Positions 1 to 64,000 of a DNA stretch of 64,000 bases are shown here, one piece after another (the stretch's first letter is position 1; each line of letters starts with the position of its first letter). The position numbers were made by a program, and so were the translations under genes. Under the pieces are notes generated by a model. It was not told where the DNA came from. It saw only the letters and a list, made by a program, of their open reading frames with translations, and did not search any database. Origin of the DNA: an uncultured Bacteroidales bacterium. Its GTDB lineage: Bacteria > Bacteroidota > Bacteroidia > Bacteroidales > F082. The DNA is taken from NCBI GenBank assembly GCA_947303335.1, contig CAMYYB010000002.1, positions 1 through 64,000 on the forward strand, given 5' to 3'.

Positions 1-256
1 TACTTCATTTAGTGCTATAGTTAGTGCATTAAAAGTCGTCAAAATTACAACCTTCTTGGAAAGTACGCAAGAAAAAAATTCATTTTCGCTGTTTTTTTCT
101 TCTCCATTTTCCTATAATTGATTACAACATTTTGATATATAATAATTTATGCAAAACAGAAATTTTCATTTTTTTTCCACGTTTTTCCAATCTGAGGCAA
201 AAATCGAGCAATAAAGTTGAATTTTTCGGGTTGAATTGGAAGAAAACGGGGTTAAA

Positions 257-520
257 TTAGGAGAAAAACGGATTGCTCCGTTGCCTCCTACGCATTCTTT
301 CAGCGTGCCGCTTGTCCTGTTGAATCATTTTTTTGGTCTTTTTCGCCTGATGTTTATAGTGTGCCGACTTGGCCTGTTCGAACTGTTTTTTCGACTGTCT
401 TTCCATTCTCTCCATCTGACGCTCGGCCTTTCGCATCGCCCTTGTCTTGTTGGACGCACAGGAACTGAACAGCAGAAGCAGGCTCATCAACACAACAATG
501 AAAGTGGTTTTTCTACTCAT
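257..520 (-). CDS. small putative lipoprotein, basic/coiled C-terminus
   Basis: ORF with lipobox-type signal (MSRKTTFIVVLMSLLLLFSSCAS) then KR/Q-rich tail; start trimmed to MSRKTTF. Confidence 0.55.
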   Translation of the reverse strand: MSRKTTFIVVLMSLLLLFSSCASNKTRAMRKAERQMERMERQSKKQFEQAKSAHYKHQAKKTKKMIQQDKRHAERMRRRQRSNPFFS

Positions 521-600
521 ATCCGTATGATTTGGTCGCAAAAATAAGAAATTTTCCGCCCACCGTATACTTTCAGACGTGTTTTTTGCGTTACTTTGTC

Positions 601-1095
601 ATGATGAAAAACCGCATTTTACACCTATTAATATTAATAGCACTCCTGGCAACGCTGCAAAGCTGCGAGAAGTATCCGGAAAACCCCAACCGGCCCACTA
701 CGCCTTTCTCGTTCTCCATCTACCCTAACTTGCTTCAGTATCAAGAGATTAACTTTACCAGTGGATGGATTTATCTTACCTCTGAAGTGGAAAGCACCAG
801 TCGGGGAATCATCGTCTTCCGCCAAAGTCAGAACGAATTTCTGGCCTACGACCGTTTGCCCCCCAACGAGCCTAACGCCTGCACCGATAGCGAGGGGCAC
901 ACCACCCGACTCGTGGTCGATTTCCCCTTTGTGGTCGACCATTGCAACAACGCCTACTACAACATCCTGAACGGACAAATCATCGTCGCCGAGCCCGACA
1001 TGATTCCCAACTTCCCCACCGAGGGCGTTCCAGTCTACCCGCTTATCCAGTACCACACGCAGTACGACGGGAACAAATTGACCATATACAATTGA
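601..1095 (+). CDS. hypothetical lipoprotein, resembles Rieske-like Bacteroidota lipoproteins
   Basis: Signal peptide LLILIALLATLQSCEK; compact domain ending YHTQYDGNKLTIYN; start trimmed to the tandem ATG at 601. Confidence 0.6.
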   Translation: MMKNRILHLLILIALLATLQSCEKYPENPNRPTTPFSFSIYPNLLQYQEINFTSGWIYLTSEVESTSRGIIVFRQSQNEFLAYDRLPPNEPNACTDSEGHTTRLVVDFPFVVDHCNNAYYNILNGQIIVAEPDMIPNFPTEGVPVYPLIQYHTQYDGNKLTIYN

Positions 1096-1230
1096 TTTCC
1101 AAAGCTATAGATTACGATTGTTGAAAAATGTAGAAAAAGTGGAGACGGAAATCCTTGCAAGGTTTCACAGGTCGGACTACTTTTGCAGCGTAATCGTAAT
1201 ACTACCTCATTTTGTGCATACCCATTGACG

Positions 1231-1256
1231 AAGCCTGCCCTTCGGGCGCAGGCTTT
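1231..1256. terminator. hairpin with TTCG loop, possible terminator
   Basis: AAGCCTGC-CCTTCGGGC-GCAGGCTT just beyond the aro gene stop; weak T tract. Confidence 0.4.
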
Positions 1257-1257
1257 G

Positions 1258-2334
1258 TCAGTCTTCCATCACCTGGGTCTGCCGCTCGATGGAAGCCTGA
1301 TGTATGGCCTCGAACACCTTATTTATTAATATAGGCGTCAGACCCATGCTTTCACCCACAGCGATATGGTCGTCGAGAATCTTTTTCCACCGGTCCATCT
1401 GCACCACAGTGACGTTGTGGCTTTTCTTGTATTCGCCAATCTGGTCGCTGACTTCCATACGTCGGGCCAGCAGTTGCAGCAACTCGCTGTCAATGTCATC
1501 TATCTCGCCGCGAAGTTCAGCAAGGTCGCGTTCCACATAATTTGAATGCTTCGAGCGGAAGCTCAGGTTGTCCAGCAGTTGTTTCAATTCATCCGGCGTG
1601 ATTTGCTGCCTGGCATCCGTCAACGCCGCATTGGGGTTGATGTGACACTCAATCATCAACCCGTCGGCGGCCAAGTCGAGGGCTTTCTGGGCTGTGGATT
1701 GCAGCAACTCACGATTGCCGCAGATATGGCTGACATCGGTGATGATAGGCACGTTGAGCCGTTGCGTCAGTTCAATCGGGATTTCCCACATCGGGAAGTT
1801 GCGGAAAGCGGTCTCCTTATAATAGGAGAAACCGCGATGCACCGCGACCAAGCGTTTCACCCCAACCTTCTGGAACCGCTCGAAAGCACCCATCCAAAGG
1901 TTCAAGTCGGGCGCGACGGGATTCTTGATGAGCACGGGGACATCCACACCTTTCAAGGCATCGGCCAGCTGCTGCACCGAGAAGGGGTTGACCACCGTGC
2001 GGGCTCCAATCCACAGGGCATCGACCTCATACTTCAGAGCCAGTTCCACATGATCGGGCGTAGCCACTTCGGTAGCGGTAGGCAGACCCGTTTCACGCTT
2101 GGCCTCACGGAGCCAGACGAGTCCCTGCTCTCCCCTACCCTCAAAGGCGTCAGGCCGGGTGCGGGGCTTCCAGACGCCGCCTCTCAGAAGCTTCACCTCC
2201 GGGATTTTTGCCAATTCACGGGCCGTTGCGAGAATTTGCTCCTCGCTTTCCACGCTGCAAGGACCAGCGATAATCAAGTGGTTGTATATCTGTGTTTCCG
2301 GGTGCGCCATATCATCTCTAATGTCAACGTGCAA
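1258..2334 (-). CDS. bifunctional 3-deoxy-7-phosphoheptulonate synthase / chorismate mutase
   Basis: IIAGPCSVESEEQ, LLRGGVWKPRTRPDAFEG, IITDVSHICGNRE motifs plus C-terminal chorismate mutase-type helices (LAELRGEIDDIDSELLQLLARRMEVSDQIGEYK). Confidence 0.93.
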   Translation of the reverse strand: MHVDIRDDMAHPETQIYNHLIIAGPCSVESEEQILATARELAKIPEVKLLRGGVWKPRTRPDAFEGRGEQGLVWLREAKRETGLPTATEVATPDHVELALKYEVDALWIGARTVVNPFSVQQLADALKGVDVPVLIKNPVAPDLNLWMGAFERFQKVGVKRLVAVHRGFSYYKETAFRNFPMWEIPIELTQRLNVPIITDVSHICGNRELLQSTAQKALDLAADGLMIECHINPNAALTDARQQITPDELKQLLDNLSFRSKHSNYVERDLAELRGEIDDIDSELLQLLARRMEVSDQIGEYKKSHNVTVVQMDRWKKILDDHIAVGESMGLTPILINKVFEAIHQASIERQTQVMED

Positions 2335-2394
2335 AAATACGGCTTTTCGGCGGAAAAACTTCCACTAATCCTTGCAAAAATGGAAAAATTTATG

Positions 2395-2700
2395 TACTTT
2401 TGCACCATTGAATAGCGAAACCCCATCAGGCCACCTATGCTCTTGCAATCCTCTGTATTTCACCACATTACGACACGTCAATAGACTTGCATATCTATAC
2501 AGCAGGATAATTCGCTCATTCACAATACATTACAAGCAAAAACCCTATACCAACGCTATACCAAGTCTATACCAACGCTATAGGCGGGCTGAGGTAACTC
2601 TAAGGTAACTTTAAGGTAACACTGAGATACGTCCGAGATACGTCTCCACTGGGTCTCAGCAGACACCCTAACTACAGGCAGAAAACAGAAAGGGAAAAGA
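2395..2700 (+). repeat. noncoding repeat element, copy 1
   Basis: Contains CTATACCAACG-type tandem units and GGTAACTYTAA tandem units; same order of blocks recurs at about 61221-61530. Confidence 0.6.
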
Positions 2701-2800
2701 TTGACATATCTTGTATTTTACAGCAAAAATGACAAACCATTGCTTTTTTTTCGTAACTTTGCACTCAAATTATTACCGCCAATAAGAAAGACAACATACA

Positions 2801-4240
2801 ATGAAAAGAGTAGAGATCAAGCAAGCCTTGCAGATGCAAGCCTCTGACAATGAGATAACCGTAATGGGCTGGGTGCGTAACAAGCGCGGCAGCAAGAACG
2901 TGGCCTTCATCGCCCTCAACGACGGCTCGACCATCAACAACCTCCAACTGGTCATCGACCTGAACGTCATTCCCGAAGAAAACCTGGCTTTGATGCACGC
3001 CGGTGCCTCGCTTTGGGCTAAGGGCATTTTGGTCGCCTCGCAGGGCAGCGGACAGGCTGTCGAGCTTTCCGTGAAGGAAATCGGCCTGTTCGGTCCCGCC
3101 AATCCTGACGAATACCCGCTGCAACCCAAGAAGCACTCCTTGGAGTTCCTGCGCGACATCGCCCACCTGCGTTTCCGCACCAATACCTTCGGAGCCGTGA
3201 TGCGTCTGCGCCACGCTATGGTGTTCGCCATCCATAAGTTCTTCACTGAGAGAGGCTTCTACAATATCCATACGCCTTTGATTACCGCTTCGGATGCTGA
3301 GGGTGCCGGCGAAATGTTCCAAGTAACCACCCTTGACCTCAACAACATCCCTCGCGACGAGGAAGGCAAGATTGACTACAAGCAGGACTTCTTCGGCAAG
3401 TCGACCAACCTAACCGTGTCGGGTCAGCTGGAGGGTGAGTTGGCGGCAACGGCTTTGGGCAAGATTTACACCTTCGGTCCCACCTTCCGCGCCGAGAACT
3501 CCAACACCACACGCCACTTGGCCGAGTTCTGGATGATTGAGCCCGAAATGGCCTTCTACGACATCACCGACAACATGGACTTGGCCGAAGAGATGTTGAA
3601 ATACTTGATTCAGTACGCTTTGGACAACAACATGGACGACCTCCAGTTCCTCAGCAAGCGCCTGCAGGACGAAGAGAAGGGCAAGAAAGAGGAAGAAAAG
3701 TCGATGGAACTCATCAGCAAGCTGCACTTCGTTTTGGAACACGAGTTTGTCCGCCTGACCTACACCGAGGCCATCGACATCCTGCACAACTCCAACTACA
3801 ACAAGAAGGGCAAGTTCCAGTATCCCGTCAACGGCTGGGGTGTCGACCTTCAGTCGGAGCACGAGCGTTACCTCGTCGAGAAGCACTTCAAGAAGCCTGT
3901 CATCCTGACCGACTACCCGAAGGAAATCAAGGCTTTCTACATGAAGCAGAACGAAGACGGAAAGACTGTCCGCGCTATGGATGTGCTCTTCCCCGGCATC
4001 GGAGAGATTATCGGAGGCTCCGAGCGTGAGACCGACATCAACAAGCTGCTCAACCGTATGCACGAGGTCGGCATTCCTGAGGAATCCATGAACTGGTACT
4101 TGGACAGCCGCCGCTTCGGTTCGGTGCCCCACTCCGGCTACGGACTCGGCTTCGAGCGTCTGCTGCTCTTCATCACCGGAATGACCAACATCCGCGATGT
4201 TATCCCCTTCCCGCGTACACCTAAGAACTGCCTGTACTGA
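2801..4240 (+). CDS. asnS: asparaginyl-tRNA synthetase
   Basis: Class II synthetase with OB-fold N-terminus ([23 protein letters not shown]), [55 protein letters not shown]. Confidence 0.96.
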
Positions 4241-4294
4241 CCTTATTATGACATCCGGACGCATTCGATGCGTCCCTACAACCAATAATTGACA

Positions 4295-5803
4295 ATGCCT
4301 AATCAACGATTGACTCAAACCCAGCGGCAGGAGCTGAAGCTCTCGCCACAGCAGATACAGCTAATGAAGCTGATGCAACTGCCTTTAATCGAACTCGAAC
4401 AGCGCATCAAGGAGGAGATGGAAATCAACCCCGCCCTTGAGGACACACGAGAGAACGACTATGACGACAACGAGCCAATCGATAACGAGAACGACAACGA
4501 AACCGATAACGGGGAAAACGACGACTACAACGACGACGAGGTGGACTTCAGCAAGGACGATGAGTTTGACTTCAACGACTACCTGCCTGAAGAAGACCTT
4601 GACGACTACGCCTACAAGCTGCACACCAACAACTACAGCAGCGACGACGACCCCTACGAGTCACCCATCGTCAACGAAGAGACCTTCCAAGACTACCTGA
4701 ACCAACAGTTAGCCTATCACGACCTCACCGACGAGCAACTCATCATCGGGGAATACATCATCGGCAACCTGGATGACAACGGCTATCTGAGCCGCCCCAT
4801 CCTCAATATCGTTGATGATATGCTGTTCACGATGAACGTGGAGACCACTGAAGAGGAAGTGGCCAAGGTGTTGGCTATTGTGCAACAACTCGACCCGCCC
4901 GGTATCGCTGCCCGCGACCTGCAAGAATGCCTGCTGATACAGCTGAAGCGCTTGCAGGAAGACAATCCCTTCAAAGACTACAGCCTCTCCATCACCATCA
5001 TCAAGGACTTCTTTGAGGAATTCACCAAAAAGCACTACGACAAGATTGGCAAAAAACTGGAAGTCAGCAACCGCGAGCTGAAGCCCGCCCTCGATGAAAT
5101 CCTGAAACTCAATCCCAAGCCTGCCGACGCCTCCAACAACGCCACCAAAAACATCCACTACATCACCCCCGACTTCTTCGTCTTCATCAGAGACGGTAAA
5201 GTCGAGCTCTCCTTGGATGGACGCAATGCCCCTGAGCTTCACGTCAGCAAGCAGTACCTCAAGATGCTGGAAGACTTCTCGAAGAGCAAAGACTCGCGCA
5301 ACATGCAGGAAGCCGCCCTGTTTGTAAAGCAGAAAATCGATGCCGCCAAGTGGTTCATCGATGCCATCAACCAGAGGCAGAACACGCTGTATATCACCAT
5401 GAAAGCTATCATCGACATCCAAGAGGAGTATTTCCTCACCGGCGACGAGACCAAGCTCAAGCCCATGATCCTCAAGGACGTGGCCGACAAGGTAGGCTTG
5501 GACATCTCCACCATCTCCCGCGTGGCCAACAGCAAATACGTGCAAACCCCCTACGGCACCCATCTGCTCAAGTTCTTCTTCAGCGAAGGCATCACCAACA
5601 AGGAAGGCGAAGAAGTATCGACCCGCGAAATCAAAAAGATACTGAAAGACAGCGTAGACAACGAGGATAAATCCAACCCCATGACCGATGAGCAACTGAT
5701 GCTGGTGTTGAAAGAAAAAGGCTACCCTATCGCCCGCAGGACGGTGGCCAAATACAGGGAACAACTGGGGATCCCAGTAGGAAGAATGAGGAAAAAGATG
5801 TAA
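4295..5803 (+). CDS. rpoN: RNA polymerase sigma-54 factor
   Basis: Glutamine-rich N-terminus (LKLSPQQIQLMKLMQLP), acidic region, C-terminal RpoN box ARRTVAKYREQLGIP. Confidence 0.96.
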   Translation: MPNQRLTQTQRQELKLSPQQIQLMKLMQLPLIELEQRIKEEMEINPALEDTRENDYDDNEPIDNENDNETDNGENDDYNDDEVDFSKDDEFDFNDYLPEEDLDDYAYKLHTNNYSSDDDPYESPIVNEETFQDYLNQQLAYHDLTDEQLIIGEYIIGNLDDNGYLSRPILNIVDDMLFTMNVETTEEEVAKVLAIVQQLDPPGIAARDLQECLLIQLKRLQEDNPFKDYSLSITIIKDFFEEFTKKHYDKIGKKLEVSNRELKPALDEILKLNPKPADASNNATKNIHYITPDFFVFIRDGKVELSLDGRNAPELHVSKQYLKMLEDFSKSKDSRNMQEAALFVKQKIDAAKWFIDAINQRQNTLYITMKAIIDIQEEYFLTGDETKLKPMILKDVADKVGLDISTISRVANSKYVQTPYGTHLLKFFFSEGITNKEGEEVSTREIKKILKDSVDNEDKSNPMTDEQLMLVLKEKGYPIARRTVAKYREQLGIPVGRMRKKM

Positions 5804-5832
5804 TAATTCGCCTACAATCCCGTTAACTATAC

Positions 5833-7341
5833 GTGAAGAACAACTATTTCGCCAATAAGAAACGCTGGAAATGGGCATTGGCCATCGTCGCCTTGCTCAT
5901 TATCGGTCTGTCATTGTGGTACACCAATCACCTTGTGAAATCCATCGCCGAGCAGGAAATCAAGCAGGTAAGAATGTGGGCCGTTGCAATGGAGCAGAAC
6001 GCAGTAGCCATGAAGTCGACGGAAGAGTTCTTCAACAAAGTGAGCGACCAGGAGCAGCTGCGCGTCGACCTTTTGGCCAACGCCTATCGCCGTGTCATCG
6101 ACATCTCCTCCAACGAGAACACCGCCATCTATCTTGACATCATACGAAACAACATCAGCATCCCTTTGGTCATCACCGACACCCAGGACAACATTATCTT
6201 TTCGAGCAACCTACCCCCCGACCAGGAAGGAAAGAAGACCTTCGATGCCGAGATGATACAAGCCTATTCCAAGTTCCCGCCCATCAAGATTGATCCGGGA
6301 TATGGTACCGTTCAATGGCTCCACTATAACGAGTCGCTCATCTACACCGACTTGAAAGCTGTTTTGGAAGCCATGAGCGACCACTTTATGGAGGAAATCA
6401 CCCTCAACTCGATGGGAGTGCCCGTCATCGTGACCAATGAAGACCAAACGCAAATCCTCAGCTTCGGCAACCTCGACTCGCTGATGATGCAGGACACCAA
6501 CTTCGTCAGGCAACAGATTGCCATTATGCGCGACGAGAACGAACCGCTACAAATCGAGTTCATGAACAAGGGAAAGGCCTCCATCTTCTACCGCACCACC
6601 GACTTGGTACAGCAGATGCGCTTTTATCCTGTCATTCAGTTTGTTGTATTCGCATTGTTTCTATTGATTGCCTACCTGCTGTTCAGCTATGCCCGCCGCT
6701 CAGAGCAAAACCAAGTATGGGCCGGAATGGCAAAGGAGACCGCACACCAGTTGGGTACGCCCCTCTCCTCGCTGATGGGCTGGATTGAACTGATGAAGAT
6801 GCAGGAAGAGCCTTTCGTGGGTACTCACGAGATGGAAAAAGACATAGAACGCCTGCAAATTGTCACTGACCGTTTCTCGAAAATCGGCTCCATCCCCGTG
6901 TTGGAACCCACCGACATCATCTATCACATCCAAGACACGATGGACTACCTACAGAAGCGATTTTCCAAGAAGTTCGAGTTCGTGGTCAACCTGCCCGAGG
7001 GCGAGCTGGTGCTGCCGCTCATTCCCTCGTTGTTCCGCTGGGTGTTAGAAAACGTGACGAAAAACGCCATCGATGCTATGGGAGACCACGGAAAGGTGAC
7101 CTTGGACCTCATCGACGACGGCGACCATATCCACATCGACATCAGCGATACGGGCAAGGGCATCCCAAAGTCGAAAATCAAGCAAGTGTTCAATCCTGGC
7201 TACACCAGCAAGAAACGCGGCTGGGGTATGGGACTGAGCCTCGCCCGCCGCATCATCGAGGACTACCACAAAGGCAAGATATTCGTGAAATCCTCTGTTG
7301 TTGGCGAAGGAACAACATTCAGAATCACCCTGAAGAAATGA
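5833..7341 (+). CDS. sensor histidine kinase
   Basis: H-box AKETAHQLGTPLSSLMGWIELM; ATPase motifs NVTKNAIDAM, DTGKGIPKSK, GWGMGLSLARRIIEDY; two TM segments; GTG start. Confidence 0.92.
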   Translation: MKNNYFANKKRWKWALAIVALLIIGLSLWYTNHLVKSIAEQEIKQVRMWAVAMEQNAVAMKSTEEFFNKVSDQEQLRVDLLANAYRRVIDISSNENTAIYLDIIRNNISIPLVITDTQDNIIFSSNLPPDQEGKKTFDAEMIQAYSKFPPIKIDPGYGTVQWLHYNESLIYTDLKAVLEAMSDHFMEEITLNSMGVPVIVTNEDQTQILSFGNLDSLMMQDTNFVRQQIAIMRDENEPLQIEFMNKGKASIFYRTTDLVQQMRFYPVIQFVVFALFLLIAYLLFSYARRSEQNQVWAGMAKETAHQLGTPLSSLMGWIELMKMQEEPFVGTHEMEKDIERLQIVTDRFSKIGSIPVLEPTDIIYHIQDTMDYLQKRFSKKFEFVVNLPEGELVLPLIPSLFRWVLENVTKNAIDAMGDHGKVTLDLIDDGDHIHIDISDTGKGIPKSKIKQVFNPGYTSKKRGWGMGLSLARRIIEDYHKGKIFVKSSVVGEGTTFRITLKK

Positions 7342-7372
7342 AGAAAGGCGACCCATTGGCCGCCTTTCTTAT
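7341..7372. terminator. bidirectional hairpin terminator
   Basis: AAGAAAGGCG-ACCCATTGGC-CGCCTTTCTT, 10-bp stem between convergent genes. Confidence 0.7.
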
Positions 7373-7385
7373 TATCTGAAAAGGA

Positions 7386-8570
7386 TTATTTCACCACAAT
7401 CCTTTGGGACTCGCTATTGCCATTCAGATCGTAAACCTTCAGCATATAAACACCCGTCCGCAGGTTATCCACCTTGAAGGTTCCCTCTTCACTCTCCATC
7501 ACTTTCTGTCCCGTAAGGCTATAAAGCTCAGCCTTTTGGAAGTTTACAATATCTATAGTAAGCCGATCCGAAACAGGGTTGGGATAAACGTTGAAACCAG
7601 CTTGAGAGTCCTCATTCAGACCCGTAACATCAAGATAAGTCATTTCCACTATGCAACCATCATACACTATCTGGTCAAGGTTAAACCCATAGGCCATTTC
7701 AATTTGTCCATCATAAGGAGCATACTGACCGTTTGCCATTCTATGCATGGATTCGCCAAGCACAGCATTGCCATCCTCATAGACATACTCCATACGGTAT
7801 TGAGGGTCTCCATAGGGACCAAAATACACAGACATGGAAACATATACTCCATCTTGATAATCATACACCAAATTCTCCATATAATCCCACATGCTATTGT
7901 TAATCCATCCTTCAATAGTTATCTCCAAAATGTTTCCATCAAAATCAAGATCATAGACATATCTGGATAGGTTTTGCCAAGCACCACCCTGCATATACTG
8001 AATTATCAATTCAATAGTACTGTCATCAAATGTGTAAGTATACAACTCATCAGAAGACCAAGTAGAACCATTCCACTTCCAATAGAGAATTGTTATCACA
8101 TCATCCTGATAATCATACACCTTCTTTGTTTCATTCACCCAGTCACTCCCGTCCCATGTTTGATAAACAGCCTCTTTTATCAAAGCGTCTTCATAAGAAT
8201 AACTGATATAATAGGAATTCTCCCAATCAGAACCATCCCACGACTGACCCAATTCTTCAATCACTTCTAAGTCAAAACCATATTCATAGGTCACTTTTCC
8301 ACCTTTTTGCCAGTTTTCCCCATCGTACCTTTCCATCAATTCTTCATTGAGACAAAACTCATCCTCGTCATAAATGTAAGTGTAACGCGACTTATCACCG
8401 TTAGTATTCGCAACAACAGCTTGATAAGGTCGCAGGTCGCCGTTATGACGTATACCAAAATAACTCATCACTTGTTTATCCATTTTTTGATGGATAGCTT
8501 TGTTTTGGGCCAAGCCCACATTCCCGAAAGCCATCACGAGGACGGCCAAAGTAAAGATAGCTTTTTTCAT
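7386..8570 (-). CDS. secreted repeat protein with T9SS type A sorting domain
   Basis: Signal peptide; repeated W(D/N)GSxW modules; C-terminal FNVYPNPVSDRLTID...LYSLTGQKV...GVYMLKVYD sorting domain. Confidence 0.88.
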   Translation of the reverse strand: MKKAIFTLAVLVMAFGNVGLAQNKAIHQKMDKQVMSYFGIRHNGDLRPYQAVVANTNGDKSRYTYIYDEDEFCLNEELMERYDGENWQKGGKVTYEYGFDLEVIEELGQSWDGSDWENSYYISYSYEDALIKEAVYQTWDGSDWVNETKKVYDYQDDVITILYWKWNGSTWSSDELYTYTFDDSTIELIIQYMQGGAWQNLSRYVYDLDFDGNILEITIEGWINNSMWDYMENLVYDYQDGVYVSMSVYFGPYGDPQYRMEYVYEDGNAVLGESMHRMANGQYAPYDGQIEMAYGFNLDQIVYDGCIVEMTYLDVTGLNEDSQAGFNVYPNPVSDRLTIDIVNFQKAELYSLTGQKVMESEEGTFKVDNLRTGVYMLKVYDLNGNSESQRIVVK

Positions 8571-8589
8571 ATTGGTTAGTTTATAATGT

Positions 8590-9129
8590 TTAGTCTTTAA
8601 TCATATCAAAATAATAATTGGTGGCTTGTATCAGGGCTGTATCCACAAAGGACGAATCGGGGGCCAAGGGATATTGAAGCTCGTATTTGCAGAACGAGGC
8701 GAATCCGTGTACACGGATATTTTGCGCTTCATTCTGATACACATAACCTGTCAGGTTATAGGCTTTGAAACGGGTGCGTCCACCTCTAATCATATAGCCG
8801 CTCGACATGTGAAGCATAAAGTCATTCGAGATTTTCGAAGGCTTACCGACCCATTCACGCGAAAAGTTCTCATCCGGACAGTTAATCTTGAACTTAATAG
8901 TTTGGTCGCTGAGTTTCGTAATGTTGATTTCGGCATCAGTGCAAATGTGGCAATACTGATTCTCCGTAAGCTGGTCAAAAGAGCTCTCGATATTGGAATA
9001 AGTATAAGAGCCAGCGATGTCGTCTACGGAATATCCATAGCGATAATTCCATTCTTTCTTCTTCTCGCAGCCCGAAAAGATTACAACGAAGAGCAGAAGC
9101 AATGTTGCCAAAGTGATGTTTTTCTTCAT
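8590..9129 (-). CDS. hypothetical lipoprotein
   Basis: MKKNITLATLLLLFVVIFSGCEKKKE lipobox. Confidence 0.75.
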   Translation of the reverse strand: MKKNITLATLLLLFVVIFSGCEKKKEWNYRYGYSVDDIAGSYTYSNIESSFDQLTENQYCHICTDAEINITKLSDQTIKFKINCPDENFSREWVGKPSKISNDFMLHMSSGYMIRGGRTRFKAYNLTGYVYQNEAQNIRVHGFASFCKYELQYPLAPDSSFVDTALIQATNYYFDMIKD

Positions 9130-9137
9130 GTCTTGTT

Positions 9138-11435
9138 TTATTTAATGATGATTGTTTTCGTTTCTATTACTGTTCCATCAAGGTTCTTTCGCGTAAGGAA
9201 ATAAGTGCCTGATGTAAGCCCTTCGATAGAGAGAACCAAACCATCTGCTTGAGTGTAGCTCTTGGTTTTCACGACTTTTCCTCCGAGGTCGCTCAGCGTC
9301 ACAGTTCCGTCCGACTCAGTGTTCCAGTTCAGATTCACCTTGTTTCTCGCGGGATTGGGGAAAACCTGCATAGTTGGTTTGACTTCCTCGTATTCCTCAG
9401 CGCCGAGGGCTTCCTTATCCCAAACAGCCAATACGTATTCGCCTGACTGGAAATCATCGACGATAAAACGTCCTTGTTTCCAGTTGCTGCCCGAATAGAG
9501 TGTGTGAGGGATTTCGTGCCAGACTTCCGAAGCGTCCTTGCGATAGAGCAAGGTGGCTGAATCGTTTTGAGTTTGGATAATGTCGCCATCGTTGCTCTTA
9601 GAGTAATCAAACCAGCCTTCTGCTTTAGCCTCACCGAAGTCGCAGCGGTTGATGGTCCAGAAGTGCTTGGTTGAGAGGGTGAGGCAAGGGACAAGCGGGT
9701 CATTATAGGGTCCAACGAGATGATTCTCCACACTTATGAAAATGGAATCGGTAAGGAGAGTGGGCTTAGCATTAAAGTAGGCGAAACCTTGTTGCGAAGT
9801 ACTCTTCATCATGAGGTTCTTCTGCGTCTTACCATCAAGCCAGTTGTTATTGTAGTCACCGATGATACCGACAGGTTCAAAATCAAGGGTGAGGGTCGTA
9901 TTGTCTTGCAAGCCGTTCCAACTCACCTTTTCAGTCACCAATTGGAACTCAGGACCTATGAAAGTGACATCATAGACATTGTCCTGACCAATGTGAGAGT
10001 CGCCAATATGCTGGTAACGCAGCTGGAGGGTCACCTCATACTGGTTGCCATTGGGCACAACCGATTCGATGACGGCATACAAGTGAGGCATACCGCTGGA
10101 ATAAACGTAAGTATCAAAAAAACCGTGCATATCAATTCCAGAGTATTGGCTCAGTGCCTCACACAACTGCTCGGATGTTGCGGTCTGATAAGCGTATTGG
10201 TCAAAATACTGACGCAGAGCGGAAAGGAAGTTTTCGCGACCCATATAATTCATCATCGTGTTGACGATGACGGCACCGCGATCGTAGACGGCATTGCCAT
10301 CATAGGTCATGTCTAAAGGAATATTGTTGAGTGGCATCCAGTTGCCAGGATTCTTGCACCATCCAGTGATAGCATTGACCTTCGTTGAAATGGTGTTTTG
10401 GAAGGTAGCTTCTCCGTAAACGCCTGCCTCATAGAATGCGCCCCAAAACTGGGCAAAGCCCTCGTTGAGCCACATATCGCCCGCTTCAGCACAAGTCACC
10501 AGATTGCCCGACCACATGTGCGACAATTCGTGGGCTAGATATTCCTCATTAGCCGTGTTGCCACTGATGACACTGGTAGCCAAAGCAATGTTGTCAGTGT
10601 GCTCCATACAGCCCTTACTCGTGCTGATATAGCCGATACGGTTGAAAGGATAAGGACCAAGGTTCTCTTCCAAAAAAGCTACGATTTCGTGGATATTCAC
10701 AAAGGTAGCAGGCACACTGCCACTCAAGTTCGGTGTGGTATAGACCTCAATCGGGATGTCGCGCTCAATGCCGTGATACACGTCTTCCCACAGCACAAAA
10801 TCGCCAACAACGAAGGAGATATGATAGGTGGAAATCTCCTGAGGAGTGTTCCAATACCAGGTAGTAGTACCATCGCCGTTGTCGAAGGTGTTGATCAGGT
10901 TGCCGCCACAAATAGCTTTCTTGTCGTTGGTAACGGTGAGATAAAGATCATAAGTAGCCTTGTCTGTAAAGTTGTCGACACAAGGGAACCAAGTCTTACC
11001 GAGATTGTGAGGTTGGCTTTCGAAGCCCACGCCGAGATTGTAGACGTAATTGGCTCCCCACCATTCAACGCCGCCCCAGGTCTCGCTGAAAGTGTTGCCG
11101 CCGTAACGCACATCGAGGACAGCACTCTCTCCAGCTGCTATAGGCTCATCGAAGTTGATGGTCAAGAAGTCACCCTCTTGGCTGAAGCTTTCCACATTGT
11201 AGTAGTCGCAAGCCGCATCGGTGACGGTGAGAGTCTTCAGCTCAAGCACAATTGTAGAAGTACTCGCAGTAGCTGTAAAGTTGATGAAAGTCTCCCCTTG
11301 CAGCGTCCTGTTCGCGAAATCGAAATCCCAAATATGAATCTCATAATGCGCCACGTCGATGTTCTCGCCTGCGGTTTGGGCTTTGGCGAATGGCACCAAA
11401 AGGGCTAATGATAATAATAGGAATAGTTTTTTCAT
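9138..11435 (-). CDS. M1-family metallopeptidase with T9SS sorting domain
   Basis: HELSHMW...NEGFAQFW zinc motif (HEXXH-x18-E type); C-terminal VFPNPARNKVNLNWN...GTYFLTRKN. Confidence 0.93.
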   Translation of the reverse strand: MKKLFLLLSLALLVPFAKAQTAGENIDVAHYEIHIWDFDFANRTLQGETFINFTATASTSTIVLELKTLTVTDAACDYYNVESFSQEGDFLTINFDEPIAAGESAVLDVRYGGNTFSETWGGVEWWGANYVYNLGVGFESQPHNLGKTWFPCVDNFTDKATYDLYLTVTNDKKAICGGNLINTFDNGDGTTTWYWNTPQEISTYHISFVVGDFVLWEDVYHGIERDIPIEVYTTPNLSGSVPATFVNIHEIVAFLEENLGPYPFNRIGYISTSKGCMEHTDNIALATSVISGNTANEEYLAHELSHMWSGNLVTCAEAGDMWLNEGFAQFWGAFYEAGVYGEATFQNTISTKVNAITGWCKNPGNWMPLNNIPLDMTYDGNAVYDRGAVIVNTMMNYMGRENFLSALRQYFDQYAYQTATSEQLCEALSQYSGIDMHGFFDTYVYSSGMPHLYAVIESVVPNGNQYEVTLQLRYQHIGDSHIGQDNVYDVTFIGPEFQLVTEKVSWNGLQDNTTLTLDFEPVGIIGDYNNNWLDGKTQKNLMMKSTSQQGFAYFNAKPTLLTDSIFISVENHLVGPYNDPLVPCLTLSTKHFWTINRCDFGEAKAEGWFDYSKSNDGDIIQTQNDSATLLYRKDASEVWHEIPHTLYSGSNWKQGRFIVDDFQSGEYVLAVWDKEALGAEEYEEVKPTMQVFPNPARNKVNLNWNTESDGTVTLSDLGGKVVKTKSYTQADGLVLSIEGLTSGTYFLTRKNLDGTVIETKTIIIK

Positions 11436-11995
11436 TGTATTATCGGATTAGTAATAATCGGTTCAGTTTGTATCACATTGCTTTCATGCAGCGCACGGTC
11501 AATGATGTGGACTTCGAACTTGATGGTGTCGTTTGGCGAAAAGGGGTTTTGCACCGTCAACTTGTAGTCTATCGTCCCACTGATGGCTTTAGGCTCTTCC
11601 ATATCACGCAGACGACGGAAACGGGCGTTAAAGGTCACCGTGTCGTAAAGCACCAGCGTATCGTCTGGAGACGTAGGAACGTGGGGACTCAGCAGAGGGG
11701 TTTTGACGAACACCCCATTTTCCAATCTCAGATAATCGACCACCATATTATAATAGTGTGGGTCGTGGAAGCCAAAAGGATAGAGTGTGTCGCCATCGTC
11801 CAAACCCAGGTCGCCGTCGCCATCAGTATACGAGAAAGAGACGACCCCTTCGCCAGTGAAGGTGCTGTCAGCATTGAATAGATAGGTGAAGCCTGAGTAT
11901 TCGATGTGTGGCTCGATGGGATATTCCACTGGCTTTTGGCAGGCAACAGCCAAAAAGAGTAACAGAATCAATACTATCCAATTCCAAGTTTTCAT
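11432..11995 (-). CDS. hypothetical lipoprotein
   Basis: WIVLILLLFLAVACQKPVEYP lipobox; overlaps the start of the M1 peptidase by 4 bp. Confidence 0.75.
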   Translation of the reverse strand: MKTWNWIVLILLLFLAVACQKPVEYPIEPHIEYSGFTYLFNADSTFTGEGVVSFSYTDGDGDLGLDDGDTLYPFGFHDPHYYNMVVDYLRLENGVFVKTPLLSPHVPTSPDDTLVLYDTVTFNARFRRLRDMEEPKAISGTIDYKLTVQNPFSPNDTIKFEVHIIDRALHESNVIQTEPIITNPIIQ

Positions 11996-12124
11996 TCCTC
12001 ACATTTGAGGCTGTAAAAATACAAATTTTCATGGAATCTATAGCTGTTTTTCGGCTACACAGAAAAAGGATTATTCTTATCCCTGATTTTCAGACTATTA
12101 ACAGTTTTTGTTCAAAAAAATATC

Positions 12125-12174
12125 GTGGAAAAGTGTGGAAAAGTGTTGACATATCCACAAAAAACCTATCTTTG
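12125..12174 (+). promoter_or_regulatory. Bacteroidota-type promoter with tandem repeat upstream
   Basis: GTGGAAAAGT x2 (12125-12144), TTG at 12146-12148, TATCTTTG at 12167-12174. Confidence 0.55.
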
Positions 12175-12228
12175 CAACCTGTTTTGGCACGAAATTAGCC
12201 AATACAAAGACGAGCAGATTACTATTTG

Positions 12229-12822
12229 ATGCCGAATCTATATATCATATCAGGCTGCAACGGAGCAGGAAAAACCACCGCCTCACTGACGGTGTTGCCC
12301 GAGACCCTACAATGCAGAGAGTTCGTCAACTGTGACGAAATCGCCAAAGGTCTCTCTCCGCTCAACCCCGACGGCGCCAAGGTCGCCGCAGGCCGTTTGA
12401 TGTTGACGTGTATCAAGAAACACATCGCTGATAAAGTAGATTTCGCCATCGAAACCACCTTGGCTGCCAAATCCTATCACTCACTCATACTTAAGGCACG
12501 CGAACAAGGCTATAAAACCAGCCTGGTCTATTTCTGGTTGCAAAGCCCAGAACTGGCCATCAAGCGTGTGGCTGAACGTGTGAAGCACGGCGGTCATCAT
12601 GTGGACGACAGTATCATCCGTAGGCGTTACCGCGCGGGCATCAAGAACCTTTTCAATCTCTACTGCCCCATTGTCGATTACTTCCTGTTCATCGATAACA
12701 GCATCATGCCCTCCGAGGTCATCGCCGAAGGTAATATCAAATCTATCAAGTTTTATAACGAAGAAAAATTCAAAAAGATCAGACAATATGACAACAGTAA
12801 CAGTGAATGCCAAGAAGAATGA
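12229..12822 (+). CDS. zeta toxin-like P-loop kinase
   Basis: LYIISGCNGAGKTTAS Walker A, NCDEIAKGLSP, FAIETTLAAKSY, RVKHGGHHV. Confidence 0.85.
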   Translation: MPNLYIISGCNGAGKTTASLTVLPETLQCREFVNCDEIAKGLSPLNPDGAKVAAGRLMLTCIKKHIADKVDFAIETTLAAKSYHSLILKAREQGYKTSLVYFWLQSPELAIKRVAERVKHGGHHVDDSIIRRRYRAGIKNLFNLYCPIVDYFLFIDNSIMPSEVIAEGNIKSIKFYNEEKFKKIRQYDNSNSECQEE

Positions 12823-12988
12823 GGTATCATCCTTCACCAAGAAACTCATGGGAGGTCTCGACCTTTCAATGCAGCGACTGCTTACGATGCGTTGCCGCCA
12901 CAATGGTACCTTCTGCTTCTGTGATGCCAACGGTAATATCTACACAGTGAAGGCCAAAGAAGTCAGAGCCATGATGGAGCAGGAATAA
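12788..12988 (+). CDS. small protein overlapping the 3' end of the zeta-like gene
   Basis: ATG at 12788 in the frame of track ORF 12599..12988; MTTVTVNAKKNEVSSFTKKLMGGLDLSMQRLLTMRCRHNGTFCFCDANGNIYTVKAKEVRAMMEQE; overlaps upstream CDS by 35 bp. Confidence 0.6.
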   Translation: MTTVTVNAKKNEVSSFTKKLMGGLDLSMQRLLTMRCRHNGTFCFCDANGNIYTVKAKEVRAMMEQE

Positions 12989-13006
12989 GATTCCAACGTC
13001 ACATAA

Positions 13007-13053
13007 AAAAAAGACCACAATTCGCAGAGCCCCTGCAGATTGTGGTCTTTTTT
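13007..13053. terminator. bidirectional rho-independent terminator
   Basis: AAAAAAGACCACAAT ... ATTGTGGTCTTTTTT, 15-bp inverted repeat between convergent genes. Confidence 0.88.
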
Positions 13054-13064
13054 ATGGCGTTGCC

Positions 13065-14420
13065 TCACTTCCCAAACCCGCCCAAAGCGGTATAAAGATT
13101 GATGAAGGCCTGAATCATCTCATAGCGATTCTCCACTTGCGCGAGTTGTGCCGAGAGCAAGGATTCCTGCGCGGTGAGAACCTCCAAATAGGTGGTCGAA
13201 CCGTGGTTCATCAATTCGGTTGTTGCGCTATAGGCCTCCTGAAGGGCGTTCACCCGGATATCTATGTGTCCCGCCTTCTCCTCTGCTGTTTCGCAAGCTT
13301 TTTTATGTTTATACACCTCATTACCAGCATTGTATAGCGTATTGGCGAACTCCATTCTTGCCTTCTCCTGTTCGGCCTTGGCGTTTCGGAGTTGCGCCTT
13401 GAGTTGTCCACCTTGGAAGATAGGCTGCGCTAACGAACCTACTGCCTCTGAGATGAGGCCAAGCGCGTTGAAAGTGCCCGCGTAGCCAATCAAACCGTCG
13501 ATACTCAGCGAGGGATAGAAGCTCTGACGGGCCTGCTGGGCACCGTAATAGGCTATCTCCACGTTGCGTTCGGCCATGCGCACATCGGGACGGGCATCGA
13601 GCAAACGGACAGGTAAGCCGATGTGAATCTGCTCAGGCATCTCAAACGCATCGAAAGTGGAACGCTCAATGTGGTGGGGTGCTTCAGCAAGCAGCAGGCA
13701 GAGTGCCGCCTCAGTGCTGACGATACTATTGCGCAAACCAACAATTTCGGCACGCAGATTCTCCAATGAAGCCAGCATCTCGTACACAGCAGGGCTGTTG
13801 TAGGTACCCGCCTGATATAATGCTTGCGTGGTTTCGTATGATGCCACATACAGCTTTTCGGTCTCTTCCGAAATCTTCAGCTGACGGTCGAGCATCACCA
13901 AATTGTAGTAATAATTGGCGACATTGGCGGCCAAGTCGACTTGCACGGCCTGACGGTAATCCTCGTCGTAGGCAAGCTTGGCCTTCGCCGAGCGAATCTT
14001 GCTACGGGTCTGACCGAAAATGCCTAATTGCCAACTAGCCCTCACCGGAAGCTGAACATTGTAGCTACCGGCTCCACCTTGATAATAATAAGCGGCATTC
14101 GGAGTAAACGCCAGCGTGGGAGCATAGCCCCATTTGGCCGACTTCACCTCGTTTTGCGCCTGCTCGATGGTGAGTTGTGCAGTGCGCAAATCGATGTTGT
14201 TTACCAAAGCCGTCTCAATAAGCTGCTGGAGCAAAGGGTCTTTGAAAACATCGCGCCAGCTGAGGCTACCAATCGACAACGTGTCTTGTTCGTCAACGAC
14301 ATCGCCCATAATATTCTCTCGGACAGCAGCTTCCGACTCATATTTCTTATAGAGGTTACAGCCCGGCAACAGCAGCAGGCCTGCAAACAACAAAACTATA
14401 TATCTTTTCATAGTGCTCAT
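13065..14420 (-). CDS. RND efflux outer membrane lipoprotein (TolC/NodT-like)
   Basis: Lipobox LLLPGCNLYKKYE; RLLDARPDVRMAERNVEIAYYGAQQARQSFYPSLS; last gene of a three-gene RND operon. Confidence 0.92.
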   Translation of the reverse strand: MSTMKRYIVLLFAGLLLLPGCNLYKKYESEAAVRENIMGDVVDEQDTLSIGSLSWRDVFKDPLLQQLIETALVNNIDLRTAQLTIEQAQNEVKSAKWGYAPTLAFTPNAAYYYQGGAGSYNVQLPVRASWQLGIFGQTRSKIRSAKAKLAYDEDYRQAVQVDLAANVANYYYNLVMLDRQLKISEETEKLYVASYETTQALYQAGTYNSPAVYEMLASLENLRAEIVGLRNSIVSTEAALCLLLAEAPHHIERSTFDAFEMPEQIHIGLPVRLLDARPDVRMAERNVEIAYYGAQQARQSFYPSLSIDGLIGYAGTFNALGLISEAVGSLAQPIFQGGQLKAQLRNAKAEQEKARMEFANTLYNAGNEVYKHKKACETAEEKAGHIDIRVNALQEAYSATTELMNHGSTTYLEVLTAQESLLSAQLAQVENRYEMIQAFINLYTALGGFGK

Positions 14421-14428
14421 TCTTTCAT

Positions 14429-17400
14429 TTATTCTACTACTACTTCTACTTCATCAGGTTTATCCGGAGTCAGACGCTCGTGAATGTTCTGGAACACGAT
14501 GTACAATGCCGGAGTGACAAACAGGATAGCGATAATAGCCACCGTCATACCGCCCACCACGGCGATGGACAGTGACTTGTTGCCCACTGCACCTGCACCG
14601 GTTCCGACAATCAGCGGGATCATACCGATAATCATGGTCAACACGGTCATCAGGATGGGACGCAGACGGTCTTGGCAAGCACCGACAGCAGCATCGTAAA
14701 TTGACAGGCCCTCCTTGCGTTTCTGCACGGCAAACTCGGTGATCAAAATGGCTGTCTTAGCCGCCAAGCCCATCAACATGATGACACCCACCTGCACATA
14801 GACGTTGACACCCACACCCATCAGCATCTCCAAGGGACGAACAGCCAAGTAAGCACCGAAGATACCGAAAGGGATGGACAGCAACACCGCAAAGGGGATA
14901 AACACCGAATTATATAACACGGCAAGGATGAGGTAAATCAACAAGACCGCGATGGCATAGATGATCACGGTGGCGTTTGAGCCAGCGTTGGCAGCCTCTT
15001 CACGTGCCATACCGCCATATTCATAGCTGTAGCCATCAGGGAACACCTCGGCCATCACCTCATCCACGGCGGTACGCACATGCGATGAGGTATATCCCGG
15101 GGCGGGAAGCACGTTGAGGCCGTAGCAAGTAAACAGGTTGAAACGGCGTTCCATGGCGGAACCCAAGGTTGGAGTGAGGGTAACCAGCTCCGACACGGGT
15201 GTCATCTCGTCGCCCGCCTGCACATAGATGTTGTTGAGGGTGCTCGGCTCCATACGATATTCATCGCCAGCCTCCATAAGCACTTGGTAAACCTTACCAT
15301 ATTTGGTATAGTTGCCGATATAAGTTCCAGCGAGGTTGGTGCCGATGGTCTCGACGACGGTCTTGGGCGAGACACCCTTGCTCATGCAAGCCGCCACATC
15401 AACGGTGAGCGTGTATTTCGGAAAGTTGGCCGAATAGGATGCTATAGCCATCATAACTTCCGGACGTTCATTCAGTTTCTGCGTGAACTCGTTCGCATAG
15501 TTGATGAACGTCTCATCATCGTCACTCGAGCTGTTCTGTAGGTTCAACTCGATGGCCGACCCTGAGCCGTAGCCGGGAATCTGGGGCATCTGGAATGCCG
15601 TGACATCAGCCTCCGGCATATTCTCCATTGCCCACAAAGCGATTTGGGTCTGCACATTGGCAATGCTGTAGAATTCGCGCTCGCTCCAATTCTTCAGACG
15701 CACCATCAAGGTGCCGTAGTTGGTGCCGGCACCACCATTCATGATGGAGAAGCCCGACACGCCGCTCATCAACTCAACATCGTCTATGGTATTGATGTAG
15801 TTTTCAAGCTTAGCGACAGCCGACTCCGTTTCGTTCAAATAGGTGCCAGGCGCGGTTTGCACGTCGACAAAGAAGAAGCCTTGGTCTTCCTGGGGGACGA
15901 GTTCCGACTGTGCGGTCTTCATCAGCCACACCATACCTATGCTGAAAATCACCAGAAGAATCCAAGAGATCGCAGGGCGCTTGATGAATTTGCCCACACC
16001 TTTCATATACTTGCTTAAGATGGCGTTGAAAGCCACATCGTAGGCTTGCTTGACGTAATAACTGAGGTTTTTCCGCTCTTTCTCGCCTTCTTTTTTGGGC
16101 TTGAACATCAACGCGCAAAGGGCTGGGCAGATGGTCAAGGCCGAAAGGGTGGAGAGACAGACCGAACCCGACATGATGAAACCGAACTGCTTGAAAAAGG
16201 TGCCTTGCGTGCCGCCCATGAAGGTCACGGGGATGAACACGGCGACAAACACCAAAGTGGTTGAAATGGCGGCTGCCGTCACCTCATGAAGTGCCTCGGT
16301 GGTGGCGGCGGCGGCAGTGTATTTGCCTGTCTCCATCTTCGTCATCACCGCCTCGACGACGACAATGGCATCGTCGACGACGGTGCCGATGGCCAACACC
16401 AAGGCAAATAGCGTGATGAGGTTGAGCGAATAGCCCAAGGCCCACACAAAGGCGAAGGTGCCCACCAACGACACGATGATGGAAACCGAAGGAATCAAAG
16501 TCGCCTTGAAATCCTGCAGGAACAGATACACGATGAGGATAACGAGGATGATGGCAACGATGAGGGTCTCGACGACATTGTGGATAGAGGCGTAAAGGAA
16601 ATCATCGGAGGTCTCCATCTGCCTGAATTCCAAACCGGCAGGCAACGACTTGGAGATATCCTTGATCACCTTGTTGATTTCGGCGTTGACCTCTGTGGCG
16701 TTGGCACCTGGTGCCTGATTGACGATAAACATCACGCCAGGGTGTCCGTCCACCCTCGAACGGTAGGAATACGACTTGGTACCCAACTCCACATCGGCCA
16801 CATCCCCCAAGCGCACAAACTCACCTTCGGAGGTAGCACGCACAATGATTTGCTCAAACTCGCTCATTTCTTCGAGTTGTCCCTTGAACTCGATGTCAAT
16901 CTTATTTACCGTACTCTCAATGCTTCCCACAGGCGACACAAGGTGTTGCTCCAGAATGGCGTTCGCGATTTCTTCTCTGGTGATGCCGTAGGAGGCCATC
17001 ACATCAGGCTTAATCCAGATACGCACACCGTAGGTATCGCCAAGGAGCGTGGTGCTGCCTACGCCGGTGATACGGCTGATACGCGGCATCACATTGATGT
17101 CCAAGTAGTTTCCAATAAACTTCTGGTCAAACCTATCGTCGGTACTCTCCAACGACTGGATTTGCAGGATAGAGTTGACGCTCTTTTGTACGGTAATACC
17201 ATTCTGAACCACCGCAGCAGGCAGCAAACCCTGGGCCTGGCTCACACGGTTTTGCACGTTCACGGTGGCTTGGTCGGCATCGGTGCCTTGCTTGAAATAC
17301 ACGTTGATTTGAGCACTACCGTTGGAGTAGGCCGTCGAGGAGATATACATCATGTCCTCCACGCCATTCACCTGCTGCTCAATGGGCATGATGACCGATT

Positions 17401-17590
17401 TCATGATTGAAGCGGCATCGGCACCCGTGTAATAGGCCGAGACAATAACCTGAGGAGGCGCAATGTTGGGGTATTGCTCAATCGAGACCGAGTTGAGACC
17501 CACGATACCGAGAAGACAGACTAGCACGCCAACGGTCAATGCCGCCACCCAGTGCTTTACGAAATATTTCTGTTTTACGGGCTTCTCCAT
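14429..17590 (-). CDS. RND multidrug efflux permease (AcrB/MexB-like)
   Basis: 1053 aa; GIVGLNSVSIEQYPNIAPPQVIVSA, LALVLAIGTVVDDAIVVVE, AcrB-type repeats. Confidence 0.96.
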   Translation of the reverse strand: MEKPVKQKYFVKHWVAALTVGVLVCLLGIVGLNSVSIEQYPNIAPPQVIVSAYYTGADAASIMKSVIMPIEQQVNGVEDMMYISSTAYSNGSAQINVYFKQGTDADQATVNVQNRVSQAQGLLPAAVVQNGITVQKSVNSILQIQSLESTDDRFDQKFIGNYLDINVMPRISRITGVGSTTLLGDTYGVRIWIKPDVMASYGITREEIANAILEQHLVSPVGSIESTVNKIDIEFKGQLEEMSEFEQIIVRATSEGEFVRLGDVADVELGTKSYSYRSRVDGHPGVMFIVNQAPGANATEVNAEINKVIKDISKSLPAGLEFRQMETSDDFLYASIHNVVETLIVAIILVILIVYLFLQDFKATLIPSVSIIVSLVGTFAFVWALGYSLNLITLFALVLAIGTVVDDAIVVVEAVMTKMETGKYTAAAATTEALHEVTAAAISTTLVFVAVFIPVTFMGGTQGTFFKQFGFIMSGSVCLSTLSALTICPALCALMFKPKKEGEKERKNLSYYVKQAYDVAFNAILSKYMKGVGKFIKRPAISWILLVIFSIGMVWLMKTAQSELVPQEDQGFFFVDVQTAPGTYLNETESAVAKLENYINTIDDVELMSGVSGFSIMNGGAGTNYGTLMVRLKNWSEREFYSIANVQTQIALWAMENMPEADVTAFQMPQIPGYGSGSAIELNLQNSSSDDDETFINYANEFTQKLNERPEVMMAIASYSANFPKYTLTVDVAACMSKGVSPKTVVETIGTNLAGTYIGNYTKYGKVYQVLMEAGDEYRMEPSTLNNIYVQAGDEMTPVSELVTLTPTLGSAMERRFNLFTCYGLNVLPAPGYTSSHVRTAVDEVMAEVFPDGYSYEYGGMAREEAANAGSNATVIIYAIAVLLIYLILAVLYNSVFIPFAVLLSIPFGIFGAYLAVRPLEMLMGVGVNVYVQVGVIMLMGLAAKTAILITEFAVQKRKEGLSIYDAAVGACQDRLRPILMTVLTMIIGMIPLIVGTGAGAVGNKSLSIAVVGGMTVAIIAILFVTPALYIVFQNIHERLTPDKPDEVEVVVE

Positions 17591-17592
17591 AG

Positions 17593-18732
17593 TTATCTGA
17601 TTTTAGCTCCGTTTGATAACTTGCCCGCACCGTTGGTGACCACTTCGTCGCCAGCATTCAAGCCATCGAGAATGTAATACTCCGTTCCATCGTTGGATGG
17701 ATACACTTCCTTGCAGATGATGCCTTCCACCGTGCCGTCTTGCTTGACGCGGTAGAACATCATCTGGTCTTGCAGGCGCACGGCGGCAGTCTGCGGCACG
17801 CTGAGCACGTTGTCGAACGTGAAGGGGATGATGATATTGGCCGACAAGCCCGAACGAAGCACACCGTCAGGATTCTCAAACTCAGCCTCACAAGCCGCCG
17901 TACCCGTGGTCTGGCTGACGAGGGCACCGATGACGGTCAAATTGCCATCATGTTGATAGATGGAACCGTCCTTCAGCTTAAGCTTCACTTTGGGCAGCAC
18001 ATCGCTAACGAGAGAGCCGTTGGGGCCTTCCATGCCGTTTTTGCCGGTAGTCAGGTGATATTCCATGACGATGCTCAGCAGCTGGGTCTCCGTAATGGAG
18101 AAGTTGGCTTTCACCTTGCTGATGTCGCTCACGGTGCATACATATCTGGATCTGGAAACCATGTCACCCACATTGAATTCGTTGCCGGCAATGAATCCAG
18201 TCACTGGCGACGTGACGGTGCAATAACCTAAGTTGGTTCTCGCAATGTTAAGCTGGGCTTGGGCTTGCGTCACCATAGCCTTTGCCGAGTTGTATTCGTT
18301 GAGGCTGGTGTTGAGCACATAGTCGCTGATGATGTGCTTTTCATGCAGTTTCTGATTCGACTCATACTGCAACCTCGTGGTCTCCAGATTGGCTTGGGCC
18401 ACCATCAAATCGGCTTCGGCACTCTTCACGTTGAGTTGGTACTCGGTCGGGTCAATTACGAAAAGCGTCTGGCCTTTCTGGACAATGGTACCTGGGGTGT
18501 AATTCTTCTTCGTAACCAGGCCTTCAACCTGCGGAAACACCTTGATTTCATTGATGCCGCAGGTCGTTGCCGGAAACGTCATGTTATAAACTTTTGTTTC
18601 CGGTTGAAGCACCTTGGTCTCGTACTTCGCCATAGGCATCTCAAATTGTGTTTGGCTTCCGCCGCAGGAAACCATTATGCCACAGGACAATAGCAGCGCT
18701 GAACATAGTGTTGATAGATACAGTTTTTTCAT
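17593..18732 (-). CDS. RND efflux periplasmic adaptor (AcrA-like)
   Basis: Lipoprotein signal; VFPQVEGLVTKKNYTPGTIVQKGQTLFVIDPTEY; VTSPVTGFIAGNEFNVGDMV. Confidence 0.94.
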   Translation of the reverse strand: MKKLYLSTLCSALLLSCGIMVSCGGSQTQFEMPMAKYETKVLQPETKVYNMTFPATTCGINEIKVFPQVEGLVTKKNYTPGTIVQKGQTLFVIDPTEYQLNVKSAEADLMVAQANLETTRLQYESNQKLHEKHIISDYVLNTSLNEYNSAKAMVTQAQAQLNIARTNLGYCTVTSPVTGFIAGNEFNVGDMVSRSRYVCTVSDISKVKANFSITETQLLSIVMEYHLTTGKNGMEGPNGSLVSDVLPKVKLKLKDGSIYQHDGNLTVIGALVSQTTGTAACEAEFENPDGVLRSGLSANIIIPFTFDNVLSVPQTAAVRLQDQMMFYRVKQDGTVEGIICKEVYPSNDGTEYYILDGLNAGDEVVTNGAGKLSNGAKIR

Positions 18733-18895
18733 TATGTAAGAGTTTTAATTGTTGTTAGAATTGGAATTTTGGTATTTTAACGGGCAAAAATAAGGAAAAA
18801 TAGCTTATACTCCTCATTTAATTACAATCTTCGATGTTCTATTCGTTAGCCGCATCTATGGCAGTTTGGGCATTCTTTCTCTAACTTTTCGCCAA

Positions 18896-19645
18896 CTATG
18901 ATTCTCCATCCTCCTTCATGCGTCGGTTCAATTCCTGCATATAGCCAGCGGTGATGATACTTGACGGCATGGCAATGATACCAATCCCAAGCAACGACGA
19001 AATGATACTGAGCGTCTTGCCCAAGTCGGACACAGGATACAAATCGCCATAACCTACTGTAGTCAGCGTGATGGTTGCCCAATAAAAAGCATCGTAGAAG
19101 TTTTGGAAGATATATTCCCCTGTGACGGGGTCGATTTCTTGCTCCGACTGGAACATGATAATAGCGGTAATGAGAATGTCGAAAATGGCTACAAGTGCGA
19201 CAGCCAGCAGAAGTTTCCACTGCTTTTTGAGTACCGTGACAAAAATCTCCAAAGGACCAATGTAATGAATTATCTTTGTGAAGCGGAATATCTTGAGCAA
19301 ACGCGCTGACTTGGCCAACTTGTAAGTTGACGAGACCACATCAAAGGTGGGCAGGATGGATAGAAGGTCCAAAATGGCCATAGGCGTGAAAGGGTAAATG
19401 AGAAACGCCTTCCATCTCGGCTTTTCGGAACGCAGGTCGCAAGTTGTCCAACGAAGGAGATAGTCCACAATATAGATGATCCCTGAAATGAGGTCAAAAT
19501 ACCAAAACAACGGCAGATATTCCCTGAACAGCAACGACACCGTACCTAAGGCTATTGCCACAAGCATCAGACTGTCGTAAACCTGAGAGAGAACGCCCGG
19601 TTTCCCTGGCTCAACCAAATCGCTAATCCATTTCCGGTTCACCAT
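18896..19645 (-). CDS. voltage-gated-type K+ channel / ion transporter
   Basis: Six-TM layout; selectivity filter TLTTVGYGDLYPVS. Confidence 0.92.
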   Translation of the reverse strand: MVNRKWISDLVEPGKPGVLSQVYDSLMLVAIALGTVSLLFREYLPLFWYFDLISGIIYIVDYLLRWTTCDLRSEKPRWKAFLIYPFTPMAILDLLSILPTFDVVSSTYKLAKSARLLKIFRFTKIIHYIGPLEIFVTVLKKQWKLLLAVALVAIFDILITAIIMFQSEQEIDPVTGEYIFQNFYDAFYWATITLTTVGYGDLYPVSDLGKTLSIISSLLGIGIIAMPSSIITAGYMQELNRRMKEDGES

Positions 19646-19733
19646 ATACTTATCGATAGATTAAAATACATGGGGCAAAATTACAAAAAATTCCAGCCAT
19701 TTTTCTACTTTTGCACGATAAAACTGATTTACC

Positions 19734-21191
19734 ATGAAAAAGAGCTTTTTCTCCACACTGTTATGCCTCGTTTGCATGACTGCTTTCGCACAAACCAGCG
19801 ACCAACAACCCGAGACCGACCCCATCATCATCAATCGTATCAGCCAATGGCAAGACCTCAAATTTGGCTTCATGATGCACTGGGGCATCTACTCCCAATG
19901 GGAGGTGGTGGAGTCATGGTCCATCTGCAACGAGCCCTGGATTAACCGCGACGGCGCCGACTATTATCAATACAAGACTGATTACCAGAGCCTCAACAAA
20001 ACCTTCAATCCCAAGCACTTCAACCCGTCAAAATGGGCAGAGGCAGCCAAAAACGCAGGAATGAAGTATGTCGTTTTCACCACGAAGCACCACGACGGCT
20101 TTTGCATGTTTGATACTAAAGAGACCTCCTACTCCACCGCTGACCCCTCGTGTCCGTTCTCCAAGAATCCCAAAGCCGACATCACCGGTGCTGTGGTCGA
20201 TGCTTTCCGTGAAAAAGGCTTATGGACAGGTCTCTACTTCTCCAAGCCTGACTGGCACTGCGACGACTACTGGGCTCACGAATGGGCCACTCCCGACCGC
20301 AACGTCAACTACGACCCTACAGCCTACCCCGAGCGTTTCGAGAAATACAAGCAATTCACCCATAGACAGATTCGCGAGCTTACGCACAACTACGGCGACA
20401 TCGACATCCTTTGGTTGGATGGCGGCTGGGTACGCCCCGAATGGAGTGTGAACGAAGAGACCCGTCCGTGGTTAGGCTGTCAAGGATTCATTCAGGACAT
20501 TGATATGCCCACGGTGGCCAACATCGCCCGCGAGAACAACCCCGACCTTATCATTGTGGATCGCTCAGTTGGCGGCAAATACGAGAACTACCAGACTCCC
20601 GAGCAACAGGTTCCCGACTCGCTCCTGCCTTATCCTTGGGAGACCTGCATGTCGATGGGCAACTCCTGGTCGTATGTCTCCACCGACACCTACAAAAGCA
20701 CCAACCAACTCGTCCATCTTTTGTGCGACATCGTAGCCAAAGGCGGAAATTTCCTCCTCAACGTGGGTCCCGATGCCGACGGCAACCTGCCCGACACAGC
20801 TTTACTCCGTATGAAGGAAATCGGTCAATGGATGCAGGTGAACGGTGAGGCCATCTACGCCACGCGACCCATCTACCCTTTCACCTATGGCGAGTTCCGT
20901 TTCACGCAGAAAGGTGACAAGATCTATGCTATTTTCCTCCTTGACGAACAAGAACCTGAGGTCAAATATGATTCAATCGTAACTGGAAAAACAACATTAT
21001 TGGGATACTCTATACCCGACTCCTATTGGTTTGAGATGCCAATGAATTTGAAAACAGGCAAAATCAAAGTGTTAGGCAGCACGACAAAAGCCTCCCTTTG
21101 CAGAGAGGCTGATGGTCGCTACCGCATTGATTTCCCTAACAATTTGACAGAGGTGCCACATGCGGTGGTGTTTGAGATGAAAAGGAAATAA
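19734..21191 (+). CDS. alpha-L-fucosidase (GH29)
   Basis: LKFGFMMHWGIYSQWEVVESW, YVVFTTKHHDGFCMFDT, DILWLDGGW, NFLLNVGPDADG. Confidence 0.94.
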   Translation: MKKSFFSTLLCLVCMTAFAQTSDQQPETDPIIINRISQWQDLKFGFMMHWGIYSQWEVVESWSICNEPWINRDGADYYQYKTDYQSLNKTFNPKHFNPSKWAEAAKNAGMKYVVFTTKHHDGFCMFDTKETSYSTADPSCPFSKNPKADITGAVVDAFREKGLWTGLYFSKPDWHCDDYWAHEWATPDRNVNYDPTAYPERFEKYKQFTHRQIRELTHNYGDIDILWLDGGWVRPEWSVNEETRPWLGCQGFIQDIDMPTVANIARENNPDLIIVDRSVGGKYENYQTPEQQVPDSLLPYPWETCMSMGNSWSYVSTDTYKSTNQLVHLLCDIVAKGGNFLLNVGPDADGNLPDTALLRMKEIGQWMQVNGEAIYATRPIYPFTYGEFRFTQKGDKIYAIFLLDEQEPEVKYDSIVTGKTTLLGYSIPDSYWFEMPMNLKTGKIKVLGSTTKASLCREADGRYRIDFPNNLTEVPHAVVFEMKRK

Positions 21192-21208
21192 CAAGACACT
21201 CTCGTTTT

Positions 21209-24043
21209 CTATTCCGTATCGTTAATCATGTGGACATCGCGCTGCGGGAACGGAATCTTGATACCGTTGGCGTTCAGGGCGTTGTACATGATTTCCGGAG
21301 CGCGGTCAGCGTATGCGACACGTTCTGCAGCCAGAACGTATTGCTTCACGATGATATCAACACCACTGTCTCCAAATGATCCAAATACCACATAGATACC
21401 TCTCCTCGGCTCCACGATTTCCCTTCCATAGGCGTCTTTGGTGCGCATTACTTGCATGGCTTCAACAAGAACATCACGCGCACGCTGCAAATCGGTGCCA
21501 TAGGCCACGCTCACATGCAACTTGAGGCACTCGTAGGAGTCGCTCTTGGTGAGGTTGGTGAAACTCTTGGCAAACAGCGCAGCGTTGAGGAAGGAGACGG
21601 TGACACCGTCGTAAGTCTCTATTTGCGTGCTTTGGTAATTGATGTCGGTGACCGCACCACGCACACCATCGCACTCAATCCAGTCGCCAACCCTTAAACG
21701 TCCGCCCATGAGTTGGATGCCGTAAACAAAGTTGTTGATGATGTCCTTGAGCGCGATACCGATACCGGCTGACAAACCGCCAGCGATAAGCCCCAACGAA
21801 CTGGTAGGGATGTTTAGGGTGACGATAAAGATGTAGATGTAAATAAACCAGACGAATACAGTAATAAGACTATTGCCCAACGAAAGGTTGATTTCATTTT
21901 TGCGGATGGTTTTACGGTTGTACTTGCGGAGGAAGCGACTGTACTGGGCCTGCTGCCAAATGGTGTGGATGGCCTTGTTCAGATAACGGAACACATAGAA
22001 CAGTCCCACAAGGAACAGAAGGGCATACAAAGACACATTGAATCCTTCCTCTCCATTATTGTGGACGAAAGGCTCCACAAAAATCTGACGATACAAGTCA
22101 TTGAACTCAAAGATATTTAACGCCCATCGGATGCACAACGGGAACGAGACCAGCACCAACAGCGGGACAACCACATCCCGTATCAGGTCGTAGAACCATG
22201 TAACGGCAAACACCAAACTATCCTTGGACGTACCTGACAAATAAGTAATCTGAGCCTTGTACTCTTCCACTCGTTTTTCCAACCGATGTTCTTTGTACCA
22301 TAATAGTAGGTACCATATAGTGACAATGGCAAGGATGGCCGTCAACAGGAAAAACCACCAAACCAAGATGATGAGTGCCAAGAAGATGTAACCGGCCCAA
22401 CTGATGAACATGGCAATGGCAGTTACGCCTAATGAAACCCAGCCAATAATGGCATCAGCCCGATCCGATTTCTTGCTCCGTCTCAAATTGGCGACCAACT
22501 GCCATACCGTCATGATTAGCAAAAGGGGCGGGAAGATGAAATTCAAGAAGGCGTTGGGAAGGAAAAGCACCCGGCAACTGATGACAAAGAGTGCCGTGAA
22601 TATTGTGGATAAGTAGTTTCGGATGCCGTGTTTGAGTTTCTTGGGTTCCAAACGGATGAGTTGCGCCGTAGTAATGGCCATCAGCAAAAAGATGAAAGTG
22701 TGCATCAGGTGGATAGACTTGGTCGCCCTATCGTCCAGTGTGGTTTCGTTACTGAGAAGTACAAACAGGACACAGCATATCATGAGGGCGACATAACGCC
22801 TTTGCTCTTTGGCTACCGCCTTATCAATCGGTTTCACGAAACGATAGACCAGACGCATCAGCAGGGCGACAATACCCCACAGCACGAAGAAGGCCACAAT
22901 GTAATACACCAACCAGAACAGCGTTGCCGAGTTATTGGCACGGCTGTCCTTGCTAATGTCGTCTGATTCATTGTTGCCTGTAAAATCTATGACAAAAGTC
23001 GAGGAAAACCTCTCCTCCACTGCGAGTTTGGCTTGCCGCCAATAGAATGCAGGATTCTTCAAGATTTGCACACAGGAAGTCTGGCCATCCACGAACACGC
23101 TTTTCTGGAGGATCTTATAGTAATCTTGTGCATAATCGTAAGATTCCTTCATGCGCAGCCAAGCTTCGATGTAGTAGGTACTGTCGGCCATGACCACCTC
23201 ACGCGTCTGGGCATAGATTTTCAGCAGTTGGGAAGCATAGAAAATGCACGAGTCGCGTTCCACTTGACCTATTTCGCTCAGTATGAACGGCGAATTGCTT
23301 CCCTCTGAGACCGTTGTGTCCTGCACCATACTTGAATCAACGATGTCTTCCTCCAGTTCAAGCAGTTTCTCTTCCAAAAGGTTCTCACTGTGCGGCAGAG
23401 GAGCATCTATAGTATCCATAAAACAGGTGAGGCTGTCCCCAAAAGCCAGCGAATCCCCAGGCATTGTATCCTGCGTTGCGATGATAGCCATGATAAGGTC
23501 CACCTGCTCATACAGTTTCTGCTCCAAGAGGCTTTCGTTGTGCTCCAAATGGGCATCCAATGAGTCGTTATGATAGGCAAGACTGTCTGGCACCAATTCC
23601 ACATCCTTCAACTCAGGTGGAAGTCGGCGGAGCGATTCTATCAGTCGGGCATAGCGGTTGATTTCGATGTTCAGCTTCGTCACGATGCGGTCGTAGGGCG
23701 TGCGATTCTTGTTGAAATCTTCATATTCCTGGGTCACCTTTTCCAGTGCATAGCTGATATCGAAGGTGTAGTCCTGTTTTTGGGAATATAGCATCAACGA
23801 TTGGTCGTTGCATTTCTTGGCAATCTCCACCATCTGCCGATGCTGACCGTCGTAATACTTCTTCAAGTCGTCTTGCGTTTGGGAAATCTGCTGGTAATCA
23901 TAGCTTAATTCTCGTCGCAGATTGGCCAATGTGGCATCTAAATCCATTCCCGTAAAAACAGCCAAGGCTGGCACCGCAACGGCCAACAGTATTACAAGAA
24001 TATAGAATGCTTTTCGTTTTGTCATCAGTTTGTTCTTTTTCAT
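21209..24043 (-). CDS. MscS-family mechanosensitive channel, large
   Basis: C-terminal MscS domain (GLIAGGLSAGIGIALKDIINNFVYGIQLMGGRLRVGDWIECDG); start set at MKKNKLMTKRKAFYIL, not the 24301 extension. Confidence 0.9.
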   Translation of the reverse strand: MKKNKLMTKRKAFYILVILLAVAVPALAVFTGMDLDATLANLRRELSYDYQQISQTQDDLKKYYDGQHRQMVEIAKKCNDQSLMLYSQKQDYTFDISYALEKVTQEYEDFNKNRTPYDRIVTKLNIEINRYARLIESLRRLPPELKDVELVPDSLAYHNDSLDAHLEHNESLLEQKLYEQVDLIMAIIATQDTMPGDSLAFGDSLTCFMDTIDAPLPHSENLLEEKLLELEEDIVDSSMVQDTTVSEGSNSPFILSEIGQVERDSCIFYASQLLKIYAQTREVVMADSTYYIEAWLRMKESYDYAQDYYKILQKSVFVDGQTSCVQILKNPAFYWRQAKLAVEERFSSTFVIDFTGNNESDDISKDSRANNSATLFWLVYYIVAFFVLWGIVALLMRLVYRFVKPIDKAVAKEQRRYVALMICCVLFVLLSNETTLDDRATKSIHLMHTFIFLLMAITTAQLIRLEPKKLKHGIRNYLSTIFTALFVISCRVLFLPNAFLNFIFPPLLLIMTVWQLVANLRRSKKSDRADAIIGWVSLGVTAIAMFISWAGYIFLALIILVWWFFLLTAILAIVTIWYLLLWYKEHRLEKRVEEYKAQITYLSGTSKDSLVFAVTWFYDLIRDVVVPLLVLVSFPLCIRWALNIFEFNDLYRQIFVEPFVHNNGEEGFNVSLYALLFLVGLFYVFRYLNKAIHTIWQQAQYSRFLRKYNRKTIRKNEINLSLGNSLITVFVWFIYIYIFIVTLNIPTSSLGLIAGGLSAGIGIALKDIINNFVYGIQLMGGRLRVGDWIECDGVRGAVTDINYQSTQIETYDGVTVSFLNAALFAKSFTNLTKSDSYECLKLHVSVAYGTDLQRARDVLVEAMQVMRTKDAYGREIVEPRRGIYVVFGSFGDSGVDIIVKQYVLAAERVAYADRAPEIMYNALNANGIKIPFPQRDVHMINDTE

Positions 24044-24450
24044 TTTCTTCTGATTTTTAAATCGGAGGGGTGAACCCTTAAAGGAAAAGAAGGTACAAAG
24101 ATAGTGCTTTTTTGTTTCCTCAAATATTAATTGTGACTTTCTGCACGGAAATCCTGTTTTCGGTCTCGATGCTGACGAAGATTTCGTATTCGTAGAGGCC
24201 AGGGTGTTGTCGTCATATTCCATAGAGGCACCAGGCTGCGCATCGGCGAGGACAGCGATTTCCTCGAAATTGCGTATGATTCTTTCAGCATTTGAATCCA
24301 TTCTTCGTTGGCGTAGCCCATGCCAGGAACGAGGCCGAAAGGCCAGCCATCAGGCTACCGAATGTGGCAACAATGAGAAAAAGGAATGAATTAAAAAGAA
24401 TCTTTTCAGAAGCTGTTTAAAAATGGATAACACGGGGCGGTTTTTCGCTT

Positions 24451-24504
24451 CACTCGAGTGATTTCATCGAATCACTCGAGTCAATCGATGAAATCACTCG
24501 AGTG
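24451..24504. repeat. nested palindrome with three CACTCGAGT cores
   Basis: CACTCGAGTGATTTCATCGA - ATCACTCGAGTCAA - TCGATGAAATCACTCGAGTG; 20-bp perfect inverted repeat. Confidence 0.85.
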
Positions 24505-24753
24505 CCTGTTTTTGGGGCATCGTAGTGACGTAGCTCTCCCCCTCCTTGAGCTGCATTGTCTTTCGCTACAGCCTAACCCCAATTTCGCTATGTCTTTGGA
24601 AGTTCTGAGTTATTATTACACGCATGGGGAGCATCGGAGAAAGACCTATGAGAGCTTGGGCATTCTGTATGCTGTGATCAGTTCATATTATTCTTTGTAA
24701 TAAGTGTGCAAAAATAAAGATGATGTTGTTTATTGTTAAAGAGTAAAAGAATG

Positions 24754-25159
24754 TTAGAAACTATATCCGAATCCGACACCGATAAGGGCTTTGAACTGCA
24801 CGCGCTCTTTCTCAACGCCTTCGCTATCGGCGATGAGCACGCCATTATAGTATTTCAGGTTTGTGGAGAGCGAGACATCAAACACTTTGGCAAACTGAAA
24901 AGTGATGCTTGCATCCCAATCCACATCGAAGTTACCGAACTGACGGTTCATATTGGAATATCGGATAGGGATATCCCACGTCTCGCCGGGATGCGTGTTC
25001 TCCCAAGCCTCTTTGACATCGAATCCGCGTCCTTCTCAGTTGCGCCTATAGTGAATTTTTGCGTGTGAGTGTCAGAATCAGTGGCGGTTTTTTTGCAACT
25101 CACGAAACTTGTTGCTACTGCTGCTACGAGCATAAATGTCAAAAAAAAGCTTTTTCATT
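24754..25159 (-). pseudogene. decayed outer-membrane/lipoprotein gene fragment
   Basis: MKKLF + MTFMLVAAVATSFVSCKK lipobox out of frame at a T8 run; second disruption before GFDVKEAWENTHPGETWDIPIRYSNMNRQFGNFDVDWDASITFQFAKVFDVSLSTNLKYYNG...FKALIGVGFGYSF, which looks like a beta-barrel (DUF3078-like) C-terminus. Confidence 0.65.
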
Positions 25160-25332
25160 ATTTAAGTATTTGATTCTTAATGTTTTTATCTTAGTACATG
25201 ATAATTTATTATAGCGGGTCAAAAAAGGCCAAAAGTAGCCGAACATTATTGCAGAAATACTCACTTCCCCTCTTGTCTAATTTCGCCAATGGTCTAATAT
25301 TCTGGATTATTATCCAAATTTTAGGCATTTTC

Positions 25333-28300
25333 TTAACCTACCACAATATTCACAATCTTCTTCGGCACATAAATCACCTTGCGCACCTGCTTGCCCTCAA
25401 GCCATTTGGCTGACTCGGGGGCAGCGAGAACCGCGGCTTGCACCTCGTCTTGATTCAAAGTGACAGGCAATTCCATATTGAAGCGCATCTTGCCGTTAAA
25501 GCTGACGGGGTAGTTGAAGCTACTCTCCACCGTCTTGCTCTCGTCGTAGACAGGGAACGTGGCATTCACCACTGAGGTATCGTGACCCAACAGGTGCCAC
25601 AGTTCCTCGGCAATATGCGGAGCATAAGGTGAAATCATCACACACAGCGGCTCAAGCACTTCGCGCTTGTTGCACTTCAAATCGGCCAGCTCGTTGACGC
25701 AAATCATAAAGGCCGAAACGACCGTGTTGAACGAAATGCTCTCAATGCCATCTTCTTCCTTCTTGATGAGCTTGTGCAGGCTCTTCAGTTCGGGCGCAGT
25801 AGCAGCTTCGTCGCTGACACAGAACTCGTTGCTCTCGTTATGGAACAGCCTCCAGAACTTGCGCACGAAACGGAAAGTGCCCTCAATGCCCTGTGTGTCC
25901 CAAGGCTTGGACTGTTCCAATGGGCCGAGGAACATCTCATAGAGACGCAGCGTGTCGGCTCCGTATTTCTCCACGAGGTCGTCGGGGTTCTGCACGTTGT
26001 ATTTTGACTTCGACATCTTCTCGACTTCGTTGCCGCAGACATAGATGTCGTTGCCGTCCTTGTCCTTCTCTTTGATGAAGTGGGCATCCTTCAGGTCATC
26101 GCGCCATTGGCGGCAGGCTGCTATATCAAGGATGTCATTGTGTACCATATTAATGTCCACGTGAATCGGGTCACTGAACAGTTCACGGTCAGGAATGTTT
26201 TTGGATACAAAGATGGGACCACGATTATACTCTTCACCTTCAATGAAGGCTGGAACTTCCTTGCCCGCAATCAAGTCCTTGATTTTCTGCTCAACGATAT
26301 GGGTACCAGACCTATAATCATTCAAAACGTCGATGTTGGGCACTAAAAGCAGTTTGTAGCCCTTTGATGCCGCGTATTCCTCCCACGGCTCGGCCACCTT
26401 CTCAAGATTGCCCATACGCTTGATTTCAATAAGGATGCCTTTTTCGGGACAGAAGAAGTCGAACTTACGACGACCGTCCTTATAGTCCTTGACAAATTCC
26501 ACGCCCAAACGCTTGTTCTTGATGATATTCCAAACGTCGTATTCGCACAACTTCTCCAAATTGACACGATAGGCGAAGCTGGAACGTCCCTGAATCATAC
26601 CCTGATTAATCATGCGTTGGAAAGGCTCGTCCTTGCATGACAAGCCAATGTCATACAAGAATTTGCACCAGAAGCGGCTGTAAATCAAGTGGCCGGTGGC
26701 GTGTTCGGCACCACCAATATAGAGGTCGACGTTCTGCCAATAGTCATTGGCCTCGCGGCTGAAGTATTCCTTGTCGTTGTGCGGGTCTTCATAGCGGAAA
26801 TAGTAACCGCTCGATCCGGCAAAGCCCGGCATCGTGTTGGTCTCAATGGGATAGCCTTCCTCGGTGACCCAGTTTTTGGCACGAGCCAAAGGCGGCTCAC
26901 CCGTCGCGGTAGGCTTGTATTCATTGATGGCGGGCAACTCCAATGGCAGCTTTGACTCGTCCATGGCGTAAGGCATTCCGTCCTTATAGTAAATCGGGAA
27001 TGGCTCACCCCAATAACGCTGACGACTGAAGATGGCATCGCGGAGGCGGTAGTTGGTCTTACCTGTACCCACACCTAATTTCTCCAATTCCACAATCATA
27101 CGCTCGATGGCTTTCTTAACCGGCAGGCCGTCGAGGAAACCCGAATTGACCAGTTCGCCGTCCTTGGCATCGAAACTCTCTTCCCATGTTGCTGGGTCGG
27201 TCGGCTCGGTGCCGGGTTTCTTCACCACTTGAATGATGGGCAGGTTAAAGTGACGGGCAAAGGCGAAGTCGCGGCTATCGTGGGCAGGCACAGCCATGAT
27301 GGCACCCGTGCCATATCCCATAAGGACATAGTCGGCAATCCAAATGGGCAGTTTGACACCCGTGATGGGGTTAATGCCATATGCACCCGTAAAAGCTCCG
27401 CTCACCTTGCGCACCTCAGCCATACGCTCACGCTCGCTGCGGTTCTTGGTGCGGGTGATATATTCCTCCACCTCAGCGCGTTGCTCAGGTGTGGTGATTT
27501 CGCTCACCAACTCATGCTCGGGGGCCAGCACCATGAAGGTCGTTCCAAACAAAGTATCCGCACGGGTGGTGAACACTTCCAAATCAATGTCTTTACCCTC
27601 AATCTTGAAGATAACCGAAGCACCCATAGACTTGCCAATCCAATTGCGTTGCAAATCTTTCACTGAATCGCTCCAATCCACCGTCTCCAAACCTTGCAAC
27701 AGACGCTCAGCGTAGGCCGTGATGCGCAGTTGCCACTGCTTCATCGACTTGCGCTCCACAGGAAAGCCGCCACGCACTGAGAGGCCATCGGCCACCTCGT
27801 CGTTAGCCAACACCGTACCCAAACCCGGGCACCAGTTCACCATCGCCTCTGCCTGATAGGCCAAGCGATAGTTCATCAGCACATCCTGCTGTTCCTTCTC
27901 TCCCATCGCCTTCCATTCGGCGGCGGTGAAACTCAGTGGCTTGCTCTCGGCCACGTTAAGGCCTTCCGTGCCTTTTTCTTCGAAGCGATGAATCAGTTTG
28001 CTGATGGGTTGTGCCTTTTGGCAGCCGTTGCAGTAGAAAGAGTTGAACAGTTGGAGAAACGTCCATTGCGTCCACTTGTAATAACTTGGTTCGCAGGTGC
28101 GCACCTCGCGGTCCCAGTCATAGCAGAAGCCTATCTTGTCCATCTGTTCGCGATAGCGGTTGATATTTTTCTCCGTTGTCACAGCTGGATGCGTACCCGT
28201 CTGGATGGCATACTGCTCGGCAGGCAGACCATAGGCATCGTAGCCCATAGGATGCAGCACGTTGAAACCTTTCAGCCTTTTGTATCTCGCGTATATATCA

Positions 28301-28473
28301 GAGGCGATATAACCCAACGGGTGGCCTACATGAAGACCTGCACCCGAAGGGTAGGGAAACATATCCAAGACGTAGAACTTGGGTTTGCTGTGGTCGATGT
28401 CGACCTTATAAATTTTGTTTTCGTGCCAGTACTGCTGCCACTTCTTCTCGATTTCGTTGAAGTTGTAATCCAT
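25333..28473 (-). CDS. leuS: leucyl-tRNA synthetase with an unusual internal insertion
   Basis: [17 protein letters not shown] (HIGH), EKMSKSKYN (KMSKS), [12 protein letters not shown]; extra ~117 aa between FAYRV and FVSKNI. Confidence 0.97.
26212..26562 (-). other. PD-(D/E)XK-like insertion domain inside LeuRS (about residues 638-754)
   Basis: [52 protein letters not shown]...EYNRGPI; D-x10-E-I-K pattern; flanks realign with a normal LeuRS core. Confidence 0.65.
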
Positions 28474-28576
28474 ATAACGAGGTATTGTTTGCAGGTTTTG
28501 AAAGAGCCTGCAAAGATAGGGAAAAAAGGTATTTACGGTTTTAAAATATCAAGATTTCTCACAGTAAGATAGGCAT

Positions 28577-28614
28577 AAAAAAAACAGAAAAGCCTCTTTC
28601 GAAACTTTTCTGTT
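28577..28614 (-). terminator. rho-independent terminator of the tRNA-Lys gene
   Basis: On minus strand: AACAGAAAAG loop CTTTTCTGTT followed by a T tract. Confidence 0.75.
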
Positions 28615-28617
28615 CTG

Positions 28618-28690
28618 TACTCCCGCAGGGGGTCGAACCCTGGACACCCTGATTAAGAGTCAGGTGCTCTACCAACTGAGCTACGGAAGC
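28618..28690 (-). tRNA. tRNA-Lys (anticodon CTT)
   Basis: GCTTCCGTAGCTCAGTTGGTAGAGCACCTGACTCTTAATCAGGGTGTCCAGGGTTCGACCCCCTGCGGGAGTA folds as cloverleaf; anticodon loop CTCTTAA. Confidence 0.95.
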
Positions 28691-28814
28691 ATCGTTTTGC
28701 GGGTGCAAAAGTACAATCTTTTTTTGTTCCCACAATACTTTTTCTCCACTTTTTTTATCTATTCTTGTAATTTATTATTTATCAGCAAATTATTTACACA
28801 CTATACAACACCTA

Positions 28815-29567
28815 TCAATCAGCAAACCATTGCTTAAACTCACTCACGCGGGCTTTGCTGATAATGATTTTATCAGGTACTTCAACATGGAGGTTCAAAG
28901 CCAACTTGTTGCCAAACCAAATTGACACATCCTTGATGGAAGCACGAGACACGATGTATTGGCGATTGGCGCGGAAAAAGGCTGAAGGCTCCAACTGCTC
29001 CAACAACTCATCCAAGGTCTGGTTGGTATAGTAATACTTGTGGTCGAACGAGACGATTTTAACCATCTTGTCGTCAATGCAGACGTATGCAATATCTTTG
29101 GCCGCCAGCGGGACCAATTTGTCGCGTTCAGGCAAAAGGAAATAATTTCTCCACTTGGGTTTCAACTCTTCAATCCTTTTCACAAGAGCCTTGTAGTCAC
29201 CATTCGTCTCTCCTTTAAAGGCATTGAACTTGTTCATTGCTCTTTCAAGATCCTTCTTGTTGATAGGTTTCAGCAGATAGTCGATACTATTCACTTCGAA
29301 AGCCTTCAAGGCATACTCGTCGTAGGCCGTAGTGAAGATAATGGGGCAAGTAATGTTGACCTTTTCAAAGATAGCAAACGAAGACCCGTCGGCCAAATGA
29401 ATATCCATAAAGACCAAATCGGGCATGGGGTTGGACCGGAACCAGTCCTCGGATTCAGCAACGGTCTGCAGCACTTCGACAACTTCTGTTTCGGGACTGA
29501 CCTTGCCAATCAGCTTACAGAGCGCTTGTGATGCCATTATTTCGTCTTCAATGATTAAAGCTTTCAT
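28815..29567 (-). CDS. LytTR-family response regulator
   Basis: REC domain (MKALIIEDEIMAS...PDLVFMDIHLADG...TTAYDEYALKAFEVNSIDYLLKPI) plus LytTR domain (FFRANRQYIVSRASI). Confidence 0.94.
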   Translation of the reverse strand: MKALIIEDEIMASQALCKLIGKVSPETEVVEVLQTVAESEDWFRSNPMPDLVFMDIHLADGSSFAIFEKVNITCPIIFTTAYDEYALKAFEVNSIDYLLKPINKKDLERAMNKFNAFKGETNGDYKALVKRIEELKPKWRNYFLLPERDKLVPLAAKDIAYVCIDDKMVKIVSFDHKYYYTNQTLDELLEQLEPSAFFRANRQYIVSRASIKDVSIWFGNKLALNLHVEVPDKIIISKARVSEFKQWFAD

Positions 29568-29580
29568 AGCACATCTATTT

Positions 29581-30660
29581 TCAATTCTTTACGAGTGGCA
29601 AAGTTACAATAAAATCTTTTCCGTCATCACTAATCTCCACTTTTTTATTCCATTGCAGTCGATAACGTTCCGTCAAATTGGCCAAACCAATGCCATTACT
29701 ATCCTCCTTCATGACCTTTGGCTGTATGGCATTACTAACAACCAGGTGATCCTCGGCATCGGTTGAAATATGCACCACTAACGGGCATTTGACTGAAATG
29801 ACATTATGCTTGATGGCATTCTCTACCAAGCCCTGTATAGCTAAAGGAGGAACCAAATAGTCATCGTATCGCTCATGGTTGATATGATGGTCGAAAACGA
29901 GATTGTCACCATAGCGTATTTTTAGCATTCTACAATAATCGGCGGTGCATTTCAACTCCTCGGCGAGGGTAACCACCTCGCGTTTCTGTAAAGTGTAGCG
30001 CAACACGTTGCAAAGCTGCTGGACATATTCCTCAGCACGATCGGGGTCCACTGTGATGAGTGACTGGAGGGTGTTCATAGAGTTGAAAAGGAAATGCGGG
30101 TCAAGCTGGTTTTTCAAGGCCTCGTAACGCGAGCTGAAACTCTCGGCGCGAAGCATCTCATTCTCAACAGCCGTCATCTTCTCCAAATGCATCGAACGCA
30201 ATAAATAGCCTATCATGACAGGCAACACAATCAGCGGCATATCGCCTAACCAACTCCTGAAGAAAACTCGGGAAGGAAGATGATCCTTATACTCGGGCGG
30301 AGACCAGATTTGATGGTTCAGCATAGTAATTAAGGTGCTGATGGTCAGACCCACCAACAACGACCCCACGATATTGGCCACCAATTCGTCACGCCGTTTC
30401 TCAAAAGGATAGCTCAACACTTTACGCTCATAGAGGAACAGCAGAAACGTCATGATGAAGCTGAACACAACATTACCCAACACAATAATCCAATAAGCCG
30501 GCTTGACATCAAAAGGCTCAACCATCGGCATCAAGGGACGGCTGAAATGACGCTTCAAGATAAAGAGCACATAAAAGCCTATGGTTATTGCCAAAGAGAG
30601 AAACGCAATCCGCTTGAGCGACAAATAAGCGTTGACATTATTTCTTTCGTTCTTGTTCAT
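29581..30660 (-). CDS. LytS-type sensor histidine kinase
   Basis: KNQLDPHFLFNSMNTLQSLI His-kinase box; ATPase C-terminus NGIGLANLTERYRL; TM N-terminus. Confidence 0.93.
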   Translation of the reverse strand: MNKNERNNVNAYLSLKRIAFLSLAITIGFYVLFILKRHFSRPLMPMVEPFDVKPAYWIIVLGNVVFSFIMTFLLFLYERKVLSYPFEKRRDELVANIVGSLLVGLTISTLITMLNHQIWSPPEYKDHLPSRVFFRSWLGDMPLIVLPVMIGYLLRSMHLEKMTAVENEMLRAESFSSRYEALKNQLDPHFLFNSMNTLQSLITVDPDRAEEYVQQLCNVLRYTLQKREVVTLAEELKCTADYCRMLKIRYGDNLVFDHHINHERYDDYLVPPLAIQGLVENAIKHNVISVKCPLVVHISTDAEDHLVVSNAIQPKVMKEDSNGIGLANLTERYRLQWNKKVEISDDGKDFIVTLPLVKN

Positions 30661-30672
30661 ATTACACAAAAT

Positions 30673-30702
30673 AAAAACGCCATACTAAGATGGCGTTTTT
30701 TC
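30673..30702 (-). terminator. rho-independent terminator
   Basis: AAAAACGCCAT-ACTAAG-ATGGCGTTTTT. Confidence 0.8.
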
Positions 30703-30741
30703 TCCCTTATACGGGGAGTTTTAGAAATGGATTGAATTTCA

Positions 30742-30999
30742 TCATTCTTTTTCACTCTTACGGCCTTTACCGAGGAGATAAGCCCCACCCAAGACGGTAA
30801 GCAGCAAGATGCCGCTACCAGTAGGTGCAAAGCCTTCAGCTTGGTCCCACTCCACTCCATGGAAGGGAACAATATTGCCTAACTCATCCATCTCGCCACA
30901 GCGATTTGTTAACGACTCGTCATCGAGGAAGATTTGAGCCGTAACAGGTGCTACCGAAAGCATGGCAACCATAAGAATGGCAAAAACTCTCTTTTTCAT
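30742..30999 (-). CDS. small exported protein with C-terminal Gly-Ser-Gly/TM/basic tail
   Basis: MKKRVFAILMVAMLSVAPVTAQ signal; tail APTGSGILLLTVLGGAYLLGKGRKSEKE. Confidence 0.7.
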   Translation of the reverse strand: MKKRVFAILMVAMLSVAPVTAQIFLDDESLTNRCGEMDELGNIVPFHGVEWDQAEGFAPTGSGILLLTVLGGAYLLGKGRKSEKE

Positions 31000-31044
31000 T
31001 TCATTGGGTCTTTTGCAATTTGTTCTCATGTCTTGGTCCTCCTC

Positions 31045-34000
31045 TTATTTGATAACGATTTTCTGTACTTTAGTTCCATTGACTGTGTCGAGCCGCAACA
31101 AGTACACACCCACGCTGACATCAGGCAAAGCTGTTGCGGTTTGCATTCCTTGAAGCTCTTTCGACATTACTTTACGTCCTGTTACATCAAACATCTGAAG
31201 CGTACCCTCGCCGTTGACCACAAGTTCGTCACCCGACTGGAATGCGAAGTTCGTAACTTGCTGGTCGCCTTCCGTCTGGTGATCATCAATGCCTGTATAC
31301 CCGAACAAGAGACGGAAACGGCTGCGATAATCCGATGTGCTTGCCACGAAACGATACTCTCTTTCAGTAAGGCAATCCACGTCGACACCCGTCATATTGT
31401 CAATCAGGTGCAGATAACTGAAATTGCCGTTTTGCGTATTCCATGTCATTGTGTATTCACCGTTCTCGTATGCCTCGAAACGGATGGGCACTTCGGCCAT
31501 ACCAGGCTTGGTGAACGCAATCGCCCAGTCACGATCCTCATAGCGGCACCATACGTGGCACGTGGCAAGCCTTAAGTCACGCATCATGAGAGCTCCGCCT
31601 TGGTCAGGTCTACCCAACTCCACCGTGGTCATATCACGGTTTCCTGTGGCATCTGTAGCAAACAGGTTCACCAAAGGATAAGCAGGCTGTTCCGCATCAC
31701 GGAAATGACCGCCATCACCATAGACATCACGCATGTCAGGGGTGAACACGGCAGTAGTATCATCCGACTCACACGCCAGCTGTATCATGAATCCCTGATG
31801 AGGCGCAATGTACCTTGGCGCACCGTACGGATTCACTGAAGAATGGTAAGCATAGTATTTGTATCCTCCAGGATAGGTAGTGTCAGCATCCACGTATGGA
31901 TCTTCATCAAGCACGGTGTAATACCAACTTGTGGTGTCGCAATCCCAGAAAGCACTGCTATTCTTCCATGCAAACTTATCGAAATCAAGATATGCCAAAT
32001 AAGGATTACCTAACAAGTTGTAACCTGGTCTGACATTATTATGGAAAGTAACAGGAATGGCCAGCTGAGGCTCGTTACCATTCAACATGCCATAGCATTG
32101 CAGGTAAGTGGGTTGGCGTGTGGCCAAAAGATAGCCCTTGCCCACAACAAGCATTTCTTCATTTTGATAGGGTATAGGAACCAGCGTGTCGTCCTCATGC
32201 CAGTGGCTCTGGCTGTTGCGTTTGAAATTCACCCAATGGTGGTCGGCCTCAGAATAAGTGTAATAGTCCCAATCCTGATAATAGTTTTCATGATTGACCC
32301 CCACAGGTGTTGTATTGTCATTAGACACATAGTTTGTACCATAAACATGGCTTGGGAAATAGCCATCACGTTCCGATTCATCATAGAACTGATAATAAGG
32401 CATCGGATCACCCGAAGCACTGGATGAATGCCCATAACTGAACAGATACTGCGTTGTATCTTCAGTTCCATCACTCTTGACATACTTCACAGCAAGCGGA
32501 GCATTGGCCAACGGGGTAGAGAACATGTGCCAGTCGATATAGTCAATCATGTCCCCTCCATAAGTAGGATTAGCACCATTAGCACCAGCTGAATTGTCCA
32601 AAGTAACACCAACGTAGGCATTGAGCGTATCGTTCTGTATCAAGCTCACTTTCTCATCAATGTATAGTTTCGCACCTGAATGGACATTGCCGTTCACATT
32701 ACCGTTGCTTTGATACAGGCAAATAGCGGCAGTATCAGCCTGAGCAGGATATGCAGCAATCAGATCGTTAATCTGAGCATAATGCAGGAAGAACTCGCTC
32801 TCGCCCCCATTGGAAGTGCCCAAGCAGGCCACTGCATCCGTCGAAGGCATCCGCAAGATGGGATAATCTCCATTGATGGCAGTGGTAGTCGGTCTCATCC
32901 AGGAGGTATAAATGGAGTAGCTACCGTTCATATCGTTCACCCAATTATTGAGACAAAGCAGCATCTGCTTATCAGGATATGGATCGGGGGAGGGCTCAAC
33001 CGGAATATAAGTACTGTTACCTTCCACCACATGAACTTGGACATCCCGCCTTAAATATAAATAAGGTGTCTCAGCATTGTTGTCGTAATAACGATAATTG
33101 GTGAAAACGCTACGTGGATTCTTATTTGCCACATAACGCACGCTGCCTTCCCTGGAATAGCAGTATTGCAAATCAGCGTTTTCGTTGTGCTGGCCAACAA
33201 ACCATCCAAAGCTGGTGGCCGTAGGAACCGTGCCTCTCAGCCTCACATAGCAATTCGCTATCCCTCCTGAGTTTTCGCCGACAAGACCGCCAAAATACTG
33301 TCCTGTGCCAATAAAGTTGAACTTCGGGTTGGCAAAACTGTTGTAAAGACTACCACTCACAATCTGTCCCACGATTCCGCCCATCTTTCCGCCTTCAATA
33401 TCAGGCATGGCGCAAATGGAATGAATCAAGGTCGTGCTATTGCCATCAAGACCCATACGACCCACAGCACCACCCACAATCATACCCGGGCTTTGAACGT
33501 TCAGACGGGCTGAAGCCTCACAATTGCGCAATACGGCACCGCTTTCCATTTCGGCAACAAGCGCGCCCACAAAAAGGTCATCGTTGTTCTCAATATTAAA
33601 CAGAGCATCCTCGAGGAACATATCCTGAACCACTCCCTCTTCAACATTACCAAAGAAGCCATAACCATAGTGAGTCTTGTAGGCCATACTGATAATGCCT
33701 TGAATAGTATGGCCATTGCCGTTAAATATTCCTTTGAAAGGTGCTTGCTCGTTCGTATCAGGATTGGAAATACCGATGGGTACCCATCCAAATTCACTCA
33801 TATCCAAATCAGCATTAAGGTAGATAACGGTATCCATCAAACTATGCGGCGGAAGGTCGGGCAAACCTTCAACATCCTTTCTTCCATTGACACACGTAAT
33901 CAGCCAAGCCAAATCCTCTCTCGAGTCAATATTGTCAAAGCTGAAGCCCTCAGGCTCAACGACGACAGCTTCGGGCCAAAAACCATACAGATAGACATGA

Positions 34001-36570
34001 TCGGGATCAAACACCGAAGGCCAATCGCTACGGTGTACGGAAAGGTATCGATCAGTATCGTCAAACAACACATCTTGGTATGGATGATCTGGACCAGTAG
34101 TGAAATTGTCGAGATAGCCCCAACTGGATGTTGACGGGGCACAGTAAATTACCGGGACAAGATTCCTAGGTACACTGAAGCCCACTCTCGATGTCGCATC
34201 AATGCCATTCTCCACAACCGTAATCACATCGGGGTGCAATGCGCTGCTGAAAGTAGCATCTGGGTCAGGAAGATAAACGTTATTGCGAGTGTCATTGGTG
34301 ATGACATACGTTTCTGGAGTATCAGTATCAGCTGCAAAATTATCCTTCGCTACAACAGTATTTACAGTCAGCATGTTATCACCAATAACAAGTCTTCCTT
34401 TTAGGAAAACGCCACCGCCATATTGGCCCGTTGGAACGTAATTCCTATTCAATAAAGCAGAGCCCTTCAGCAAAAGCATTCCTTCATCATCGATATACAT
34501 TCCACCACCTTCTTCCACAGCGAAATTGAAACTGATATCACCGTCAGAAAACTCTACAAAGCCTTTCTTGGAATAAATACCTCCACCTTTAGAGGCGGTA
34601 TTGTATCGAATTTGGCTCACGCTATCAGTCTTGGTCACATAAACCTCAGCATCGTCGCCATTGGAATAAAGGCCACCGCCTTCTTGAGCCATATTGTGCA
34701 AAATCTTACCACCCTTAATGGCAATAACACCACCCGAAGTGCAGATACCACCGCCACAGCTTGCCGTATTCGAGTAACTGTCGTCAGCACCGCCTATTGT
34801 ACCGCCCGTCATCGAAAAGCTACCACCAGAGATGTAAATGCCGCCACCTCCGTTATATGCCACGTTACTGAACACGGATCCTCCATTATATCCTACTATA
34901 CCATTATTTAGACAAATACCGCCGCCATAAACAGCAGTGTTTTCTGAAATACAACAATCATTGATATTCATGGTACCATTGTCAACGAACATACCGCCAC
35001 CGCTGCCACTGACCGCGTTATTGTTGACCACATTCATGGAATTCAGCGGATCGCCAGCCAAACCCACATTGACCGCCACTCCGCCATTGGCAAAAATACC
35101 ACCACCATCATCAGCAGCAGTGTTCGACTCCACCTCACCGTAATTCAAGTCAATGTTAGCATGATAAACCTCTGTTGTTCGCGTAATATAGATACCACCG
35201 CCATTTTGAGCATGATTGTCCCTAATCGTGGCACCATTGATCTTCAAACTGACAGAAATGATATCGCCTGATGCATTATACACGACAGGAGTAGAGCCGT
35301 TCTTAATATCCTTAATCCTAAACCAAACGCCGCCGCCGTTCCCCGCCGCCGTATTGCCTTCAATAACTGTTGTCGAATCCAAGTCGATAACAGGATCAAA
35401 GACCTGCAACGTGGCAAGATAACTATTTCTTGAATAAGGCGTGTAGCACAAGCCACCGCCATTTCGCCCCGACCTATTTTTGGTAATCTGGGTAGCTCTT
35501 ATCTTAGCAAGGCTGGAGATATAAATACCGCCGCCGTCTCCATTATTCCAGTTGCTATCGACAACGCAATGATTTAACCTCAAGGTATCAGCATCAAAGG
35601 CATTCCAGTGAATCACACCAATTTGGGATGAACCTGCAGCAAAATTGTAATTCTTCCTCACTGTGCAGTTGTTCATCTCCAAACTACACCTATTGGCGCC
35701 CCAGGTTCTAATCAAACCACCCATACTATTACCGTCTCCATAACAATAGCATTGGCTCACCTCACAATGATTCATCGTCAGAGAAGAGACAGGGACAGGC
35801 TCTTCATTATTGACCCTAATGCGGATAGCACCACCTGCACTTGTTGCATAACATCTGTTAATCTTACAATAATCCATCGTGATCACTTGATGCGAAGTGG
35901 ACTCACCGCTCTCACCATGACGGATGTTCATGGCACCGCCGTCAACGATTCCCGAGCCATTGTTATTGTAATTATTCCGCATGGTCACGTAATCAAAGTC
36001 AATGGTACCACCTACCGAAATCACCAATGCGGCTTGAGCCAACACAGCACCGTTTGTGCTATACTGGACAACGTAGTTATTTGGATTATTGGCGGCCTGA
36101 ACGATATTAAAGCCTTCGCAGCCTCCGTCAATAATGAAATCCTTACCAGATTCTCCTTGAACAATTAAGTTACAGTCAGAGACTGTCGTTGTGCTATTGT
36201 TCACAAAGAAAAACTCACTCAAATAAGTTGTAGCACGCTTCAACGTCGCATAACCTCCAGTTCCAGTGTAGTTTGTGCCCAGCGACAAACGAAGAGTCCC
36301 GTGTGTCACATTGAAACGTCCGGCAAGATAGACGCAATTCGTGGTGTTAAACACGATGTTCAGCGTACCACCTGATACGTTAATATTGCCCAAACAGTCA
36401 TACGAACCCTCACCATCCACACTAAATTGGTTCCCTGCGGTGGTAGCCAGCACTATTGTCCTGTCACCACTGCTATGGGTCAAGCCATAATTCTCTGCCC
36501 AAGCAGGACGAGCAGCAAGGCACAACACCGACACAACAAAAATTGACGCAATTTTTCTAATTGTTTTCAT
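31045..36570 (-). CDS. giant secreted beta-helix protein with GGGI repeats and T9SS sorting domain
   Basis: 1841 aa; signal peptide; repeated (S/N)NTAxxxGGGI(Y/C/F) units; C-terminal VVNGEGTLQMFDVTGRKVMSKEL...GVYLLRLDTVNGTKVQKIVIK. Confidence 0.92.
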   Translation of the reverse strand: MKTIRKIASIFVVSVLCLAARPAWAENYGLTHSSGDRTIVLATTAGNQFSVDGEGSYDCLGNINVSGGTLNIVFNTTNCVYLAGRFNVTHGTLRLSLGTNYTGTGGYATLKRATTYLSEFFFVNNSTTTVSDCNLIVQGESGKDFIIDGGCEGFNIVQAANNPNNYVVQYSTNGAVLAQAALVISVGGTIDFDYVTMRNNYNNNGSGIVDGGAMNIRHGESGESTSHQVITMDYCKINRCYATSAGGAIRIRVNNEEPVPVSSLTMNHCEVSQCYCYGDGNSMGGLIRTWGANRCSLEMNNCTVRKNYNFAAGSSQIGVIHWNAFDADTLRLNHCVVDSNWNNGDGGGIYISSLAKIRATQITKNRSGRNGGGLCYTPYSRNSYLATLQVFDPVIDLDSTTVIEGNTAAGNGGGVWFRIKDIKNGSTPVVYNASGDIISVSLKINGATIRDNHAQNGGGIYITRTTEVYHANIDLNYGEVESNTAADDGGGIFANGGVAVNVGLAGDPLNSMNVVNNNAVSGSGGGMFVDNGTMNINDCCISENTAVYGGGICLNNGIVGYNGGSVFSNVAYNGGGGIYISGGSFSMTGGTIGGADDSYSNTASCGGGICTSGGVIAIKGGKILHNMAQEGGGLYSNGDDAEVYVTKTDSVSQIRYNTASKGGGIYSKKGFVEFSDGDISFNFAVEEGGGMYIDDEGMLLLKGSALLNRNYVPTGQYGGGVFLKGRLVIGDNMLTVNTVVAKDNFAADTDTPETYVITNDTRNNVYLPDPDATFSSALHPDVITVVENGIDATSRVGFSVPRNLVPVIYCAPSTSSWGYLDNFTTGPDHPYQDVLFDDTDRYLSVHRSDWPSVFDPDHVYLYGFWPEAVVVEPEGFSFDNIDSREDLAWLITCVNGRKDVEGLPDLPPHSLMDTVIYLNADLDMSEFGWVPIGISNPDTNEQAPFKGIFNGNGHTIQGIISMAYKTHYGYGFFGNVEEGVVQDMFLEDALFNIENNDDLFVGALVAEMESGAVLRNCEASARLNVQSPGMIVGGAVGRMGLDGNSTTLIHSICAMPDIEGGKMGGIVGQIVSGSLYNSFANPKFNFIGTGQYFGGLVGENSGGIANCYVRLRGTVPTATSFGWFVGQHNENADLQYCYSREGSVRYVANKNPRSVFTNYRYYDNNAETPYLYLRRDVQVHVVEGNSTYIPVEPSPDPYPDKQMLLCLNNWVNDMNGSYSIYTSWMRPTTTAINGDYPILRMPSTDAVACLGTSNGGESEFFLHYAQINDLIAAYPAQADTAAICLYQSNGNVNGNVHSGAKLYIDEKVSLIQNDTLNAYVGVTLDNSAGANGANPTYGGDMIDYIDWHMFSTPLANAPLAVKYVKSDGTEDTTQYLFSYGHSSSASGDPMPYYQFYDESERDGYFPSHVYGTNYVSNDNTTPVGVNHENYYQDWDYYTYSEADHHWVNFKRNSQSHWHEDDTLVPIPYQNEEMLVVGKGYLLATRQPTYLQCYGMLNGNEPQLAIPVTFHNNVRPGYNLLGNPYLAYLDFDKFAWKNSSAFWDCDTTSWYYTVLDEDPYVDADTTYPGGYKYYAYHSSVNPYGAPRYIAPHQGFMIQLACESDDTTAVFTPDMRDVYGDGGHFRDAEQPAYPLVNLFATDATGNRDMTTVELGRPDQGGALMMRDLRLATCHVWCRYEDRDWAIAFTKPGMAEVPIRFEAYENGEYTMTWNTQNGNFSYLHLIDNMTGVDVDCLTEREYRFVASTSDYRSRFRLLFGYTGIDDHQTEGDQQVTNFAFQSGDELVVNGEGTLQMFDVTGRKVMSKELQGMQTATALPDVSVGVYLLRLDTVNGTKVQKIVIK

Positions 36571-36777
36571 ATCGATTTGCTTTGTTATTTTTCAATTTTA
36601 CAGACTTTATTGTTATCCAATTATGTGAGCAAAACTCAACCATCATTTTGATTCTCAAAAGGATGGAATCGTAAACACGCACATTATGTCGTTGCAAATA
36701 TACAAATAATTGGGGAAATACAAGTTTCAGTAGAAAAAAATAAGGCCCACGCAGGTTCAAATAGCAAGTGCAAAAAG

Positions 36778-36803
36778 TTACTCACTTACTCACTTACTCA
36801 CTT
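36778..36803. repeat. tandem octamer TTACTCAC x3
   Basis: TTACTCACTTACTCACTTACTCACTT. Confidence 0.9.
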
Positions 36804-36859
36804 TTGACATTAAGGTTTTTCGATGTTGAAACGACAGGTAATATCATCAAAATTTTATT

Positions 36860-36905
36860 TTATTATTATAATACTATTACTATAGTAATAGTATTATAAT
36901 AATAA
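36860..36905. repeat. 46-bp perfect AT-rich palindrome
   Basis: TTATTATTATAATACTATTACTA / TAGTAATAGTATTATAATAATAA. Confidence 0.92.
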
Positions 36906-36945
36906 GTTTTTCTTGTCACAAGTTTACGAAGTGTAAATGTCCGAA

Positions 36946-36978
36946 GTGAGTAACTGAGTAACTGAGTAACTGAGTAAG
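36946..36978. repeat. tandem octamer TGAGTAAC repeats
   Basis: GTGAGTAACTGAGTAACTGAGTAACTGAGTAAG; near-reverse-complement of the array at 36778. Confidence 0.9.
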
Positions 36979-37293
36979 TTCGACGCAAAACGCGCCGAAA
37001 ACGGACATTGTAGAGCCTCGTGAGTTTGGTGCCGCCAAACTGGAAGTTCGCCACAAGCAAACTGGGAGTTTGGTGCCGCCGAAATTTCAACGAACTTTTA
37101 ATCCGTTTTTATGAAACCGTATTGTCCAAAAGCCTTGAATACCTGAATTTGCAATGCTCACTAAATTAAGGAGTACACATCAACAAAAAAACACTATCTT
37201 TGCCGGCAAAATCAACAAATATGACAACGGTTTTAAAAAAGGTTTTTCACCGGCAATCTAAGAACACGACATAATTTCAAAATCCCTATAAAC

Positions 37294-37488
37294 ATGAAAG
37301 TTTTCGTCAACGACAATGAAGTGCGCACCTACTACGGTGCAAAGGTAAAATCCGTAGTACTGGCCTACTGCAGCGCCAATCACTTATCCCTTAATCTCAA
37401 CAGCATTGAAGTGAGAGATGCCTACGGCAATCGGGTCGACCTTGACGGCTCGCTTCGAGCCAATTCAAGAATTTATCTCAAACTCTGA
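37294..37488 (+). CDS. small conserved-looking protein, possibly beta-grasp-like
   Basis: MKVFVNDNEVRTYYGAKVKSVVLAYCSANHLSLNLNSIEVRDAYGNRVDLDGSLRANSRIYLKL; 5 bp upstream of next CDS. Confidence 0.6.
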   Translation: MKVFVNDNEVRTYYGAKVKSVVLAYCSANHLSLNLNSIEVRDAYGNRVDLDGSLRANSRIYLKL

Positions 37489-37493
37489 TCACC

Positions 37494-38924
37494 ATGAAAA
37501 GAACTAACAAACTCACTTTGGTGGCTTGTGCCGTTCTGCTGTTTCTCGCTTCCTGTGAGACCAAGCCGAAAGAACAAAAGATTTACATCGCCACCACCAA
37601 CGACATGCATGCCAACATCGACAATTTCCCCAAGATGGCTGCCCTCATCGACAGTCTGCGTAACGTTCATCCCAACCTACTGTTATTCAGTGCTGGAGAC
37701 AACCGTTCGGGCAACCCTATCAACGACCGTTATACCGAGCCTTCAAAGCCTATGTACGAGCTAATGAATGCCGTCGGCTTCGACCTGTCGTGCTTCGGCA
37801 ATCATGAATGGGACGGAGGCCCACTTGCCTTGCGCAACGTGTTGAATTGGGCCGACTTCCCCTTTGTTTGCGCCAACGTCACCTTCGACGACACGCTACA
37901 AATGTCCAACGCACATCCCTATGTCACCTTTGAGCGCAACGGACTGAAAATCGGCGTTATCGGCGGCATACAGTTAGGTGAAAACGGTCAACCCGACTTC
38001 CACCCGAAAAACGCTGGCGGATCTCATTTTGTGCCACTCAATGAAGTACTCCAACAATACATTGACGAATTGAACGACTGCAACGCTATCTTCCTCCTCT
38101 CCCACTGTGGCTATGAAGAAGACCGTGAGACTGCAGCACAATTCCCACAGCTGGCTGCCATCTTCGGCGGACACAGCCACACCCTCGTTGAAGAGAAACA
38201 ACTTGTCGACAGCGTGATGATTACCCAAGCTGGTTCCAAGGTTAAGTTCGTAACCCTCAGCACATTCACCTTCGTCAACGGCAAACTCGTTGACAAAGAG
38301 ATGCAGCAACTTTCCGTTTTGGATTACCCGAAAAAAGACGAAAAAATCAGTGCTATGGTCAAGCAATACAACAGCGACCCTTATTTCTCTACCGTCGTCA
38401 CCTATAACAAGAGTGCCGTTGAAAGCTACGAGTCGTTAGGTTGCCTGATGACCGATGCCGTCCGAGCCACTACAGGTGCTGACCTAGCCTTCCAAAATCC
38501 GGGAGGTGTGCGTTTCGACACCCTCTCTGTGCGCCCCGTCACCATCAAAGATCTCTTCGCCCTCGACCCCTTCGACAATGAAATCATCCAGTTCACCCTC
38601 ACAGGAGAAGAAATTATCCGCCTCATGAAGAGTTGCTACATTACTGACGGAGGCCCCATTTACTGCTCTGGCTGTTCCTACAGCTACACAGATCAAGACG
38701 GCGAAATGACCGACATCAAGGTAACGCTCGCCAATGGCAAACCCTTGGACATGAAGGCCAAATACAGCGTCATGATGAACAGCTATATGTCGTCAGTATT
38801 CGACTACGAGCACGAAGATCCGGGACAATCTATCTTCCGCACATCAAACGACATTATGCTCGAATTTCTATCAAAGAATCCTGAAATTGACTACGGTAAT
38901 GTGGCCCGCGTCATCGAGCAATAA
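37494..38924 (+). CDS. 5'-nucleotidase / UshA-like metallophosphatase, lipoprotein
   Basis: Lipobox LLFLASCETK; IATTNDMHANIDNFPKMAAL, SAGDNRSGNPI, CFGNHEWDGG, IFGGHSHTL. Confidence 0.92.
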   Translation: MKRTNKLTLVACAVLLFLASCETKPKEQKIYIATTNDMHANIDNFPKMAALIDSLRNVHPNLLLFSAGDNRSGNPINDRYTEPSKPMYELMNAVGFDLSCFGNHEWDGGPLALRNVLNWADFPFVCANVTFDDTLQMSNAHPYVTFERNGLKIGVIGGIQLGENGQPDFHPKNAGGSHFVPLNEVLQQYIDELNDCNAIFLLSHCGYEEDRETAAQFPQLAAIFGGHSHTLVEEKQLVDSVMITQAGSKVKFVTLSTFTFVNGKLVDKEMQQLSVLDYPKKDEKISAMVKQYNSDPYFSTVVTYNKSAVESYESLGCLMTDAVRATTGADLAFQNPGGVRFDTLSVRPVTIKDLFALDPFDNEIIQFTLTGEEIIRLMKSCYITDGGPIYCSGCSYSYTDQDGEMTDIKVTLANGKPLDMKAKYSVMMNSYMSSVFDYEHEDPGQSIFRTSNDIMLEFLSKNPEIDYGNVARVIEQ

Positions 38925-38999
38925 TTTTGGCACGGTTTTGGTATCGTGAAAGGGTAAGAAACGACAAACTGAAGTCAAACCCCTTAAACAAACGCTACC

Positions 39000-40106
39000 A
39001 TGAAAGCCAAGAACATCCTGATGACCCTCCTGTTAGTGACGGGAGCCATCGCAGCCAAAGCAGCCGGTTATCCACCCGAACTCGCTTTAGTGTCACAGCC
39101 CGTGATGGCCTACAACGCCAATTCCATCACAATCTACTATGATGTCGAGAACATTGGCGACTACACCTATCGAGGCAGCGTTTGCCTCTATCTCTACCCC
39201 GACGAAGGCTACAGCTACGCCGAGAAATGGGTAAAAGTACGCCCGGGGCGCATCAAGAGAATCGCCATCGAGATTCCGGCCTACCGTATCCGCATGGGAC
39301 ACCCCTTCACCATCATGCCCTACTACGAGATGGGCGACGAGCTGTACAGCTTTACCACCTTTGAATATTTTGAACCTATCACCTTCTTTTGGGAGGGTCC
39401 GCGCACTGAGCGCTGGGTGGTCATCAACATAGGACCCTGCCCGAACTACTACCATCGTCCGGGCAGCTATCGCTACTACTACGACGGTTTCCGTCCAATG
39501 ACACCGCCTTCTGGTCACAAGCCACATCCGATGAACCCGATGCACCACACCTACAGCTATCACCACAACAACGGAGGCTATCCTGCCAGTCACTTCGGAG
39601 AAAATCACGGTCCGAAGCCCGGACACGAAGGCGAGACACCCAAGCCTAACGGCGGTGAAGCCCCGAGCGCCACGGTGAGGCCCAAGCCCAACGGAGGCAG
39701 CATGAGCCACGGCCACAGTGGCATAGGTAGTGGCAACAACCCCGCGCCCAACAGCGGTGACAACGCAGGCAGCGGCAGAACGCCCAACAGCAATAGCAGC
39801 CGCTCAACAGGCAATAGCAACGTCAGCCGTCCAACGAGCAACCCCAGCTCAAGCTCCAGTGGTAGCCTCAGTCGCCCAGCCGCAAACATCAACAACAGTT
39901 CAAGCCGAGTGGGTAGTTCAAACTCAAGCAGCCGTCCTAATGGAACCACCACCAGCAATGGTAGCAACTCAAGCCGAGTGAAAAGCTCAAGCAGCAGCTC
40001 AAGTTCCAACAGCGGAGCCAGAAGCAGTTCAAGTTCGGCCAGAAGTTCAAGCAATTCAAGTTCAACAAGCAGAAGTACAAGTGGCTCAAGCAGCGGGCGC
40101 AGATAA
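39000..40106 (+). CDS. exported protein with His/Pro middle and Ser/Asn-rich low-complexity tail
   Basis: Signal peptide MKAKNILMTLLLVTGAIAAKA; tail of S/N/R repeats to GSSSGRR. Confidence 0.75.
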   Translation: MKAKNILMTLLLVTGAIAAKAAGYPPELALVSQPVMAYNANSITIYYDVENIGDYTYRGSVCLYLYPDEGYSYAEKWVKVRPGRIKRIAIEIPAYRIRMGHPFTIMPYYEMGDELYSFTTFEYFEPITFFWEGPRTERWVVINIGPCPNYYHRPGSYRYYYDGFRPMTPPSGHKPHPMNPMHHTYSYHHNNGGYPASHFGENHGPKPGHEGETPKPNGGEAPSATVRPKPNGGSMSHGHSGIGSGNNPAPNSGDNAGSGRTPNSNSSRSTGNSNVSRPTSNPSSSSSGSLSRPAANINNSSSRVGSSNSSSRPNGTTTSNGSNSSRVKSSSSSSSSNSGARSSSSSARSSSNSSSTSRSTSGSSSGRR

Positions 40107-40119
40107 GAGAATACCGTAA

Positions 40120-41184
40120 TCAAAATCGCGGGGATGACCAAACGGATGTCCCCGTTGCTTTTATTTTAGCAGCCATCTCCAAACCAACAATTTCAGAACC
40201 CACTGGAGACCAATGAGTGTCATCCAAACGATAGACATCTTGAGTGCCAGATACTATGTAAGGAAGCAATAGTTCTTTGGTGTTTAATACAGAATCATTG
40301 GAAGGAAAATAATCCAGCAAACAATTACGTCTATGTTTATTGGAGATTAACGGTTCATAGGCATCATACTTGTCGGCGGCAATCATATAATACAACGTAA
40401 TATCATGCTGTTTCGCTATGCGGAAGAGTGAATTCAACGTATTGCGCATCCGTGGAATTTGCTGTTGAACATCGTCAACCATGTTCGCCTCATCTTCGAA
40501 GTAAGAGAACAAAGTTGAAGCATAGCGTTGATGGGTAAAACAAGGCTGAGACAAATTGAAACGATGTGTCGGGCATTCCTTCCCCATTCTATAACGCATA
40601 AAAACCGTAGTCTCTGCAACCCAATCTCTTTTTTTCTTTGCTTGACTTTGGGACATCTCTGTTGTTGGCAGTCCTTCAACATAAGTGCGAAAGTAATTAT
40701 CAACAGCAAGAGGTGAAGTCAACCTCATAACCAAATGGCGTTCCACCGATTCAAGAATGACAATACAATGGTCGGGGATAATTTGTTCCTCAATTAAACT
40801 CACAAACAACTGTTCGGGATAAAATCCGCAGTGATAGTTCCGAAAATTAACCAACTGAATGCCTAAATCTTCCGCCATATATCGGCTCCAACTATTCTCT
40901 ATATGATTGCTTTTTTGTGTAGATTCCTCTCTATTACTGAAGGAATCTCCTATGACAATTACGCTACCACTATCTATTTCCATTTCTTCATGCCAAGGCA
41001 TAATAAACGTTGAGTCGAAGGGATAGTGTTGGTGTATATTATTTACATAATCCCATCCTATTGGAATTTTCCCTAATGAAGACAAACCAGATGTGATATT
41101 GGGAAATATGGCATATCTATAGACTACGATACATGTGAATAATATCGCAAATGTCGTTAGAAATTTAGGAAGAAACCGTTTCAT
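40120..41184 (-). CDS. AlgX/AlgJ-like SGNH-type O-acetylation protein
   Basis: VIGDSFSNREES motif; C-terminal YRLDDTHWSPVGSEIVG; abuts MBOAT gene. Confidence 0.75.
   Translation of the reverse strand: MKRFLPKFLTTFAILFTCIVVYRYAIFPNITSGLSSLGKIPIGWDYVNNIHQHYPFDSTFIMPWHEEMEIDSGSVIVIGDSFSNREESTQKSNHIENSWSRYMAEDLGIQLVNFRNYHCGFYPEQLFVSLIEEQIIPDHCIVILESVERHLVMRLTSPLAVDNYFRTYVEGLPTTEMSQSQAKKKRDWVAETTVFMRYRMGKECPTHRFNLSQPCFTHQRYASTLFSYFEDEANMVDDVQQQIPRMRNTLNSLFRIAKQHDITLYYMIAADKYDAYEPLISNKHRRNCLLDYFPSNDSVLNTKELLLPYIVSGTQDVYRLDDTHWSPVGSEIVGLEMAAKIKATGTSVWSSPRF
40129..40167 (+). terminator. hairpin terminator
   Basis: CGGGGA ... TCCCCG followed by TTGCTTTTATTTT. Confidence 0.55.
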
Positions 41185-42635
41185 CAGAACTGAAAATAAA
41201 TAAAAGTTTCCGCTTGATTATAATAAAAGATGATGCAAATAGCTAACGCTGAATAAATAATATATCGAAAACACCAATGGACATTATGCAACTCCAAACC
41301 ATGTTGTTTATTACGTTGTATCCATTCCACAACAAGCATCAACACTATCATGCCGAGAATAGGGAACATCTTTGCAGAACCGTTTTGAGGAATAGATAAC
41401 AAACTTACATTCAGAATTCCACAATAATACTCCCAAGCCTGTCCAATACTTTCAGCCCTAAAAATAATCCACCCCATCATCACTAAGACAAATGTTAGAA
41501 ACATTCGCCACGCTTCCTTCCACGTGGGAAGGATTCTCCCTTCCGACACTGGGTTTGTGTACTTACGGTTCTTCCCCGTCAGAATCAAAGGCAGAAAAAG
41601 GACTGCATGATAAGTGCCCCATGCCAAATAAGTCCAATTGGCTCCGTGCCACAATCCGCTCACAAGGAAAATGATTATTGTGTTCCTTATCAACATTGTT
41701 TTCGACACCTTACTTCCTCCCAAAGGAATGTATAAATAGTCTCGAAACCATGTTGTCAATGAAATATGCCACCTACGCCAAAATTCCGCTATGTCTCTAC
41801 TAAAGTAAGGGAAGTTGAAATTCCGAATTAACTTAATGCCAAACAGCTTTGCTGTACCGATAGCAATGTCAGAGTAGCCTGAAAAGTCACCATAAATTTG
41901 GAAGGTAAAAAATATCGCTGCCAACAACAGTGAGCTTCCACTTTGCCCTGTACTAGTCGAGAACACCTGATTGACATACGTCGCGCAGTTATCAGCAACT
42001 ACAATCTTTTTGAACAAACCCCACAAAATCTGGCGCATTCCGTCAACGGCGGTGTCATAGTCGAATTCCCTTTTCTTCAGAAACTGTGGCAACAAATTCG
42101 TCGCTCGCTCAATAGGACCGGCTACCAACTGAGGGAAAAACGAAATGAAGGCGAAGAAGGCAACTATGTCTTTTGTAGGCTCAATCTTACCTCGACAAAC
42201 ATCAATGGAATAGCTCAAAGCCTGAAAGGTGTAGAACGATATACCTACAGGAAGTATCACTTTCAGCAATAGCCCATCCGCAGAGGCATGAAACAGCCGG
42301 GCAAACTCCATAACAAAAAAGTCATAGTACTTGAACAGTGCAAGGATACCAAGGTTCAGCACGATGTTAACCCACATCCATGCTTTCGCCTTTTTCTTCG
42401 AATCCACCCTTCCTATTAGTAGTCCACTGCTCCACGAAAACAACGAGGTAAGAGCTATGAGCAACAAGAATTTCCAATTCCACCACCCATAGAACACATA
42501 ACTTGACACCACTATGAAAGCGTTCTGCAACCTTAACTGTTGCCTCGACTTACTGATAAAGCGGTCAAATACAAACCAATAGAGCATGAACACTATCGGA
42601 AGGAAAAGGGCAAACTGCAAGGAGTTAAAGAGCAT
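41184..42635 (-). CDS. MBOAT-family O-acyltransferase (AlgI-like)
   Basis: FFPQLVAGPIERATNLLPQF, GYSDIAIGTAKLFGI, FRDYLYIPLGGSKVS, LWHGANWTYLAWG. Confidence 0.94.
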   Translation of the reverse strand: MLFNSLQFALFLPIVFMLYWFVFDRFISKSRQQLRLQNAFIVVSSYVFYGWWNWKFLLLIALTSLFSWSSGLLIGRVDSKKKAKAWMWVNIVLNLGILALFKYYDFFVMEFARLFHASADGLLLKVILPVGISFYTFQALSYSIDVCRGKIEPTKDIVAFFAFISFFPQLVAGPIERATNLLPQFLKKREFDYDTAVDGMRQILWGLFKKIVVADNCATYVNQVFSTSTGQSGSSLLLAAIFFTFQIYGDFSGYSDIAIGTAKLFGIKLIRNFNFPYFSRDIAEFWRRWHISLTTWFRDYLYIPLGGSKVSKTMLIRNTIIIFLVSGLWHGANWTYLAWGTYHAVLFLPLILTGKNRKYTNPVSEGRILPTWKEAWRMFLTFVLVMMGWIIFRAESIGQAWEYYCGILNVSLLSIPQNGSAKMFPILGMIVLMLVVEWIQRNKQHGLELHNVHWCFRYIIYSALAICIIFYYNQAETFIYFQF

Positions 42636-42804
42636 GATGATAGAGTTTGTGTGTGCAAAAATAGTAAATTTGAAGCAACCAACAATTAAAATCTGTTTCC
42701 AACTTATTTCGCAATAGGATAATACTCAAAAAAACAATGGCAAAAAGATTGTCACATTTAAAAAAAACATACTTTTGCACCGAGTAGAAAAAAAAGAAGT
42801 AGTG

Positions 42805-42948
42805 ATGGTTTCTATTATTATTCCAGTGTATAACACCGAACCTTATATAAAGGCTTGCTTGCAAAGTGTAATGCGACAAACGTATGACATTCAAGATGAC
42901 ATTCAACGACACTTAAAGCGAAAAGAGATTACACCCATACCCTATTAA
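42805..42948 (+). pseudogene. truncated family-2 glycosyltransferase N-terminus
   Basis: MVSIIIPVYNTEPYIKACLQSVMRQTYDIQDDIQRHLKRKEITPIPY*; GT2 start motif stops after ~27 aa; below ORF track cutoff. Confidence 0.7.
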
Positions 42949-42951
42949 AGC

Positions 42952-44280
42952 ATGAGAGCGACAAGTATAACCAACCGAGAGATTTGGCGTATCGCCTATC
43001 CCATCATGCTGGGCAACCTTGCCCAGACCATCATCACTTTCACCGACACCGCTTTCCTCGGCCACCTCGGCACCAACGAGCTGAGTGCCTCCATGATGGC
43101 TGGACTGTACTATTTCGTTTTTACCACCTTGGCAATGGGCTTCGCCGTAGGCATCCAGATTTTTATCGCGAGGCGTTACGGCGAAGGCGAATATAAGCAA
43201 ATCGGCGTGGTGTTTCAGCACGGAGCGCATTTCGTGTTCGCGCTGGGATTGTTGCTGTTCTGCATCCTCTTCTTTTTCAGTCACCGCTTGCTGCAAATCA
43301 TCATCGAGTCCAACAACATCTATGTGGCGGCTAACGAATACTTAAGATACCGACAATTCGGCATCTTCTTCGTTGTGTTCAACTACCTATTCCGCTCGTT
43401 CTATGTAGGCATCAGCAGTACACAAGTCATTACCTTCTCGACACTCATCATGGCTGTGGTCAACATCTTCTTCGATTGGGCCCTCATCTTTGGTCATGTA
43501 GGACTGCCCGAAATGGGCATAGGAGGTGCGGCCTTGGCCTCACTGTTAGCCGAAATCACAGCGTTCTGCTTCTTTTGGATTTACACCTATTTTAAGATAC
43601 CGCATGAGGAATACGGAATGTTCCGTTGGCACAAAAAAGAGCCACAACTACTGGCCGACCTGCTAAAAGTGGCCTTCCCGAGCATGATACAACGCCTGTT
43701 TTCGTTTGGTGCCTGGTTTATCTTCTTCGTCATGATTGAAAAGATGGGTGAGACCGCCATAGGCGTGTCGTCAGTGGTCCGTAGCACCTATATGATTCTC
43801 ATCATCCCAGGCATCGCCTTTTCGGCGACGGCCAACACCCTTACGAGCCGCATTATCGGGGAAGGCAAGAGCGACGAAGTGATGTCTTCCGTATGGAAAG
43901 TGGTGAAAAACAGCTTCCTGTGCAGTGCCGTTCTGGTGGTGGTAGTGGCTGTCATCCCGCATTTGGTTTTGCAAATCTACACCGATGATGCTACATTGGC
44001 GCAGGCAGCCATACCTTCTGTTCACGTGATTTGTGTCGCCACATTATTAGGTGCTTTCTCCATGACCTTTTTTGAGGCTGTCTCAGGCACCGGAAACACC
44101 ACAGCGGCAATGGCTTTAGAGTTCGGCATCCTTATCGCCTATATTGTTTATGTCTTCCTAATGTCAAAGACCTCTACTATCGCTGGCGTTTGGACAGCCG
44201 AGTGGCTCTACAACATCTCCATAGGACTCATCTCACTGCTCTACATTTGGAAAGCCGATTGGCAAAAGAAGAGGATATAG
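42952..44280 (+). CDS. MATE-family efflux transporter
   Basis: REIWRIAYPIMLGNLAQTIITFTDTAFLGHLG; 12-TM pattern. Confidence 0.94.
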   Translation: MRATSITNREIWRIAYPIMLGNLAQTIITFTDTAFLGHLGTNELSASMMAGLYYFVFTTLAMGFAVGIQIFIARRYGEGEYKQIGVVFQHGAHFVFALGLLLFCILFFFSHRLLQIIIESNNIYVAANEYLRYRQFGIFFVVFNYLFRSFYVGISSTQVITFSTLIMAVVNIFFDWALIFGHVGLPEMGIGGAALASLLAEITAFCFFWIYTYFKIPHEEYGMFRWHKKEPQLLADLLKVAFPSMIQRLFSFGAWFIFFVMIEKMGETAIGVSSVVRSTYMILIIPGIAFSATANTLTSRIIGEGKSDEVMSSVWKVVKNSFLCSAVLVVVVAVIPHLVLQIYTDDATLAQAAIPSVHVICVATLLGAFSMTFFEAVSGTGNTTAAMALEFGILIAYIVYVFLMSKTSTIAGVWTAEWLYNISIGLISLLYIWKADWQKKRI

Positions 44281-44300
44281 AGATAACACCAGAATGGGTA

Positions 44301-44960
44301 TCAGACTGTCAAGGTGCTGACAATGGTATCCACTAAGTTATAGGCTCCGTCGTAAACATCTTTCAGCGTTGCGTCGAGCATATAAGCCGGTGTAGTGAAA
44401 ACCAAATGGGCATTGTCGGCTACAACGTCGCCGTGTTCTGTCTGCACATGACTGGCTCCCATTTTATTCACATTATCCACATCAGGCGTACCATCCTTGC
44501 CCAGGGTGATGCAAACTTCAGGGATGAGTTTGGCGAACATCACTGGCGAGATACACATTCCACCAATAGGCTTGTGAGCCTGATAAGTATCGAGGATGAC
44601 GCGAGCCACATCGGGCTGTACCTCCATAGAAGCACCTTTGTAAGCATAGTCGCATAGATTCTTGGCTACACCATAGCCCCCGCTGAAGAGCAAACCGTCA
44701 TAATCGGCAGCCTTGTATTCCTCGATGGGTAGCACACGCCCGCGGGCGAGACGAGCAGCCTCGACAAGGATATTTCGTTTGGCGTTGCACACCTTCTTGT
44801 CCGTCAGATGGTCGATGACCTCGGTCTGAGGACGGTTGGGCGCAAAGCACTGGTACTGACATTGATGCTGCTCAAGGGAGAGCAAGAGCGTGATGGCTTC
44901 GTTAATTTCGCTGCCGTCCTTGCGACCGCAGCCTGCTAAAACTACTGCAAATCTTTTCAT
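44301..44960 (-). CDS. elbB: ElbB-like class I glutamine amidotransferase-like protein
   Basis: VVLAGCGRKDGSEINEAITLLLSLEQ, LLFSGGYGVAKNLCDYA, IGGMCISPVM. Confidence 0.9.
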   Translation of the reverse strand: MKRFAVVLAGCGRKDGSEINEAITLLLSLEQHQCQYQCFAPNRPQTEVIDHLTDKKVCNAKRNILVEAARLARGRVLPIEEYKAADYDGLLFSGGYGVAKNLCDYAYKGASMEVQPDVARVILDTYQAHKPIGGMCISPVMFAKLIPEVCITLGKDGTPDVDNVNKMGASHVQTEHGDVVADNAHLVFTTPAYMLDATLKDVYDGAYNLVDTIVSTLTV

Positions 44961-44972
44961 AATGGATTCGGA

Positions 44973-46007
44973 TTATGATTTTTCAAATGATGATTTATTG
45001 GGCAAAATACATACAAAAGCTTCCTCAATCTGTTTTGAACAGCCAACAGCATCCTCTGTTGCTCCGCTTTCATTTAAACAAACGTGGAAATATTCCTGAT
45101 TTTTTATTACCTGACATATCCACCCTATATGAGCTGACATGATAGTGAAATGCCTTCCTTGGGTGATGGAACGTATGGGAAAGAAACATCCCTTCGCCTG
45201 GTTCCATGCACATAGCAACCATTGATTGACTTGGTCATCGGAGCGAAACCTATGACCACAAGAAATATCCATGACATCAGGATGCCTGTCCCATAACTCT
45301 TGCAACGTGGATTTCAAATGAGGCTGAGCCAAGTGGCCGTATAAACCTACCGGGATGGTCTTGTTTGCCCAAAAACAGCGCAAATTCTGTTGTGTTCTCT
45401 TTATCCCAAGTTCCTTGACACTGAACCATTTATCGCGATGCTCCCATATCGACGCACGGGTATCAAAAGAGGTATTCAGCACACAATAGTCATTAAATAA
45501 GAGTCGACTCCAATGGTTATAACCAACTTTGTTGGAGTATCGCAAATCTGTTTCCAACACAGGATTGCCGTTCTTGAAAAAACATTCAGGTGGAGTGGTT
45601 TTGAGCAAAAATGTGTCATCGTTGAAAAACACATACCGTTCAGAAAGCCCTTCAATCCGATGAAAATTCATTTCAATGGTACTCGAATTATAAGTTGGGA
45701 GGTACTTTATAGGAATGAAGTCGCTGTGGTTGACAATATGAAGTTTGGGGTGTGTCGTGTTCAGCCATGAGGGAATTTGGTTGTCGGTGACAAAATGGAT
45801 CTTGTTTACCCAAGGTGCAAACTGCTCAACACCACGAAACCAAAACCTCAGCAAGCCGTTGTCACGATACCTGCATTCCGCGTTGGCATCCGACATCTTT
45901 TCTGGAAGAGACTCTGAAGACTCATAAATTGCTTTTGTCGCCAACCATGCAGGATCGCTCCCGTCAACCCAAGGGATAACAAAATCTATTTTTTCCATAT
46001 TTTCCAT
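44973..46007 (-). CDS. Stealth-family sugar phosphotransferase
   Basis: IDFVIPWVDGSDPAWLA, ECRYRDNGLLRFWFRGVEQFAPWVNKIHFVTDNQIPSWLN, YVFFNDDTFLL. Confidence 0.92.
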   Translation of the reverse strand: MENMEKIDFVIPWVDGSDPAWLATKAIYESSESLPEKMSDANAECRYRDNGLLRFWFRGVEQFAPWVNKIHFVTDNQIPSWLNTTHPKLHIVNHSDFIPIKYLPTYNSSTIEMNFHRIEGLSERYVFFNDDTFLLKTTPPECFFKNGNPVLETDLRYSNKVGYNHWSRLLFNDYCVLNTSFDTRASIWEHRDKWFSVKELGIKRTQQNLRCFWANKTIPVGLYGHLAQPHLKSTLQELWDRHPDVMDISCGHRFRSDDQVNQWLLCAWNQAKGCFFPIRSITQGRHFTIMSAHIGWICQVIKNQEYFHVCLNESGATEDAVGCSKQIEEAFVCILPNKSSFEKS

Positions 46008-46849
46008 ACCAACAAAAGGGGATAAGTAATAATATGTCCTACCTTATATGTCATAGAATGCGTAGCCTTGTTGTAACCTTTATTGTATTCATTCCTTAAA
46101 GCACACTTCATTGGGAACAGCATCAGTTCCTCGTCTGTCAGACCTCTTCGTTTCATGGCTTGAACACAGGAATAAGTATGCCATGCAGCAGCTTTATAAG
46201 CATTGTCATTCAACGAGATACTATGGGGATTGTTTCGTTGAATGTATTGAATACAATCTATATGAACAAGGTCGCCAACTTCTTCCAATTTGTAGTATAA
46301 ATCGGAATCTACCGATCGCTTCATCGAACCATCCACCCCTGATGTCTTGTCATAAAGCCGCTTCTTGAATGTTGCAAAAGGGTGAATAGGCCATTTCATG
46401 CTTTGAAGTGCAGAAGATGACGAAGGGATGCTCAACCCAGGCGTTGACCTTATTATATTTAGATTCTCATCAGCCCGATACAATCCAGAGTAGATGAGCG
46501 AAGCATTAGGAAACTCCATGTGAGCAGACACCATCGTTCGAATAGCATCCGAACCAAACAACACGTCATCGGGATCCAAGAAGCCACAGATGTCTCCATT
46601 GGAATAGTCCACGCATTTTTTCTTCGTAACCCCGACCCCATAGTTCTCGCCATTGAAATAGATATGGAAGCGGGAATCATCAGCATACTGCTCATAGACT
46701 TTGGAAGATATATCAGTAGACCCGTCATCAACAACAACGACCTCCCAATTCTCATACGATTGCGCCAAAATGCTGTCAATGCATTCTGAAAGATAGCATC
46801 CGTTGTTATAATTGGCAATCAAAATGGAAAATAGTGGGAATGCACTCAT
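45986..46849 (-). CDS. family-2 glycosyltransferase
   Basis: FSILIANYNNGCYLSECIDSILAQSYENWEVVVVDDGSTD; start set to MSAFPLF. Confidence 0.92.
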   Translation of the reverse strand: MSAFPLFSILIANYNNGCYLSECIDSILAQSYENWEVVVVDDGSTDISSKVYEQYADDSRFHIYFNGENYGVGVTKKKCVDYSNGDICGFLDPDDVLFGSDAIRTMVSAHMEFPNASLIYSGLYRADENLNIIRSTPGLSIPSSSSALQSMKWPIHPFATFKKRLYDKTSGVDGSMKRSVDSDLYYKLEEVGDLVHIDCIQYIQRNNPHSISLNDNAYKAAAWHTYSCVQAMKRRGLTDEELMLFPMKCALRNEYNKGYNKATHSMTYKVGHIITYPLLLVWKIWKK

Positions 46850-46895
46850 ATTAGGTACTGCTATGTGGTTGATTTTCTTCGGTAAAGGAGCGGGG

Positions 46896-47681
46896 TCAAG
46901 CCCACTTTGGTTTACGTTTCTCAAAAAAAGCCTTCATGCCTTCTTGTCCTGCAGGGGCGACTCGCTGTGAGGCAATGAGCTGTGAGGTCTGTAAGAAGAT
47001 GGGGTTATATGGGTCGGCAGTGCCACTCACCAGTCGGAGCAAATGCTTGCACTCAGCCACCGCATCAGGCGAAGCTTGCATAAAATGCTCAATATAGAAC
47101 CGCTCTGCATCAAGCATCGCATCGGAGTCGACAACTCGGGTCACCAAACGGTAATCACAGGCCTCCTCGGCTTTGAAACGACGGCCCGTCAGCATGAGTT
47201 CCTTGGCAACGGCGTTGCCAATTTTGCTCACCACAAACGGTGAGATGGTGGCAGGCGTAAGGCCCAACTTTACTTCGGTGAAAGCAAACATGGTGTCGCG
47301 TTCGGCAACCACCACATCGGCAGCAGCAACAATGCCATTGGCCCCACCGATACAGGCTCCATGCACACAGACGATGACGGCCTTGTTGCAGAAGTACACC
47401 GTCTGGAAGAGTTTGGAAAGCCTTTCGGCATCAGCCAAATTCTGTGCATAGCTGTAGTCCGCCATCGCTTTCATGTAATTCAAGTCGGCACCGGCGCAAA
47501 ACGACTTACCCTCACCCCGCAGGACAATAACCCGTACATCATCACGGCTGTTGAGCCAGTCAAAAGCCGTAGTCAGTTCATCAATCATCGCATCATTCAA
47601 GGCGTTGCGAACCTCCGGGCGGCTCAGGCTTATCCACGCGACACTCTCGCCCAATTGCACTTTTATCGTTTTAAAGTCCAT
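46896..47681 (-). CDS. enoyl-CoA hydratase/isomerase family protein
   Basis: ISLSRPEVRNALNDAMIDEL, GEGKSFCAGADL, CVHGACIGGANGIVAAADVVVAE. Confidence 0.92.
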   Translation of the reverse strand: MDFKTIKVQLGESVAWISLSRPEVRNALNDAMIDELTTAFDWLNSRDDVRVIVLRGEGKSFCAGADLNYMKAMADYSYAQNLADAERLSKLFQTVYFCNKAVIVCVHGACIGGANGIVAAADVVVAERDTMFAFTEVKLGLTPATISPFVVSKIGNAVAKELMLTGRRFKAEEACDYRLVTRVVDSDAMLDAERFYIEHFMQASPDAVAECKHLLRLVSGTADPYNPIFLQTSQLIASQRVAPAGQEGMKAFFEKRKPKWA

Positions 47682-47780
47682 AGTATATGATAATGACCCT
47701 GCAATATTCGGAAAAATTTGGCAAATAAACGCAATCATTCCGCAAAAAATGCGTTACTTTGCAGGCGAAAACATAGAAAA

Positions 47781-48236
47781 ATGGACGATAACAATCTCAA
47801 TAACGGACTCGACGACCTTCTGAACATGTTCAAGAAGATGATGGAAGGCCAAGATTTGGATGCCATTCCGGGCATCAGCGAAGAGCAGAAAGAACAACTG
47901 AAAATGTTCTTGGAAGACTTCGACGAAATGAAAGACGAAATGAAAGTGGAGATTTATAAGTTAGATCCCTTCTCCAAACAGCTTGTAGGGATGGTAATGG
48001 GGCAACTGAAGAATTTCACAGGCGAGATGCAGCCTGCTGAAAGCCAAGTGACCCAGCCCAAGGAGCCTGCACCCAACAAGGAAAAGCAACTCACCGACAT
48101 TCCAGGCACCACCGAGAATCTGGAAGCCCGCATCAATGCCATCGATGCCCAGCTCCGCAAACCCGACCTGAAAGAGGAAGAGATAGACCAACTACTTGAT
48201 GAACGCAGCAGTATATTAGAAGCCTTAAAATCATAA
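47781..48236 (+). CDS. hypothetical acidic protein
   Basis: MDDNNLNNGLDDLLNMFKKMMEGQDL...; start trimmed to 47781. Confidence 0.7.
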   Translation: MDDNNLNNGLDDLLNMFKKMMEGQDLDAIPGISEEQKEQLKMFLEDFDEMKDEMKVEIYKLDPFSKQLVGMVMGQLKNFTGEMQPAESQVTQPKEPAPNKEKQLTDIPGTTENLEARINAIDAQLRKPDLKEEEIDQLLDERSSILEALKS

Positions 48237-48298
48237 CCCATTAACTCTCAATAATCAACAATCCGAAGATTCAACGAAGTTAATTCAACAATTCAATC

Positions 48299-48982
48299 AT
48301 GAAAAAACTCCTTCTCACCCTTATAGCCTTGACCTTTGCAGCGACCTCTTTCGCCCAACTGATTGCCAACAAGACTGACAATAAAGTGACTGTCGGTTTC
48401 GACTTGTTCCACGACTTCCAGCTTATCCCCTCAAGCAATGTCTCCAATTGGGATGCCCGAGGTTTCAACCAAGGCGTGAGTTGGTGTATCACTTACAACT
48501 TTCCCTTAGGCGAAAGCACAAAACACACCGTCAGTATCGGCGCGGGTATGACCCACCACAATTATTTCTGCTATAACCGCATCCTCAACCCCTATTCTAC
48601 CGACACGCTGAATATTAGCGAGTCCTATCGCGAAAACGAGAGTTTCAAACGTGCCAAAATCAACGCCAACTATGTCGACATTCCCTTGGAGCTAAGGTTT
48701 CGCATCAAGGATCAGGTGAAAATCGGTGTTGGCTTCAAGCTGGGCATTCTGGTAATGGCCAAAACAAAATATGTAGGTCCTGACGACAACGGATACATCG
48801 TCCACGAGAAATACACCTATATAAAAAACTTGGAGCGCTACACTTACTCTGCCACATTACGTGTGGGTTGGAAATGGGTGAGTGCATTTGCCTCCTACCA
48901 ACTCAACCCCGTCTTTGAAGTGGGCCACGAGGCTCCGGTGATACATCCCCTCTCGGTGGGCCTTTCGTTTGCACCATTCTGA
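48299..48982 (+). CDS. outer-membrane beta-barrel protein
   Basis: Signal peptide; alternating aromatic strands; ends HPLSVGLSFAPF. Confidence 0.8.
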   Translation: MKKLLLTLIALTFAATSFAQLIANKTDNKVTVGFDLFHDFQLIPSSNVSNWDARGFNQGVSWCITYNFPLGESTKHTVSIGAGMTHHNYFCYNRILNPYSTDTLNISESYRENESFKRAKINANYVDIPLELRFRIKDQVKIGVGFKLGILVMAKTKYVGPDDNGYIVHEKYTYIKNLERYTYSATLRVGWKWVSAFASYQLNPVFEVGHEAPVIHPLSVGLSFAPF

Positions 48983-49920
48983 TGTTGTCCCAATGGATTC
49001 TTCAAGAAGCCGAGCAAATCGGCTTCGATGCGTGCGGCATAGCACAAGCCACCGCCTTGGAAGAAGAGTCGGCCCACGTGGAGCAGTGGCTTGAAGCCGA
49101 GCGTGAAGGCGAGATGAGTTATCTCACCCGCAACAAGGAGAAACGTTACGACCCTCGCCTTTTGGTGGAAGGCACTCGTTCCGTCGTCACCGTGCTCTTC
49201 AACTACTACCCAACCCAACCTCTATCAGGCAAACAATACAAAATTGCCAAATATGCTTACGGAGCCGATTACCATGAAGTGCTAAAGCGTAAGCTACGCC
49301 AACTTTTGGAGTGCATCGAGGCGCGAACAGGCCCATTGAAAGGTGTCCGTGTTTTTGTCGATTCGGCCCCTGTACTTGACCGTGCCTGGGCGGTACGTTG
49401 CGGCTTAGGTTTCATCGGCAAGAACACCACCCTCATCCATCCCAAGAAAGGTTCGTTCTTCTTCATAGGACACCTGTTTCTACCCATAGCTTTGGACGAA
49501 ACGGGCACTTCCCTATCCAACCGATGCGGACGTTGTACCAAATGTCTCGATGCTTGTCCCACCGGCGCATTGGAAGCTCCCTTCCACATTGACGCACGTA
49601 AATGCATATCTTATCTCACTATAGAATACAAGGGCAGTCTTGCGGGCCACGACCCGAAACTATTCAAGGGTTGGATGTACGGCTGCGACATCTGCCAGGA
49701 TGTGTGTCCCTACAACCGTTTTTCCTTGCCCAATAGCGAACCTGACTTCCAGCCTACACAGCAACTGCTTGAGATGCAAGATGAAGACTGGTTAGCACTT
49801 GACAAAGACCGATTTGACACCCTTTTCAAGCATTCCGCCGTCCAACGAGCTGGATTTGAGGGTCTGAAAAGGAATATCAATTTTATCGCAAAGGAGAGTA
49901 GAAATTGTAAGTCATCGTGA
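48982..49920 (+). CDS. queG: epoxyqueuosine reductase
   Basis: CGRCTKCLDACPTGAL and CDICQDVCPYNRF 4Fe-4S motifs; GFDACGIAQA N-terminus. Confidence 0.93.
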   Translation: MLSQWILQEAEQIGFDACGIAQATALEEESAHVEQWLEAEREGEMSYLTRNKEKRYDPRLLVEGTRSVVTVLFNYYPTQPLSGKQYKIAKYAYGADYHEVLKRKLRQLLECIEARTGPLKGVRVFVDSAPVLDRAWAVRCGLGFIGKNTTLIHPKKGSFFFIGHLFLPIALDETGTSLSNRCGRCTKCLDACPTGALEAPFHIDARKCISYLTIEYKGSLAGHDPKLFKGWMYGCDICQDVCPYNRFSLPNSEPDFQPTQQLLEMQDEDWLALDKDRFDTLFKHSAVQRAGFEGLKRNINFIAKESRNCKSS

Positions 49921-50527
49921 TTTGGATGACTTTGTTGTAGGCGTGATTAAAAAACCATTGCGGAGTCGGATTAGTCTGCATTGGTGTAATGGAATACATC
50001 ATACGAGCCCCGATTCCCAAATGAGGAGTGAAGTTATACTGCACGCCGAAATTACCCGTCACCGAGAAGAAATTCAGTTTCCACAATTGCGAAGCCGCAT
50101 CTAACTCTCCATGATACTTCAGCAAGAAATCAAGACTAAGTCCGGCCTCAAGAGCCAATCGCTTGAATGGTTTCCCATTGACGGTGAAATGCCCGAAGTT
50201 GAAGCGCAACATTAAGGGTATCTCGGCATAATGCAGGCGTAAGTTGTAAGGCGCATAGTTATACTCCATCACCTCCTTAGTGGAGGAGTGGGCTCCCATC
50301 TGAGTATATTTCAACTCCATTTGAAGGGCAAAGTGATTACCAACGGGAATATTGACGTAGGTGCCAGCCGTCAAGCCAATCTTATGGAAGCCATAATACC
50401 TGTCGCCATCCACCTGACTGAAAGTGGCACCAGCGATGAGGCCTGCGTTGAAAGGTTGGGCGAAGGTAGCACCCACACCCAGTAACAATATCATTGACAA
50501 CAATATGGATAGCTTCTTCGTCTTCAT
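49883..50527 (-). CDS. outer-membrane beta-barrel (porin-like) protein
   Basis: FNAGLIAGATFSQVDGDRYYGFHKIGLTAGTYVNIP; ends QITMTYNFYSPLR. Confidence 0.85.
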   Translation of the reverse strand: MKTKKLSILLSMILLLGVGATFAQPFNAGLIAGATFSQVDGDRYYGFHKIGLTAGTYVNIPVGNHFALQMELKYTQMGAHSSTKEVMEYNYAPYNLRLHYAEIPLMLRFNFGHFTVNGKPFKRLALEAGLSLDFLLKYHGELDAASQLWKLNFFSVTGNFGVQYNFTPHLGIGARMMYSITPMQTNPTPQWFFNHAYNKVIQITMTYNFYSPLR

Positions 50528-50538
50528 ATCGATAACAA

Positions 50539-52017
50539 TTATTCCATCAACAAACGATAATTCTGATAACGTTCCATAATGTCGGCGACAAAGCGATAGG
50601 TCTCGCCCCCTCTAAGATAGCCACTTTTACAGCAGGTGTCGTTGAGGTATTTCGACTTATTAAGGATGAAATAGTCTACATTGTCGTCCCAGATATCGGG
50701 TGCCTTGCCATACTTGCGAGCCAAGCGCTGCGCATCAAGCACATGACCCATTCCAGCGTTGTAGGAGGCCAACACAAACTTCACTCTTTCAGTACTGTCG
50801 GCCACCTTGTTACTCAACGATTTGTCAAGATAAGAGATAAGTTTCGCGCCAGCTTCCAACTGTTCAACCGGGGACGAGTTGTAATCGATGCCGTAGCGTC
50901 GCATCACCGAAGGCATAAGCTGCATCAACCCAAAAGCGCCCTTATCGCTTTCCAAATCGGCTTTGAAACGCGACTCCTGATAAATCAAGGCTGCCAGTAA
51001 GCGCCAGTCCCAACCTATCTTTGCAGCAGTCCGCTTAATGTCGCTGTCGTAAGCCGACAAGTGTCTGTTTGACGATTCTCGTTGCGAGGAAATATAGCGT
51101 CCGTTCTGCACATAGCGTGTCATGATTTGTCGCAATTGTTTCTGCTCAGCACTGGCAATCCATTCGTTGACGGCAAAAAGCAGCGACGAGTCGTTTTCCT
51201 GACGGAGAGCCCATCCTATGGGATGTTCAAGGCTCACCGCCAGTTTATAATCAAGCCCATTGAGGTTGTAGGATGCCATTTTGGCGATGTATTCGTCGAC
51301 GATGGTATAGTCAATCAGGCCATCATAGACAGCGTGTATCAGACCAATACTGTTCAATGTGTCGCACTCCACGACATACACCGTATCGCCAATCACTTCT
51401 GAAAGGTAGTCAAGCATCTTGACGGCATGGCTTCGCTTGGTGACATGCACCGTCCGTCCAGCCAAGTCGTAGGGCGAACGAAGCAACTGGTTCTCCACCT
51501 CGTTCTCCGTCGACATCGAGCCCCATCCCTTGGGCATACGCTGTACCAGGACACTCTTCTGCAAGAAGATGGGATTGGTCAGGAGGTACTTCTTTTTCAA
51601 TTCTTTGGTCAAGCCGATGCCTGTAGCCACTATATCCACCTTGCAAGAATCCAACAACTGGAAACAGGAATCCATATTGTCGTTCACCATAATCTCAAGT
51701 TTAAGGTGGTTGGCATCGCAGAACCCTTTGAGTAGTTCGTACTCAAACCCGGCAGGATGGGCGTTGTACATATTATAATTAATGTCGCTGCAGTTGGTAA
51801 CTGCCGTCAGCACGCCTTGTTCCATCAGATGTTCCATCACAGTAAGGGTGTCTTGGGGAACTTGAGGGACTTCAACAATCAAAGTATCTTCTTTCTTCTC
51901 AGCCTCCTGACGGGAGCCTTGTCCCGTGTTATTCATTGAGACACTGATATTTTCGCAGGCTGTCAACACGAAAAACACCAATGCCATTCCAAAGCTTTTG
52001 AATCGTGTGCTATGCAT
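50539..52017 (-). CDS. MltF-like lytic transglycosylase (SBP_bac_3 + SLT)
   Basis: Lipobox VFFVLTACEN; periplasmic-binding domain; LLAALIYQESRFKADLESDKGAFGLMQLMPSV, FVLASYNAGMGHVLDAQ. Confidence 0.92.
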   Translation of the reverse strand: MHSTRFKSFGMALVFFVLTACENISVSMNNTGQGSRQEAEKKEDTLIVEVPQVPQDTLTVMEHLMEQGVLTAVTNCSDINYNMYNAHPAGFEYELLKGFCDANHLKLEIMVNDNMDSCFQLLDSCKVDIVATGIGLTKELKKKYLLTNPIFLQKSVLVQRMPKGWGSMSTENEVENQLLRSPYDLAGRTVHVTKRSHAVKMLDYLSEVIGDTVYVVECDTLNSIGLIHAVYDGLIDYTIVDEYIAKMASYNLNGLDYKLAVSLEHPIGWALRQENDSSLLFAVNEWIASAEQKQLRQIMTRYVQNGRYISSQRESSNRHLSAYDSDIKRTAAKIGWDWRLLAALIYQESRFKADLESDKGAFGLMQLMPSVMRRYGIDYNSSPVEQLEAGAKLISYLDKSLSNKVADSTERVKFVLASYNAGMGHVLDAQRLARKYGKAPDIWDDNVDYFILNKSKYLNDTCCKSGYLRGGETYRFVADIMERYQNYRLLME

Positions 52018-52132
52018 TATTATCTCTGTCATTTGGGGCGGTAAAAGTAGTAAAAATTACGGTTTATTTGAAAAACAACGTGACTTTTGATGGAATTTTG
52101 TACTTTTGCCCTTTCTATCAACCCATTGTTCG

Positions 52133-53422
52133 ATGGCTAAAAAGATACAAGACCCTGACTTGGGCTACTCCATCCTCCTGCCTTACGTCAACTGGCACAC
52201 ACGACGTGCCTATCGGCGTTTCGAAGTACATGGGAAGGAGAATCTGCCCAGAGAAGGCGGTATGATTTTCGGTGCCAACCACAGCAACACGCTGATGGAT
52301 GCTTTGGTGTTGCTTTCTGCCGACAATGTGCGGAAGGTTTTCATCGCACGAGGCGACATTTTCAAGAAACCCACCATAGCCAAGCTACTCACTTTCTGCC
52401 GCATATTGCCTATCTTCCGTATGCGCAACGGCGTAGCCGCAGTACGCCAAAACGACGACTCGCTCAACAAGGCCGTTGATGTCATTCACGACAGCGTCAA
52501 TCTCTATCTCTTCCCCGAAGGCACCCACCGCACCAAGCATTCCCTCATGCGCATGGGCAAGGGTCTCTTCCATATCGCATTAGATGCCAACAGGAAGTTC
52601 GGCGACAAGAAGCCCGTCTACATCATCCCAACCGCCATCGAATACGGTGATTACTTCCGTTTCCGCAGCACAGCGATGATCAACTTCGGCAAGCCCATCA
52701 ATGTGACGGAGTTTCTCAAAAACACCAACGAGAGCAACGAAGCTGTCGAGATTAACCAACTTAAAGAAACTCTGAGCAACGAGATTGCCAAGCTTTTTAC
52801 ATACATCCCTGATGACGAAGACTATGATGCCATCTGGGAAATTGTGAAGATGAAAAACGAGAAACGAGCCGGAAGCCTTTACAAGAAGATGCTGCGCAAC
52901 CGTGAAACCGTGAACCGCGTGCTGAAATACAAGGAAGAGCAACCCGAAAAGGCTCGCAATCTATTTGAACGAGTCATTTCGTTCACAAAAAATCGCAAGG
53001 AACAGAAAATCTCAGTCATGTCGGTGGCAAAGAAATATCCCCTGCTCAACTCCATGTGGAAGTTCTTGGTGTTGCTGCTGGGTCTGCCCTACTATTTGGC
53101 CTCCGCCGTTGTCAACCTTCCTACCTGGCTCACCACTTATTTTATTAGAAAGAATCTGAAAGACCCCGCCTTCGGCAACACCGTCAGCTTTGCTGTACGA
53201 CTCGTTTTGTCCCCGCTGATTTTCATCGTTGGCACTATTCTGGCTTTCTGCTTCATGCCATGGGAGTGGGCCACCGTGGTCACCGTGCTGCTTTTCTTCT
53301 CCTATTCAGTCTTCGTCGATTACAACGAGTTGTTCAGACGTTGGCTCTCCGACTTGCGCTGGACCTTCAAGAAAAACTTACGCAAACAATATCAATCTTT
53401 GAACCTCAATACTTTGTTCTAA
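52133..53422 (+). CDS. 1-acyl-sn-glycerol-3-phosphate acyltransferase-like
   Basis: GGMIFGANHSNTLMDALVL, LYLFPEGTHRTKHSL. Confidence 0.9.
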   Translation: MAKKIQDPDLGYSILLPYVNWHTRRAYRRFEVHGKENLPREGGMIFGANHSNTLMDALVLLSADNVRKVFIARGDIFKKPTIAKLLTFCRILPIFRMRNGVAAVRQNDDSLNKAVDVIHDSVNLYLFPEGTHRTKHSLMRMGKGLFHIALDANRKFGDKKPVYIIPTAIEYGDYFRFRSTAMINFGKPINVTEFLKNTNESNEAVEINQLKETLSNEIAKLFTYIPDDEDYDAIWEIVKMKNEKRAGSLYKKMLRNRETVNRVLKYKEEQPEKARNLFERVISFTKNRKEQKISVMSVAKKYPLLNSMWKFLVLLLGLPYYLASAVVNLPTWLTTYFIRKNLKDPAFGNTVSFAVRLVLSPLIFIVGTILAFCFMPWEWATVVTVLLFFSYSVFVDYNELFRRWLSDLRWTFKKNLRKQYQSLNLNTLF

Positions 53423-54132
53423 TGGCACAACGCTGGATTATCCCTGACATTCACGGCTGCTTGAAAACGCTTCAGACGCTGCTTGAAAACATACTCTTGG
53501 CAACCAAAGAAGATTCCTTATACTTTTTGGGCGACTATATTGACCGAGGTCCCGACGGGAAAGGCGTCATCGACTATCTGATGAAACTTCAACAAGAAGG
53601 ATACAAGGTGCATTTTATCAAAGGTAACCATGAAGACCTTTGCGTCACCGCGTTTGAGGCTGACCAAAAGAAAAAGTTTTTTGGTGGCAAGCACCCTGAA
53701 CAGAAAGAATGGGAAGCCGTAGGTGCCAAAGCGACCCTTGAGAGCTTCGGTGTAAAACATCCCCGCGAAATACCCCAGGCCTACATCGATTGGATGAACG
53801 CCTGCCTGCCCTATATCGAACTGGAGAACTACATCCTCGTTCATGCTGGCCTGAACTGCAAAGCCGAAAAACCCTTTGAGGATACCCGCAGCATGATGTG
53901 GACCCGTACCTTCAAAGTGGACTTTGCAAAATCTCACGGCAAAAAAGTCATCCATGGGCACATCCCTGTTGATTATACCTTCATGGACTTGGTAATCAAC
54001 AACAACGAGAATTACGATTTTATCGCATTGGACAACGGAGTCTATGTAACTGACAAGCCCGGTTTGGGCAACCTGATGGCTTTCAACCCCGACACCAAAA
54101 AGCTCGTGGCCCAATCGAATATGGACCTGTAG
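53422..54132 (+). CDS. metallophosphoesterase (serine/threonine phosphatase-like)
   Basis: WIIPDIHGCLKTLQ, FLGDYIDRGPDGKGV, FIKGNHEDL; start overlaps preceding stop (TAATG). Confidence 0.92.
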   Translation: MAQRWIIPDIHGCLKTLQTLLENILLATKEDSLYFLGDYIDRGPDGKGVIDYLMKLQQEGYKVHFIKGNHEDLCVTAFEADQKKKFFGGKHPEQKEWEAVGAKATLESFGVKHPREIPQAYIDWMNACLPYIELENYILVHAGLNCKAEKPFEDTRSMMWTRTFKVDFAKSHGKKVIHGHIPVDYTFMDLVINNNENYDFIALDNGVYVTDKPGLGNLMAFNPDTKKLVAQSNMDL

Positions 54133-54133
54133 C

Positions 54134-54820
54134 ATGAGCACTCTCTCTGATCGGATACTATACGAAGACAACCACCTCATCGTGGTGAACAAGCTCCCCT
54201 CCGAAATCGTGCAGGGCGACAAGACGGGTGACGTCTGCCTCTTAGATGACGTAAAACAGTATATCAAAGAGAAATACGACAAACCTGGCAACGTGTTTGC
54301 TGGATTGGTGCATCGCATCGATAGACCCGTAAGCGGTGTAGTGGTATTTGCCAAAACAAGCAAAGCCCTTTCACGCATGACCGTAAAAGTAAAGGACCGC
54401 GACTTCAGCAAAACCTATCTCGCTCTTGTGAAGAACCATCCGCCCAAACAAGCCGACGTGTTGGAGGATTATCTCATCAAGAACGAGAAGATGAACAAAT
54501 CATTCGTCGTTCCGGAAGGTACCAAGGAAGCCAAACTGGCCCGCTTAGGCTATCGCGTGGTGGGGAAATCGGAGAGTTTTTATTTATTAGAGGTGGAGTT
54601 ATTCACAGGTCGTCACCATCAAATCCGCTGCCAATTGGCTCATATCGGCTGTCCCATACGCGGCGACCTGAAATATGGCTACCCGCGCAGCAACCCCGAC
54701 GCCTCCATCAGCCTACATGCCTGGCGCGTCGCCTTCGAGCATCCCGTGTTGAAAACACAAATTGAGGTAACAGCTCCGTTGCCCGACGTGTCGCCATGGA
54801 ATGCTTTCAAAGTAGATTAG
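54134..54820 (+). CDS. RluA-family pseudouridine synthase
   Basis: LYEDNHLIVVNKLPSEIVQ, GLVHRIDRPVSGVVVFAKTSKAL, TGRHHQIRCQLA. Confidence 0.93.
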   Translation: MSTLSDRILYEDNHLIVVNKLPSEIVQGDKTGDVCLLDDVKQYIKEKYDKPGNVFAGLVHRIDRPVSGVVVFAKTSKALSRMTVKVKDRDFSKTYLALVKNHPPKQADVLEDYLIKNEKMNKSFVVPEGTKEAKLARLGYRVVGKSESFYLLEVELFTGRHHQIRCQLAHIGCPIRGDLKYGYPRSNPDASISLHAWRVAFEHPVLKTQIEVTAPLPDVSPWNAFKVD

Positions 54821-55535
54821 CGATTCCCCTAAAAATGATGAAATAAGCACCACAGAGCATCAGCAGGATGCCTGCAATCCTGTTCATCAACACCGTGCGT
54901 TCATCATCAAGAAATTTCTTCAGCTTAGCAGCGCCCCAGGCTTTCAGTAGTTCCAAAAAAAGCGTTGTACCCAGAATGATAGCAAAAAACACCATCGTGC
55001 TCACCTTGTTACCTCCCATATTGCCTGCCACCATCGCCACAGCCGAGAACCAGAAAACCCAGACAAAAGGATTCAAGATATTCAGCACAAAGCCTTTGGC
55101 GAGAAACACAAACCAAGCCGGTTTATCCTCCTGCTTCTTCAGCACCTCATTGGTGCGTTTCTCAAGATAGGCTTCACGCTCTTCCCGTTCCTTGACTTTC
55201 TTCCGATAAGTGAAGATGCCAAACAACAACAAAACAACTCCCGCGCCGATACACGCCAACGCCGCTTCTTTGGACGACTTCATCACCACCTGCACCGAAG
55301 CCAGGATGCAGATGGAAATCACCATAGCATCGTTGAGGATGACTCCCGTAGCGAACCATGCCGCTGAACGGAAGCCGCGATGAAGACTGGTCTGAACCAA
55401 AGTGATGAAAGCTGGCCCCATATTGACCACTAACGAGAGGAAGATTCCAATAAGAATAGCCCAAAACAAGAAACTGAACGACCCTATACGACTAAACTCG
55501 GGCATCTTGTCGAATATCTCAGGAGTGTTTTCCAT
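54807..55535 (-). CDS. LysE-family translocator
   Basis: LVVNMGPAFITLVQTSLHRGFRSAAWFATGVILNDA; 6-TM. Confidence 0.88.
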   Translation of the reverse strand: MENTPEIFDKMPEFSRIGSFSFLFWAILIGIFLSLVVNMGPAFITLVQTSLHRGFRSAAWFATGVILNDAMVISICILASVQVVMKSSKEAALACIGAGVVLLLFGIFTYRKKVKEREEREAYLEKRTNEVLKKQEDKPAWFVFLAKGFVLNILNPFVWVFWFSAVAMVAGNMGGNKVSTMVFFAIILGTTLFLELLKAWGAAKLKKFLDDERTVLMNRIAGILLMLCGAYFIIFRGIANLL

Positions 55536-55554
55536 AACATTGTCTTTTGATGGA

Positions 55555-57108
55555 TTATAAGTTCAGTCCCTTCACGTATTCCTCCCACATCTCAAGCCGC
55601 TTGCCTTTCATCACACGCGGAAACTTGGTAGCTCCTCCCCACTTGCCAATTTTCTGTTCCATGAACTCGTAGAAATACTTGGTGGGCAAAACATCAATAA
55701 ACAATTCCTTGATGGCTTGAGTGCGCTCCACTGCATAGTCATCATTGAGTCGGCACAAGTTTTCGTCAATCTTCCTGATGGCCAATGCCTTGTCGATAGT
55801 TTCGTCGCAACCCAGATACCAATGATGGGCATACATCGTATCGTGACGGATGCCCGCTACAGTAAACTCCGTGATGTTGACCCCCAACTCCTCCGCCATC
55901 ATGTCGACAGCACGGGTCATGTTGTCTTGCGAAAGGTGTTCACCCGTGATGCTCAGAAACTGCTTGGTACGTCCCGTTATAACGATTTCGCAGTTTTTCT
56001 TGTTGAGGAAACGAATCGTGTCGCCGATGAGGTAACGCCATGTGCCTGCACAAGTGGTGAGCAAGATGGCATAGTCGACCCCTTCTTCCACTTCCGAAAG
56101 CAACAACGTCTTGGGATTTGCAACGATGGTTCCGTCTTCATCAAAGTTCTCCTCGTTGAAAGGCACAAACTCGAAATAGATACCATTGTCGACCAATAGC
56201 TGCATAACACGTTTCTTCAGGTCAACCTGATAGGCAATATAGCCCTCAGAGGCCAAGTAACTCTCTACGTAAAGCACTTCCTTGCCGAAAATGCGCTCGA
56301 AGCTCTTCTCGTAAGGTGCAAAGGCCACACCGCTGTGGACGTAGACCATCAGATTGGGCCACAGGTCGTGAATAGTCTTCAGGTGATATTCCTTGATGAT
56401 GCGTTCCAACAGGATTTGCACCCATGCCGGCACACCCACAATAACGCCGATGTCCCACTTGGGGGCTTCCTTCACCATCAAATCCATTTTCTCAGCCCAG
56501 TCCTTCACCTTCGAAATCTTCTGTCCCGGTTTGTAGAACATATCGAACCAGCCCGGAATCTTGCCAGCAGAAATGCCCGAAAGGTCTCCAGCGTAATATC
56601 CAAACTCCTTGTTGTATTGCAAGTCGGTACTGCCGCCAATCATCAGCACACCTTTATTATAAAAGCCCACAGGAAAGTCGTAGCGGGTAGCTGAGACCAA
56701 CTGACGAATCCCGGCACGGGTGATTGTATTGTTCAAAGCCCTCGTGATAGGGATATACTTGCTTGCCGCCTCAGAAGTGCCCGAACTGAGGGCGAAATAC
56801 TTAATCTTGCCCGGCCAGGCGATGTTGCGCTTGCCTTGCAGGTTTAGGTACCACCATTCATCGTGCATTTTATTGTAGTCGAACACAGGGACGCGCTTGC
56901 GAAACTCTTCCAGAATATTCAGCGAGAGCAGTATTTCATCGAAATGATAGAACTTGCCGAACTCAGTGAACTGTGCCTTAACCAACAACTTGCGCAGCTC
57001 ACGCCGTTGTGCACGGAGGGGGTTAGTGGTGTTTTGCCGGATTTCCACCGGGATATTCTTGATTTCAGCGGCGGCTTTCACTATCGCGCCTAGAACAGGT
57101 ATTGCCAT
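55555..57108 (-). CDS. GH3 auxin-responsive promoter family protein (acyl-adenylating)
   Basis: FALSSGTSEAASKYIPIT, VYVHSGVAFAPYEKSFERIFG, CAGTWRYLIGDTIRF, TGEHLSQDN. Confidence 0.92.
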   Translation of the reverse strand: MAIPVLGAIVKAAAEIKNIPVEIRQNTTNPLRAQRRELRKLLVKAQFTEFGKFYHFDEILLSLNILEEFRKRVPVFDYNKMHDEWWYLNLQGKRNIAWPGKIKYFALSSGTSEAASKYIPITRALNNTITRAGIRQLVSATRYDFPVGFYNKGVLMIGGSTDLQYNKEFGYYAGDLSGISAGKIPGWFDMFYKPGQKISKVKDWAEKMDLMVKEAPKWDIGVIVGVPAWVQILLERIIKEYHLKTIHDLWPNLMVYVHSGVAFAPYEKSFERIFGKEVLYVESYLASEGYIAYQVDLKKRVMQLLVDNGIYFEFVPFNEENFDEDGTIVANPKTLLLSEVEEGVDYAILLTTCAGTWRYLIGDTIRFLNKKNCEIVITGRTKQFLSITGEHLSQDNMTRAVDMMAEELGVNITEFTVAGIRHDTMYAHHWYLGCDETIDKALAIRKIDENLCRLNDDYAVERTQAIKELFIDVLPTKYFYEFMEQKIGKWGGATKFPRVMKGKRLEMWEEYVKGLNL

Positions 57109-57214
57109 AGCTAAATTGTCTTGTTTTGGACTGCAAAGGTAAACAAAATCGCCGAATTACCAATTCAACCCATATTATTCACTATTTTTGCCGAAAAATT
57201 CAGAACGTCCAATC

Positions 57215-58393
57215 ATGGAAGACCACTACCAACTCATCACAAAAACCGCCGCCGGACTGGAAGATGTCCTTGTCGACGAAATCAAGGCTTTAGGAGCCAA
57301 AAACGTGCGCCCCATGCACCGCGCCGTTATATGCGAAGGCAACAAGGAGCTGATGTACCGCATCAATTATGAGGTTCGCACCGCCCTGAAAGTATTGAAG
57401 CCCTTCAAGAGCTTCTTCGCCAAAAACGCCGACGACTTATATAAAAAGGTGCAGGAAATCAACTGGTGGGAGCTCATCCGCACCGACCAGACCTTCTGCA
57501 TCGATGCCGTTACCAGCGGACGTTTCTTCACCCACTCGCAATATGCCAGCCTGAAGATGAAAGATGCTATCGTTGACCAATTCCGCGATGTCTACGGTTT
57601 TCGTCCCAATATCAACACGTTGAATCCCGACTTGCGCATCAACCTGCATATCCGCGAGGACAAGGTGACCATCCTTTTCGACAGTTCAGGCGAGAGCTTG
57701 CACCATCGTGGTTATCGCAAACAAGTCGACAAAGCCCCGATGAACGAAGTGCTGGCTGCAGGCCTGATTCAACTTACAGGTTGGAAAGCCGACTGCAACT
57801 TCCTCGACTGCATGTGCGGCTCAGGAACCATCCCTATCGAGGCTGCTATGTATGCGATGAAGATTCCGGCAGGCTACTACCGCAAGGAGTTCGGCTTCAT
57901 GAAGTGGGACGACTTCGATGCAGACCTTTGGAAACGCGTCAAGCAGGAAGCCGATAGCAAGATTTGTGACTTCGACTACGAGATTTGGGCCTCCGACCGC
58001 TCACCCAAAGCAGTCGCCATTGCTGAAGGTAACATCAACTACGCCCATTTGCAGCACGACATCCACCTGATGAAAAAGGACATGAATGACCTCACCCCAC
58101 CCGAAGGAGGCGGCATCGTCGTCATCAACCCGCCCTATGGCGACCGCCTTGAGGAAGACGACATCGACTCCCTCTACGAGGAGATTGGCCACACCTTGAA
58201 GCACAACTTCCAAGGATTCCGATGCTGGCTCATCACGGATGATGCTGTCGCTTTGCGTCACGTGGGATTGAAGCCTACGGTAAAGATTCCCGTTTGGAAC
58301 GGGCCGTTGGAATGCCGCTTCGTCTGTTTCAATATCTTTGAAGGCTCACTGAAAGACATGAAAGCCCGCGAGGCAGAGGGAGGAGTAGAATAA
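57215..58393 (+). CDS. THUMP-domain class I SAM-dependent rRNA methyltransferase (RlmL N-terminal-like)
   Basis: THUMP-like N-term; FLDCMCGSGTIPIEAAMYA; VVINPPYGDRLEE. Confidence 0.93.
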   Translation: MEDHYQLITKTAAGLEDVLVDEIKALGAKNVRPMHRAVICEGNKELMYRINYEVRTALKVLKPFKSFFAKNADDLYKKVQEINWWELIRTDQTFCIDAVTSGRFFTHSQYASLKMKDAIVDQFRDVYGFRPNINTLNPDLRINLHIREDKVTILFDSSGESLHHRGYRKQVDKAPMNEVLAAGLIQLTGWKADCNFLDCMCGSGTIPIEAAMYAMKIPAGYYRKEFGFMKWDDFDADLWKRVKQEADSKICDFDYEIWASDRSPKAVAIAEGNINYAHLQHDIHLMKKDMNDLTPPEGGGIVVINPPYGDRLEEDDIDSLYEEIGHTLKHNFQGFRCWLITDDAVALRHVGLKPTVKIPVWNGPLECRFVCFNIFEGSLKDMKAREAEGGVE

Positions 58394-58396
58394 GCC

Positions 58397-59278
58397 ATGC
58401 AGAATTTTAACTTACATACGCACAGCGTTTACAGTGACGGCAAGTCGCAACCCCGTGAAATTGTGGAAGAAGCCGTCCGTCAAGGATTCAGCACCTTGGG
58501 CTTTTCGGAGCACAGTCCCCTACCCTTCGACAACAATTTCTCTGTCAAGTCGGAAAATATGCCACAATATGTGACGGAAATCGCCCAGTTGAGGGAGGAA
58601 TACAAGGGCAAAATCGATTTGTATTGTGCTTTGGAAGCAGACTACCTCACAGGCATTTCCGAGCCTTTTGCTGTCACCAAAGAGAAGTATCATTTGGATT
58701 ACCTGATTGGCGGAGTGCATCTAGTTGTCGATAAGGTCCCTGAGCCCGTCGAAGGACCGGCCCCAACCATCAACACCGATGAAATCTGGTTCATCGACGG
58801 TCCCAAGTGGGAGGTCTACGACGATGGTCTGCAACGTCTTTTCGGTGGTGACATCCGTCGTGCGGTGCGCCGCTTCTTTGAGCAGACCAATGAGATGATT
58901 GAAAACGAGCCCTTTGACATCATCGCCCATTTCGATAAAATCAAGATGCACAACCGCGACAGGTATTTTCACGAAGACGAAACTTGGTACCGACAGTTGG
59001 CCTTAGAAACCCTCGACCTCATCCGGCAGAAAGGCTTAGTGATGGAAGTCAACACGCGAGGCATCTACAAGAAACGCTATAACGGCTTCTATCCTTCCCC
59101 TTGGCTGATGGAAGAGGCCTGTAAGATAGGGATTCCTGCCATCATCTCCGCTGATGCCCACCACTTTAGCGAAATCTCCTTGGAGTTTGATGCTGCTGAG
59201 GAAACTCTGAAACAGGCGGGCTATCGTAATGTGGTAAACCTCAAGGATGGGAAATGGGTCGAAGTGCCGTTTTCTTAG
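58397..59278 (+). CDS. PHP-domain histidinol-phosphatase
   Basis: NLHTHSVYSDGKSQPREIVEEAVRQGFSTLGFSEHSPLPF, DIIAHFDKIKMHNRDR, ISADAHH. Confidence 0.92.
   Translation: MQNFNLHTHSVYSDGKSQPREIVEEAVRQGFSTLGFSEHSPLPFDNNFSVKSENMPQYVTEIAQLREEYKGKIDLYCALEADYLTGISEPFAVTKEKYHLDYLIGGVHLVVDKVPEPVEGPAPTINTDEIWFIDGPKWEVYDDGLQRLFGGDIRRAVRRFFEQTNEMIENEPFDIIAHFDKIKMHNRDRYFHEDETWYRQLALETLDLIRQKGLVMEVNTRGIYKKRYNGFYPSPWLMEEACKIGIPAIISADAHHFSEISLEFDAAEETLKQAGYRNVVNLKDGKWVEVPFS
58735..58758. repeat. palindromic repeat encoding VPEPVEGP
   Basis: GGTCCCTGAGCCCGTCGAAGGACC with GGTCC/GGACC ends, in frame within the PHP gene. Confidence 0.65.
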
Positions 59279-59321
59279 GAGTGAGCAAGAAGTTATTTAT
59301 TTACTGTGTTTTCCTGAAATC

Positions 59322-59364
59322 ACTTGACAAGTTTTTGCTGGTTAAACTGAATTGCTTGTCAAGT
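59322..59364. repeat. inverted repeat ACTTGACAAG ... CTTGTCAAGT, possible terminator or operator
   Basis: Perfect 10-bp inverted repeat just downstream of the PHP gene, followed by TTTTCT. Confidence 0.5.
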
Positions 59365-59536
59365 TTTCTGATACCGCACTGAATCACTTTTCTATCGGGA
59401 TGACAATGCAGAGGCTTTCCTGAAAAATCAATGATTATGTGTATCTGAGAAAGATTATATTTTCAGCCTGCATTTTGACCGATACGCCTTATAATTCCTA
59501 AATTATTCCTATCTTTGCACCAAAATCAAGACAATC

Positions 59537-61111
59537 ATGGGAGCATATATCAATATCGGCAATGCCGGATTCCAAAGTGTAAGGAACGGCGAATATGTTG
59601 ACAAGTCAGGCTTGATTGCCATAGTCAACAGCACACTTTTCACGGAACGACGCTTTAGTTGCGTCTCGCGCAGCCGACGTTTTGGCAAGTCGTTGGCGGC
59701 CAAGATGCTGTGCGCCTATTATGACCAGTCATGCGACTCGCGCAACCTGTTTGCCGATCTCGAAATAGCCTCTGACCCCTCGTTTGAGAAGCACCTGAAC
59801 AAGTACCCCGTCATCTATCTTGATCTGACAAGTTTTATTGCTGACACGCATGATGACAACATAGTGGACAAAATGAATGACGCTATATTGGCTGATATTG
59901 CCAAGGCCTATCCTGATATTCCTGTAGAAGCAGGTGACAGGCTGATGGATTATCTTCTTCGTGTGATTGAAGTCATAGAGCAATCGTTTATCTTCATTAT
60001 CGATGAATGGGATGCCATTTGCCGAGAGTATGCACCTGGTACAAATGCGATGGATCGATACGTCGGTTGGTTGCGTCGGATGTTCAAGAGTCAGGACGCG
60101 GCCCGTGTTTTTGCCGGCGTCTACATGACAGGCATCCTGCCCATCAAGAAATACAAAACCGAGTCGGCGCTGAACAACTTCATTGAGTATTCCATGGTGG
60201 AGCCTGTTGACATGGCTCCTTATTTCGGGTTTACCAAGGACGAGGTGATAGCCCTTGCCGAAAGGCATCGCATGGATTTTGACGAGCTGGAGAAGTGGTA
60301 CGACGGCTATCAGATTGGCGACGAGCAGTCCATCTTCAATCCCAACTCGGTAATGCAGGCGCTCAGAAGCCGCCGATGCCGCAGCTTTTGGGCTTCCACC
60401 GGTGCCTACGACGCGGTGGCGCACTACATCCAGATGAACTATGAGGGGCTGAAGGACGACGTGGTGCGGATGCTGGCAGGCGGACGCTGTAAGGTCAATC
60501 CGACCAAATTCCAAAACGATATGTCTATTATCCGGAGTAAAGATGATGTGTTCACCGTACTCATTCATTTGGGTTACCTCAGCTACGATTGGCACAAGAG
60601 TGAATGCTATATCCCCAACAAGGAAGTGGCAGGTGAAATGGTCAATGCCGTGGAAGCCAACAACTGGACTCACGTGGTAAAGGCAGTGGAAGCCTCGGAG
60701 CAACTGCTACAAGCCACACTCCGCGGTGATGAAGAGGCCGTTGCCCGTGGCGTGGATGCTGCTCACGACGAGAATACAAGCATATTGAGTTACAACGACG
60801 AAAACTCCTTAGCCTGTGTGCTGAGCATCGCCTATTATTATGCTTCCAACGACTACATCCTCCACCGCGAGTTGGCTACAGGTAAGGGCTTTGCAGACTT
60901 GGTGCTCATTCCTCGGAAGAATGTGGATTCACCCGCCATCATCATCGAGCTGAAATACGACAAGGCCGTTGACACCGCTATCGAGCAAATCAAGCGCAGA
61001 CAATATCCTGCCAAAGTGGCGCAGTATGCTGATGATTTGCTGCTTGTGGGGATTACCTACGAGCGGGATACCAAGTTGCATCGGTGCTGTATAGAGAAGT
61101 TAATGTTATGA
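59537..61111 (+). CDS. AAA-ATPase-like / PD-(D/E)XK nuclease superfamily protein
   Basis: N-term YINIGNAGFQSVRNGEYVDKSGLI, RSRRFGKSLAAKML (Walker A-like), FIIDEWDAI; C-term KGFADLVLIPRKNVDSPAIIIELKYDKA. Confidence 0.92.
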   Translation: MGAYINIGNAGFQSVRNGEYVDKSGLIAIVNSTLFTERRFSCVSRSRRFGKSLAAKMLCAYYDQSCDSRNLFADLEIASDPSFEKHLNKYPVIYLDLTSFIADTHDDNIVDKMNDAILADIAKAYPDIPVEAGDRLMDYLLRVIEVIEQSFIFIIDEWDAICREYAPGTNAMDRYVGWLRRMFKSQDAARVFAGVYMTGILPIKKYKTESALNNFIEYSMVEPVDMAPYFGFTKDEVIALAERHRMDFDELEKWYDGYQIGDEQSIFNPNSVMQALRSRRCRSFWASTGAYDAVAHYIQMNYEGLKDDVVRMLAGGRCKVNPTKFQNDMSIIRSKDDVFTVLIHLGYLSYDWHKSECYIPNKEVAGEMVNAVEANNWTHVVKAVEASEQLLQATLRGDEEAVARGVDAAHDENTSILSYNDENSLACVLSIAYYYASNDYILHRELATGKGFADLVLIPRKNVDSPAIIIELKYDKAVDTAIEQIKRRQYPAKVAQYADDLLLVGITYERDTKLHRCCIEKLML

Positions 61112-61220
61112 TGATGATGCTTTTTTGATTGTTGGGGATTTCTAATTATCAAGAATTTGAGAATTAGAGAATTTTCTAATTTATTGATTATATGATAGGT
61201 TATTCATAGTCTTTTTTTCT

Positions 61221-61530
61221 TATTTTTGCAATCGCAAACATCTCCTCAGAATGAGACAGGAGAATCCTTGTAACCGTCTGTTTCTCTGCAAAATACACTA
61301 TACAGATAGACTTACTCCTTGATTCCTACCCATAACACACTCATTCACAATCCATTAAAGCATAAAAAACAATAGCAACGCTATACCAACGCTATAGTAA
61401 GCCTATAGCAAACCTATAGGCGCTTTCTGGTAACTTTGAGGTAACTTCGTGATAACTCTGTGATTCCTCCCTGTGGGCAGGAAGAAAACAGCGAGAGAAC
61501 AGGGGGAGAACAGGGGGGAACAGGGGGCAT
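61221..61530 (+). repeat. noncoding repeat element, copy 2
   Basis: Same order of blocks as 2395-2700 (CTCATTCACAATnCATTA, CTATAnCAACG units, GGTAACTTTGA units, GGCAGnAAGAAAACAG). Confidence 0.6.
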
Positions 61531-61837
61531 CCTGTATACTGACTCGGTCATTTTAGTCATTTTAGTCATTAGTCAAAATGATTTGGCGAAATCGGCATAA
61601 AAAACCCGAAAACGATTTTGACCAAAACGACCATAATGACAGCGGTAGTTATAAAAGCCATGATAATCTACTGGATAACAGAGTTTTCCCATCGAGAACA
61701 GGCTCAATCCAAATGACGGCTGCTACAGTTGCTACAGTTGTTACAGTTAGTTTTACAGAGAGAACGGAACTAAAGTCCCACTGTCCCGAGTTCCCCCTTT
61801 GGGACAGCAAGACAGGACAGCCCGCGATAAAATAGGC

Positions 61838-61993
61838 TTAATGGATTGCCTGTTCAAAAGTTTCTACATTCACAATTTGACAGTTTCCGACAGTTTTTAG
61901 GACCAATAAATCAGAATCGCCAGTTACCAAATAATCTGCATCAGCTTCAATGGCGAGTGCAAGCAAAAAGATAGCGTTCGTGTCTTGCGGATT
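61838..61993 (-). pseudogene. truncated PIN-domain (VapC-like) toxin C-terminus
   Basis: Translated from raw sequence: NPQDTNAIFLLALAIEADADYLVTGDSDLLVLKTVGNCQIVNVETFEQAIH*; N-terminal half absent. Confidence 0.7.
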
Positions 61994-62177
61994 TCACTTC
62001 AGCTAAAATATCATCCTCTGAGATTTCGTCAGTACGAAAAACATCAAGGAAATACTCAAGTTCAGAACGGACGCTTTGTCGGATTAATGCTTTCCCGAGC
62101 TTCAGTTGTGAGCGCACGGGCATTTGCTGCAAGAGAAGCAACAACTGATTGTAACTGATGTCGATGGTTGCATTCAT
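61947..62177 (-). CDS. VapB-like antitoxin, C-terminus fused into PIN remnant
   Basis: MNATIDISYNQLLLLLQQMPVRSQLKLGKALIRQSVRSELEYFLDVFRTDEISEDDILAEVKSARHERY...; start trimmed to 62177. Confidence 0.55.
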   Translation of the reverse strand: MNATIDISYNQLLLLLQQMPVRSQLKLGKALIRQSVRSELEYFLDVFRTDEISEDDILAEVKSARHERYLFACTRH

Positions 62178-62380
62178 GATGAAATCCTTATTTTGACTGC
62201 AAAAATAAACAAATTCCGACAACCGCAAGAATGATTCATGGTTTTTATTTGCGCAATTCCGAAAACATTCCTATTTTTGCCACCGATAATCAAACAAGAA
62301 GTCTAACTAAACGAAATAGCGAATGACCCCAAGGGCGTGAAGCCCAAGAAATAAAAAGGCATATTAAAACAAAAGCGTTC

Positions 62381-62515
62381 GCTTAAGGGCTTGTTGCAGG
62401 GAACTTCGACAACTCTCCAGGTAATCACAAGCAAGTAAAGCAAAGCGCTCACGTGTTTTCGCGTGGGCTTTACTTGTATAGTTGTGATTACCGGCAGTCG
62501 AAGGCCCCCTTAAGC
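62381..62515 (+). ncRNA. candidate structured RNA (long rod of nested helices)
   Basis: Helices GCTTAAGGG/CCCTTAAGC, CTTCGAC/GTCGAAG, GGTAATCACAA/TTGTGATTACC, AAGTAAAGC/GCTTTACTT, CACG/CGTG in register. Confidence 0.5.
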
Positions 62516-62624
62516 AACTAAACGTTAGTAAAGCCTTCGTTTTATTGTCCGTCGGGGAAAGCATTTAAAGCAGAAATCGTAGATTCAACGTAGTTTAAAC
62601 ACTCACCTTTAAATATTTAAGTAT

Positions 62625-64000
62625 ATGAAATTAAAGTTTTTACAATTGAAAAAGGCACTATGTGCCGCTCTGCTGATGGCGTTCTTTGCGCCTTGGGCAG
62701 CACAAGCACAGGAAACTGTGACGATTGGAGAAGGTACCTCCAGTGGGAATAATTGCCCATTTGGTACTTACTACAACTACTCAATTACAGAACAGCTCTA
62801 CACCGCCGAAGAGATTGGAATGGCAGGCGAAATCCTAAGCATTAGTTTCTACTATAATGGTACGGCTGCTAAGGATTTCCCAATTGATGTTTACATGCAA
62901 AACGTCAATGCTACCGACCTGTCAACAGGTATCAGTCTCACAGAGGCCGAACAAGTCTTTAGCGGTACGCTTTCTGTTACCACAAACGCAGGATGGGTGA
63001 CCATCGTTCTTGACACGCCATTTTATTACGATGGAACATCGAACCTGTTGATTGGTTTCAACAAAGGCTATGTTTATTATTTTAGCGGTAATACATGGCG
63101 TTATACTTCCGCTAGTAATATGGCTCGTTATTCCCAAAATGACAACAATGCTTACAGCCTTTCTACGGTGCCAGGAACTGTAACTAACAACCGTCCAAAC
63201 ATTCAAATTGAGATTGCTCCTGATAGTGGTTCCACTTGCCCCAAACCATACAATTTGGATGTCGCCTATGAAGGAGGCACCACGGCTATTGTGACTTGGA
63301 ACTCCAACAACTCCGTAGACCTCAAAGTGAATGGTACCGAATTTACAAATGTGACCAGTCCATACAATTTAGTCAACTTGGAACTGAATAGAGTATACAA
63401 TGTTGTGGCTCGAGCCAATTGTGGTGAAGGCGACTACAGTGAATGGACCAATGTTTTCAGTTTTGCTACTGCAGCTTGCCAAATCAGTGAGCAAATCCAG
63501 ATTAGGTATGAACTTGTTGATGGTTATGGTGACGGCTGGAATAATTGCGCTATCAATGTGGTTGACGAAAACTGCAATACTATCGAGACCCTGACCATCG
63601 AGTCTGGGAATTCAGCTACGGGTTACCTCTCCCTCTGCTCTGGAGCATATTATAGTTTTGAATGGATGAAAGGTAGTTATCCCGATGAGACTTCCTGGAC
63701 ATTTTATGATACCAATGACGAGGATGTGCTTTTTTTGGGAAGTGGTAGCAGTAGCATGCAAACGGGAGACATCATCTATACAATGAATGCTGGTTCGTGT
63801 GCGCGTCCATCTGACCTCGTAGTTGAAGCCATCGACCCCTATTCTGTGACACTGGATTGGACTGAAAATGGAGAAGCTTCCGCTTGGGAGGTTGCCTACA
63901 TGTCCATTGATGATAATGATTTCACGATTGTTTCGGCCAATAACTCCACTGATTTCACAATCCAAGACCTCAGCCCTCTGACAATTTATATATTTAAGGT
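62625..64000 (+). CDS. secreted multidomain (fibronectin type III-like) protein, runs off the window
   Basis: MKLKFLQLKKALCAALLMAFFAPWAAQAQETVTIGEGTSSGNNCPFGTYYNYS...; open to window end; FnIII-like CARPSDLVVEAIDPYSVTLDWTENGEASAWEVAY; absent from the ORF track because it has no stop here. Confidence 0.85.
   Translation, partial: MKLKFLQLKKALCAALLMAFFAPWAAQAQETVTIGEGTSSGNNCPFGTYYNYSITEQLYTAEEIGMAGEILSISFYYNGTAAKDFPIDVYMQNVNATDLSTGISLTEAEQVFSGTLSVTTNAGWVTIVLDTPFYYDGTSNLLIGFNKGYVYYFSGNTWRYTSASNMARYSQNDNNAYSLSTVPGTVTNNRPNIQIEIAPDSGSTCPKPYNLDVAYEGGTTAIVTWNSNNSVDLKVNGTEFTNVTSPYNLVNLELNRVYNVVARANCGEGDYSEWTNVFSFATAACQISEQIQIRYELVDGYGDGWNNCAINVVDENCNTIETLTIESGNSATGYLSLCSGAYYSFEWMKGSYPDETSWTFYDTNDEDVLFLGSGSSSMQTGDIIYTMNAGSCARPSDLVVEAIDPYSVTLDWTENGEASAWEVAYMSIDDNDFTIVSANNSTDFTIQDLSPLTIYIFK

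Follow-up and report, generated by a model that had tools for sequence, protein, structure and literature searches.

We examined a window of 64,000 nucleotides, the whole stretch analyzed here, from the genome of an uncultured Bacteroidales bacterium. Between an ORF on the minus strand (1258–2334), which from its sequence we take to be a bifunctional chorismate-pathway enzyme, and asnS on the plus strand (2801–4240) lies an element of about 300 bases (2371–2698, plus strand). It begins with a putative promoter, called by consensus: a −33 box (TTG, 2372–2374), a 20-nt spacer, and TACTTTTG (2395–2402), a −7 box of the Bacteroidota TAnnTTTG type. An alignment of 20 copies located the TTG motif and, together with pairwise identities, places the 5′ limit of the sequence common to the copies just upstream of the −33 box; the copies keep the −7 box, with variation at its two middle bases. 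The adjoining leader of 142 nt (2403–2544) contains CTTGCAATCC... at 2442 and CTCATTCACAATACATTA at 2515–2532. RNAfold predicts a stem between TGAATAGCGAA (2409–2419) and TTCGCTCATTCA (2511–2522), with z = −3.0 for the leader.

The leader is followed by an array of 14 consecutive 11-mers in a single register (2545–2698). Units 1–4 (2545–2588) are of one type (CTATACCAACG, CTATACCAAGT, CTATACCAACG, CTATAGGCGGG), units 5–7 (2589–2621) of the CTAAGGTAACT type (CTGAGGTAACT, CTAAGGTAACT, TTAAGGTAACA), and units 8–9 (2622–2643) of the CYGAGATACGT type (CTGAGATACGT, CCGAGATACGT), with the register unchanged at both transitions. Units 10–14 (2644–2698: CTCCACTGGGT, CTCAGCAGACA, CCCTAACTACA, GGCAGAAAACA, GAAAGGGAAAA) drift in sequence and keep the 11-nt register; the 3′ end of the element is uncertain. 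Identity at lag 11 is 0.60, compared with at most 0.31 at lags other than 11 and 22, and none of 2000 shuffles matched this value at any tested lag. Lag 11 is still the top lag beyond the CTATA units. A preliminary description of this locus had named the same promoter motifs and spacer and had called the region noncoding. With this analysis, we could confirm the motifs at their positions, and found no convincing ORF in the element and no Rfam family that matches it. The two kinds of tandem repeat in that description also have their units where it placed them, but these are not separate repeats: they form the one array of 11-nt units.

The gene asnS has a separate promoter-like −7 box (2754–2761, plus strand), which is conserved in relatives that lack the element. 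One such relative, G021, has a short orthologous spacer ahead of asnS and retains the asnS promoter. Since asnS has its own box and the genes next to the copies lie in mixed orientation, we rejected the possibility that the element serves as promoter for its downstream gene.

Copies, period and phase

Of 22 places returned by a DNA search of the host genome, 21 could be aligned as real copies; the host-genome statistics given here rest on retrieved stretches of the genome, and the assemblies are metagenome-assembled genomes (MAGs). The preliminary description had pointed to a second locus with the same block order, and this locus is indeed a copy (approximately 61221–61530) with a −7 box (TATTTTTG, 61221–61228, plus strand), a lost −33 region and an 11-nt array (61370–61530, plus strand). 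The concern that no further copies might exist genome-wide thus falls away. The copies are intergenic and fall into two subfamilies, with the window copy as an outlier. Their leaders measure 141–143 nt in the 20 copies where length was determined, with widely different sequences. ORFs of 96–108 aa extend into three of the 21 copies, none of them convincing.

No copies were found by DNA match in 23 congeners, where two promoter-only matches are due to chance. An IUPAC version of the CTATA array gave 15 matches in the host genome and none in 296 other Bacteroidota genomes (reversed control: 0), and the leader pattern had no match in 84,980 genomes. The scan for array units refuted the idea of a species-specific family, which DNA searches of 40 relatives and the leader scan had suggested: the array pattern CTATASCAANNCTATASCAANNCTATA occurs at 57 loci in 84,980 genomes, nearly all of them Bacteroidales from herbivore guts. 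Four of these loci (L176, L185, L191, L192) are apparent chance or coding matches and were excluded from most statistics, which leaves about 50 further loci. Most of these follow the same plan with other leaders (TTG, spacer, TAnCTTTGCA, leader, array), the leader usually being 61–75 or 120–140 nt long, and TAnnTTTG occurs at most 170 nt upstream of the array in 37 of 58 foreign sites. In phage records we detected only two weak partial matches, both outside the 11-nt array; plasmid and viral-contig collections contained no match to the element.

To quantify the period, we analyzed the 100 nt past the matched pattern. The best autocorrelation lag was 11 (43 loci) or 22 (11 loci) in all 54 foreign loci (z = 47) and 11 in 19 of 21 host-genome copies (z = 30), although loci of one species are not independent in these or in the following phase statistics. 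Control windows 1 kb upstream showed codon-type periodicity only. Because the 100-nt span can still contain further CTATA units, we added a phase test that walked past these units (in most loci) and asked whether later units keep phase. In-register information amounted to 2.71 bits in the foreign set (random-phase maximum: 0.46) and to 4.19 bits in the host genome (random-phase maximum: 1.22). In register, the units prefer C at position 1 and CT at positions 10–11, and the phase is common to different species. A length and a phase that are held at 11 nt across many species while the sequence changes point to a protein or structure that recognizes spacing, not sequence. A-form RNA has eleven base pairs per turn, so the period fits, without proving, that the array is read as RNA.

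Leader structure and association with DUF6266

In the short leaders a hairpin is predicted at approximately +13 to +56, and its arms vary from species to species. Among 25 non-redundant short leaders, 15 fold better than mononucleotide shuffles (p < 0.05), each time with different arm sequences. In the host genome, the hairpin TATCTG/CAGATA has 97% of cells paired, with a two-sided change at one of eight pairs; the window copy lacks this hairpin of its siblings and has the other stem described above. Folding at full length is on average weakly better than that of shuffles, some of which preserve base composition only. Forward and reverse-complement 11-nt arrays can pair in several Prevotella copies. 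As a general feature, one long stem of this kind was rejected (21 of 57 loci at p ≤ 0.05 against mononucleotide shuffles), and it is absent in the window copy. What recurs across Bacteroidales is, as judged from sequence, an architecture of putative promoter, leader of nearly fixed length that often contains a hairpin, and array.

In 17 of the 57 foreign array loci, this architecture leads into a downstream gene on the same strand that codes for DUF6266 (PF19781), a family of Bacteroidota; two loci (L204, L212) contain truncated fragments of it. In contrast, none of the 21 host-genome loci, including the window copy, has a DUF6266 gene or a remnant of one. The preliminary description had allowed for the remnant of a coding gene, and the outcome is divided: no such trace is present in the host genome, whereas this leader and array precede DUF6266 genes in other species. 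A protein-family search identified DUF6266 in 22 of 149 Bacteroidales genomes. Among 26 upstream regions outside the host genome, arrays with lag 11 as best lag and a score of at least 11 occur before 8 DUF6266 genes, as compared to 5 of 258 other genes (Fisher p = 1.6e-6). The eight array-positive regions represent seven genera, and some of these arrays use CCGTATCAAGT, which is near to CTATACCAAGT. The two DUF6266 genes of the host genome itself are each preceded by 11-nt arrays, built from units other than CTATA.

A structural model of DUF6266 (mean pLDDT 86.9) shows strands and helices at the N-terminus plus an Fn3-like domain, and based on this model the protein is not an obvious nucleic-acid enzyme. 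Assignment to a known enzyme also failed because there was no sequence match to a solved structure and the only fold matches were Fn3-like, over about 100 residues. Viral, phage and plasmid collections contained no relatives of DUF6266, and the literature searched did not mention DUF6266 or the unit sequences. The element family offers a testable handle on this protein. Genome G125 contains a dispersed cassette (L250, L257) with a J-domain-like protein, a (CCGTATCAAGT)n array, DUF6266, a DUF6266-like ORF of 490 aa and an ORF of about 150 aa; at L257 a small membrane protein is also present.

Comparison of near-identical copies showed what is duplicated. Identity ends approximately 40–50 nt upstream of the −7 box, although some host-genome pairs share more, and mean upstream identity is 0.25–0.3 beyond about 40 nt. 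In one Prevotella MAG, three solo copies (L173, L202, L181) match only from −41/−53 to +266/272 around the −7 box, with about 90% identity. Two copies with DUF6266 (L174, L205) share −38 to +910/+903, with the DUF6266 stop codons at +917/+910. A solo copy (L184) and a DUF6266-bearing copy (L201) share −52 to +262/284 and then diverge. Given these match limits, it is apparently the transcription unit that has been copied, in some cases together with the gene. No target duplications were seen at the ends of recent pairs, and in relatives the empty site has diverged too far for such a comparison. No transposase was found with the element.

Possible functions and related repeats

These comparisons of sequence establish a family of common architecture that begins at a sharp 5′ limit, has been duplicated into unrelated sites and is associated with DUF6266; its arrays keep one period and one phase while the units change in sequence. 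We favor, with a probability of roughly 0.55, the reading of this locus as a solo, non-autonomous copy of a dispersed element made of promoter, leader and phased 11-nt array. This mobile transcription unit would provide RNA or DNA as a phased binding platform, with DUF6266 as candidate partner. The element promoter would make RNA, the array would be a cooperative binding platform for a protein that reads every 11 nt, and DUF6266 would be the prime candidate for this protein. DUF6266-bearing copies, which extend about 950 bp from promoter to stop codon, may represent the fuller form, and the solo copies may spread via machinery supplied in trans. Several observations weigh against this reading: neither a transposase nor terminal inverted repeats nor target duplications were found, the arrays before the host genome's own DUF6266 genes consist of other units, the DUF6266 model suggests no obvious nucleic-acid enzyme, the window copy has lost the hairpin of its siblings, and full-length folding exceeds that of shuffles only slightly. 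Two readings from the preliminary description, a transcribed RNA and a nonautonomous mobile element, are both viable, and they are mutually compatible; that description did not note that all unit types keep one 11-nt register, that the design recurs in other genera, or that it is linked to DUF6266. A bolder proposal is that these are bacterial mobile transcription units of a new class, in which the RNA (or DNA) carries a code of 11-nt footprints, a partner such as DUF6266 covers it over its full length, similar to a nucleocapsid, and gene-less copies parasitize gene-bearing ones. We consider this proposal doubtful.

The nearest described element is BrickBuilt from Porphyromonas gingivalis, a MITE-like intergenic sequence with a minisatellite and promoters that is present in about 20 copies per genome and contains no transposase (PMC4596501). 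BrickBuilt arrays contain 23-nt units of one type, and leader and tail have terminal inverted repeats that resemble those of ISPg elements (PMC4596501). By analogy, the present element could be a MITE that has captured a minisatellite and is mobilized via terminal repeats by an ordinary IS transposase, with 9-nt arrays, (AACTGTAGC)n, as inverted ends. Both occur in Bacteroidales as about 20 intergenic, transposase-free copies (21 in the host genome) with leader, tandem array and promoter, and some copies (C7, C12, C14) sit between inverted 9-nt arrays. However, we tested for IS-related terminal inverted repeats and found none at the ends of the window element and none common to the clean Prevotella pair, one end-straddling inverted pair in L202 being absent from L173; for this reason we did not file the element as a MITE. 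Moreover, 9-nt arrays are missing at many copies, including the window copy, and do not accompany the element in other genera; we rejected them as general element ends. Unlike BrickBuilt, the element also has units of 11 nt that take many sequences and share one phase, as well as DUF6266-bearing versions. An IS-driven MITE is therefore unlikely, although the element may spread like one.

It is similarly improbable that the array acts purely as DNA, with phased 11-bp sites for a DNA-binding protein in the manner of iterons or centromeres and an incidental promoter. The period is near one helical turn of DNA, and spacing is fixed while sequence varies, as this model would predict. On the other hand, the promoter-like −7 box that recurs in most loci with little variation in its distance from the array and the leaders that conserve pairing via different sequences are better explained by RNA, and no replication or partition genes were seen nearby. 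Least probable is that solo copies are what decay has left of leaders that once preceded DUF6266 genes, persisting by drift and inactive on their own, because, even though gene-bearing forms with the same leader and array and the truncated genes at L204 and L212 exist, all 21 host-genome copies lack DUF6266 traces, near-identical solo copies end alike at the array end, and leader length is constant at 141–143 nt.

Fixed 7-nt TAACTGA direct repeats occur in Beggiatoaceae, mostly just before the start codons of many genes, and also in some Bacteroidetes (PMC4679880). These repeats differ from the element in that they have no dispersed promoter-led unit and no drifting register. The family described here appears to be undescribed and looks like one of mobile transcribed elements. 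For rumen and gut Bacteroidales, it would mean that a dispersed, promoter-carrying element alters the spacers of housekeeping genes such as asnS.

The 9-nt arrays have 45 exact matches in the host genome and none in the approximately 60 relatives (59–60) searched. They are found on several contigs (G000; e.g., C58:165–1982, C15, C37; loci L119–L121) and in the window at 61721–61748. Some form inverted pairs, one of which flanks an ORF of 438 aa that has a Walker-A-like motif and matches no family. We had considered a DUF3987/VirE primase as autonomous partner and rejected it, since neither Pfam nor NCBIfam gave a match for the C58 ORF that inverted 9-nt arrays flank, and no more than one short 11-nt repeat was seen at the four DUF3987 loci. 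More short arrays of 8-, 9- and 11-nt units (GTGTCAAA, GGTCATTT, GTTAGACTTAG, AAATCAGGTTC) surround accessory-type ORFs (L121 5997–8010, L122 9641–9992, L125 4199–5571), suggesting a wider set of array modules in the host genome. At three loci (L054, L056, L058) another repeated promoter-led block (CTATTTTTGCCCCTGCCATTCCGGGAG...) lies 3′ of the element. Finally, the spacer before the last gene of the window contains an imperfect inverted repeat (CTCCAGGTAATCACAA / TTGTGATTACCGGCAG, 62415–62497).
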